From positions 175,656 through 213,773 of the forward strand of contig NZ_GG669994.1 of the NCBI RefSeq assembly GCF_000159315.1: a stretch of DNA of 38,118 nt, written 5' to 3'. The stretch is from Lentilactobacillus hilgardii DSM 20176 = ATCC 8290 (GTDB lineage Bacteria; Bacillota; Bacilli; Lactobacillales; Lactobacillaceae). Positions 1 through 38,118 of this stretch are shown one piece after another (position 1 is the stretch's first letter; every line of letters starts with the position of its first letter). A program made the translations under genes and the position numbers. A model generated the notes under the pieces. That model was not told the origin of the DNA and did not search any database. It was given only the letters and a program-made list of their open reading frames with translations.

Positions 1-3000
1 GAATCCTCAGAAATTTCCTTTGGTGAAATTGCCGGAGAAGATGCAAAAATTGAAGTTGAGAAGGCCACCATTAGTTTAAAAAAAGACGGCCACTTTTATA
101 AAGACAACGGGGTTGTTGACTACAATAAATTTCATTGGACATCCACTTTTAAAGTGGAAAATAAAGATTCTGCAGCTGATAAAGTTGTTTTAACTGATAC
201 ATTCGGTAATGGATATCAATACGGGACTGGTAACAATCCGGCAGACTACATCATTCACGTTACCGGTAATAAAGGTACTGATAAACAGGTGAAATTAAGT
301 GATATTAGTCATGCATCAGATGGGCAACAAATTGTTTTTACCTTTGATGCAGCCGAATTAGTTAAAAAGGATATTTTTAATGAAGGCGAAAAAATTACAT
401 CAATTGTTTTGGAGACAATTGGTGAGGTTACAAACGCTACTCAAAAGAAATTTCTAAATGCAATTCAAGTGACAGATAGCAAAATTAATGATCAAAAGAT
501 TACCAGCGCGCAAGTAGAAACAAGTATTGAACGGGAAAGTACCCAATTAGATAAAACAGCAAAAGTCCAATCAGGTGGAAATGTTCGATATGAAGTGAGA
601 TTTACGGTGGATGAAGACACAAAGAATTTCACGATGACAGATAGGCTAAGCAGCGAAAAGTTTGACTTTGCAGCTGTAGGCTCCGATTCCTATGAACTCA
701 AAATAAAAGGTGAAGGGGAAAACGCTTACCAGGATTGGGTGGAAGAAACGGACATTTCTGGTGGCAATGGCTCTCCCTCCACGCTCAAAATTACGTTTAA
801 AGATAATATTCCCGTTGGGACCCATTATCTTTATTACGAGATCATCCCAAAGGAAGGCACTACGAATGAAAATTATCAAAATTTGAGGAATTTTGTTCAG
901 TGGAATGGACAGGAAAAATATTCGACAATTCAAAATCCGAGAATCGATACCAAGCGAAGTCGCGGGGCTGATTGGTCAAAGATGACCACTGATTGGGGCA
1001 TTAACGTTAATCAGATTAATCGAAAAGTGACAGGTGATTTTGTGATTACTGAACCTCACGAAAATGCGGAATATCTTGATTTTGAAAAATTTTACAATGA
1101 GCTTTCAAATAACGAATACCAAGATGTTAATAAGTATCTGAGGTTCTTTAAAAATAATGTGTTAGGAGAAGAATATAAATACAAATATGAAAACGGAAAG
1201 TTCTCTTGGATAGGGAAAGAAGGAGAAGCATTTAGAATTGCCTTTTCAGGTGGAAAGATGACACTCACCGTTCTTAACCTCCCTGACGCTAATCACTTTC
1301 AATTTGGAATCGGCTACTATGGCGTTCCACTGGACAAAGATGCTGTTGCAGAGGAGATGCCTGAAGAGATTTATAATCGAGCGCAGGTAAGTTATAACGG
1401 TGAAAATAATGAAGTCGCGGCCAAAACAGAAATTCCTAGATTTATGCGCCGGCACTTGGCTAAATCCGGAAGATTGAGTGAAAACTTCCATGAAAAGAAC
1501 GATCGTTACATTGACTGGAAAGTGTCATTTAATCACATGGGTTATTTAGGTGAGGGTGAGGCACTGGCAAAGCTTCTTACAGAAGACGGGATAGACATTA
1601 CTGATATTGTCGGTACCGATCAAATGACCGGTAATGACGATGTGTCGAATGATAAAACACTTCAAGATATTTCAAACCTATTAGGAAGTCTAAAGATTTC
1701 GCTTGCTAAATTAGCGAATGACGGTTCCGGTTATGGTGAAGCCGAACTTTTGGAGAAAAATGATTACAAAATTGTTGAGGACAAAGACGAAAGTGAAAAC
1801 GAGAATCATAAAGTAACATTCAACTTAAAACTAACAGAAAGTGGGCTAGAAAAATACAGAACCGGGAAAACGGTCTTTGTTCTTAATTTTCAAGCTCAAG
1901 TACCATCTCTCGATTTTAGTGACGATAAGCATGAGCATTTTAAAAAATGGCTTTTCCGTAATAAAATTACGCTTTCAGGTTTGGGACAGTATGGTGATGA
2001 GAATGGTAAAAGGACAACTGAGGCTACCGTTTCCTATACAGACAATGGTCACCTTTTAGATAAGAGCGGTCAGTCAATGGATATTTCACCGGCCCCGGAA
2101 GGACGGACTTTACCAGCCATAAAATGGCAGGTGGTTCTTAACGGTGATGGTCGAAATATTGATTCCAAACAAATTAAAGTGACCGACTCAATTGCCAATC
2201 AAACCCACCATCATTTGATTACACATGATCCAACCTACCAATTGACTTTATTCAAAGCAAATCGATCAATTGGCGACGATGGTAAAGTAACGTACACTGC
2301 GGGAGACAAAATTCAACGGGACTCGTATAAGCTGGATTATTCCGATTCGCTGGATAATATGACCATCACATTTGATAAAGACGTGATCGATGGTCAACCA
2401 ATATTGGTCCAATACTACACGGTTAGAGAGACTTCAACTGCCAATAGTTCTTTTGAAAATAAAGTGACCTTGGAATATGGTGACGAAAAGATTATTGAGG
2501 AAGAAAAAGTTAAGTCCGATACCAGTGCGTGGGGATCTTATGAAAGATTTGCGGTTAACGTGGTTAAATCGGATGCCAAGACAGGCAAACGTTTGGAAGG
2601 CGTCATGTTTATGCTTGAACGGTATGATAAAGCCACTCAAAAATGGGTACCGGCCCAGTATCTGGATGGCAATAACGAGAAACAGGATATGGTTGAGACA
2701 ACGGATGAGTATGGAATGGCGTCCTTCAACAATCTTGGCGATAAAGCCGTCTATCGAGTCGTTGAAACACAGGGTCTGGGCGGATACTATGCAAATTACA
2801 CGTCTCCGGAATTTAGGATGAGTGATTTGACTAATGGTCAAACGGTTCACGTGCTTAACGTCGAAAATCCGAAGATGAAAGAGTTGATCATTAAGAAAAA
2901 TGTTCAATCCAGTGACCCGGCTTCACTGAATGATCGGTTTAATTTTGAGGTTCAGTTTACCGACAAAGACGGAAAGATAGATGAAAATGTGAACGGTCGC

Positions 3001-6000
3001 TTTGATGTGGAACTTAATGGTGAAATGCAATCCACTCAAGTGACCTTTATCGAAGGTGTGAGCCAAGGCCTCCCTGGGATCAAGAATGGTGAAACACTTA
3101 AGATTAAAGGATTGCCGGTCAATGCCTATTACCGGGTTATTGAAACTAACGGGGATGGTTATAAAACGACTCATGGTACTGACCAACTTAACGTTACCCA
3201 TCCGGCAGGTGACGGATCAAAGAAAACGGGTGTCTTGGCATTTGACGATTCAAACTTTCCCGGAATTGTAACTTTCACGAATACCTTGGATTCCGGCGAG
3301 TTTGAATTTTCTAAAACGATTCGGGGCGAAAACAAGGATCGTGATAAGGATCGGGAATTCAAATTTGAACTCCAAGTGTATAAAGATGGCAAGTTGTACA
3401 AAGAGTTTAATTCGTTAGTTTCAGGAATTAAGCATCAGGATAGACAAGATAGAGATGTTCAGTTTAGGTTTGAAAATGGTAAGAGCACGCAGTTAATTGA
3501 CGATAAAGACAATAAAAACATTGTGCTGAAAGACGGTGAAAGTTATCGTAAAATTAAGCTTCCGGGAAATGTTCAGCTTGTTGTTCGGGAAGAACACGAT
3601 GATGTCTACAGCAAAACATTTTACAAGCTAAATAACGGTGATGAAAAAGCGGTCGAAGTTGATCATGACGGATTTCATGTAGTGGGTCCGATTTCCATGG
3701 GCAGTCATGTCAAATTTATTAACGAACACAAAGAAAATCAATTCGAGTTCGAGAAAATAGTTTCCGGCCGGGATACCAATGATACTTTTACTTTTGATGT
3801 AACAGCCGGCAACGAAGAAACCCGGAATGCGGTTAAGAGCAACGACTATGTGGTTGCAATTGTTAATGCTGCAACGGGAGAATCGGTTCATGGTCATTTA
3901 ACGGTTAAGATTGTGTTTAATGATCAAGGTAAAGCAACCGGGTTGCGATTTGGTGACCAAGCCGACTTAAAGCCGATTAATCTTCAAAATAATCAGAAGT
4001 TGATTGTTAAAGGATTACCAACGGATGCGGGACAATTTAAAATTAAAGAAATTGACTATCAAAAGGGTGATTGGACCGTTTACAACCACATCGATGGAGA
4101 ATTCGAGCGTGCCGGTGATGACGTTACTTTGAACCTGAACAGAGAAAAGGGAAGAAACTCGGTTATGTTCCGAAATACACCACCGGATTGTGTACCGTTT
4201 ACGCTTAAGAAAGTAGCAAGTGGACTTGATATTCCAAAGGACAAGACATTTGAATTTGACTTAACGATTACAAATCCAAATTCCGAATGGGGTGACAAAA
4301 AAACGTTTAAGGCTATCAAGAGTGGTGAAACAGATGAGCAGGAGATCGTGTTCTCAAAAGCCGCAGGCAATGTTTATCATGCCAAAGTATCACTCAAGGT
4401 TGGCCAAACAATCACATTCTTTATGATTAAAGGGTTGAAGATGACAATCACTGAGAACATTGGTGATGACTATCATGTCAGTCATCAATATGGTGGCGAC
4501 AACTGGAATGATGGCAAAGAAGCCCAAGTGACAACCGGTTCAGCCGATGATTGTGGAACAAATTGTCTGCCGCCGCTTGTCTTCAAAAACCATCGTCCGG
4601 GAACATCACTGGAAATCAGAAAGGTCTTAAAGGGAGCCCTTTCTGAAAACGGATTTTGAGACAGAATTCGAGTTTAATTTAAATGTGGTAGATAAGGATG
4701 ATCACAAAATAACCGATGATTTTGGCATCACCATTATCGATCGGGAAAATCATAAACGATCAGGAACTGTCACCTTAGTAGATGGCAATATCAAAGTGAT
4801 TACCCTTGATAAGGAAGAACTGAGTACTTTAAAATTACGCGGGGATGAAAGGGCTGTGATTACAGGGTTACCAGACGGCGCAAAGGTCAAAGTTATTGAG
4901 GCATTGCGGGCCGACTTTAAGGCCAGCCATATGATCAATACGAATGCGGAGGTAACCGGTAACGAAACGATCAATTGGACACTTCACGAAGATGAGAAAA
5001 CCGTGATTCAATTTATGAACGAGAAACTGGCAGGGGGATTAAAGATAACCAAGCGGGTTATAGGTGATCAGCTAACACCGGCTGATAAGGATCGTCAATT
5101 TGAATTCTATGTAACCACGACTCCCGAATTGGCGGATAAAACCTATCAAGCAGTTAAGAGAGACCAGCATGGAAATAAGGAAAATCTAAGAATCAAGTTT
5201 ACTGATGGCCGTTCCGAGCAAGTCCTATTAAAAGATGGCGAATCTATGGCATTCCTGGGCTTGCCAACTAACGTCAAGTATTCGGTTCGCGAAATTATTG
5301 TGCAGGATATGCGGGCGGATTATGACGTGTCCTATAGAATCGACGAAGGCACCGAGCATCAAAAAGAGGTCACAGAATATTTTGACCTTGAGCATGGTAA
5401 GGTTGGACATGTCACATTCTATAATGCCAAAAACTCACCGAAAACCACAAACCTTGAAATTCATAAAAAGGTAGATGGGGACGGCATTAGTAACCTGGAT
5501 TTACAGAGATCGTTCAGTTTCCGAATCAAATCGGATATTGCCTTAAATGAAACATTTACGGCAACTATGCGAAGCCAGAATGGTCACATGGAAGAAGTTG
5601 GACTCGAATTTAAAAACGGCATTGCCGATTTGACGTTGAAATCTTCGGAATATTTAACTATCATGGGACTTCCGATTGACTATCATTACCAGGTAACGGA
5701 AACAAAGGTTGCCGATTTCAGTACATCCTATCAGGTGAATGGTGGACAAATAACGGCTGGTAACGCAACTGAAAGTTTTAAAATGGTAAATGGGAAAAAC
5801 GGACTGGTTAATTTTGTCAACTATAAGGAAAAATCAGAAACTGCTTCTATGGAAATTGCCAAGCGCTTGGCTGGAACGGGAATTTCCGAAGCTGATAAGG
5901 ATCGCAATTTCAAGTTTGTGATTTATACAAATGCTTATGGTGATTTTAAAGCAACCAAGATCGCCAGAAATGGTCATAGCGAAGAAGTAACGGTTTCAAT

Positions 6001-6934
6001 TCGTAATTGACAGTCGACACCTATTTATCTAAAAGGTGACGAATCAATTCTGATTAAAGATCTGCCAATAAGCAGCACTTATCAGGTTGGTGAGGCATTC
6101 GCTGAAGGGTTTGCTGCGAGTTATCAAGTTAATAGTGCAGGTAAATACGATGGGATGATGACTGACGCCGTTAAGTTGGTGAAAGATCAAGCGGGAAAGG
6201 TCACATTTACTAACACCAAAGATATGGTTCCTGCCGAGGGGACGCTCATTATTGATAAATTTGTGAACAGCCTTGGTAATCCAAAACAACCCTTTACTTT
6301 TAACATTGAGATGAAAGATGGTGCTGGCGGTTATCTGAATGGTATTTTCCAAGTAGAAAAAGTTAAAAACGGTGTTTCAGAGATTGGGCAAATTGCCATA
6401 GTTGACGGCAAAGGAACCTTCCAATTAACGCATGGACAGACAATTAAGTTAAGCATGCCGCTTGGAACAGCGTATAACATTTCCGAACAGGATTATCAGT
6501 CGATGGGATATGTAACAACAACGACGAAGAACCGTGTTGCAATGCCAAGTACCACCGTAACGGGAACGGTAACGGCAGGCACAGACCATCTTGTCTATCA
6601 TAACGATATTAAAGATGATCTTGAAGGAACAGCACCGCTTCCTGGACAAGAAGATAGTGATGACGGCAGCGCGACGCTTGAAGGAGCGCAAGGACTGCCT
6701 GGTGACACTTCAGATAACACGAGTGGTGCTGATGGGATTAGCGGCAGCAATGGTGTGAGTGGATCAGGGTCTTCAACAGACGCACCGTCCGGGATTCCTT
6801 CGCAAGGATATACCGGTAAAGCAGCCCTGCCACAAACAGGAGAAGATATTAATCAGCAACTGATTATTTTGGGATTGGTATTGCTGATGGTTGCAATTGG
6901 CGGCATGGTTTATTATAAGAAACGGGTTCGATAA
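1..6934 (+). pseudogene. Large LPQTG cell-wall-anchored repetitive adhesin, 5' end outside window, disrupted twice
   Basis: The frame is open from base 1, so the gene begins upstream of the window. It reads to a TGA at 4657-4659, resumes one frame over with no missing sequence, meets an in-frame TGA at 6008-6010, and continues in the same frame to 6934. The first part holds beta-rich adhesin-like modules. A SpaA/Cna-B-like domain follows at about 2545-2880. Then come nine repeats of roughly 130-150 residues, each opening with a motif such as FEFSKTIRG, FEFEKIVSG, LEIHKKVDG or MEIAKRLAG, near 2881, 3298, 3736, 4192, 4606, 5033, 5449, 5844 and 6239. A Gly/Ser-rich stretch leads to LPQTGE, a hydrophobic helix and a KKRVR tail, the classic sortase-A signal. 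The frameshift falls in the A run at 4646-4649, inside repeat five. Unless these are sequencing errors, the main product would lack the anchor and be released. Confidence 0.85.
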
Positions 6935-6947
6935 AAAATAATTTTTA

Positions 6948-6992
6948 AAGAAAAGGAAGCGCCAAAAGTCAATTATGGTGCTTCTCTTTCTT
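6948..6992 (+). terminator. Probable terminator of the adhesin gene
   Basis: An imperfect 16-bp inverted repeat (6948-6963 with 6977-6992) begins 14 bases after the adhesin stop. The arm ends GAAGCGCC and GGTGCTTC pair with one G-U wobble. The downstream T-tract is weak, so this is a moderate call. Confidence 0.5.
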
Positions 6993-7045
6993 GGCTTTAC
7001 AAGGCATTAGGGTTCACATTTTTATCACTTTTTATTAAAACATGC

Positions 7046-7074
7046 TTGACATTTTGTTATTTAAATCTCATAAT
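7046..7074 (+). promoter_or_regulatory. Sigma-A-type promoter of the T-box leader
   Basis: TTGACA at 7046-7051 and CATAAT at 7069-7074 are separated by 17 bases. Transcription would start near 7081, just before the first stem of the T-box leader. Confidence 0.8.
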
Positions 7075-7080
7075 GCGAAG

Positions 7081-7336
7081 TATCAATTTGAAAGAAGCAT
7101 TCGTCCTATTCAATTACCAGAAAAGTCATTCGGCGGCTGAGAGATGACATTGAATTTGCGGATCGTGACTTTCATGCTTTCTTTAACTAGATTGGTGAGC
7201 TGTTTTTAGCAGTTAGCCGGTTTCGGACTTGTCCGTTAAAGCATGTCAACGAGTGGATACGAAAAGCGTATCTATGAAGGTGGTACCGCGGCCAATTGTC
7301 GTCCTTTTGTCTTAGTGACAGAAGGGCGACTTTTTA
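7081..7336 (+). promoter_or_regulatory. T-box riboswitch leader with intrinsic terminator
   Basis: The T-box core TGAAGGTGGTACCGCG lies at 7275-7290. It is preceded by a stem-III-like hairpin (GATACG-AAAAG-CGTATC). It is followed by a 14-bp terminator stem (7298-7311 with 7317-7330, 5-base loop) and TTTTT. A stem I can be drawn between about 7090 and 7185: its base pairs AAGCAT with ATGCTT, and an inner arm pairs ATTCAAT with ATTGAAT. In this family, uncharged tRNA pairs with a specifier codon in stem I and with the T-box bulge, which prevents termination. I could not place the specifier codon with confidence, so the cognate amino acid is left open. Confidence 0.93.
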
Positions 7337-7402
7337 TTTGGTTGACTCGTTTGACGATTGAATAGTTGTTACATAGCGATGACATGAAAGGGAGTTATAA
7401 AT

Positions 7403-8428
7403 ATGAAATATACAGTTTTAGGTGCAGGTGCAATGGGGTTGCGTTATGGTGTTTTGCTTCAGGAAGCAGGATTCGATGTTGATTTTGTTGATACTTGGGA
7501 GGACCAGGTTGAGACAATTCGTCAGCAAAAAGGGGTCTACGTTTCCCGAGATGGTCAGAACCGGCATTTGGTACCGGTAAATGTTTATTATCCCGAAGAA
7601 TACAAGGGTGATCCGGATGTCTTGATTGTCTTTACGAAACAGTATCAATTAGACGACTTCTTGAAACGAAGTGCCCGTTTCTTTAACGATAAACAATACG
7701 TCGTGACTTGTATGAACGGTATGGGACATATTGAAAAACTAAATCAATATTTTCCTAAAGAGCGTGTTCTTGGCGGCACTGCTTTAATCGGAACGGTTTT
7801 GAATAAGGCGGGTGATGTTGATTTTATCGGTCCTAAAGGCGCCGGTTCAATGAATGTTGCCAATGAAACCGAAAAGCCGGATCAAATGACACATCAAATC
7901 GTTGATGAGTTTACGCAAGCAGGCTTAAACCCCAATTTGACAACAAACTTCTTGGGAACACTAATGGCTAAGGTTATTTTCAACTCGGTTATTAATACGC
8001 TTTGCACCATGTTTAAAATCCGCATGGGTGAATATATTCAATCGCCAGTGGCCAAGAAATTGGGTGTTCAATTAATTGATGAGGCATTTGATGTTTGTGA
8101 ACGAGCGGGCATTACCTTGCTAAATACTCGTGAAGAAGAATGGCAGACTGTTTCATACGTCAGTCGTGTCTCAAATCCATTGCATTTCCCATCTATGTAC
8201 CAAGATATCTCCAAGAATCGGCAAACCGAAGTTGATTACATCAACGGTTATATTTATGATTTGGGATTGAAGTATCATTATGAAGCCAAGACTCATGACT
8301 TCTTGAGAAATTTGGTTCATCTAGCTGAATTCTCTGGGACATTCGATGTTGATGGCTATATTCAATCGGTTTTGGACGAGGATAAGAAGCAGGCAGCAAA
8401 GCAAGCCACAGTTCAAGCCAAAGCATAG
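7403..8428 (+). CDS. PanE/ApbA-family reductase (2-dehydropantoate 2-reductase or D-2-hydroxyacid dehydrogenase)
   Basis: This 341-residue NADPH-dependent reductase has an N-terminal Rossmann motif GAGAMG (residues 8-13). The family Lys and Asn lie in MAKVIFNSVIN (K190, N194), and the typical SMYQDISKNRQTEVDYING segment follows near residue 265. AAAGGGAG precedes the ATG. PanE proper reduces ketopantoate in pantothenate and CoA synthesis. Lactic acid bacteria also have PanE-like enzymes that reduce branched-chain or aromatic 2-keto acids to D-2-hydroxy acids. The T-box leader just upstream ties expression to one aminoacyl-tRNA, which suggests an amino-acid-linked role more than vitamin synthesis; that step is inference. 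No other pantothenate gene is adjacent. Confidence 0.88.
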   Translation: MKYTVLGAGAMGLRYGVLLQEAGFDVDFVDTWEDQVETIRQQKGVYVSRDGQNRHLVPVNVYYPEEYKGDPDVLIVFTKQYQLDDFLKRSARFFNDKQYVVTCMNGMGHIEKLNQYFPKERVLGGTALIGTVLNKAGDVDFIGPKGAGSMNVANETEKPDQMTHQIVDEFTQAGLNPNLTTNFLGTLMAKVIFNSVINTLCTMFKIRMGEYIQSPVAKKLGVQLIDEAFDVCERAGITLLNTREEEWQTVSYVSRVSNPLHFPSMYQDISKNRQTEVDYINGYIYDLGLKYHYEAKTHDFLRNLVHLAEFSGTFDVDGYIQSVLDEDKKQAAKQATVQAKA

Positions 8429-8530
8429 TTTTTTAACTAACATAGTTTTATTTTGACCCCTTTGACAAATTCCCGAAGTTGGTTCTAGGATTGACATCAA
8501 AGAATGAGAATTGGAAAGGGGACACATATA

Positions 8531-9381
8531 TTGGATAAAGCACTTTTGGCGACATTACCGATCGGACCGATTATAAGCGCTCAGCCAGTTGGTGGTGGCG
8601 ATGTTAATTCAGCTTATAAGCTAGTCGGTCAAAATGGTAAAAAGTATTTTCTGCTTCTGCATCCCAGCGATACAAAAGACTTTTATAGGCAAGAGATTGT
8701 TGGCTTGAAGTTGCTGGCAAAAACAGCCATGGTTCCAAGTGTCTTAGCAAACGGTACTTGGGAAAGCAATGCTATTTACTTCTTAACTATATTGATTCTC
8801 AGTCATTTGGTGACCAATATGCTTTAGGACGGGTAATTGCTCAAATGCATAAAAGAACGAGTGCTAACGGGCAATTTGGCTTTAATCTCGACGATCCCGA
8901 GGGTAAGTTTGATCATGGTGGTACATGGTATCCGGACTGGCCGTCATTCTTTATTAACGAGCGGTTGGAATATCGGAAAAAGATTATTCTCAAGAGGCAT
9001 TTGTGGACGGGAAGTATGGAAGCAATATATCAAAAGTGTCTGGTTAGGTTTAAACAGTTAATGCGAACTCATAATTCTAAACCATCCTTACTGCATGGTG
9101 ACTTTTGGTCGGGCAACTTTATGTTTGATGAAAATGGGCAGCCCGTTATTATTGATCCGGCAGTTTTCTACGGAGATCGTGAGTTTGATATTGGTGTCAG
9201 TCAAGTGTTTGCCGGTTTTGACCCCGAGTTTTATCAGGGTTATCAAGATGAATATCCTTTAGATGAAGGGTATCAAAATCGACTGCCATTCTACCAACTT
9301 TATTATTTAATGCTTCACTTAGGTAAGTTTGGTATAGGTTATCAAGAGAGCGTCGTTCGACTATTAAGGGAATTGCAATAA
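8531..9381 (+). pseudogene. Fructosamine/ketosamine-3-kinase family protein, frameshifted
   Basis: The likely start is the TTG at 8531, with AAAGGGGA about eight bases upstream. The first part carries the ATP-loop region VGGGDVNSAYKLV and then leaves frame after NAIYF near 8780. The remainder, in the next frame (LLNYIDSQSFGDQYALGRVIAQMH), has LLHGDFWSGNFMF with the catalytic Asp, IDPAVFYGDREFDIG with the metal-binding Asp, and an intact C-terminus up to 9381. Joined, the two pieces give a normal-length fructosamine kinase of about 283 residues. The simplest explanation is loss of one base around 8770-8785. Family members phosphorylate sugar-amine adducts so that they break down. A strong terminator follows. 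The lesion could be real decay or a sequencing error. Confidence 0.85.
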
Positions 9382-9382
9382 T

Positions 9383-9420
9383 AAAAGATCGACTTCCGAA
9401 AATGGAAGTCGATCTTTTTA
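9383..9420. terminator. Bidirectional intrinsic terminator
   Basis: A perfect 15-bp stem (9383-9397 with 9404-9418) closes a six-base loop. T residues follow on the plus strand, and the A residues of the left arm give a T-run on the minus strand. It ends the kinase gene and faces the end of the convergent hydrolase gene. Confidence 0.9.
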
Positions 9421-9443
9421 ATCATCATGATATATAAACGGTT

Positions 9444-11225
9444 TTAAGCGGCAACCGTTTGATTGTCGTTAACCGTTAGTTGATTTGTAGAAGTTGTTGA
9501 ACTGGTTTGCCCATTATCAACAGCGTTAAGAAAATCTTGAATGTGCTGGGTGTAGGCGAGCACTGCATTATTGGCAGAGGCATGCCCACCAACATTGCCA
9601 TCCAGGATCCATAGCTGCTTATCCTTAGAAATGCTGGCATTATACAAAGCTTTGGTTTCCGAATCCGGAATGAAGGTGTCATCGGCCGTCGCAATAAATA
9701 ACGTTGGCAGTGTTGAATTTTGAACGGCTGTCAATCCTGAGGCATCATCCAAGTTGAAGCCTTGGAAAAGATGGTTAACGTTATTAAGATTGTTTAGAAA
9801 TTGATCATACGGCACTAGTGGGATCGATCCATTGAGGTTCCAGCCGATTTTTGACGTATAGCCGTTTAGTTTGTTGGCTGCCCCTGTATAAAGCGAATAA
9901 AGAAGAGATGGGATCGTTGAGTAGCCACAGTCGGCAATGACGGCTTTAACTGATGATGGTAGATTCTTTTGTGCACCGGCTTCCAAAGCGTCATCGGCAC
10001 CAAGTGATTGGCCATAAAGGACCACTTCGCTGTTGGGACCGTTTAGTTGGTCGATTTTATTGATCCAGTTAATCCAATCTGCCTTATCTTTGTATCCAAA
10101 TGTCAGAAACTCGCCATCACTGCTGTTTTGCCCGCGGGTATATGGCATTAGAACGTTATAGCCCATGTCATAGAAAATTTTCGAAATGTATCCCATCCAC
10201 TCGGGCTCTGTTGTCCAACCCTGGCCATAAATAATTGTTTTGGTTGAACCCGGATGAGCGATATAAGTTGCCGAGGCATTTCCGCTGCCGTCCGCAAACG
10301 GAACCGTTAACGTTTCTTTTTTAACCTCATTATCATACCAGTTCTGGGCATCAGTGTAGAATTGCTTTGTATAGTCAGGATTATATTTTTGATCCAAATC
10401 CGACCAGGTTTGATCAATGTTGTAGCGGGTAGGGGATAATAATGTTCGAAATTCTGATAATAGATGAGACCCTTGGCGGGAAGTGATAAATGGATAAATC
10501 AAGGCAGCAGCTCCGGCACTGGTCATATTTGTCAACCAATTGAGTAAGGGATTGGAACTGGACTGTTTGATTGCGGGATCAGTTGAACTATTGGTACCCG
10601 TAACGGTGATTTGATCCTTATTGGTTCCTCCAGTCGTTGTGTTGTCGGTACTTGAGGATTGATCCGTTACAGGACTTGAATCAGCTGTTGAATCAACATC
10701 ATTACTTGTAGAATCGGTGTTGGTTTGACCTTGATCTTTCGATGATGCAGTGCCGGTCACGTCTTGTGATGATGATTGGTTGTTAACTTGCGATTCATCA
10801 GTTGAAGAACTTGCATTGGCGCTTTCTGATGAAGAAGATGTCGATTCTGGTGTGCTTGAACCATTTACTGAAGACGTTGGCTGACTGGTATCGGTCGTGT
10901 TTTCCGAAGGTGCAGGAGTGGTTGCACCACTTGTGGACGATTGATTTGACGTGGTAGCATTTTGATTATTGCTTTGACTATCCGAAGTGTTATTGAGCGT
11001 CGTGTCAGTTGATGAGTCGACATTATCGCTGTTGGAAGCCGATTCCTTAAAGACAATTGTTTGCTCCGAGGATGAGGATTGAGACGTTGTTTCGCTGCAT
11101 GTTGTTTGTGATTGAACATCAGCATATGTATGATCGGTAACGACCAGAAAGCCTAATATCAAAGTAGCCAGAAAGCTCGTTATTAAAATGACCTTTCTGC
11201 AAGCAGTTGACCTATTTATTTCCAT
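9444..11225 (-). CDS. Secreted alpha/beta-hydrolase with long Ser/Thr-rich N-terminal linker
   Basis: The 593-residue product starts at an ATG behind AAAGGGG. A Lys/Arg N-terminus and a hydrophobic stretch end near TYADVQS, a plausible signal-peptidase site after residue 35. Residues about 37-235 are a low-complexity Ser/Thr/Asn/Gln linker. The rest is an alpha/beta-hydrolase fold with nucleophile elbow GQSLGAD (Ser407), an acid in ATADDTFIPD (Asp515 or 516) and a histidine in VGGHASA (His548). This resembles the secreted cell-surface hydrolases of lactobacilli, with an esterase/peptidase-like core; the substrate is unknown. No LPxTG signal or wall-binding module is visible, so it is probably secreted or held through the linker. 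The gene stands alone between two terminators. Confidence 0.85.
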   Translation of the reverse strand: MEINRSTACRKVILITSFLATLILGFLVVTDHTYADVQSQTTCSETTSQSSSSEQTIVFKESASNSDNVDSSTDTTLNNTSDSQSNNQNATTSNQSSTSGATTPAPSENTTDTSQPTSSVNGSSTPESTSSSSESANASSSTDESQVNNQSSSQDVTGTASSKDQGQTNTDSTSNDVDSTADSSPVTDQSSSTDNTTTGGTNKDQITVTGTNSSTDPAIKQSSSNPLLNWLTNMTSAGAAALIYPFITSRQGSHLLSEFRTLLSPTRYNIDQTWSDLDQKYNPDYTKQFYTDAQNWYDNEVKKETLTVPFADGSGNASATYIAHPGSTKTIIYGQGWTTEPEWMGYISKIFYDMGYNVLMPYTRGQNSSDGEFLTFGYKDKADWINWINKIDQLNGPNSEVVLYGQSLGADDALEAGAQKNLPSSVKAVIADCGYSTIPSLLYSLYTGAANKLNGYTSKIGWNLNGSIPLVPYDQFLNNLNNVNHLFQGFNLDDASGLTAVQNSTLPTLFIATADDTFIPDSETKALYNASISKDKQLWILDGNVGGHASANNAVLAYTQHIQDFLNAVDNGQTSSTTSTNQLTVNDNQTVAA

Positions 11226-11362
11226 AACTAATATACCCCTTTATATAATATCCAGATTTAGTATACCGCATTTTGTATTAAATGAACACGGTTAATTATT
11301 TTAGAGGTATATGGTTAACAGGAGGAGTTAGTTAATGTAGGGCTTGTGTCTGTAAGCACAAA

Positions 11363-11389
11363 AAAACCGACGATCTCTCGTCGGTTTTT
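11363..11389 (-). terminator. Terminator of the cold-shock gene
   Basis: The stem AAAACCGACGA / TCGTCGGTTTT (11363-11373 with 11378-11388, loop TCTC) is followed on the minus strand by a run of T. It lies about 25 bases past the csp stop. Confidence 0.9.
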
Positions 11390-11411
11390 AAAAAACTTTT
11401 TAATTTTTTAA

Positions 11412-11615
11412 TTAGTCGTCAACAACAGTAACGTTGGCAGCTTGTGGGCCACGGTCGCTGTCTTCAACGTCAAGGGTTACATGTTGGCCTTCGTCTAATG
11501 ACTTGAAGCCGTCTTTGTTGATAGCTGAGAAGTGAACAAATACGTCACCATCGTCAGTAGTAATGAAGCCATAACCTTTATCAGCGTTGAACCATTTAAC
11601 AGTACCTTGTTTCAT
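11412..11615 (-). CDS. Cold-shock protein (CspA/CspB family)
   Basis: This is a 67-residue single OB-fold protein. The RNA-binding motifs [10 protein letters not shown] (RNP1-like) and DVFVHFSAI (RNP2-like) and the N-terminus [14 protein letters not shown] are typical. The start was chosen because AAGGAGG sits nine bases upstream; a longer open frame runs further but has no better site. The family binds single-stranded RNA/DNA, melts secondary structure and serves as an RNA chaperone in cold and in growth. The mRNA has a leader of about 130 bases from the promoter at 11752-11780, as is usual for csp genes whose leaders take part in temperature response. Confidence 0.97.
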
Positions 11616-11751
11616 AATATATGAAACCTCCTTGCGCTTTTTGCGCATCATAAATTTTAATGTATCTAGTTGAACTGATTCCAAGGAAGTTATTTCATAA
11701 AACTATAAAACAAGTACCTTTGAAAATCGACTCCTGAAACACATTGACTAT

Positions 11752-11780
11752 AATATACCAATATCGCTGGTATATGTCAA
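11752..11780 (-). promoter_or_regulatory. csp promoter with a palindrome in its spacer
   Basis: On the minus strand TTGACA (11775-11780) and TATATT (11752-11757) are 17 bases apart. The spacer region carries the inverted repeat ATACCA-N7-TGGTAT (about 11755-11773), which could be a repressor site or chance. Confidence 0.75.
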
Positions 11781-11809
11781 CGGATTAACTTGGATTTCGA
11801 CCGGAAACA

Positions 11810-13840
11810 TTACTTACTGATCGTTGCTTCTTTACCGGTAGTAGGGGTGACCTCGATTTGATTATCTTTTGCGTTGACCGTAAAGTTTTTCTCTTCTGGG
11901 TGAGCCAGGAAACTATTAGTTAATTTATCGGTAATTTCCTTAGTGATAACTCTGTGCATTGGACGTGCACCAAGTTCCTTGCTGTATCCCATATTAACCA
12001 GTTGGTTCTTAGCATCATCCGTTATGGTGAAGTGGATACCACGTGATTTGTTTACCAATTGATCCAAGTCATTGAGCATGAGATCAAGAATTTGAAGCAA
12101 ATCAGCCTTTGTTAATGAATTGAATTGAATAATATCATCAATTCGATTCAAAAACTCAAGCTTGAAGTAAGGCTTCAAGCGATCAATGACATCCTTTTTA
12201 TCACTGCTATTTTCTTGACCGGCATTACTGGTCATGATGATCACTGTGTTGCTGAAGTCAACGGTTCGGCCCTGTGCATCGGATAAGCGACCATCATCCA
12301 AGATTTGCAGTAACAGGTTCAAAACATCGGGATGGGCTTTCTCGATTTCGTCGAGCAGGATCAAACTATAAGGATGACGACGGACTTGTTCCGTTAATCG
12401 ACCGCCTTCCTCATAACCCACATAGCCGGGAGCCGAACCGATTAGTTTGGAAGCGCTAATCTTATCCATATATTCAGACATGTCATAACGAAACATGGCT
12501 TTGGTTGTTCCAAATAGTTCTTTGGCAAGCGCCTTTGCTGTTTGAGTCTTACCAACTCCGGTAGGGCCAACAAACAGGAAACTGCCAATTGGCCGATTGC
12601 CCTCTGTAAAGCCAACCCGGCTACGTTTGATGGCTGCCGAGATTGCATCAATTGCTTTGTCCTGACCGATAACCTCTTTCTTGAGATCTTTGTTCAGACT
12701 GTTGAGTTGACTGACCTGGTTTTTATTAACGTCAGTAACAGGGACTCCTGTAATACGTTCAACAACTTTTTTAATAACGTCTGCAGTAACTTCAGGTACT
12801 TCTACTTTAGTGCCATTATCAATGGCTTTGATTTGAGCTTCTACTTTGTCGAGCTTATCGCGAAGCCCGGCAGCTTTTTCGTATTCTTCATTAGAAGAAG
12901 CATTCTTTTTGGACTTTTCAAGCTTTTCAGCCTCTTGCTGCAAAGTCGACTTGTCCTTTGTAATTGATGAGCCCATCGCAACTTTAGCACCGGCTTGATC
13001 GATTAAATCGATAGCCTTATCCGGATTCATTCGATCCTGAATGTAACGGTTACTGAATGACACAGCGGCCTTTAGGGCGTCGTCGGTATAACGAACGTGA
13101 TGGAATCTTTCATACTTTGGCTTTAGTCCCTTAATGATTGTCAGTGTATCTTGTTCGCTTGGTTCGTTAACCATGATTGGCTGGAATCGACGGGCAAGTG
13201 CCTGGTCTTTTTCAATATCACGATATTCGTTACTGGTGGTCGCACCGATGAGTTGAAAGTCGCCACGTGCCAATTTAGGTTTCAGAATGTTTCCGGCATC
13301 CATTTTATCGCCTTCACCGGTTGATCCGGCACCGATGATTTGATGAATTTCATCAATAAACAGGATCACATCTTTATTCTTTGAAACTTCATCAATCAAC
13401 TTTTTCATTCGTTCCTCAAATTGGCCACGAATGCCGGTTCCCTGAACCAGTGAAACAACATCTACAGAGATAATCCGCTTGTTAAGCAGTTTCTCGGAAA
13501 CGTCACCATCAACAATCTTTTGAGCGAGACCCTCAACGACAGCCGTTTTGCCGACGCCGGCTTCACCGATTAATACTGGATTATTCTTGGTTCGCCTGCT
13601 CAAAACTTCTTCCATTTGTTCAATTTCTTTATCCCGACCAATGACGGGGTCAAGCTTGCCATCTTTAGCCATTTTGGTTAAGTCGGTTCCATATTGGTCT
13701 AATAAGGTCGTTTTATTTTGAGGTCTGCGTTCCTGCACTTGAACGGGTTGCTGTCGCATTTGTTGTTGACCCGACATATTTGGTAATTGTTGCTTGAAGA
13801 ACGGGTCGTTAAAAATGTCATCAAAAATATCGTTATTCAT
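11810..13840 (-). CDS. clpL: ATP-dependent Clp family chaperone ClpL
   Basis: The 676-residue protein has two AAA+ modules. D1 has Walker A GEAGVGKT (about residues 92-99) and Walker [10 protein letters not shown]2 has Walker A GPTGVGKT (about 425-432) and Walker [13 protein letters not shown]. The short Asn/Gln-rich N-terminus ([15 protein letters not shown]) and the short middle domain are hallmarks of ClpL, not ClpC or ClpB. The start at 13840 is preferred over an ATG six bases earlier, because GGAGG is seven bases from it and only one from the other. ClpL is a stress disaggregase of lactic acid bacteria linked to heat and acid tolerance, working without ClpP. The upstream region holds a promoter, a leader hairpin and a CIRCE element. 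I saw no clear CtsR box. Confidence 0.95.
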
Positions 13841-13880
13841 ATGCATGCCTCCGATTATTTACTATTTAGTTTTCTAATTG

Positions 13881-13954
13881 AGTTGTTCGCTTATGAGAAT
13901 ATCTGTTCCCCTTACGAACAACTATATAATATCATGAAATTGTTATCAGTACAA
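13881..13954 (-). promoter_or_regulatory. clpL promoter and 5'-leader hairpin
   Basis: On the minus strand TTGTAC (13949-13954) and TATTAT (13926-13931) are 17 bases apart, placing the start near 13919. The leader then opens with a perfect 9-bp inverted repeat, AGTTGTTCG / CGAACAACT (13881-13889 with 13915-13923), about 40 bases before the start codon. A hairpin at the very 5' end of the mRNA could stabilise it or respond to temperature; that is inference. Confidence 0.7.
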
Positions 13955-13980
13955 GAATTTGCTTGATTAATTTTTGATAT

Positions 13981-14004
13981 AGAATGCCTACATATAGGCA
14001 TTCT
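13981..14004. repeat. 9-bp inverted repeat upstream of the clpL promoter
   Basis: AGAATGCCT and AGGCATTCT form a perfect inverted repeat with a six-base gap, lying between the CIRCE element and the clpL -35 box. It could be an activator or repressor site. I cannot match it to a known regulator. Confidence 0.6.
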
Positions 14005-14035
14005 TAACACATATACCAAAAAATAAAATAAAAAA

Positions 14036-14062
14036 TTAGCACTTCACATCTGTGAGTGCTAA
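14036..14062. promoter_or_regulatory. CIRCE element (HrcA operator)
   Basis: The sequence is TTAGCACTT-N9-GAGTGCTAA, against the family consensus TTAGCACTC-N9-GAGTGCTAA (one mismatch). HrcA binds CIRCE to repress heat-shock genes. The element lies about 195 bases upstream of clpL and about 80 bases before the inferred -35 box, further away than usual. On the minus strand the palindrome is followed by a long T-rich run, so its RNA form can also act as the terminator of osmC. Confidence 0.9.
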
Positions 14063-14094
14063 CGTTTTTTTGTAATCTTGCTGTTAACTTTTTC

Positions 14095-14514
14095 TTAATT
14101 GATATCAAATGTAAACTCGACTGCATCTTTTAATGTGTTATGAACCGTGCATAAATGGATGGTATCTTCGATGAATTTTCGATTTTCTTCCTGATTCAGG
14201 TTCGTTTCGCAAGTTAATTTAACGTTAATTTTTGAAACCCGGGATGATTTATCCGCAAATCGTTCGGTTTCGCCGGTCACAAGAACATCGAATTTTTTGA
14301 TTTTAATGGTTGATTTCGGTCTATTGACCAGTGAAGCAGCACTGGCACCAAGACAGGCACCAACGGCTCCTAATAAATATTGAACCGGATTTGGACCGGC
14401 ATCCGTACCGCGGAAAATAGTGGGTTCATCCGCGATAAATTGGTGATCGCCAGCTTGATTCATCGTCTGTGCACCAATGTTACGGTAAGTTGTGTGAATT
14501 GTATAAGTTGCCAT
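14095..14514 (-). CDS. OsmC/Ohr-family peroxide-detoxification-like protein
   Basis: This 139-residue protein starts at MATYTIHTTYRN, behind AAAGGGGA. It has the OsmC-like region GPNPVQYLLGAVGACLGASA with the first conserved Cys, and the second in IHLCTVHNTLKD. Two such cysteines reduce organic hydroperoxides in OsmC/Ohr proteins. The second motif here (LCTVHNTL) matches the YhfA-like OsmC branch more than Ohr, so peroxidase activity is likely but not certain. It is divergent from the flavodoxin-fold gene at 14595, with 80 bases between the start codons. The CIRCE palindrome lies just past its stop. Confidence 0.9.
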   Translation of the reverse strand: MATYTIHTTYRNIGAQTMNQAGDHQFIADEPTIFRGTDAGPNPVQYLLGAVGACLGASAASLVNRPKSTIKIKKFDVLVTGETERFADKSSRVSKINVKLTCETNLNQEENRKFIEDTIHLCTVHNTLKDAVEFTFDIN

Positions 14515-14594
14515 TTTAAAATCCCCTTTGTTAGTCCTACTGATATAGCATACAATAGCAGGTAACAATACGAATGGAAAGTAAGGTGATCACA

Positions 14595-15290
14595 ATGAAA
14601 ACGTTGGTTTTAGTTTCACATCCAAAAGCTACAGCATCCGCTACCCAGACTTTTTTGAAAACCAGTGCTGATTATTTGGATGATGTCACATGGCGCTCTA
14701 TTGATGACTTGTATTCCGCAACCCAAATAAATATTGTTGATGAACAAAAACGATTGCGGGCATTTGACCGGATTATTTTTCAATTTCCGATGTATTGGTA
14801 CACGTCACCAGCGAGCTTAAAACAATACATGGATGACGTGTTTACCAGAAAGTTTATTGTCGCCAAACACTGGCTTAAAAATAAGGAATTGGGTCTCGTG
14901 ATCACGCTGGGCGATTCACTGGCGGATTTTCAGGCCGGGGGTCGGGAACAATTCACGATTTCCGAGCTTATGAAGCCGTTTGAGGCATTTGCCAATAAGG
15001 CGGGGATGGTTTACTTGAAGTCATTTATAATCGATCAATTCGGCTATCTGGACGTTTTAAAGAAGCAAGAATTATTGGTTAGCTATCTTCAATATTTGAG
15101 CGCGCCAATGCCATTAAGCCTTGAAAAACGTGAGAAGTGGCTGATCACTCGTCTTAAACAACTGGAGGCCGGGAAAACGGCACAACAAAGGGAGTTGCTT
15201 GATTTAATTATTGATTCGATTGATAGTCGTCAGGATCAAATTGATGATTTGAAGTTAAACATAAAAATGATTCGGGATCAGGAGGAATAG
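14595..15290 (+). CDS. Flavodoxin-fold NAD(P)H oxidoreductase (quinone reductase / general stress family)
   Basis: The 231-residue product begins with TLVLVSHPKATASATQTFL, the FMN-phosphate loop of the NQO1/KefF/YwrO family, and has FQFPMYWYTSPASLKQYMDDVF, the usual cofactor and active-site stretch. The start MKTLVLVSHP is chosen over an ATG 21 bases upstream because AAGGTGAT precedes it. Members reduce quinones or flavins with NAD(P)H. It is longer than the usual 175-190 residues because of a C-terminal helical extension (LLDLIIDSIDSRQDQIDDLK). That extension resembles the 59-residue protein encoded immediately downstream, which is translationally coupled to it. Confidence 0.88.
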   Translation: MKTLVLVSHPKATASATQTFLKTSADYLDDVTWRSIDDLYSATQINIVDEQKRLRAFDRIIFQFPMYWYTSPASLKQYMDDVFTRKFIVAKHWLKNKELGLVITLGDSLADFQAGGREQFTISELMKPFEAFANKAGMVYLKSFIIDQFGYLDVLKKQELLVSYLQYLSAPMPLSLEKREKWLITRLKQLEAGKTAQQRELLDLIIDSIDSRQDQIDDLKLNIKMIRDQEE

Positions 15291-15292
15291 TA

Positions 15293-15472
15293 ATGGGCGA
15301 TACGCAGGATTGGGGGGTTCAACAGCTTGCCGAGATAGCAGAGAATGAACAGTCTTTCATTAATCGATCAATTTTGAAAGCGGCTCAGGATCTGATTATT
15401 GAACAAACCAAACGAATTGATCAGGGGCAGCAGGAAATTGACGGACGAATTTGGAGCCCGGATAAATGGTAG
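15293..15472 (+). CDS. Small helical protein coupled to the oxidoreductase, function unknown
   Basis: This 59-residue frame starts three bases after the oxidoreductase stop. Its GGAGG site lies within the last codons of that gene, so the two are translated together. The sequence is acidic and helical (SILKAAQDLIIEQTKRIDQG) and probably forms a coiled coil. It resembles the C-terminal extension of the oxidoreductase (DLIIDSIDSRQDQIDD against DLIIEQTKRIDQGQQEID), which suggests duplication of that tail or a partner protein that pairs with it. I do not recognise a named family. Confidence 0.75.
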   Translation: MGDTQDWGVQQLAEIAENEQSFINRSILKAAQDLIIEQTKRIDQGQQEIDGRIWSPDKW

Positions 15473-15493
15473 GACTACGGGGTAAGTGTTTCA

Positions 15494-16264
15494 ATGATTG
15501 CCATTGTATTGTTATTCAGTATGGTTTTTGCCACAGTCGTCAAAGCCGATGGCAGTCAGGGCGCAACGTATCAATTTTACAAGGCCAATCAGACATTTCA
15601 GATAAAGATGTACGGGACAAATCAACCTGTCACGATTAAAAAGGGTACCGTTGTGAAAGCGATGAAGTATACAGAAGTCCAAAACGTTCTTCCAAAATCC
15701 GATGCTGGAAAAAGTATGGCCCAAATTAATTTCAAACTGCTAAGTTATAAGGCGAGGCAGGCGTGGCCTAAGCCACATCCGGGCGGTAATTGGACGAGAA
15801 GCGCGTTAAAACCCGAAGGTGATTATCTCACGCAGGTTTCGATGCCGAAGGGCCTACTTGTAAACGATAATCTGAGTATGGAAGAGGATTATGGGATTTT
15901 AAGTCGTTCTTATCATTTTGGTAAAGAAGATCGGGTTGTTGCAACGACTGACGGTTATCTGGAGTATTATGCCCGGGATTACAAGAATGATCACTTTGTA
16001 TCCAAGCCGACTTCCTATGCCAAAATTAATAAAATCAGTATAGTTGGCAATAAAAAATATTTTTATTACCGCCATCATATTAAAGGCTTATTGGATAAGA
16101 AGGTTCATCAATCCGGTCAGCAAAAATATCGCTTAACGGAAATTAACTTAAAGAGAGATGTTAAGTACAGCCCAGCTGATTCTGACGGAGAAACATTTGT
16201 GTATAGTGCCTATAAATTAGGCAATCGAAAATATTATACAAGCGCCGGCAGTTTAGGCGGTTAA
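15494..16264 (+). CDS. Secreted protein of unknown function, paralogue of the convergent gene
   Basis: The 256-residue product has a hydrophobic N-terminus (MIAIVLLFSMVFATVVKADG) that looks like a signal peptide cut after VKA. The mature part is basic and aromatic-rich. Its C-terminal third (TTDGYLEYYARDY, YFYYRHHIKGLLDKK, QQKYRLTEINLK) matches the C-terminal third of the protein at 16397-17494 (TTDGYVEYYAHP, TIYYANHLDGFNDQ, DQQYKLTIENQK). No catalytic motif or wall anchor is seen. It starts 21 bases past the 59-residue gene. The ribosome site is weak (ACGGGGT about 11 bases upstream), and a GTG at 15485 is an alternative start. Confidence 0.75.
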   Translation: MIAIVLLFSMVFATVVKADGSQGATYQFYKANQTFQIKMYGTNQPVTIKKGTVVKAMKYTEVQNVLPKSDAGKSMAQINFKLLSYKARQAWPKPHPGGNWTRSALKPEGDYLTQVSMPKGLLVNDNLSMEEDYGILSRSYHFGKEDRVVATTDGYLEYYARDYKNDHFVSKPTSYAKINKISIVGNKKYFYYRHHIKGLLDKKVHQSGQQKYRLTEINLKRDVKYSPADSDGETFVYSAYKLGNRKYYTSAGSLGG

Positions 16265-16289
16265 GCCGGTTAAATGAAGAAACCGCTAT

Positions 16290-16347
16290 AAAAAAGTGCT
16301 CCACGATTAGTAGGCTTGTCTGCCTAACAATTGTGGAACACTTTTTT
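16290..16347. terminator. Bidirectional terminator between the paralogous secreted-protein genes
   Basis: AAAAAAGTG-C-TCCAC pairs with GTGGA-A-CACTTTTTT apart from one C/A mismatch. An inner TTAGTAGGC / GCCTAA helix sits inside, and T-runs occur on both strands. Confidence 0.85.
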
Positions 16348-16396
16348 GTTAATCAAACCCGTTTGTAAATGATGATTGATAACGAGTAATACTCGG

Positions 16397-17494
16397 TTAA
16401 TCGTCTGTATAATCCAGGCTGTGGAATGGCCGGCCACCTATCAGAAATTGACCATATGACGTCGTTGAGAAGATGGTGCCGTTAGCATCCCGTTTGTTAA
16501 CAGTGACAACCTTTTTTTGATTTTCAATCGTAAGTTTATATTGCTGATCGGTGTTACTGCCAGTTCTTTGATCATTAAAACCATCTAAGTGATTTGCATA
16601 GTAAATTGTGGTCTGGTTTCCCGATGTTTCGTAATGGGTAATCTTTTCAGAGGCTGTTGGATTATCGTTACTGGAAAGATATGAATTTTGGAACGTTGGA
16701 TGCGCATAGTATTCAACGTAACCGTCAGTCGTTAATCGGAGAATGGGAAGCACCTGATCCCAGTACTCGGAAGTTTTACCGGGATAAAGGTCGGTCCGCC
16801 AATTTGGAGAAGTTTTGGCATCATTGTCCCGCTGAGGTGCAGGGATAATGTATGCGGGTTCCGAAACAGGCGTCAGGTAGTTTGGTGCCTGTGGATTTAA
16901 ATCTTTGTTGGCATAGAGCAGATCGGAAGTTATATAAAGCATAAAATTCAGTTTTGACCGGGTTTGATGGCTTAAACCATCCAATGAAATGTTAAGCCAT
17001 GTTTTTTGCTTGCTGACGTAAGTTGCAGCTCTGAAGATGGTACCCTTGGGCAAAGAACCCGAAACGACTTTGTTATGATAAGTCCGACCGGTTAATTGAA
17101 GGGCTCGTGTGAGCTTGTAGTAGCCAACTCGGGCGTGGCCACTATAATTTGGGCCGTATCCCTTGGCTAATTGACTGAGGCGTACGTAGCCCTGCCAAAA
17201 CCTGTAATGGCCGCCTAACACTAATTTGTAGTATACCCGGTTAGAAGATCCGTGTTTTAGAATGACACTTTTTGCACGATACCATTGAGAACGTGGATGG
17301 TTCTTTAAATTTAAAATTTTTTTGGAGTGGCTTGCATTCCACATATAGACGTTTCCCGATCCTTTAACATAAAAAGGCACTCGGGTTGAGTAAGTCTCGA
17401 TCTTAACTATCTTGTAGGATGACTTTGCGTTGGCAGTTGCCGGTGACGTCATTGTATAAGCAGCCGCACTGCAAAAAAATAAGATGGAAAACAA
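16397..17494 (-). CDS. Secreted protein of unknown function, SH3-like/aromatic-rich; start uncertain
   Basis: The frame encodes up to 365 residues and begins inside a signal-peptide-like stretch (LLFSILFFCSAAAYTMTSPATANAKS). The only usable codon is a TTG at 17494 with no ribosome site. Upstream in frame are Lys-Arg codons of a typical signal-peptide n-region and then a stop. An ATG just before them is one base out of frame, so the 5' end may have been damaged by an indel. The mature part holds repeated basic, aromatic beta-strand-like segments (YYKLVLGGHYRFWQGYVRLSQL), and its C-terminus matches the convergent paralogue at 15494-16264. It lies 39 bases past thiD on the same strand. No enzymatic motif was found. 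Confidence 0.6.
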   Translation of the reverse strand: MFSILFFCSAAAYTMTSPATANAKSSYKIVKIETYSTRVPFYVKGSGNVYMWNASHSKKILNLKNHPRSQWYRAKSVILKHGSSNRVYYKLVLGGHYRFWQGYVRLSQLAKGYGPNYSGHARVGYYKLTRALQLTGRTYHNKVVSGSLPKGTIFRAATYVSKQKTWLNISLDGLSHQTRSKLNFMLYITSDLLYANKDLNPQAPNYLTPVSEPAYIIPAPQRDNDAKTSPNWRTDLYPGKTSEYWDQVLPILRLTTDGYVEYYAHPTFQNSYLSSNDNPTASEKITHYETSGNQTTIYYANHLDGFNDQRTGSNTDQQYKLTIENQKKVVTVNKRDANGTIFSTTSYGQFLIGGRPFHSLDYTDD

Positions 17495-17533
17495 TAAGTT
17501 AATTGATCGTTTTAGTATAAGTCATTTAAATGA

Positions 17534-18346
17534 TTACAGTTCGTCCGCCGGTGCCCAATGGTTAATCGGACCAAATTTGTGACCGACTTGAATCTCACTT
17601 TTAATAGCTGCATCGACAAACTTTTTAGCCACCCGGCAGGCATCCTCAACGGAATTGCCCTTTGCCAGCTCAGCAGCGATACAAGCTGAAAGGCTGTCAC
17701 CGGTACCGTTTTTACGATCGGTATCAAAGAAATCGCCGGTTAGCCAAAAACTTTTGCCTGATTCAAGCAAAATATAATCAGACACTTTGGTTTGATTGGG
17801 ATCGTGGTGACTACCCTTTAAAACAATATTTTTTGCGCCCAGTGCTTTTAATTTACGGGCAGCGGTTTCCATATCAACACTTGTTTCAATGTCCATTTCA
17901 GCTAATTTCTGTGCTTCAAAAAAGTTGGGTGTAATGACTGTTGCCATTGGAATCAATTCGTCTCGAAGTGTTTGGTAGGCACTTTGTTCCAACAACATGT
18001 TACCATGTTTGGTTGTGATTACCGGGTCAACCACCAGAGGACCAAAATCGTATTTTTTATAATTTTTGATGACCGTTCGAATCAAGTCGGAATCGGAGAG
18101 CATGCCGGTTTTACTTGCTCGAATATGATAATCGTCGGCGAGGTCTTTAAATTCCTGATCAATAAACGTTGTTGGTAAATTCACTGAATCGTGGATGCCA
18201 TAACTATTACCGGCAACACAGGCTGTTAAGACAGACGTTCCATATACATGACGTCTGAAGAATGTATGCAAATCTGCCTGCATTCCGGCACTGCCGTCAC
18301 TGTCCGAACCCGCAATTGTTAGTGCTTGTGGAAATTCATTTGCCAA
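17534..18346 (-). CDS. thiD: Hydroxymethylpyrimidine/pyridoxal (phosphate) kinase, ThiD/PdxK family
   Basis: The 270-residue ribokinase-fold enzyme has the N-terminal family signature AGSDSDGSAGMQADLHTF and the C-terminal ATP-site motif NGTGDSLSACIAAELA with the catalytic Asp. It phosphorylates HMP or HMP-P in thiamine synthesis; in lactobacilli close relatives often act as pyridoxal/pyridoxamine kinases for salvage. With no thi genes nearby, salvage is as likely. The start is taken as the TTG at 18346, behind AGGGTGAT. A GTG nine bases earlier would overlap that site. Confidence 0.88.
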   Translation of the reverse strand: MANEFPQALTIAGSDSDGSAGMQADLHTFFRRHVYGTSVLTACVAGNSYGIHDSVNLPTTFIDQEFKDLADDYHIRASKTGMLSDSDLIRTVIKNYKKYDFGPLVVDPVITTKHGNMLLEQSAYQTLRDELIPMATVITPNFFEAQKLAEMDIETSVDMETAARKLKALGAKNIVLKGSHHDPNQTKVSDYILLESGKSFWLTGDFFDTDRKNGTGDSLSACIAAELAKGNSVEDACRVAKKFVDAAIKSEIQVGHKFGPINHWAPADEL

Positions 18347-18429
18347 AATAATCACCCTATCTCAAATCCTTATTTGTTACTTCAAAGATACCACAAATGC
18401 TGAATAATCGGGAAAATCTGATAATTGAT

Positions 18430-18459
18430 TTGCGTTTAAACGGTCATTTGTATTATAAT
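18430..18459 (+). promoter_or_regulatory. Promoter of the 40-residue basic protein gene
   Basis: TTGCGT (18430-18435) and a consensus TATAAT (18454-18459) are 18 bases apart. Transcription would start near 18466, leaving a 48-base leader with AAGGAGAG before the ATG at 18515. Confidence 0.7.
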
Positions 18460-18514
18460 AATTTAGTCTATTGGAATTTTATAATTTGGAAAAAATATTA
18501 AGGAGAGTTTTACT

Positions 18515-18637
18515 ATGCGTATTTGTCATCCAAACGGCGTTCAGGGCCGTCGACCAATCAGCCGCAAGAAAGATATCAAGCGGAACAAAGCATTAGCAGA
18601 TCTTCAACACTTCTTGAAGCAAAAGCCTGCTAAGTAA
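18515..18637 (+). CDS. 40-residue strongly basic protein, function unknown
   Basis: The reading frame MRICHPNGVQGRRPISRKKD... has 13 Lys/Arg in 40 residues and one Cys. It begins seven bases after AAGGAGAG, and it has its own consensus promoter and a strong terminator. That complete transcription unit argues that the small gene is real. The composition is like a small ribosomal or nucleic-acid-binding protein, but it is not L34 or L36 by sequence and I do not recognise the family. Confidence 0.8.
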   Translation: MRICHPNGVQGRRPISRKKDIKRNKALADLQHFLKQKPAK

Positions 18638-18643
18638 TGCAAC

Positions 18644-18690
18644 AAAAGCACCGGGATAAACTGAAAAGTTATTCCCGGCGCTTTTATTTT
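18644..18690 (+). terminator. Terminator of the 40-residue protein gene
   Basis: AAAAGC-A-CCGGGA pairs with TCCCGG-C-GCTTTT around an A-rich loop, followed by ATTTTTT. It starts seven bases past the stop codon. Confidence 0.9.
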
Positions 18691-18770
18691 TTGGACTAAA
18701 GTAATTGCAATCTCTCAAACAAATTCTTATGATATCAAGGTATCAATATTTAGAACGTGAGGTAAGAGGG

Positions 18771-19424
18771 ATGGCAGAAAAAGAAATTGGTGTATACGAA
18801 CGTTTACTGAGCGGCGCTTTGCTGGCGATGGCGGCCGGTGCGCTGGATGCTTATACGTATTTAGAAGATGGCGGTGTGTTTGCCGGGCTTCAAACGGGAA
18901 ACCTGATCTTAACCGGCCTACGCGTTGGGCAGGGAGACTATGGCGAAATAACCCAGGGAATTGTCTCTTTGATCATGTTTGCGGTTGGTGTTGCTATTAT
19001 TCGGGTCATTCAATATCATTATCCCAGCGAGCTGGCACTTAGGAGAAAAGTGGTTACACTCTCATACGAAATTATTCTCTTTGTCCTGGTCAGTTTTCTG
19101 GCGGGCCGGGTTTCGATTCTGTTGACAACTGGATTACTAGCGATGGCAGCGGCAGCTCAGCTCCAGGAATTTCGGACTATGAAGAATGGTCCGTTCACAT
19201 CGCTCATGATGACCGGAAACGTCCGAACACTGTCGGAAAATGTTTTGGATTTTGTTGCTCAGGGCGATAAAAAAGCGCTTCGAAAAGCCGGCGATATTGT
19301 GACGATTATCGGATCCTTCTTTATCGGCGCACTGTTGAGTGGCTATTTGGTTCAGGATTTTCAGGGACAGACAATTTTACTTTCAGCGGTTATTCTATTA
19401 GTGGTTATAGTGGTTGGAAAATAA
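18771..19424 (+). CDS. YoaK/DUF1275 family membrane protein
   Basis: The 217-residue protein has about six hydrophobic segments. The family signature is near the N-terminus: GALLAMAAGALDAYTYLEDGGVFAGLQTGNLILTG, with the conserved GxxDA and QTGN motifs. A second motif, GPFTSLMMTGNVRTL, follows in the second half. The ATG at 18771 is chosen for GAGG eight bases upstream. YoaK-like proteins are widespread polytopic membrane proteins, suspected transporters with no settled substrate. It is flanked by terminators and seems to be a single-gene unit. Confidence 0.9.
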   Translation: MAEKEIGVYERLLSGALLAMAAGALDAYTYLEDGGVFAGLQTGNLILTGLRVGQGDYGEITQGIVSLIMFAVGVAIIRVIQYHYPSELALRRKVVTLSYEIILFVLVSFLAGRVSILLTTGLLAMAAAAQLQEFRTMKNGPFTSLMMTGNVRTLSENVLDFVAQGDKKALRKAGDIVTIIGSFFIGALLSGYLVQDFQGQTILLSAVILLVVIVVGK

Positions 19425-19438
19425 ATGAGTTAGTAAAA

Positions 19439-19466
19439 AGGCCGGCAAAATTATCTTTGTCGGCCT
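19439..19466. terminator. Bidirectional terminator between yoaK-like gene and ktrA
   Basis: An 11-bp stem (AGGCCGGCAAA with TTTGTCGGCCT, one G-U pair) closes a six-base loop. The T-tract is stronger on the minus strand, so it mainly terminates the ktrBA transcript. Confidence 0.85.
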
Positions 19467-19479
19467 CCTTTGTATTTGC

Positions 19480-20145
19480 TTATTTGGTAGCGATATCTTC
19501 AAATTTTTGGACATCTTTTCGTGTCCCAATAACGGTCACGACATCTCCCTGTTCCACAACGGTTGACTGGTTAGGAATGGCGGCACCTTCTTCGTCTGCA
19601 TGCGAAATGGCAATGACGGAAACCTTGTAACGGTTGGTTAGGTTCAATTCTTTTAGAGATTGATTAAAGAATTTGGCATTGGTTAATTCAAACTCGACAA
19701 CCGCTAATTCACCCTTTAGTTTTAAATCGTTGAGAATCTTTGGCTCCATCACGTGAAGGGCAATCCGTTCACCCATATCGCGTTCAGGTTGGATAATTTC
19801 GTCTGCACCCAGCTTCTCCAATACTTGAGCATGACGGGCATTCTCTGCTTTACAGACTAAATGTTTCACCCCAAGATCTTTACAAATCAATGTGGTCATA
19901 ATACTGGCCTCAAGGTCGGTTCCGATGGCCACAAAAACATTGTCAAAGTTTCCGATTCCGAGTTGACGGAGTGCCAATTCATTTTGCGTATCGGCAACGA
20001 CCGCCTCTGTAGCAACGTCTCGGAACTTATCAACACTCTCTTCCTTCTTATCAATGACCAGGACTTCTTGATGGTTTTCGAGTAGTGTATTGACAATGCT
20101 GCTACCGAAAAGGCCCAAGCCAATCACAGCGTAATTACTTTTCAT
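19480..20145 (-). CDS. ktrA: Potassium uptake regulatory subunit KtrA (RCK/TrkA-N + TrkA-C)
   Basis: The 221-residue cytoplasmic protein has a Rossmann RCK domain starting at YAVIGLGLFGSS (nucleotide-binding GxGxxG) with the acidic LVIDKKEE strand end. A C-terminal RCK_C domain follows from about residue 135. An octameric ring of KtrA binds ATP/ADP, and often c-di-AMP through RCK_C, to gate the KtrB channel. The ATG at 20145 follows GAAAGGA; the longer frame upstream has no such site. It lies 40 bases downstream of ktrB on the same strand, so the order is ktrB-ktrA. Confidence 0.94.
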   Translation of the reverse strand: MKSNYAVIGLGLFGSSIVNTLLENHQEVLVIDKKEESVDKFRDVATEAVVADTQNELALRQLGIGNFDNVFVAIGTDLEASIMTTLICKDLGVKHLVCKAENARHAQVLEKLGADEIIQPERDMGERIALHVMEPKILNDLKLKGELAVVEFELTNAKFFNQSLKELNLTNRYKVSVIAISHADEEGAAIPNQSTVVEQGDVVTVIGTRKDVQKFEDIATK

Positions 20146-20185
20146 GATTAAAATCCTTTCGAATGACTGGATATTGTAATCAAAA

Positions 20186-21523
20186 TTAACCAATCATCAC
20201 ATTTTCTTTTGGATATCTGAATGCGTCTTCCGGACGTTTGGATGTGAGTAACGAGTACATAACCGTGAAGACACCGACTCTTCCCATAAACATTAAAACA
20301 GCGAAGATTAATTTGCCGATAATGGTCAGGTGAGGGGTTAATCCAAGTGTTAAGCCGGTGGTACCAAATGCCGAAACGACGTCAAAGATAATGTATTCAA
20401 TTCCGAAATGTTTTGGCACGGTTTCGGTGATGGTCAAGACAAGCGTTGCAATGGAGAGGACAACAAAAACCAGGAAGACCAACGTTAGCGAACGTGATAT
20501 GTTGTCATTTGTGAATTGGCGTCCCATAAAGGTTGCGTCCCGTTTTCCCCGCAAAGTTGCCCAGACTCGAATTAAAAGAATGCCAACAGTAGTTGTTTTA
20601 ATACCCCCGGCAGTTGACCCCGGCGTACCACCAATGAGCATTAAGATCATTGTAAAGAACATACCGCCCATGGAAATCTTGGTGTATGGATAAGTGTAAA
20701 AACCTGCTGTTCGCGGTGTCACAGACATAAAATAGGTATTCATTAAACGCTGAAACACATTTAAGTGGGTATTTTCACCGAAGTTTCCTTCCGTGAGTAA
20801 ATAAACCGCAAAACTAATCACAATTAATCCCAAATAAGTGGTTAATGCCAGTTTAGTATGAAGACTCAAGAAGTGATCCTTGTGGTAAAGCAAAATGTCT
20901 TTCCAAACCAAAAAGCCCAATGATCCGGAAATGATCAAGCAAGTTAAAACAAATAGGATGTAAGGATCGTTTTGAAATCTGACCAGGCTGTTATCGAACA
21001 GGTCAAAGCCGGCGTTACAGAATGCACTGATTGAGTGGAAAATGCTGTAACCAAGTCCGCGTTTCAGGCCATAACGCGGATAAAAATCAACAAATAATAA
21101 AATGGCGCCTAAAAGCTGAATGGCCAGCGAAAGTCGAACCACTAAAAAGACAACACTTCTGGTATTGGCAAAAGTTTCCAGGTTTAACGATTGCTGTGTC
21201 AGCAGCTGGGTTGTCAGATCAACTTTTCGCCGCATAAAAATGAACATTAGAACGGCAAAGGTCATAAACCCTAAACCACCGATTTCAACCAAAATCAAAA
21301 TCACGATTTTACCAAAAATACTCCAATGAAGTGCAGTATTCACAACCGTCATTCCCGTAACACAGGTTGCAGATGTTGCGGTAAAAAAAGCATTGATGTA
21401 ACTGGTTGCTGTGCCATCTTTACTTGAAACGGGTAACGAAAGCAGGACGGTTCCAACTAAGATGATCGTTAAAAAGCCCAGTGTTAAGATTTGCGGTAAA
21501 GAAAGCCTTCCCCTCCAACTCAA
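20186..21523 (-). CDS. ktrB: Potassium uptake channel subunit KtrB (TrkH/KtrB family)
   Basis: The 445-residue membrane protein has the four P-loop repeats of the superfamily of K+ transporters. Filter motifs are visible in TATSATCVTGMTV, SAFCNAGFDL, GGTPGSTAGGIKTTTV and SAFGTTGLTLG, each with its central glycine. It moves K+ with Na+ support when assembled with KtrA, in osmotic adaptation and pH homeostasis. I place the start at the TTG at 21523, nine bases after AAGGGA. A TTG at 21541 is possible but would overlap that site. No c-di-AMP riboswitch is visible in the short upstream region. Confidence 0.94.
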   Translation of the reverse strand: MSWRGRLSLPQILTLGFLTIILVGTVLLSLPVSSKDGTATSYINAFFTATSATCVTGMTVVNTALHWSIFGKIVILILVEIGGLGFMTFAVLMFIFMRRKVDLTTQLLTQQSLNLETFANTRSVVFLVVRLSLAIQLLGAILLFVDFYPRYGLKRGLGYSIFHSISAFCNAGFDLFDNSLVRFQNDPYILFVLTCLIISGSLGFLVWKDILLYHKDHFLSLHTKLALTTYLGLIVISFAVYLLTEGNFGENTHLNVFQRLMNTYFMSVTPRTAGFYTYPYTKISMGGMFFTMILMLIGGTPGSTAGGIKTTTVGILLIRVWATLRGKRDATFMGRQFTNDNISRSLTLVFLVFVVLSIATLVLTITETVPKHFGIEYIIFDVVSAFGTTGLTLGLTPHLTIIGKLIFAVLMFMGRVGVFTVMYSLLTSKRPEDAFRYPKENVMIG

Positions 21524-21604
21524 TGTGATACTTCCCTTCAAAAATATTTCTTGATATATGATCTATGTATGACTATTCACATTATCGCACATTTTTCGGA
21601 AACC

Positions 21605-21634
21605 TTCTTATTTATAGCCTAAATAGGCTATAAT
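21605..21634 (+). promoter_or_regulatory. Deaminase-gene promoter overlapped by an inverted repeat
   Basis: TATAAT (21629-21634) follows a weak TTCTTA -35 (21605-21610) at 18 bases. A perfect 8-bp inverted repeat, TTATAGCC-N6-GGCTATAA (21612-21633), fills the spacer and runs into the -10 box. That is a position where a bound repressor would block polymerase. The regulator is unknown. Confidence 0.65.
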
Positions 21635-21670
21635 ATGAGTAAATACATGCTAAGTTGAGGAATGGAAAAA

Positions 21671-22912
21671 ATGTTAATAAAAAATGTTCATATACAAAAT
21701 GCTCAAGCAACCAGCGATGTTAAAATTGAAGATGGCAAATTTGTAAAAATTGCGCCATCAATTCAAGCAAGTGAAGGAGAACGGGTGATTGATGCCAGCG
21801 ATAAACTGTTACTGCCACCGTTTGTTGATCCACACGTCCATTTAGACGCAACGCAAACTGCCGGTGATCCGGAGTGGAATCAAACCGGTACGTTATTTGA
21901 TGGTATTCGTATTTGGAGTGAACGTAAAAAGACGCTGTCGATTGCTGACGTTAAGCAGCGTGCTAAAAAGGCCATTCAAATTCAGGTCGCCAATGGGATT
22001 CAGTTTGTCCGTAGTCACGTGGATGTTACTGATCCAAATTTAACAGCTTTAAAAGCTTTGATTGAAGTTCGGGAAGAATTAAAGGATCAGGTGGAATTGC
22101 AACTGGTTGCCTTTCCGCAAGAGGGGATTTTATCATTTCCACACGGTGAGGAATTAATGACCGAAGCTGCTGAACTGGGTGCAGATGCCATTGGCGGGAT
22201 TCCTCATTTTGAGTTTACTCGTGAATATGCTGTAAAATCGCTGAAATTTTTGATGAAATTAGCGGAAACCAAAAACAAATTAGTTGATGTTCATTGTGAT
22301 GAAATTGACGACCCTCAGTCACGAAGCCTTGAAACTCTGGCAACTTTGGCCTTGGAGTCCGGTATGGGTGACAAGGTAACCGCCAGTCATACAACGGCCA
22401 TGGGCTCATACAATGACGCTTACACTTATAAACTATTTAGATTGTTAAAAATGTCTCACATTAACTTTATTGCGAATCCACTGGTCAATACAAATCTGGG
22501 TGGTCGTTTTGATAGTTATCCAAAGCGCCGGGGAATGACTCGGGTTAAAGAATTATCTCAGGATGGCATTAACGTTGCTTTTGGTGAAGATGATCTTAAG
22601 GATCCCTGGTATCCAATGGGCAATGGCAATATGCTTGATCCCGTTGAGATGGGAATCCACGTGGGACATTTAATGGGTTACAACGATATTTTGAATTCAT
22701 ACCGGTTTGTCACAACCAATGCAGCAAAAGCAATGCATATCACGGATCATTATGGCATTGAGGAAGGCAAGCCTGCTAATTGTATTATTATGAATAACGA
22801 TAATTTTTATAATGCATTGAATGAGCGTTCCGAGATCCTATATTCGATTCATCATGGTGATATTTTGGTACAGACAGAACCAAAGCAGGTTCATAATCAT
22901 TTGAAGATTTAG
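21671..22912 (+). CDS. Cytosine deaminase-like amidohydrolase (CodA family)
   Basis: The 413-residue metal-dependent amidohydrolase has the metal motif FVDPHVHLDAT (His55, His57), HCDEIDDPQSR, TASHTTAMGSY and FGEDDLKDPWYPMGNGNML. The last matches the E. coli CodA active-site segment GHDDVFDPWYPLG with Glu in place of His before the catalytic Asp. CodA converts cytosine to uracil for pyrimidine salvage; relatives take isoguanine or other pterin/purine rings, so the substrate is not certain. An ATG at 21662 abuts the GAGGA site, so the ATG at 21671 is preferred. No codB permease is adjacent, which is unusual for cytosine salvage. Confidence 0.85.
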   Translation: MLIKNVHIQNAQATSDVKIEDGKFVKIAPSIQASEGERVIDASDKLLLPPFVDPHVHLDATQTAGDPEWNQTGTLFDGIRIWSERKKTLSIADVKQRAKKAIQIQVANGIQFVRSHVDVTDPNLTALKALIEVREELKDQVELQLVAFPQEGILSFPHGEELMTEAAELGADAIGGIPHFEFTREYAVKSLKFLMKLAETKNKLVDVHCDEIDDPQSRSLETLATLALESGMGDKVTASHTTAMGSYNDAYTYKLFRLLKMSHINFIANPLVNTNLGGRFDSYPKRRGMTRVKELSQDGINVAFGEDDLKDPWYPMGNGNMLDPVEMGIHVGHLMGYNDILNSYRFVTTNAAKAMHITDHYGIEEGKPANCIIMNNDNFYNALNERSEILYSIHHGDILVQTEPKQVHNHLKI

Positions 22913-22942
22913 GTTTGTTTCTAAAAAAGCCTAAATAAAAAG

Positions 22943-22997
22943 CACACTAAGCTTGATCTTGAAAACAATCATTGCTTTCAGGGTTAAGCTTAGTGTG
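22943..22997 (-). terminator. Long hairpin ending the transcript through the repeat array
   Basis: CACACTAAGCTT (22943-22954) and AAGCTTAGTGTG (22986-22997) form a perfect 12-bp stem, with inner CTTGAAA / TTTCAGG pairing. On the minus strand it is followed by CTTTTTATTTAGGCTTTTTT, so it should stop transcription coming leftwards from the 148-residue gene and its repeat array. On the plus strand the T-run is missing. Confidence 0.75.
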
Positions 22998-23047
22998 GTT
23001 AATGGTTGATTAGTGGTAAAGTGGTGCTATAAATAAGATCGATTGAC

Positions 23048-23454
23048 TTATATTCCGGGTACTAGCCGCTTTGATTCACACACTTATTAGGACTGCTTCT
23101 CAAGGCAGTCTTCTGCACCTAAAGGGTTCATTTGAAGAATCCAAAAACAGGATTCCCCAAATGAACGCTTTATGCTCCGAAGACTAACCGCCTTGATTCA
23201 CACACTTATTAGGACTGCTTCTCAAGGCAGTCTTCTGCACCTAAAGGATTTATTTGAAGAATCCAAAAACAGGATTTCCCAAATGAACGCTTTATGCTCC
23301 GAAGACTAACCGCCTTGATTCACACACTTATTAGGACTGTTCCTCAAAGCAGTACCACTCCATATAAGGGATCAGTTTGAAAAATCCAAGAACGGGATTT
23401 TCCCAACCGACGCCTTATATTCCCGGGTACTAACCGCTTTGATTCACACACTTA
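23048..23454 (-). repeat. Array of three structured ~122-bp repeats plus partial unit
   Basis: A conserved motif (TTGATTCACACACTTATT on the plus strand) recurs at 23071, 23193, 23315 and 23439, giving periods of 122, 122 and 124. The first two units are nearly identical; the third has diverged. After the motif comes a short hairpin (GACTGCTT / AAGGCAGTC), then a long nested one. In unit 1 the nested arms are AGTCTTC / GAAGACT outermost, CTAAAG / CTTTA, GTTCATTTG / CAAATGAAC and GAATCC / GGATTC at the tip. The left end (about 23048-23070) is a truncated unit end. The right-hand motif contains the TAA stop of the minus-strand gene at 23452. The same family occurs at 27998-28298. There are no unique spacers, so it is not CRISPR. 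Confidence 0.92.
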
Positions 23455-23898
23455 TTTTTTAACCTTTTTTGCTTCTTTTCTCTTAGCTGCAGCCGCTTTT
23501 CTTTCCTGCGAACGTTTACGGAGAATTTCTTTTAAGACGTTAATATCGTCTTCATGCTGGGTTTTCCACTGCTTATACGATGTACTGGTATCCGTATCGG
23601 TTGGTTTAAGGCCGGTGTCTAACCAGAAAATTGCTTCGGTTAAGCTTGGAAAATTATGCATCCACAACGTTTGTCCATTTTCTGAGTCAAAAGCAACATA
23701 AGAGCGTGGGTGTCGTTGCAAAAAAGTATGCTTCCGGATTTTAAAGGCTTCCCGCTTTCTCGTGAGTCGATAATCGGGCAGAATGTATTTCCCTTGTTTT
23801 TTAAGTCTAGGGAAACGTTCATTGATTTGATCTGAACGGTCTTTAAGAAGTGCCCTTGCTTCTTCGACCGTAATTAATGTGGCTTTGGTACGGGTCAT
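23452..23898 (-). CDS. Hypothetical protein with basic Lys/Ala-rich C-terminus
   Basis: The 148-residue protein starts at an ATG behind AAAGGGGG. Its middle (RKHTFLQRHPRSYVAFDSENGQTLWMHNFPSLTEAIFWLDTG) looks like a compact mixed fold. Its last 40 residues are helical and very basic (RKRSQERKAAAAKRKEAKKVKK), suggesting nucleic-acid contact. I do not recognise a named family. Its stop codon is formed by the first motif of the repeat array, and the array with its hairpin terminator would form the 3' untranslated region. It is divergent from the RNase HI gene at 24013. Confidence 0.75.
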   Translation of the reverse strand: MTRTKATLITVEEARALLKDRSDQINERFPRLKKQGKYILPDYRLTRKREAFKIRKHTFLQRHPRSYVAFDSENGQTLWMHNFPSLTEAIFWLDTGLKPTDTDTSTSYKQWKTQHEDDINVLKEILRKRSQERKAAAAKRKEAKKVKK

Positions 23899-24012
23899 AT
23901 GGTCTTTGCCCCCTTTACTTACTATTTTCGCATAGATTTATCTAATTGAAAAGTAGATAGAAATATTATAAGTATTTTTTTCTGAAAATTTATGAAATTT
24001 AGAGGTGAGAAA

Positions 24013-24981
24013 ATGAAATATTACGCTGTTAGAAAAGGCCGTCAGACCGGAATCTTTACAACTTGGGATGAAGCAAGCAAACAGGTTTCTGGTTTTTCAG
24101 GCGCTGTGTATAAAAGTTTTAAGTCAAAGTCAGAAGCAGAGACTTTTTTAACTGGCAAACTAAGCATTCAAGGCCATCAAAATAGTTCAAAACGTCAGCC
24201 AAAAAGCTCTGTCGCTGTAAATCGACCGATTGAATTGAGTTTTGGTGGTGACATTGTTGTCTATACGGATGGTGGATCTAGAAGTCATGGCAACCGTTCG
24301 GGTGAACACGTTAAGCAGGGAGACAAGGCAGCATGGGCTTATCTTATATTAATCGCAAACCCCAAGCAGGAAGTTTCCGATACGGGTGGTGAGTATGGCG
24401 CGACCAACAACCGTATGGAAATCATGGGACTACTGAAAGCCTTGACTTACTTGGCAGATCATCAATTAGAAGAGCAGCCGATTAGCATTGTTTCTGATTC
24501 TAAATATGTGTTGGATGCAGTCACAAAGGGGTGGCTTTCTGGCTGGCGGCGTCGTGGTTGGAAGCGAAGTGGCGGTCCGCTACTGAATAAAGAACTGTGG
24601 CAGCAGATCGATGCACTTCTTCAACGGTTTTCCAACATTCGCTATCACTGGACAAAAGGGCATGCCAGTAATGAAGGCAATGTCTTTGTTGACCATTTAC
24701 TCAATCAAACTATGGATGAAATGGCACCTAAGGAAACACGATCGACTGATAAAGTCGCTCTGCCAAAACTTAAATTTACACATCCTGAGGATCAAAAAAC
24801 CGCTCCAAAGCCTTCACATCATATCGAAAGCAAGAAGCGGAAAATTAGATTGGATTCGAAGAGTATTAATCCTGAGAAACAGGCTCCGGAAAAATTATCG
24901 TCCGAAGTTGAAAAATCGGTTCACGATGTTGAAGAAAGCCTAAAGCAGCTTGGGTTGTTTGATGATCATAAAGATCAGTGA
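24013..24981 (+). CDS. rnhA: Ribonuclease HI with N-terminal hybrid-binding domain
   Basis: The 322-residue protein starts at MKYYAVRKGRQTGIFTTWDEA after GAGGTGAG. Residues 1-48 form the small RNase H1 hybrid-binding (caulimovirus VI-type) domain. The catalytic domain has the four acids Asp86 (YTDGGS), Glu136 (NNRMEIMGL), Asp162 (VSDSKYV) and Asp227 (NVFVDHL). It cleaves RNA in RNA:DNA hybrids. A Lys/Ser/Pro-rich tail of about 80 residues beyond the catalytic domain is longer than usual and ends VEESLKQLGLFDD. Its 3' end overlaps the convergent UPF0316 gene by seven bases. Confidence 0.93.
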   Translation: MKYYAVRKGRQTGIFTTWDEASKQVSGFSGAVYKSFKSKSEAETFLTGKLSIQGHQNSSKRQPKSSVAVNRPIELSFGGDIVVYTDGGSRSHGNRSGEHVKQGDKAAWAYLILIANPKQEVSDTGGEYGATNNRMEIMGLLKALTYLADHQLEEQPISIVSDSKYVLDAVTKGWLSGWRRRGWKRSGGPLLNKELWQQIDALLQRFSNIRYHWTKGHASNEGNVFVDHLLNQTMDEMAPKETRSTDKVALPKLKFTHPEDQKTAPKPSHHIESKKRKIRLDSKSINPEKQAPEKLSSEVEKSVHDVEESLKQLGLFDDHKDQ

Positions 24982-25535
24982 TTATTTGCACCATGGTATC
25001 GACGATCAACTTCTTTACTCCAGAACCCCCCGGATAATTGGATCGGTTCTTGAACCATGATGAACGCGTCAGGTGAAATTTCTTTGATTTGTTCCATAAG
25101 ACGACGATCAGCCTTTCGTGGTGCCAGGATACTAAGGACTAAGCGGGCACCGGAGCGACCTTCAGCGCGGCTGACAGTAACACCATATCCTAAGTTGCGA
25201 AGCTTTTCGGCAAGTTCTTCATTGTGTGCATGGACCGGATTCTCCGGATCGATTTGAACCGTCACTTGAAAATTAACGTATCCCAATGCAATCTTATTCT
25301 CGATGACGATACCGATGTAAATACCAACCCCAAATCCAACGGCATATGAGGCAACGTTTAACGGACTATCGATATGATCCAGCGCGATTGCCAGGGCAAT
25401 AACGTAAATTAATTCTTCACCAACCGCTACTAAAGGTGCTAAAAATTGATGGCCCTTAACAACCAGCATGGTTCTAAAAGTGTTAATTGAAATATATAAT
25501 GCGTTTAAAATAAAAATTGTGACTGCGAGTTCCAT
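24975..25535 (-). CDS. UPF0316/DUF2179 membrane protein (YebE-like)
   Basis: The 186-residue product starts at MELAVTIFILNALYISINTFR, nine bases after GGGAGG; the longer open frame has no site. Three hydrophobic segments fill the first half (ISINTFRTMLVVKG, IYVIALAIALDH and AVGFGVGIYIGIVIENKIALG). A cytoplasmic DUF2179 domain follows (NLGYGVTVSRAEGRSGARLVLSILAPR). This is the standard UPF0316 layout; the function is not established. It is convergent with rnhA and overlaps it slightly. Confidence 0.88.
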   Translation of the reverse strand: MELAVTIFILNALYISINTFRTMLVVKGHQFLAPLVAVGEELIYVIALAIALDHIDSPLNVASYAVGFGVGIYIGIVIENKIALGYVNFQVTVQIDPENPVHAHNEELAEKLRNLGYGVTVSRAEGRSGARLVLSILAPRKADRRLMEQIKEISPDAFIMVQEPIQLSGGFWSKEVDRRYHGANNH

Positions 25536-25646
25536 TGAACGATCCCTCCCAAGTGACTTTAGTGATAGTTTACTCTTTTCGGTGTAAAATAGCAGCATGT
25601 TGACGTTGACGAAAGCTGATTTAACAGCATGCATAACTTGTTAACG

Positions 25647-25709
25647 TTGACAACTAATGTAATTAACGGTATTCTAAAATTTGAACATAATTTACGAAAA
25701 TAATAATAT
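25647..25709 (+). promoter_or_regulatory. Two tandem promoters before the VOC gene
   Basis: TTGACA (25647-25652) and TATTCT (25670-25675) are 17 bases apart. TTGAAC (25681-25686) and TAATAT (25704-25709) are also 17 apart. Both read towards 25735. The second would give a leader of about 18 bases. Confidence 0.6.
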
Positions 25710-25734
25710 CTTAATAGTAGGGGTTGCTGACCTA

Positions 25735-26175
25735 ATGGCTAATACGAAATTAATTCCATACTTAACATTTGAAAACACTAAAAATGTGCTCGAATATTAT
25801 AAGCGAGTATTTGGTGCAACAGACGTTACTCGTGAATCACCAACTGAAAAGCAGGCTGAGGAAATGTCACTAAATGCTGACGTTAACCTCGATAATTTAA
25901 CTTTGCAGGCAAGTTTCAAGGTGCTGGATCAGCAAATCTTTGCTGCAGACAGCTTTTTAGGCAAACCAGTTATTTCTTCTTTGATTTCTTTAATGTTGGA
26001 AGTTGACGCTCATGATTCGGATGCGGAATCTGCGTTGGAAAATCTTTACAAGCAGGTTACTAAATCTGAAGAAGTGAAAGTTATTGTGACATTTGAAAAG
26101 AAGTCGTCCGGTAACAAATACGGTCAGGTAGTTGATAAGTACGGTGTTACTTGGATTTTTAACGCGGTTAAATAA
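25735..26175 (+). CDS. VOC-superfamily (PhnB/glyoxalase-like) protein
   Basis: The 146-residue protein begins ANTKLIPYLTFENTKNVLEYYKRVFGATDVTR, the standard opening of PhnB/YjdN-type VOC proteins (in-plane beta-alpha-beta units with EYYKRVFGA). It ends KYGQVVDKYGVTWIFN, the family's closing strand. Many of the usual metal ligands are not obvious, so a specific reaction cannot be given. The start MANTKL lies 12 bases from AGGGG. It is single, between two promoters and a long hairpin. Confidence 0.85.
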   Translation: MANTKLIPYLTFENTKNVLEYYKRVFGATDVTRESPTEKQAEEMSLNADVNLDNLTLQASFKVLDQQIFAADSFLGKPVISSLISLMLEVDAHDSDAESALENLYKQVTKSEEVKVIVTFEKKSSGNKYGQVVDKYGVTWIFNAVK

Positions 26176-26200
26176 CACGGTTATAAGATTAACTGTTATT

Positions 26201-26250
26201 ATAAAACGAGGGTGAGAAGATGAGAGACTATTTTCTTCCCCTCGTTTTAT
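26201..26250. terminator. Long hairpin after the VOC gene
   Basis: ATAAAACGAGGG (26201-26212) pairs perfectly with CCCTCGTTTTAT (26239-26250), and GAGAAGA / TTTTCTTC continues the stem inside. The T-rich right arm and A-rich left arm are consistent with bidirectional termination. Confidence 0.7.
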
Positions 26251-26297
26251 GATATAAAGAGATTGATACCTGACCGGGTGAAAGGGGCGTCATAACA

Positions 26298-26972
26298 ATG
26301 GATGATTTTGCAAAAATAAAGGGTGTATTGTTCGATTTGAATGGTATTATAACTGATTCTTGGGCTTATCATAGCCAATCTTGGCGAGAAATTGCAAACC
26401 AACTGGGCATTCAGTGGTCATCTGATTTGGAAGAAGCCATTAAGGGTCGTGACCGAATTGATTCATTGGATGCAATACTCGATTCAGCTGGGAAAAAAGA
26501 TCAATTTACCCGTCAGCAAAAAGAAGCACTGGCTGATAAAAAAAACGACATTTATCAAACAATGCTGGATAAAATGAATCCAAGTGACATTTTACCGGGG
26601 ATTCAATCCTTTCTGGATGAATTAACTCAAAATAATTACAGAATGATTATCGCGTCCGCTTCGGCGAATGCACCTAAAGAAATCCAAAAGTTGAAGTTGG
26701 AAAGTTATTTTCCACTCATAGTTGATTTGAAGCAAATCAAACATAACAAGCCAGCTCCTGACGTTTTCGCAAAAGCGGCCGAAATGATTCATTTACCTCC
26801 TGAAGCCTGCATTGGTATCGACGACGGCATTGTTGGTGTTGAATCAATTAATGCTGCCGGGATTGTTTCAATTGGCGTTGGTGATCCTCAAATACTTCAT
26901 GAAGCGGATATTAATTTTCAAAGCACTCGTGAATTAACGCTTAAAAATATTCGTCAGGCTTGGCCTAAGTGA
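26298..26972 (+). CDS. Beta-phosphoglucomutase-like HAD protein with Asp-to-Asn change in motif I
   Basis: The 224-residue protein follows AAAGGGGCG and aligns along its length with beta-phosphoglucomutase: GVLFDLNGIITDSWAYHSQSW, GRDRIDSLDAIL, IIASASANAP, IKHNKPAPDVF and IGIDDGIVGVESINAAG. The nucleophile Asp13, phosphate-binding Ser/Lys (Lys151) and metal-binding acids (Asp175, Asp176) are present. The second motif-I acid, Asp10 of the L. lactis enzyme and its general acid/base, is Asn15 here (AAT at 26340-26342). In the studied enzyme a change there cripples mutase turnover. The protein may therefore be weak, act as a plain phosphatase-like HAD, or be inactive. No maltose phosphorylase gene is adjacent. 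Its end overlaps the DUF488 gene by 19 bases. Confidence 0.85.
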   Translation: MDDFAKIKGVLFDLNGIITDSWAYHSQSWREIANQLGIQWSSDLEEAIKGRDRIDSLDAILDSAGKKDQFTRQQKEALADKKNDIYQTMLDKMNPSDILPGIQSFLDELTQNNYRMIIASASANAPKEIQKLKLESYFPLIVDLKQIKHNKPAPDVFAKAAEMIHLPPEACIGIDDGIVGVESINAAGIVSIGVGDPQILHEADINFQSTRELTLKNIRQAWPK

Positions 26973-27322
26973 TTGTCAAGATACTGCTTTAAAACAACAG
27001 CTTGATTATGTTCACGATCTTTTGCGCCATAAAGCAGGATGACGTTATCTGTTTTGAGTTTGTCGGCCAGAGATGAGATAAAGGCTTGGGTTTGCTCGTT
27101 ATGATTGAGTTCATCGATGTACTTTTTCTTAAAGTCAGGGAACTTTGCGGGATCATGTGAGAACCAGGAACGCAGGTCTTTTGAAGGGGCAATCTCTTTT
27201 TCCCATTCATCCAGCTTTGCGTTAACTTTTGAAATACCACGTGGCCATAATCGGTCTACTAATACCCGGTAACCGGATAAGTCCTGCGGTTTGTCATAGA
27301 TTCGTTCAAGCTTTAATTTCAT
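26954..27322 (-). CDS. DUF488 family protein (YeaO-like)
   Basis: The 122-residue product starts at MKLKLERIYDKP after AGGAGG. It has the family signature YRVLVDRLWPRGISK near residue 20 and a second block LRSWFSHDPAKFPDFKKKYIDEL, ending with LLYGAKDREHNQAVVLKQYL. DUF488 proteins are small conserved cytosolic proteins of unknown activity, with a predicted basic nucleotide- or nucleic-acid-binding face. It is convergent with the pgmB-like gene and divergent from the glycosylase gene, 41 bases between starts. Confidence 0.92.
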   Translation of the reverse strand: MKLKLERIYDKPQDLSGYRVLVDRLWPRGISKVNAKLDEWEKEIAPSKDLRSWFSHDPAKFPDFKKKYIDELNHNEQTQAFISSLADKLKTDNVILLYGAKDREHNQAVVLKQYLDNHLGQA

Positions 27323-27363
27323 TTGTAAAGTCCTCCTAAATAATTTTTGAAAGCTGTGATAAT

Positions 27364-27990
27364 TTGAGTACCAGTGATCCATTTTATGCCAGTGCCTCAA
27401 CAGATAAGGTTGCTCAGGAAATGTTGGGGATGCTGCTTACATATAACTCACCCAAAGGAGTGGTTGGCGGTTGGATTGTTGAAACCGAAGCCTACATGGG
27501 CCAAAAAGATTCAGCAGCCCATGCTTTTAAAGGACGGCGAACTGCTTCTAATGAACCACTATATGGTCCTCCAGGTACAGTTTACATCTATTCGATCCAT
27601 GGGAGGTACCTTCTTGATGTTGCGGCCCAACAAAAAGATATTCCCCAAGGAGTTCTGATAAGGGCGGTTGAGCCGTTTATTGGTAAAGGAATCATGTTGA
27701 AAAATCGATCGAAAAGTGGTTTTGATTTGACAAATGGACCCGGTAAACTAATGGAAGCTTTTGGCATTTCCGATAAAAAAATGAATTTTGAGATCTTTGG
27801 AGATGGTAATCTCGATATCCATCAAAATCGAAAAAAAATCCCCAAGGCAATCGAAACCTCGAACCGAGTCGGTGTTTCAAACCAGGGGGATTGGGCAAGC
27901 AAGCCATTAAGATACTTTGTAAAGGGGAATCCGTTTGTTTCCGGTATAAAGAAGCGGGAGATGGATTTGAATGATTTCGGGTGGAAGTAG
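27364..27990 (+). CDS. 3-methyladenine DNA glycosylase (AAG/MPG family)
   Basis: The 208-residue enzyme has the AAG signature GWIVETEAYMGQKDSAAHAF with the catalytic Glu42. It also has the DNA-binding region YGPPGTVYIYSIHGRYLLDVAAQ and VLIRAVEP, then NGPGKLMEAFGI. It removes alkylated or deaminated purines in base excision repair. The only possible start downstream of the in-frame stop at 27337 is the TTG at 27364, with GTGAT nearby as a weak ribosome site. The C-terminus is complete (KPLRYFVKGNPFVSG). The second repeat array begins a few bases after its stop codon. Confidence 0.93.
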   Translation: MSTSDPFYASASTDKVAQEMLGMLLTYNSPKGVVGGWIVETEAYMGQKDSAAHAFKGRRTASNEPLYGPPGTVYIYSIHGRYLLDVAAQQKDIPQGVLIRAVEPFIGKGIMLKNRSKSGFDLTNGPGKLMEAFGISDKKMNFEIFGDGNLDIHQNRKKIPKAIETSNRVGVSNQGDWASKPLRYFVKGNPFVSGIKKREMDLNDFGWK

Positions 27991-27997
27991 AATGGCT

Positions 27998-28298
27998 ACC
28001 CAAAACAGCATCTCTCCATATAAGGGAGCTAACCGCCTTGATCCACACACTAATTTAGGACTGTTCCTCAAAACAGAATTTCTCCATATAAGGGATCAAT
28101 TTGAAAAATTCAAAAGCGGAATTTCCCAAATTGACGCCTTATATTCCGGATGCTAACCGTTTTGATCCACACACTGATTAGGACTGTTCCGTCAGCCACA
28201 AGCCTGCATACAAAACAATCGTCAAAAAATTCCAAGACCGGGAATTTCCTGCCGCTTGCTTTGTACTCCGACTTGTACCAGGCTGACTCCACACACTA
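27998..28298 (-). repeat. Second array of the structured repeat family: two full units and a deleted unit
   Basis: The motif TTGATCCACACACTNATT recurs at 28038 and 28162, and a diverged form (CTGACTCCACACACTAATT) at 28283, giving periods of about 124 and 121. In the first unit the arms are ATATAAGG / CCTTATAT, TCAATTTG / CAAATTGA and AAATTC / GAATTT. In the second they are GTCAGCC / GGCTGAC, ACAAG / CTTGT, TACAAA / TTTGTA and AAATTCC / GGAATTT. These arm sequences differ from those of the 23-kb array, yet pairing is retained. At 27998-28037 lies a unit with its central hairpin deleted. The right-hand motif supplies the TAG stop of the minus-strand pgpA gene. Confidence 0.9.
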
Positions 28299-28796
28299 AT
28301 TATTTCTATGCGCAATTCTTGCCGAAACCGCGCTTGCTATCGCACCTACTATATCATCAATGAATGTATTGGACGCGCCGCTTTTTGACTCGTCCAATTT
28401 TTTGACGATGCCGGTTTTATCTCTATCGATGTAGCCGTAATTGGTGATTCCGATTGTACCGTAAATGTTGGCAATGTTAAGGGCAATGCCCTCATCCACA
28501 CCGAAGACACCGGAGTCATTCATAATGATGCTTTCGAGTGGTTCTTTAATGAGCCCCGCGGTTGCTAAACGATCTAATTCCAGGCCGACCATAGCGTTGT
28601 TTAACACTTCCCGTTTGTGCAGGACGTTGGTTGTGTCTTTTCGAACTTCTTCCATGGACAGGTTTGGAATAAATGGTTTTTGAAGGTTAATTGCAATCCT
28701 TGAGATATCATCAGGGGTAACGCCACGTTCCTTTAGCGCTTCAATGACAAAGTTATATGCTTTTGTATCCGGGAATTTAAAACTTTTATTATTCAT
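28296..28796 (-). CDS. Phosphatidylglycerophosphatase A / YutG family
   Basis: The 166-residue protein starts at MNNKSFKFPDTKAYNFVIEALKERG after GGAGGCTG. It has the family segments LHKREVLNNAMVGLELDRLA, GVDEGIALNIANIYGTIGITNYGYIDRD and TFIDDIVGAIASAVSARIAHR. PgpA dephosphorylates phosphatidylglycerol phosphate in lipid synthesis. The YutG branch in Firmicutes is soluble-looking and less studied, so the reaction is inferred. The stop codon TAG lies in the first motif of the repeat array, which would be its 3' untranslated region. Confidence 0.85.
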   Translation of the reverse strand: MNNKSFKFPDTKAYNFVIEALKERGVTPDDISRIAINLQKPFIPNLSMEEVRKDTTNVLHKREVLNNAMVGLELDRLATAGLIKEPLESIIMNDSGVFGVDEGIALNIANIYGTIGITNYGYIDRDKTGIVKKLDESKSGASNTFIDDIVGAIASAVSARIAHRNN

Positions 28797-28818
28797 TAAT
28801 ATCAGCCTCCAAGTTATA

Positions 28819-28860
28819 GAAAAGCCGGGACAAAATATAAAATTTTGCACCCGGCTTTTC
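28819..28860. terminator. Bidirectional-type hairpin between map and pgpA
   Basis: GAAAAGCCGGG (28819-28829) pairs with CCCGGCTTTTC (28850-28860), and an inner CAAAAT / ATTTTG stem continues it. It lies 13 bases past the map stop and upstream of the pgpA ribosome site. It therefore terminates map transcription and separates the two genes. Confidence 0.85.
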
Positions 28861-28873
28861 GTCATTCAAAAAA

Positions 28874-29677
28874 CTAATTGTTATGGTAAATATACTTTTC
28901 ATCAATATCCGGATCTTGGATTGTCAGGATTTTTGGACCATCTTTGGTAATTGCCAAAGTGTGTTCGTATTGAGCCGATGGGGTACCATCTGCAGAAACG
29001 TAGTATGTCCAATCATCTGCTTTGTCATAACGATCTTTAATTTCCCATGTACCAGTGTTAACCATTGGTTCAATGGTAATGGTCATGCCTTCCTTTAAAC
29101 GAAGACCTCTGTGAGGAACACCATATGCAGGAACGTTTGGTTCTTCATGCATTTTTGGTTGAATACCATGGCCGATCAGCTCACGAACGTCGCCCATGTG
29201 ATGTTCATCTTCGACGTAGGTTTGAATAGCGCCACCAATATCACCGAGGCGATTGCCAATAACAGCCTGATTAATTCCCAAATACAATGCCTTTCGGGTA
29301 ACGTCCATTAGATTTTTAATTTCCGGTGAAACGTCGCCAACAGCGTATGACCAGCAGGAATCACTTTCAAAGCCGTCTTTATTAACAGTTAAATCAACTT
29401 TGACGATATCACCGTCTTTAAGGATAAGACCCTTACGTGGGATACCATGGGCTACTTCATCGTTAACAGAGACGCAGGTCGCAAATTTGTAGCCCTCAAA
29501 GCCCATTTCTGAAGGATAGGCATTGTGATCTTTGATATATTTACGAGCAAACTCTTCAATGTCCCATGTGTCCAATCCGGGCTTAATCATATTTCTTAAA
29601 CCCAAATGAACACCGGCTAAGACTTTTCCGGATTCAGCCATTTTTTCAATTTCACGTGGTGATTTTAATGTAATCAA
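28874..29677 (-). CDS. map: Type I methionine aminopeptidase
   Basis: The 267-residue metalloprotease removes the initiator Met from nascent proteins. Visible family elements are HGIPRKGLILKDGDIVKVDLTV and ESDSCWSYAVGD, which contain the first metal Asp residues. GHGIQPKMHEEP carries the metal His, and TIEPMVNTG the metal Glu. The start is the TTG at 29677, nine bases after AAGGAGC; no ATG is available. It is slightly longer than the 250-residue minimum form because of a C-terminal tail (DPDIDEKYIYHNN). Confidence 0.96.
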   Translation of the reverse strand: MITLKSPREIEKMAESGKVLAGVHLGLRNMIKPGLDTWDIEEFARKYIKDHNAYPSEMGFEGYKFATCVSVNDEVAHGIPRKGLILKDGDIVKVDLTVNKDGFESDSCWSYAVGDVSPEIKNLMDVTRKALYLGINQAVIGNRLGDIGGAIQTYVEDEHHMGDVRELIGHGIQPKMHEEPNVPAYGVPHRGLRLKEGMTITIEPMVNTGTWEIKDRYDKADDWTYYVSADGTPSAQYEHTLAITKDGPKILTIQDPDIDEKYIYHNN

Positions 29678-29809
29678 ATTCGTTTTGCTCCTTAGGAATT
29701 ATTTACTGAATAAATTCATACTATAGTCGATTAAACCACAATGAGTGGCATTTCTGCAACCGAAATGAGTTGATTAGAATCGTGAGGCTAATAATAGACC
29801 AAACAAAAT

Positions 29810-29846
29810 GAGGTTGTCAACAAAACGTTCGTTTCGCCTCAACCTC
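29810..29846 (-). terminator. Probable terminator of the 55-residue protein gene
   Basis: GAGGTTG (29810-29816) pairs with CAACCTC (29840-29846), with further pairing inside and ATTTTGTTT after it on the minus strand. It lies just past the stop codon at 29851. Confidence 0.6.
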
Positions 29847-29850
29847 GTGA

Positions 29851-30018
29851 CTATGCTTCGTCGATGATTCCTTTTTGCAGTGCTTCCAGAATCAATTTAA
29901 CTTCTGTAATTTTAGAATCAACCAAATACTGCATGGTTTCGTCTTTATCTTTTTTTGCTGAACTCATTTGATCATTTAAGAATTTTAATTGATCATGAAG
30001 ATATTCTGTTAATTTCAT
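29851..30018 (-). CDS. 55-residue helical protein, function unknown
   Basis: This short frame begins at MKLTEYLHDQLKFLNDQMSS, with an excellent GAGGTGAT site four bases before the ATG, and ends GIIDEA. A TATAAT-like -10 (30050-30055 on the minus strand) lies upstream. The heptad-like spacing of Leu/Ile and the charge pattern predict a two-helix coiled coil. I do not recognise a named family; small proteins of this kind are common in lactobacilli. It is divergent from the membrane microprotein at 30234. Confidence 0.8.
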   Translation of the reverse strand: MKLTEYLHDQLKFLNDQMSSAKKDKDETMQYLVDSKITEVKLILEALQKGIIDEA

Positions 30019-30138
30019 GATGATCACCTCACAGGTTCTCTTTATTTATATTATATATCATTTATAGAGAGTGTACATGAATATGATCTCATGTCCCTAT
30101 TAGAAATTTAAATGAACGATATTTAAAAATCATGTTAA

Positions 30139-30158
30139 ATGATGAACAACTTCATCAT
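30139..30158. repeat. 8-bp inverted repeat between two divergent small genes
   Basis: ATGATGAA and TTCATCAT, separated by CAAC, form a perfect inverted repeat in the 215-base gap between the 55-residue and 56-residue genes. It lies upstream of both promoters. It could be a shared operator. Confidence 0.5.
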
Positions 30159-30182
30159 AGCATACTTTTCTAAAAGCCACAT

Positions 30183-30211
30183 TTGAAATAGGCTTGTGTT
30201 AGAACTATTCT
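30183..30211 (+). promoter_or_regulatory. Promoter of the membrane microprotein gene
   Basis: TTGAAA (30183-30188) and TATTCT (30206-30211) are 17 bases apart. The leader is short and carries AAGGAGGTGGG before the ATG. Confidence 0.65.
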
Positions 30212-30233
30212 TGAATAGTAAGGAGGTGGGTTT

Positions 30234-30404
30234 ATGATGGTTGACAATATTTGGTTAAAATGGTTCTTTGTTTTATTTTACTTAGTAATGGGAATTTTAT
30301 TATACACTGGTCAAAGCATGGTGGTCATGTATATGATGGTAGTCGGGATGTTTTTGGAGGCCTTATACGGCTTGGTTGAATCATATATTAAGAGAAAGCA
30401 GTAG
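30234..30404 (+). CDS. 56-residue two-helix membrane microprotein
   Basis: The frame MMVDNIWLKWFFVLFYLVMG... follows a near-perfect AAGGAGGTGG site and a good promoter, so it is very likely expressed. Two hydrophobic segments (about residues 8-25 and 29-48) are followed by a basic YIKRKQ end, predicting a small hairpin membrane protein. No family is recognised. A fragment of similar type lies at 36753-36875. Confidence 0.8.
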   Translation: MMVDNIWLKWFFVLFYLVMGILLYTGQSMVVMYMMVVGMFLEALYGLVESYIKRKQ

Positions 30405-30666
30405 CGGCCGTGTGTCACGTTTATAAGCAGATGAACCAACTGTTTTAGGACTGAATAGTTGCTTGATTTGCTTATGCGATTATTTTAAAAACTCGTCAAG
30501 CGGGTTCGCAATACTTATTAGCTGCCGGTTAGAAGTCCTGATAATGCTAATCGGATATATATTTTATTGGTCAAATTAAACAGCAGAGAAACCAAGACGG
30601 ATAATGTCGGGGCTTCTCTGCTGCTTTTAGGTTATGTTGAAAATAATATCATTTTTTAAAGAAAGG
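30405..30666. terminator. Intergenic region with a strong hairpin terminator at 30581-30628
   Basis: CAGCAGAGAA (30581-30590) pairs with TTCTCTGCTG (30614-30623), followed by CTTTT on the plus strand and TTTAATTT on the minus strand. It can thus end both the microprotein and pepO transcripts. Nothing convincing is encoded in 30405-30580. Confidence 0.75.
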
Positions 30667-32643
30667 CTACCAAATTTTTACGCGATCTTCCGGCTTGAGA
30701 TACATGCCGTCTCCCGATTTTACTTCGAATGTTGAGTAAAAGTCATCCAGGTTTTTAACTTGAACATTTGCCCGTAATTCGGCTGGAGCGTGAACATCGA
30801 TGTTTAGCAATAATTGTTTATACTGGGTTGTGGCCTTCATTCGCCATACCTTTGCCCAATTAATAAAGAAGTCATAAAGATTATAATCTTGTTCGTTCTT
30901 TGCAGCTTCGTTGGCACAACTGAGCCCACCTGCATCGGCAATGTTTTCCGAAACAGTTAATTTACCATTGACCTTACCTCCGGCAAAAGGAATGCCATCA
31001 AATTCCTTAATCATTTTATCGGCCAGTTTAGTGAAGTACTCATGATCTTCCTTGGTCCACCAGTTGTTCAGGTTTCCCATCTCATCGAATAAGGAGCCGT
31101 TATTGTCAAAGGCGTGTGAAATTTCGTGGGCCATAACGGCACCGATACCGCCATAGTTTTGACTTGAAGTCTGATCCAAGCTATAGAATGGTGCCTGCAG
31201 AATAGCCGCAGGAAAGACAATCAGGTTTTTGAATGGGTCATAGTAGGCGTTAACCGTGCTGGCACTCATTTCCCATTTGGTTCGGTCAACGGGTTGACCA
31301 AGTTTGGCGTAATTATCAGCCAAAGCAACCTGACCAATCCGGGTCATGTTATTGAACAGATTGCCTCCTTCATTTTCCGGTGTGATTTTATATTTATATT
31401 CGAGTTGGTCAATATGATCCGGATATCCAACATGAAGGCCAAGCTTGTCTAATTTAACAATGGCCTTCTTTCTGGTGTCTTCGCCCAACCAAGTATTATT
31501 TTGAAGGCGGTTTTTATAAACACTGATCATGTTGCGCACCATGTGTTCGACATCAGCTTTTGCTTTTGGTCCAAAATATTTCTTTGCGTAGTAGTCGCCT
31601 ATTGTTTGGCCAAAAGTACCGGTTGCCAGGTAGAAAGCCGACTTCTTTTGAGGCGTTGCTTCTTTTTTACCGGAAAGTGCCCGACTAAATGTGGATCCTG
31701 TTTGTCGAAATTCCTCTGAAAGGTAGCCTGTTGCAGAATAGATCGTGCCAACCAGCATCCAATTCTTCATGTCTTGAAAGCTGTCTTCATTAACAATCTC
31801 ATCGAGTGCTTCAAAATATTTAGGTTCAGTAACAATAATTTGCTCGGGTGTTTTTCCAAACAGCCCGTCTGCCAATTTGGTCAGATCAAAATGACTGCTT
31901 GATTTAGCAAACTCTGAGAACTTTTGCGGATTATACATCTTGCTATAGTCGGCAGATTCTTCCGCAGACTTAACATGGGGAGCAATAGCAGCATCAAACT
32001 TCTTAGCCGACTCGACGATCTCGTCCGCCTCATTACTACTATAATCGGCCAATACGAGTAATTGACTCAATGTTTTAGTCAAAACAGGCATGAGTTGATT
32101 GTAGGCAGGGTTATTGTTTTCGTAATAAGTTCTGTCCGGTAGAAATAGGCTGGGACTGTTTGCAAACAGCGCGTTGACCTGCGTGTTTTTCATGTCCGGT
32201 TCAACAAAAAAGCCAAACGGAAGTGGGAATCCGGTTTTAACCCAATCCGCAAGCTGACCATTTAAATCAGCAAAATTTGAAATGTTTTCGATTTTTTCCA
32301 AATAGGGTTTTAACGGATCAGCACCGTCTGCGTCCCGTTTTTTAAAGTTTTGGGCCAATTCGTATAGTTTTAACATTTCTGAGAAAGGTGCTTCAAAGCT
32401 GTCTTTATTTTTGGCCTTGAGATCATCCAAATCATGCATCAATTCTTTATCGATGTTATCGTTTAAATCCATAAAACCACCCGTCGAAGAATGGTCGGCA
32501 GGAATCTTGGCTGTCTTTTCCCATCTGCCGTTAACGGCCTGATAGAGGTCATCTTTTAATAATGACTTGTCGATAGAATCATTAGTAGGCTGATTAGCGT
32601 CTCCATCCTCAGCCTCGGTTGCTTTAACAATTAATTTTTTCAA
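30667..32643 (-). CDS. pepO: M13-family zinc endopeptidase PepO
   Basis: The 658-residue neprilysin-type metalloprotease has the zinc motif HEISH (about residues 506-510), a third ligand in SENIADAGG (Glu566) and the family segments VNAYYDPFKNLIVFPAAILQ and the C-terminal DRVKIW. There is no signal peptide, so it should act in the cytosol on casein-derived or other oligopeptides, as PepO does in lactic acid bacteria. The TTG at 32643 is chosen because AGGGAGG lies seven bases upstream of it; an ATG at 32670 would place that site inside the coding region. The AT-rich RT island begins just beyond its promoter side. Confidence 0.93.
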   Translation of the reverse strand: MKKLIVKATEAEDGDANQPTNDSIDKSLLKDDLYQAVNGRWEKTAKIPADHSSTGGFMDLNDNIDKELMHDLDDLKAKNKDSFEAPFSEMLKLYELAQNFKKRDADGADPLKPYLEKIENISNFADLNGQLADWVKTGFPLPFGFFVEPDMKNTQVNALFANSPSLFLPDRTYYENNNPAYNQLMPVLTKTLSQLLVLADYSSNEADEIVESAKKFDAAIAPHVKSAEESADYSKMYNPQKFSEFAKSSSHFDLTKLADGLFGKTPEQIIVTEPKYFEALDEIVNEDSFQDMKNWMLVGTIYSATGYLSEEFRQTGSTFSRALSGKKEATPQKKSAFYLATGTFGQTIGDYYAKKYFGPKAKADVEHMVRNMISVYKNRLQNNTWLGEDTRKKAIVKLDKLGLHVGYPDHIDQLEYKYKITPENEGGNLFNNMTRIGQVALADNYAKLGQPVDRTKWEMSASTVNAYYDPFKNLIVFPAAILQAPFYSLDQTSSQNYGGIGAVMAHEISHAFDNNGSLFDEMGNLNNWWTKEDHEYFTKLADKMIKEFDGIPFAGGKVNGKLTVSENIADAGGLSCANEAAKNEQDYNLYDFFINWAKVWRMKATTQYKQLLLNIDVHAPAELRANVQVKNLDDFYSTFEVKSGDGMYLKPEDRVKIW

Positions 32644-33054
32644 ACTGATTCCTCCCTGTCTAATGTTCATTGAAATAAGTATATGTCATTAGAATAGGTT
32701 TTCAAAGTGATTGATGTAGATTTGATATTAAAAAGAGATGTGTATTACTTTAGAAAAAAGGAAAGCACCATATTGTTAAAAAGATAGAAGGATTTGAAGA
32801 TAAAGAGCTGCAAAATGCAATTAAGTCTGTTTTTTAATGTGTGTAGATATGTTCTGAAAGATAGTCCAATTTGTAACGTATTTTTAGTATCAGTTGTGTT
32901 AATGCTGACATGGAATCTTACATTATTTAAACTATCCTTGGCATGCTATAGATTAAAAATCTAAGAGAAAATTATCTAGGTAATTATTTGCCATAATTAA
33001 TGATTATGGCAAATAAGATGTGGGAAAACCAATAGTTTTGTTATAATACTTGAT
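32644..33054 (-). other. Non-coding region 3' of the short RT: hairpin and ACACACA tract, candidate ncRNA
   Basis: No open frame of note is present. On the minus strand, just after the short RT stop, a perfect 14-bp inverted repeat with a five-base loop lies at 32984-33016 (arm TTATTTGCCATAAT). It lacks a T-tract. Further on, AAGGATAGT (32931-32939) can pair with ACTATCTTT (32857-32865), closing a domain of about 80 bases. Right after that stem the minus strand reads ACACACA (32838-32844). DRT3 systems need an ncRNA and, as I recall, its template is an AC repeat. This is the best match in the island's non-coding DNA, but a 7-base tract in AT-rich DNA can be chance. Confidence 0.3.
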
Positions 33055-34239
33055 CTATGTTTTATATAAATTGATAAATAAATACCTTATATAAGTCTCT
33101 CTTTTTTTTGATCCATAGTAGGTATAACCAATCGCTTTTACCATATCATCTAATTTTGAAATGCTTAATCGTAAATAATTATAATATTTAAACTTAGGCA
33201 CATCTAAATCACTCTCAACATAAGGAAGCAATAACGACCGTAGTAGAAATTTATCTCTTGAAATAAACTGGGAGTGCATAATCTCATAGTAAGTAGTTTT
33301 AATTAACTTATTTAAAGAGGACGTATTGTTCATTAACGAATATGAGTTTGGGATACCACTATATTGAATTTTTCCATTAGTTCCAACAGTAGTGATTCCC
33401 CAAAAAACGTTTCTCAGTTTAAAAAGGCAAGTATAAAGTTTGACCGTATAAGCTTTATCAGACTGCTTTATTTTAAAGAAAATATTTCTGATTCGCTGTT
33501 GTAATTTTTGAACTTTTGCTTTTTGTACCTGTATTTCTAAAGTATAAATTTTGGGATAGTTAGTATTTCTTAAACTAGTAAAGTGATATCCTAAAAAGTC
33601 GAAGCTTAAATTTTTAGCTTCATTTTTAGCTGCACTAAAAAAGGATATTTGAAATTTTGAGGAAGACAATTCTAAATTTAACGGATTTAGTAGATCATTG
33701 ATTTGATCATAAATTGCACTTAATTTGATTTTTTCCCTACTCGTTGGGAAAACCATTATAAAATCGTCAACATATCTAATATAAAGAAGCGGGGAAAAAG
33801 TTTGTTTGATTTGTATATCAAATTTTTTTAAATAAAGGGATGCTAATGCAGAAGAAACTGGTACTCCAAGAGGGAGCCCCTCAAAATTTGGATCCAAAAG
33901 AATATCTTTTAATAAAAAATAATCCTTTGATCCAAGCATTCCCTCACTGTTTATTTTTTTTAGTAATATTTGCTTTTTTATTGAAGGGAAAAAATCTTTT
34001 ATGTCTCCTCTAATAACCGCAACGGGAAGTTCGTTCATCATGGGAAAGTTATTAATATATAGGCCATTTGTTAGAGCCCTGATCACTCTTTCTACAGAAC
34101 TATTTCTTGAGGTATTCACTATCCCGTATTGGTTTGAAATTGTAGTTATTAAACTTTTGTATTTTTCTAAAGTATCTTTATCAAGTGATATAACTTTTCG
34201 TCCATTTACAATTTTTTTATCAAATTTATTATTATTCAT
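33055..34239 (-). CDS. Short reverse transcriptase, Drt3a (UG3)-like component of a DRT3-type defence system
   Basis: The 394-residue protein contains a full RT palm. Motif A is IRGDIKDFFPSI (Asp79), motif B is GLPLGVPVSSALASLYL (121-137), motif C is LLYIRYVDDFIMVF (YVDD 156-159) and the motif D/E region is LSFDFLGYHF (212-220). A basic helical thumb-like region of about 170 residues follows. There is no maturase, endonuclease or protease domain, so it is not a group II intron ORF. I start it at the ATG 34239 (MNNNKFDKK); the open frame extends 51 codons upstream through the promoter. AAAG is a weak ribosome site. The gene is visibly more AT-rich than pepO and ppk2. It stands back to back with a second RT; this pairing is what points to DRT3. 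Confidence 0.88.
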   Translation of the reverse strand: MNNNKFDKKIVNGRKVISLDKDTLEKYKSLITTISNQYGIVNTSRNSSVERVIRALTNGLYINNFPMMNELPVAVIRGDIKDFFPSIKKQILLKKINSEGMLGSKDYFLLKDILLDPNFEGLPLGVPVSSALASLYLKKFDIQIKQTFSPLLYIRYVDDFIMVFPTSREKIKLSAIYDQINDLLNPLNLELSSSKFQISFFSAAKNEAKNLSFDFLGYHFTSLRNTNYPKIYTLEIQVQKAKVQKLQQRIRNIFFKIKQSDKAYTVKLYTCLFKLRNVFWGITTVGTNGKIQYSGIPNSYSLMNNTSSLNKLIKTTYYEIMHSQFISRDKFLLRSLLLPYVESDLDVPKFKYYNYLRLSISKLDDMVKAIGYTYYGSKKRETYIRYLFINLYKT

Positions 34240-34506
34240 CTTTATTACCAACTTTAATATGTATAAGCATGCTAGGGTAGAATCAAAAAGCGATTCTTTC
34301 ATTAACACATCCAAGATGGAATAGTTAATAAATGTATAGCATAAGAATGTTATACTAGTTGTGTATATAATATGCGGTTTGGCCCAAATCAATGTATCTA
34401 TTCATTGATTCCAAATTAATACAGATGTTCATTATTGATTTGACATATCATAATAATTCCCATAGCACACTCAAATTTATTTTATCATTTAAAGAGGTAT
34501 TTTTCC
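34240..34506. promoter_or_regulatory. Divergent promoter region between the two RT genes, with structured leader
   Basis: For the short RT (minus) TTGATT (34386-34391) and TATATA (34364-34369) are 16 bases apart, giving a leader of about 118 bases. That leader can form hairpins at 34279-34297 (AGAATC / GATTCT), 34301-34329 (ATTAAC / GTTAAT) and 34334-34355 (GTATA / TATAC). For the long RT (plus) TTGACA lies at 34439-34444 with a poor -10. An 8-bp inverted repeat, AATCAATG-N8-CATTGATT (34386-34409), covers the minus -35, and a related ATTGATT occurs beside the plus -35. This suggests joint control. The leader is an alternative site for an ncRNA. Confidence 0.5.
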
Positions 34507-36546
34507 ATGTCAAACGATTACTTTTTAAGAACCGAAGTGTTACCTTATGAATTACCCGCTCTTTTTTCAAACAACTTTCTTTGTAAACTTCATGAACTAT
34601 CAGAATCAAAAATTAAGTCTGATTTTCATGTAACTCAAGGGAGGAAAAAGTTAAAAAATAAGGCTTTCTTTGGAGCATCTATTTTAAGGGGAGTTAACTA
34701 TACTAAACCGTTAGATTTTATTGGTACCAATGCAAACAAGAAGAGACGGACACTCAGTTTACTTCATCCATATGGTCAAATACTCACCATGTTATATACA
34801 TTGAGATTTCAGGATTACATTGTAGATACAGCCAAAAGATCTAGTTTTAGTATTCGATCACCTCGGAAAAGGAATTCTAATGAAATAAATTCGAATGATA
34901 CAAAAATTAAAAATTGGCAAAGAATTTATGAATCTATTAATTTATCGAGTACTAATCAAGTAACCTCAGAAGAGGATAAGGTTTTATTTAATCACTTTTT
35001 CTCTTATTTTAGAACTGATAATTATTCTTCAATGGCAAGTTCAACTTTCGTAAAACAAATTCAAAACCAATTTCAATATGTACTAAAAACGGATGTTCAA
35101 AATTTTTTTCCTAGTATCTATACTCATTCTTTAGCGTGGGCTTTATATGGTAGTAAGAGTGTCGGTAAAGAACAAAAGGGGGATAAAAACTCGTTTCCAA
35201 ATCTGACCGACTATGTTCTCCACAATATAAATTTTGATGAAACTAACGGGATAATTGTTGGCCTTGAGTTTTCTAGGATAATTGCTGAATTATTAATGTC
35301 GGTTGTTGATAACAAAGTTGAAGTAAAGATTTACAAAAAGTATCGTTATCGATTTCGTGTTAATTATTTTATTATTCGGTTTGTGGATGACATTTTTATA
35401 TTCAGTAATTCGCTAGAAGCAAATAGGAATATCTTTTTAATAATGAAAGACGTTCTTGATGAATTTAATTTGAAGGTAAACGATAAAAAACTATCTATTT
35501 TTGAAGATTCTGCTACAGTTTTTACTAGTTGTATTGACGAAATCAAACAACTATTTGAATTATTTAAGGTACAAAAAAGGGAACTCACTTTATTTAGCGT
35601 TTTAAAAGGTAAAGACGCTTTGGATTCTGATCCAAATACTGGTAAACGAGGTAGATTGATAGATTGGAAAAACTTATTTAATGGCATTCACCAGATCGCA
35701 TCAAAGAATTCGCAAGATTTAGGAAAAATCACTCATTACTCATTAAGCTCTATAAATAGCATCTTAAATTTCGTACCCGATTTATCAATAAAGGAACGGA
35801 AGGTATACGTAGTAATAATTGAGGGTTTATCTGGATTGTTGAAGAATAGCTGTACATATACTGCTATTCAGCATTATATTCTTAATATTTCAAAATTAAT
35901 TCATAATCTTGAAAGTAGTAAAAATAGTTTGGAAATGCAATCTGAACTAATGAAATCACAACAGATTTCATATGATTTAGATATGGAATTAATTTTTAAG
36001 TCACAATGTAGAATTTTAGATAACAATTGGTTTAGCGTAGACGAAGGATATGAATTAATTAACTTTATGAAGTACTATCAAAAATTATCTTGGATGATAC
36101 CTTCAAGAATCTTAATTAACCTTTTACATCTAGATGATTCTCATAATTTCTATTTTATCAATGCTAGCATAGCCTATTATATTTTGGATAATAAAACTAA
36201 TGAAGTTCAACGTGCTTATAGAACTGTCTATAAGGTCTTATTTAGAAGAATAAGGCTTTATATCCAAAAAAACATTGATAATGGAATTGATCCATTACTT
36301 GATGGTAATTTCTTCTACGTTTTAAATGATTTTCTCAAATACCCCGGAATATTAAAAACAGATAAGGAATGGTTAAGCAAAGTTTATAACAATTTAAAGG
36401 GTAAATCTAAAAGTAGTGATCTAGATAAAATTACCTCTGATTCTTATTTTCAGTGGAATGGGTCTTTTGATACATTTTTAAAAAATGTAATCAAGAAAAA
36501 GGTTGTTCACCAATTAAATATTACTGATCTTAACGTTAGCTTTTAA
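34507..36546 (+). CDS. Long reverse transcriptase, Drt3b (UG8)-like component of a DRT3-type defence system
   Basis: The 679-residue protein follows AAAGAGG. An N-terminal block (RTLSLLHPYGQILTMLYTLRFQDYIVD, about 81-107) precedes the RT core. Motif A is LKTDVQNFFPSI (Asp196), and motif B is of the Abi/UG type, GIIVGLEFSRIIAELL (248-263), lacking the usual QG. Motif C is IIRFVDDIFIF (FVDD 292-295), and LKVNDKKLSIF is motif D. Residues about 345-679 are Leu/Ile-rich and helical without a recognisable enzyme domain, as in Abi/UG RTs with alpha-helical repeat tails. The length and motif style match the larger RT of DRT3; the partner is the divergent 394-residue RT. Base use is AT-rich, like the partner and unlike the flanks, suggesting transfer of the whole island. 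Confidence 0.88.
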   Translation: MSNDYFLRTEVLPYELPALFSNNFLCKLHELSESKIKSDFHVTQGRKKLKNKAFFGASILRGVNYTKPLDFIGTNANKKRRTLSLLHPYGQILTMLYTLRFQDYIVDTAKRSSFSIRSPRKRNSNEINSNDTKIKNWQRIYESINLSSTNQVTSEEDKVLFNHFFSYFRTDNYSSMASSTFVKQIQNQFQYVLKTDVQNFFPSIYTHSLAWALYGSKSVGKEQKGDKNSFPNLTDYVLHNINFDETNGIIVGLEFSRIIAELLMSVVDNKVEVKIYKKYRYRFRVNYFIIRFVDDIFIFSNSLEANRNIFLIMKDVLDEFNLKVNDKKLSIFEDSATVFTSCIDEIKQLFELFKVQKRELTLFSVLKGKDALDSDPNTGKRGRLIDWKNLFNGIHQIASKNSQDLGKITHYSLSSINSILNFVPDLSIKERKVYVVIIEGLSGLLKNSCTYTAIQHYILNISKLIHNLESSKNSLEMQSELMKSQQISYDLDMELIFKSQCRILDNNWFSVDEGYELINFMKYYQKLSWMIPSRILINLLHLDDSHNFYFINASIAYYILDNKTNEVQRAYRTVYKVLFRRIRLYIQKNIDNGIDPLLDGNFFYVLNDFLKYPGILKTDKEWLSKVYNNLKGKSKSSDLDKITSDSYFQWNGSFDTFLKNVIKKKVVHQLNITDLNVSF

Positions 36547-36752
36547 ATGCGTTGGATGTGTTTTGCTAACATCGACATAAAACGGTCTTTGCCCGCAAGT
36601 TGGTATTAGATTCTTAAAACGTTTTTAATAAAAGTAAAATACGGCCAAACATCACTGGATATATATCTTTTTTGCAATTTAATTAATAAATTAAAAGTCA
36701 ATCCTAATATAACAAGATTTTCCAAGTCGTTTCAGTTTCTGAACCTCCATGA
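36547..36752. other. AT-rich intergenic DNA after the long RT
   Basis: No open frame, clear terminator or ncRNA-like structure stands out apart from a short TTAAAACGTTTTTAA palindrome near 36615. This is probably the right-hand edge of the RT island. Confidence 0.4.
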
Positions 36753-36875
36753 TGGTTCTTTAAAAATTTGTGGTGTTATGTTGTCGCGTTTGTTTGCGGT
36801 GCGTACACATTTGTTTGGTTAGCATTCTTATTGGTTGATGCAATTTTATATTTGATTAAAAAGTTACATATCTAA
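36753..36875 (+). pseudogene. Possible remnant of a small membrane protein gene
   Basis: The frame reads WFFKNLWCYVVAFVCGAYTF, then VWLAFLLVDAILYLIKKLHI and a TAA. That is a convincing one- or two-helix membrane protein with a basic end. No start codon with a ribosome site precedes it. An ATG at 36749 is one base out of frame, as if an indel had separated it, and a TTG at 36768 is the only in-frame alternative. It resembles in type the microprotein at 30234-30404. Confidence 0.4.
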
Positions 36876-36943
36876 GTGTTGTTTATCCATACATTTAATT
36901 GTTGTGCTATCTTTAAATCGATAGTAAGAGGAGGGATTAGGTT

Positions 36944-37873
36944 TTGGACAATAAGAAAATGTTTGATCGTGAAAAATCGTTTCGCTACAACGGTGGCAGT
37001 AATTTTAAATTAAGCAAGAAGCCAACCGCTGCAATCGACGAAAATTTGAGTAAAACGGATATTAAGGCTCGAATTGACAGCAATATCCTGACGTTGCAGG
37101 ATCTGCAGGGGAAACTTTACGCGCAAAACCGGTTTGGTATTTTAATTATTTTTCAAGGAATGGATGGTTCTGGTAAGGATAGCATGATTCGCCATATTTT
37201 AAGCGGGGTTAATCCGCAGGGATGTGAAGTCACCAGTTTTAAGGTGCCGACTTCGATTGAGTTGAACCATGACTATCTGTGGCGGGTTCATCGTCATATG
37301 CCGTCACGTGGCATTATTGGTATCTTTAACCGTTCTTATTATGAAGATGTTTTGGTTAGCAAAGTTCACCCACAATTGATTTTGAACGCTCATATTGGCG
37401 GTGTGACAAAATTAAAGCAGGTTGATGATGATTTCTTTGAGGGTCGATACCAGGATATTAATTTCTTGGAAGACTATATGACTCGCAATGGCTTCATGGT
37501 CTTAAAATTCTTCCTTCATATGTCAAAAGACGAACAAAAAAATCGTTTTAGAAGACGCATTGAGATGCCGGATCACAACTGGAAATTCTCAGCTGCCGAC
37601 ATTAAGGAACGCCAATATTGGGATGACTATGTAGACGCGTACGAAACCGCTTTGAAGAAGACGGCTACAAAGCAGAATCCATGGTATGTGATTCCGTCTG
37701 ATGATAAATGGTATTCGCGTTTATGTGTTTCGGACATTATTGATCACAGAATGAAAGAATTACCACTTAAGTACCCGGATTTGGATGCGGCAAGTAAGGA
37801 ACAGTTGGAAAGCGCGTTGGATGAGTTGGAAAAGAATTATCCCGGGTTGGCGGAGCACGTTTCGGCTCGGTGA
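36944..37873 (+). CDS. PPK2-family polyphosphate kinase/phosphotransferase
   Basis: The 309-residue enzyme has the P-loop GMDGSGKDS (residues 72-80), lid and core motifs HRHMPSRGIIGIFNRSYYEDVL, and the FLHMSKDEQKNRFRRRI and HNWKFSAADIKERQYWDDY segments typical of PPK2. It moves phosphate between polyphosphate and nucleotides; the class (ADP- or AMP-using) cannot be told from this reading alone. The start is a TTG behind GAGGAGGG. It forms the right flank of the RT island. Confidence 0.93.
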   Translation: MDNKKMFDREKSFRYNGGSNFKLSKKPTAAIDENLSKTDIKARIDSNILTLQDLQGKLYAQNRFGILIIFQGMDGSGKDSMIRHILSGVNPQGCEVTSFKVPTSIELNHDYLWRVHRHMPSRGIIGIFNRSYYEDVLVSKVHPQLILNAHIGGVTKLKQVDDDFFEGRYQDINFLEDYMTRNGFMVLKFFLHMSKDEQKNRFRRRIEMPDHNWKFSAADIKERQYWDDYVDAYETALKKTATKQNPWYVIPSDDKWYSRLCVSDIIDHRMKELPLKYPDLDAASKEQLESALDELEKNYPGLAEHVSAR

Positions 37874-37914
37874 CAGTTTTGACCAAGTATGCTGTTCTTT
37901 AGCATAGTTGATAT

Positions 37915-37932
37915 ATGGCCGGAGCCATTTTT
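37915..37932 (+). terminator. Weak terminator after ppk2
   Basis: ATGGC-CGGA-GCCAT followed by TTTTT lies 42 bases past the stop, preceded by a TATGCT / AGCATA hairpin (37888-37906). Confidence 0.5.
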
Positions 37933-38038
37933 CGGGCTACGTTTCAGCTCACTAATGGAACGAGAAAAAGATGGATTGAAGTCAATATTTGAGACAGGTT
38001 TTAAGAGACATTCAGAACCGCGTTTACCTTCCACAGCT

Positions 38039-38074
38039 CAAATAAATCATTAATCGCGATTAATAACTTATTTG
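38039..38074. repeat. 36-bp imperfect palindrome at the right edge
   Basis: The centre ATTAATCGCGATTAAT is a perfect 16-base palindrome. Flanking CAAATAA / TTATTTG arms extend it to 36 bases with two mismatches per side. The lack of loop and T-tract suggests a protein-binding site more than a terminator. No gene is visible in 37933-38118. Confidence 0.55.
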
Positions 38075-38118
38075 AACCCTGGAAAGCATTAAATCAGGCG
38101 GCCATTTGGCTCGTAAGG

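Follow-up and report, generated by a model that had tools for sequence, protein, structure and literature searches.

DRT3 of Escherichia coli, which combines the UG3 reverse transcriptase (RT) Drt3a, the UG8 RT Drt3b and a non-coding RNA (PMC13174585; PDB 26cz; also 9z6y), offers the best-documented example of DNA synthesis on a protein template among those we found in the literature (PMC13174585); a passage of PMC13213688 mentions a preprint on such synthesis by DRT7. The complementary GT and AC repeat DNA that a preliminary description of the present locus had attributed to DRT3 is indeed the chemistry reported for the E. coli system (PMC13174585). In DRT10, a stem before the template loop has been proposed as the template boundary, and a C-terminal Ser or Tyr is used as primer, varying by member (PMC12632851). 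The locus studied here lies in a window of 38,118 nucleotides (the whole stretch analysed) from Lentilactobacillus hilgardii. Judged from its sequence, we call it a variant of DRT3 with head-to-head genes, and with a probability of roughly 0.8 we consider it an anti-phage DRT3 module that was acquired horizontally and belongs to a head-to-head subtype, for which we propose a mechanism combining an RNA template and a protein template.

The gene pair, its site and its kinship

Two intact RT genes lie back to back with a gap of 267 bases, and both reading frames are open:

33055..34239, minus strand: drt3a-like RT gene (UG3 type), 394 aa, YVDD, with an ATG start, from profile and C-terminus comparisons
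33064-33066, minus strand: codon of the Drt3a C-terminal Tyr392
34507..36546, plus strand: drt3b-like RT gene of UG8 type, encoding 679 aa with an RT (FVDD) and a helical C-terminal domain
35380-35391, plus strand: FVDD codons of drt3b
32671..36943, no strand: AT-rich stretch carrying the module, pepO to ppk2, missing from most relatives

Catalytic motif C is intact in both proteins (YVDD in Drt3a, FVDD in Drt3b); Drt3a also carries motif A RGDIKDFFPSI and motif B GLPLGVPVSSALASLYL, and Drt3b GLEFSRIIAE and a helical C-terminal half. A longer, TTG-started form of drt3a (33055-34392) would cross the RNA region described below, and we chose the ATG because the N-termini of relatives, with start codons of our own choosing, begin close by. 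The module is flanked by pepO (M13 peptidase) and ppk2, between which the only long ORFs are the two RTs and ORFs on their opposite strands. The RT genes have a GC content of 0.283 and 0.288, against 0.415-0.419 in the flanking genes, and the pepO-ppk2 junction is free of RTs in 11 of the 15 other Lentilactobacillus genomes having a ppk2 match. The preliminary description had reported the divergent YVDD (394 aa) and FVDD (679 aa) pair, 267 bases apart, and had taken it for an acquired module that might leave an empty site in relatives; the coordinates were confirmed, and the low GC (28-29% vs 41-42%) and the empty site, with the pair not conserved in all relatives, bear out the acquisition.

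Its view that the pair is DRT3-like in composition also held when the PADLOC models it suggested were run. The best match of the YVDD RT was Drt3a (E=1.1e-54; the next kind, RT_UG17, 7e-26) and that of the FVDD RT was Drt3b (E=2.2e-101, residues 4-667), and with such E-values the pair is not a chance one. The best NCBIfam models were likewise Drt3a and Drt3b, yet both fell below the equivalog cut-offs (134.9 bits vs 200 and 247.6 vs 350, respectively). The top PDB sequence matches of the FVDD RT were the solved Drt3b chains 9z6y and 26cz. PADLOC and PDB comparisons thus identify a UG3-type RT and a UG8-type RT with a helical repeat domain. AlphaFold models were weak (mean pLDDT 57.9 and 63.7, from 4-row alignments), and placement of the C-terminal tail was not possible.

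The tandem order of E. coli-like loci, with the RNA downstream of drt3b, is usual for DRT3 but not strictly defining, and it is not found here; comparison of gene order with other DRT3 loci, another check that had been suggested, gave the divergent layout in 13 distinct Bacilli loci. The 11 Lactobacillales loci among them form one side of a supported branch (100/99 for Drt3b, 91/99 for Drt3a), and the trees of the two proteins are congruent, with 11 of the 13 divergent loci grouping together and branches matching. This upholds the earlier suggestion of a distinct subtype, and the head-to-head layout is a lineage trait. Near-copies (L096 of L095; L024 and L113 of L023) were left out of the RNA and tree counts, and we excluded L101 (no Drt3a found), L102 (a lone 321-aa Drt3b-like ORF), L112 (drt3b annotated as two ORFs) and L111 (no annotation); the Drt3a row of L154 (346 of 372 aa, coordinates set by us) and the Drt3b row of L021 are incomplete. 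Scans of viral contigs found nothing with the A1, L093 and L099 queries and 40 loci with A3; Drt3b was strong in 19 of these, and the other 21, in which it was too weak, were dropped. Related plasmid pairs are annotated merely as 'RNA-directed DNA polymerase', labels that expose an annotation blind spot.

We also considered that the C-terminal Tyr of Drt3a might prime the other strand and mark the subtype, and dropped this after a recount. A Tyr lies within the last six residues in 9/11 Lactobacillales divergent loci, in 3/9 tandem loci and in several tandem loci from viral contigs; since it occurs in tandem loci too, it is no marker of the divergent subtype.

Gate residues and C-terminus of Drt3b

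Alignment to 26cz locates the residues that gate nucleotide choice in Drt3b, and the end of the protein gives the counterpart of the primer:

34549..34551, plus strand: codon of E15, equivalent to E. coli Drt3b E22 (dA gate)
34747..34749, plus strand: codon of R81, equivalent to E. coli R71
35275..35277, plus strand: codon of R257, equivalent to E. coli R241 (dC gate, in GLEFSR)
36538..36540, plus strand: codon of S678, second to last in the protein, where E. coli Drt3b has its priming Tyr (Y666)

E15, R81 and R257, the counterparts of the DRT3 base gates, are invariant in all 11 alignment rows. The protein ends in NVSF, with Ser at -2 and no match to the priming tyrosine Y666, and we file this as a variant because that tyrosine is a residue of the mechanism, not what names the family. 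All three intact Drt3b proteins lacking the tyrosine have serine at the penultimate position, a pattern noticed after the fact which probably reflects two events, Ser making up ~10-12% of these tails. L021 and L098, each truncated where its contig stops, were omitted from the C-terminus count, and the 360-aa, tyrosine-less Drt3b piece of L173 (viral contig) was not counted as intact.

The loss might mean that this DRT3 is decaying, with Drt3b unable to prime and the module inactive or Drt3a working alone. Such decay would fit the presence of Tyr within the last four residues in 17 of 20 intact Drt3b proteins but not in that of the window, and the -1 frame of the window 3' end, which reads IKYY-stop and could have been displaced by a small indel. 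However, neither reading frame is interrupted, and the catalytic residues and the gates have been preserved. Further, among relatives whose C-terminus is intact the nearest, L090 from Fructobacillus, has neither the Tyr nor a Tyr-ended tail in its other frames, so the loss was probably inherited together with an intact gene. The Tyr is also lacking in L099, distant in the tree. We therefore consider decay unlikely.

A predicted RNA in the gap

The gap RNA, its place, differing from that in tandem DRT3, and the lost priming tyrosine were all absent from the preliminary description. The predicted parts are:

34264..34473, minus strand: predicted template ncRNA, the 5' leader of drt3a, upstream and co-oriented (from folding and architecture)
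34459..34473, minus strand: closing helix P1, 5' arm (14 pairs, one bulge)
34264..34277, minus strand: closing helix P1, 3' arm
34366..34452, minus strand: 5' stem domain, stopping 1 nt short of the template, at the position of a template-boundary element
34360..34364, minus strand: 5'-ACACA-3', the putative template of Drt3a, predicted to be single-stranded within the junction loop (probability of being unpaired 0.96 on average)
34337..34357, minus strand: first hairpin 3' of the template
34298..34332, minus strand: second hairpin 3' of the template
34279..34297, minus strand: third hairpin 3' of the template
34484..34513, minus strand: promoter-like site TTGACA-18-AATGAT for the ncRNA/drt3a transcript (10/12 matches)

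The predicted RNA ends 24 nt ahead of the drt3a ATG. Its minimum free energy is -60 kcal/mol (z -5.66), none of 200 shuffles being as stable; the antisense of the region gives z -3.82. When 210-nt segments were scanned without an anchor, the gap did not stand out: its best z was -2.04 for the drt3a strand and -3.66 for the opposite one, and stretches outside it reach -3.66 and -3.47. The promoter-like site, whose -35 element overlaps the drt3b start codon, is weak taken alone because five such sites were found in the region vs 3.0 (sd 1.9) in shuffles. Rfam had no match in the window gap (searched to E of 1) and none over the RNA region of Enterobacter, and none of its four matches at gathering threshold in L023, L091, L093 and L090 fell within a gap.

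Across relatives, ACACA is found on the drt3a strand in 13/13 divergent gaps (2.83 expected), counting L094 after its drt3a start was moved downstream by homology, and is extended to ACACAC in 8 of them; that of the window has only 5 nt. In 12/13 (0.69 expected) it lies unpaired within a junction whose closing helix has at least 7 pairs, and a strict common fold geometry is shared by 11/13 (0.03 expected), with L099 and L100 failing. For L095 and L100 the mean probability that it is unpaired is no more than 0.56 and 0.24, respectively, and in L093 and L095 sense and antisense strands fold equally well. Covariation was seen in an alignment of four relatives, where both partners had changed in 12 of 51 pairs (0/500 shuffles). 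A covariance model built from L093, L094, L095 and L154 gave full-length matches to these four and to the near-copy L096, and none to the window RNA or any other lineage; the case for the window therefore rests on place, core and architecture, the prediction there being a structured RNA whose ACACAC-like template is unpaired and has a 5-nt ACACA core.

The gap RNA could instead be a regulatory leader or a promoter pair, with the true template elsewhere, for example downstream of drt3b, where the RNA of E. coli DRT3 is found (PMC13174585) and where the window has a plus-strand ACACA at 36805, 259 nt beyond the gene. Tandem loci do carry ACACA within 300 nt downstream of drt3b (7/8 vs 1.87 expected), but divergent loci carry it there at chance level (2/12 vs 2.85 expected), a count that leaves out L021 and, with its control, supersedes an earlier one (1/10, 250 nt). 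Plus-strand 210-nt segments downstream of the window drt3b have z from -0.32 to +0.59, and every divergent gap has the core. Without a stable fold, and with ACACA at chance, an E. coli-like RNA downstream of this drt3b was rejected, and we regard a template outside the gap as improbable. The position of ACACA shifts with layout, from downstream of drt3b in tandem loci to the gap in divergent ones.

Proposed mechanism and comparison with known systems

From what is directly supported (the genes, the intact catalytic and gate residues, kinship, the computed RNA architecture, ACACA conservation and the insertion), we infer the biochemical and immune steps of the locus as follows. Transcription toward drt3a would be driven from a promoter at the drt3b 5' edge, and the first ~210 nt of the transcript would fold as the template RNA. 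Drt3a would bind this RNA and copy the 5'-ACACA-3' junction loop repeatedly into poly(dTdG), the stem directly 5' of ACACA acting as template boundary, by analogy with the proposal for DRT10. Drt3b would make poly(dCdA) without a nucleic-acid template, selecting alternately via E15 and R257 and starting from its own C-terminal residue, here probably Ser678 replacing Tyr. The two products would anneal into repeat duplex DNA, normally cleared by a host dsDNA-end exonuclease, presumably RexAB/AddAB in Lactobacillales; a phage that blocks the nuclease would let the duplex accumulate, leading to growth arrest.

We propose tentatively, at somewhat less than even odds, that the window Drt3b primes protein-templated poly(dCdA) on S678 instead of Tyr, in a DRT3 subtype with its template RNA in the shared divergent leader and built differently around the ACACA core; we found no description of a serine-primed Class 1 RT in the literature. 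A -1 frameshift (IKYY-stop, 36513-36527) might alternatively supply the Tyr in a minor form of Drt3b, and its YY end resembles the NYYE and NINY of relatives. However, neither L090 nor L099 has such a frame, a consensus slippery heptamer was not seen by eye and the 0-frame tail aligns with relatives too, and we hold this to be very improbable. With Ser678, the question of the Drt3b primer is narrowed to one residue, and the locus gives testable predictions on how proteins can write DNA. Such a far-diverged Gram-positive subtype suggests that the ACACA core, the boundary stem and the E/R gates are essential, and that gene order, RNA shape and primer residue can change.

An ordinary RT pair from a group II intron, retron or diversity-generating element can safely be rejected, as the weak RT cross-match (TIGR04416, 77 bits vs a cut-off of 300) is outdone by wide margins by the Drt3a and Drt3b profiles in PADLOC and NCBIfam, and the sole Rfam match within 32600-37000 is far under its cut-off. 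Membership in DRT10 (a UG17 RT with a SLATT partner) was also rejected, the Drt3a match being far above RT_UG17 and the only other long ORFs lying on the opposite strands.

Among Class 1 RTs, AbiK and Abi-P2 match Drt3b in sequence, and Abi-P2, DRT4 and DRT6 reach Foldseek E-values of ~1e-6 but TM-scores of only ~0.2, with a weak model. AbiK, Abi-P2, DRT4 and DRT6 are described as single-RT systems and, unlike the window, have no Drt3a partner. With E. coli DRT3 the locus shares both RT types, intact catalytic motifs, the gates E22/R71/R241 and an ACACA-bearing structured RNA near the genes, here predicted. It differs in that its genes lie head to head rather than in tandem, its predicted RNA occupies the gap between the genes, upstream of drt3a, and not the region downstream of drt3b, with hairpins on both sides of the template, the template is ACACA and not ACACAC, and Drt3b lacks the C-terminal Tyr. 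DRT10 (UG17; PMC12632851) has, like the window, a stem immediately 5' to its template loop and an intergenic RNA upstream of the genes, although it consists of one RT and a SLATT protein. The RT that primes on Ser there is RNA-templated rather than a Class 1 RT templated by protein, and the alternation between Ser and Tyr in DRT10 parallels the Ser at -2 in tyrosine-less Drt3b.

The divergent reverse transcriptase pair and its insertion site

Between pepO and ppk2 lie two reverse transcriptase (RT) genes, back to back and separated by 267 bases:

33055-34239, minus strand, drt3a-like RT, 394 aa, YVDD, intact
34507-36546, plus strand, drt3b-like RT, 679 aa, FVDD, intact

A DRT3-like composition had been proposed in the preliminary description, and PADLOC bears this out, classing the 394-aa RT first as Drt3a (1.1e-54) and the 679-aa RT first as Drt3b (2.2e-101). 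NCBIfam likewise ranks Drt3a and Drt3b first, yet under its cut-offs (134.9 vs 200 bits and 247.6 vs 350), and in a PDB sequence search the best matches were the solved DRT3 RTs.

The comparison with relatives agrees with the proposal, made at the same time, that the module was acquired. GC content is 28-29% in the RT genes and 41.5-41.9% in ppk2 and pepO. We searched 24 genomes of the genus and matched ppk2 in 16, the window's own included; in 11 of the 15 others pepO starts less than 300 bases upstream of ppk2, which leaves no space for the RTs. The remaining four, G336, G355, G316 and G372, showed no pepO inside the 1.5 kb examined beside ppk2 (the G316 contig ends near ppk2, and the ppk2 match of G372 is just 51% identical). 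In the family, 18 of 397 genomes matched at all, and a full-length Drt3b turned up in four, of which two belong to the genus. Genome G051 is of the window's genus, and its locus L003 coincides with L020, a contig stretch of Lentilactobacillus senioris DSM 24302; it has no ppk2 match, and its RT pair has neighbours that differ from the window's. At loci L155 and L156 (PPK2 89% and 86% identical) genes other than pepO lie upstream of ppk2 in the stretch read, and the site is rearranged. Just 3' of drt3a, an inverted repeat found by eye (32984-33016; 14-base arms, 5-base loop, no T run) is terminator-like or an insertion mark.

Divergent loci and their phylogeny

Searches of 395 genomes of the order, 398 of the class, 249 of the phylum and six smaller sets (13, 105, 76, 29, 89 and 16 genomes), plus a scan of genome contigs and plasmids, gave 13 distinct divergent (head-to-head) pairs:

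Table. Distinct divergent loci
Window
L090, Fructobacillus
L021, uncultured Lactobacillus
L091, L. senioris
L092
L023, Lactiplantibacillus/Pediococcus plasmids; near-copies L024, L113
L093, L094, L154, L097, L099, L100
L095; near-copy L096

Drt3b of these relatives is 23-37% identical to the window's. The tandem, E. coli-like order was found in nine other loci (L098, L103-L110) and in 18 of 18 viral-contig loci showing both RTs, near-copies among these; the unnamed first RT of L110 matches a Drt3a profile at 4e-38 (profile made without L110). About 97% of UG3 RTs are described as adjoining a UG8 RT (PMC8934634).

In the Drt3b tree, rooted with the tandem rows, the 11 Lactobacillales divergent rows fall on one side of a branch (100/99), and the same 11 do so in the Drt3a tree (91/99), which, together with the layout shared by 13 loci, favours the earlier suggestion of a distinct subtype. 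The main groups are identical in both trees, so both RTs have moved as a unit. Nearest to the window in either tree are Fructobacillus and L021, which form a group with it (97/97 for Drt3b, 92/88 for Drt3a), and L099 and L100 form a pair apart from the 11 rows; all 13 came together in 41% and 46% of bootstrap trees. With two distant outgroups the 11 rows split 5 + 6 and join the rest at an unresolved fork where long branches meet, so that the 11 are one side of a branch and may or may not be a clade. The literature covered on DRT3, Drt3a/Drt3b and UG3/UG8, which took in Deng et al. 2026 as represented in citing papers and did not extend to the likeliest source, Mestre et al. 2022, yielded no head-to-head DRT3 subtype; PMC13174585 and PMC13314766 contain no word starting with "divergent".

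Several other loci were noted during the survey. L110 is Erysipelothrix phage SE-1, where the tandem Drt3a/Drt3b-like pair is annotated as hypothetical and DNA-binding proteins. L102 (4240-5205) has a 321-aa Drt3b-like ORF with no partner, L101 a Drt3b-like gene with no Drt3a detected, and the viral contig L173 a 360-aa Drt3b piece; these are possibly decayed or orphan systems. Rfam matches to the rli28 sRNA lie close to two divergent loci (L023 7044-7385 and L090 9188-9376), one of them beside a RatA antitoxin RNA.

Nucleotide gates, candidate primers and mechanism

In an alignment to the E. coli Drt3b chain (PDB 26cz, whose 108-residue numbering offset was derived from the chain itself), window residues E15, R81 and R257 correspond to E22 (dA gate), R71 and R241 (dC gate) of E. 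coli. None of the three varies among the 11 divergent rows compared. The E. coli Drt3b primer is given as Y666 (PMC13174585), which is penultimate, since the 775-residue chain less 108 leaves 667. Tyrosine stands among the last four residues of 17 of 20 intact Drt3b C-termini, and in the final two positions of 18 of 19 from viral contigs, the exception being the 360-aa piece. The three intact proteins that lack it, from the window (NVSF), Fructobacillus (LASV) and L099 (RASG; its sister L100 ends YAYE), all have a penultimate serine. Serine is a plausible primer in place of tyrosine, because the C-terminal primer of DRT10 is reported to exchange the two (Eco3 S456 vs Eco1 Y444, PMC12632851) and DRT1 to prime on S402 (PMC13275509); the pattern was spotted after the fact, in just three sequences that probably reflect two events. 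In the -1 frame the drt3b end reads I-K-Y-Y-stop (36513-36527, plus strand), like the Tyr-ended tails of relatives; chance, an earlier indel and frameshifting are all possible causes.

The E. coli study did not find the primer of the Drt3a strand (PMC13174585). A tyrosine in the last six residues of Drt3a, seen in nine of the 11 Lactobacillales divergent proteins, three of nine tandem ones (L105, L106, L110) and several from viral contigs, is a weak lead to it. In the window this is Tyr392, near the C-terminus (codon 33064-33066, minus strand).

As described for E. coli, RNA-templated poly(dTdG) and protein-templated poly(dCdA) form a duplex kept low by RecBCD and released when phage Gam blocks that nuclease (PMC13174585). 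This scheme most likely applies to the window locus as well: Drt3a would make poly(dTdG) on an RNA template and Drt3b poly(dCdA) on a protein template, the duplex being held down by a host nuclease until a phage blocks it. In the window's host RexAB/AddAB would take the RecBCD role.

A predicted template RNA and its place in DRT3 loci

The drt3a strand carries ACACA in all 13 divergent gaps (expected 2.83; per-gap shuffle chance 0.02-0.49) and ACACAC in eight (expected 0.40); the opposite strand has ACACA in three. Fold z-scores of the gaps on the drt3a strand run from -1.9 to -9.6 (window -6.48) and are below those of the opposite strand in 11 of 13, the exceptions being L093 and L095. Trimmed to its closing helix, the predicted window RNA (34263-34475, minus strand) has a folding energy of -60 kcal/mol (z -5.66), a stability that 0 of 200 shuffles reached; the opposite strand has z -3.82. 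An unanchored 210-nt scan gave best gap values of -2.04 (drt3a strand) and -3.66 (other), equalled by some stretches outside, so the z-score hinges on correct ends.

In 12 of 13 minimum free energy folds ACACA is unpaired in a junction of at least three branches with a closing helix of at least seven pairs (expected 0.69, shuffling the sequence either side of ACACA); its ensemble unpaired probability is weaker in L095 (0.56) and contrary in L100 (0.24). The branch positions suggested a tighter geometry, in which one stem stops 0-1 nt 5' of ACACA, the next stands 7-11 nt past the start of ACACA, two or more hairpins follow and the closing helix has eight pairs or more. This geometry holds in 11 of 13 gaps, namely the 11 Lactobacillales rows (expected 0.03), although it was derived from these very sequences and the rows, not being independent, amount to some seven groups.

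Gap RNAs are alignable within L093/L094/L095/L154 (mean column identity 80%) and L090/L021 (87%). In the former, 12 of 51 pairs change on both sides with pairing kept, which 0 of 500 shuffles reach, and the signal is lost when partners are slid. A model of this first group matches no other group, and the homology of the predicted window RNA is therefore one of position, ACACA core and fold layout rather than of sequence score. One promoter-like site would start transcription just 5' of the closing helix; such sites are frequent by chance (5 found vs 3.0, sd 1.9, in shuffles):

-35 within the drt3b start, drt3a strand, TTGACA-18-AATGAT

In E. coli DRT3 a loop ACACAC 3' of drt3b is described as the template for poly(dTdG) (PMC13174585), and tandem loci resemble it in having ACACA(C) at that place. 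Within 300 nt downstream of drt3b, seven of eight annotated tandem loci carry ACACA (expected 1.87) and seven ACACAC (expected 0.46), as do 19 of 19 viral-contig loci for ACACA downstream of drt3b (a count without control). Divergent loci have it there in two of 12, the window among them (expected 2.85), and the predicted template RNA is thus placed elsewhere in tandem than in divergent loci. The region downstream of L110 has ACACAC on the opposite strand. Six other tandem regions, folded as 260-nt pieces, showed no clear shape in common. The Enterobacter tandem locus (L103 4926-5151) has five branches before the template and no hairpin from there to the closing helix, whereas the predicted Lactobacillales divergent RNA differs in having one or two branches before the template and two or three after it.
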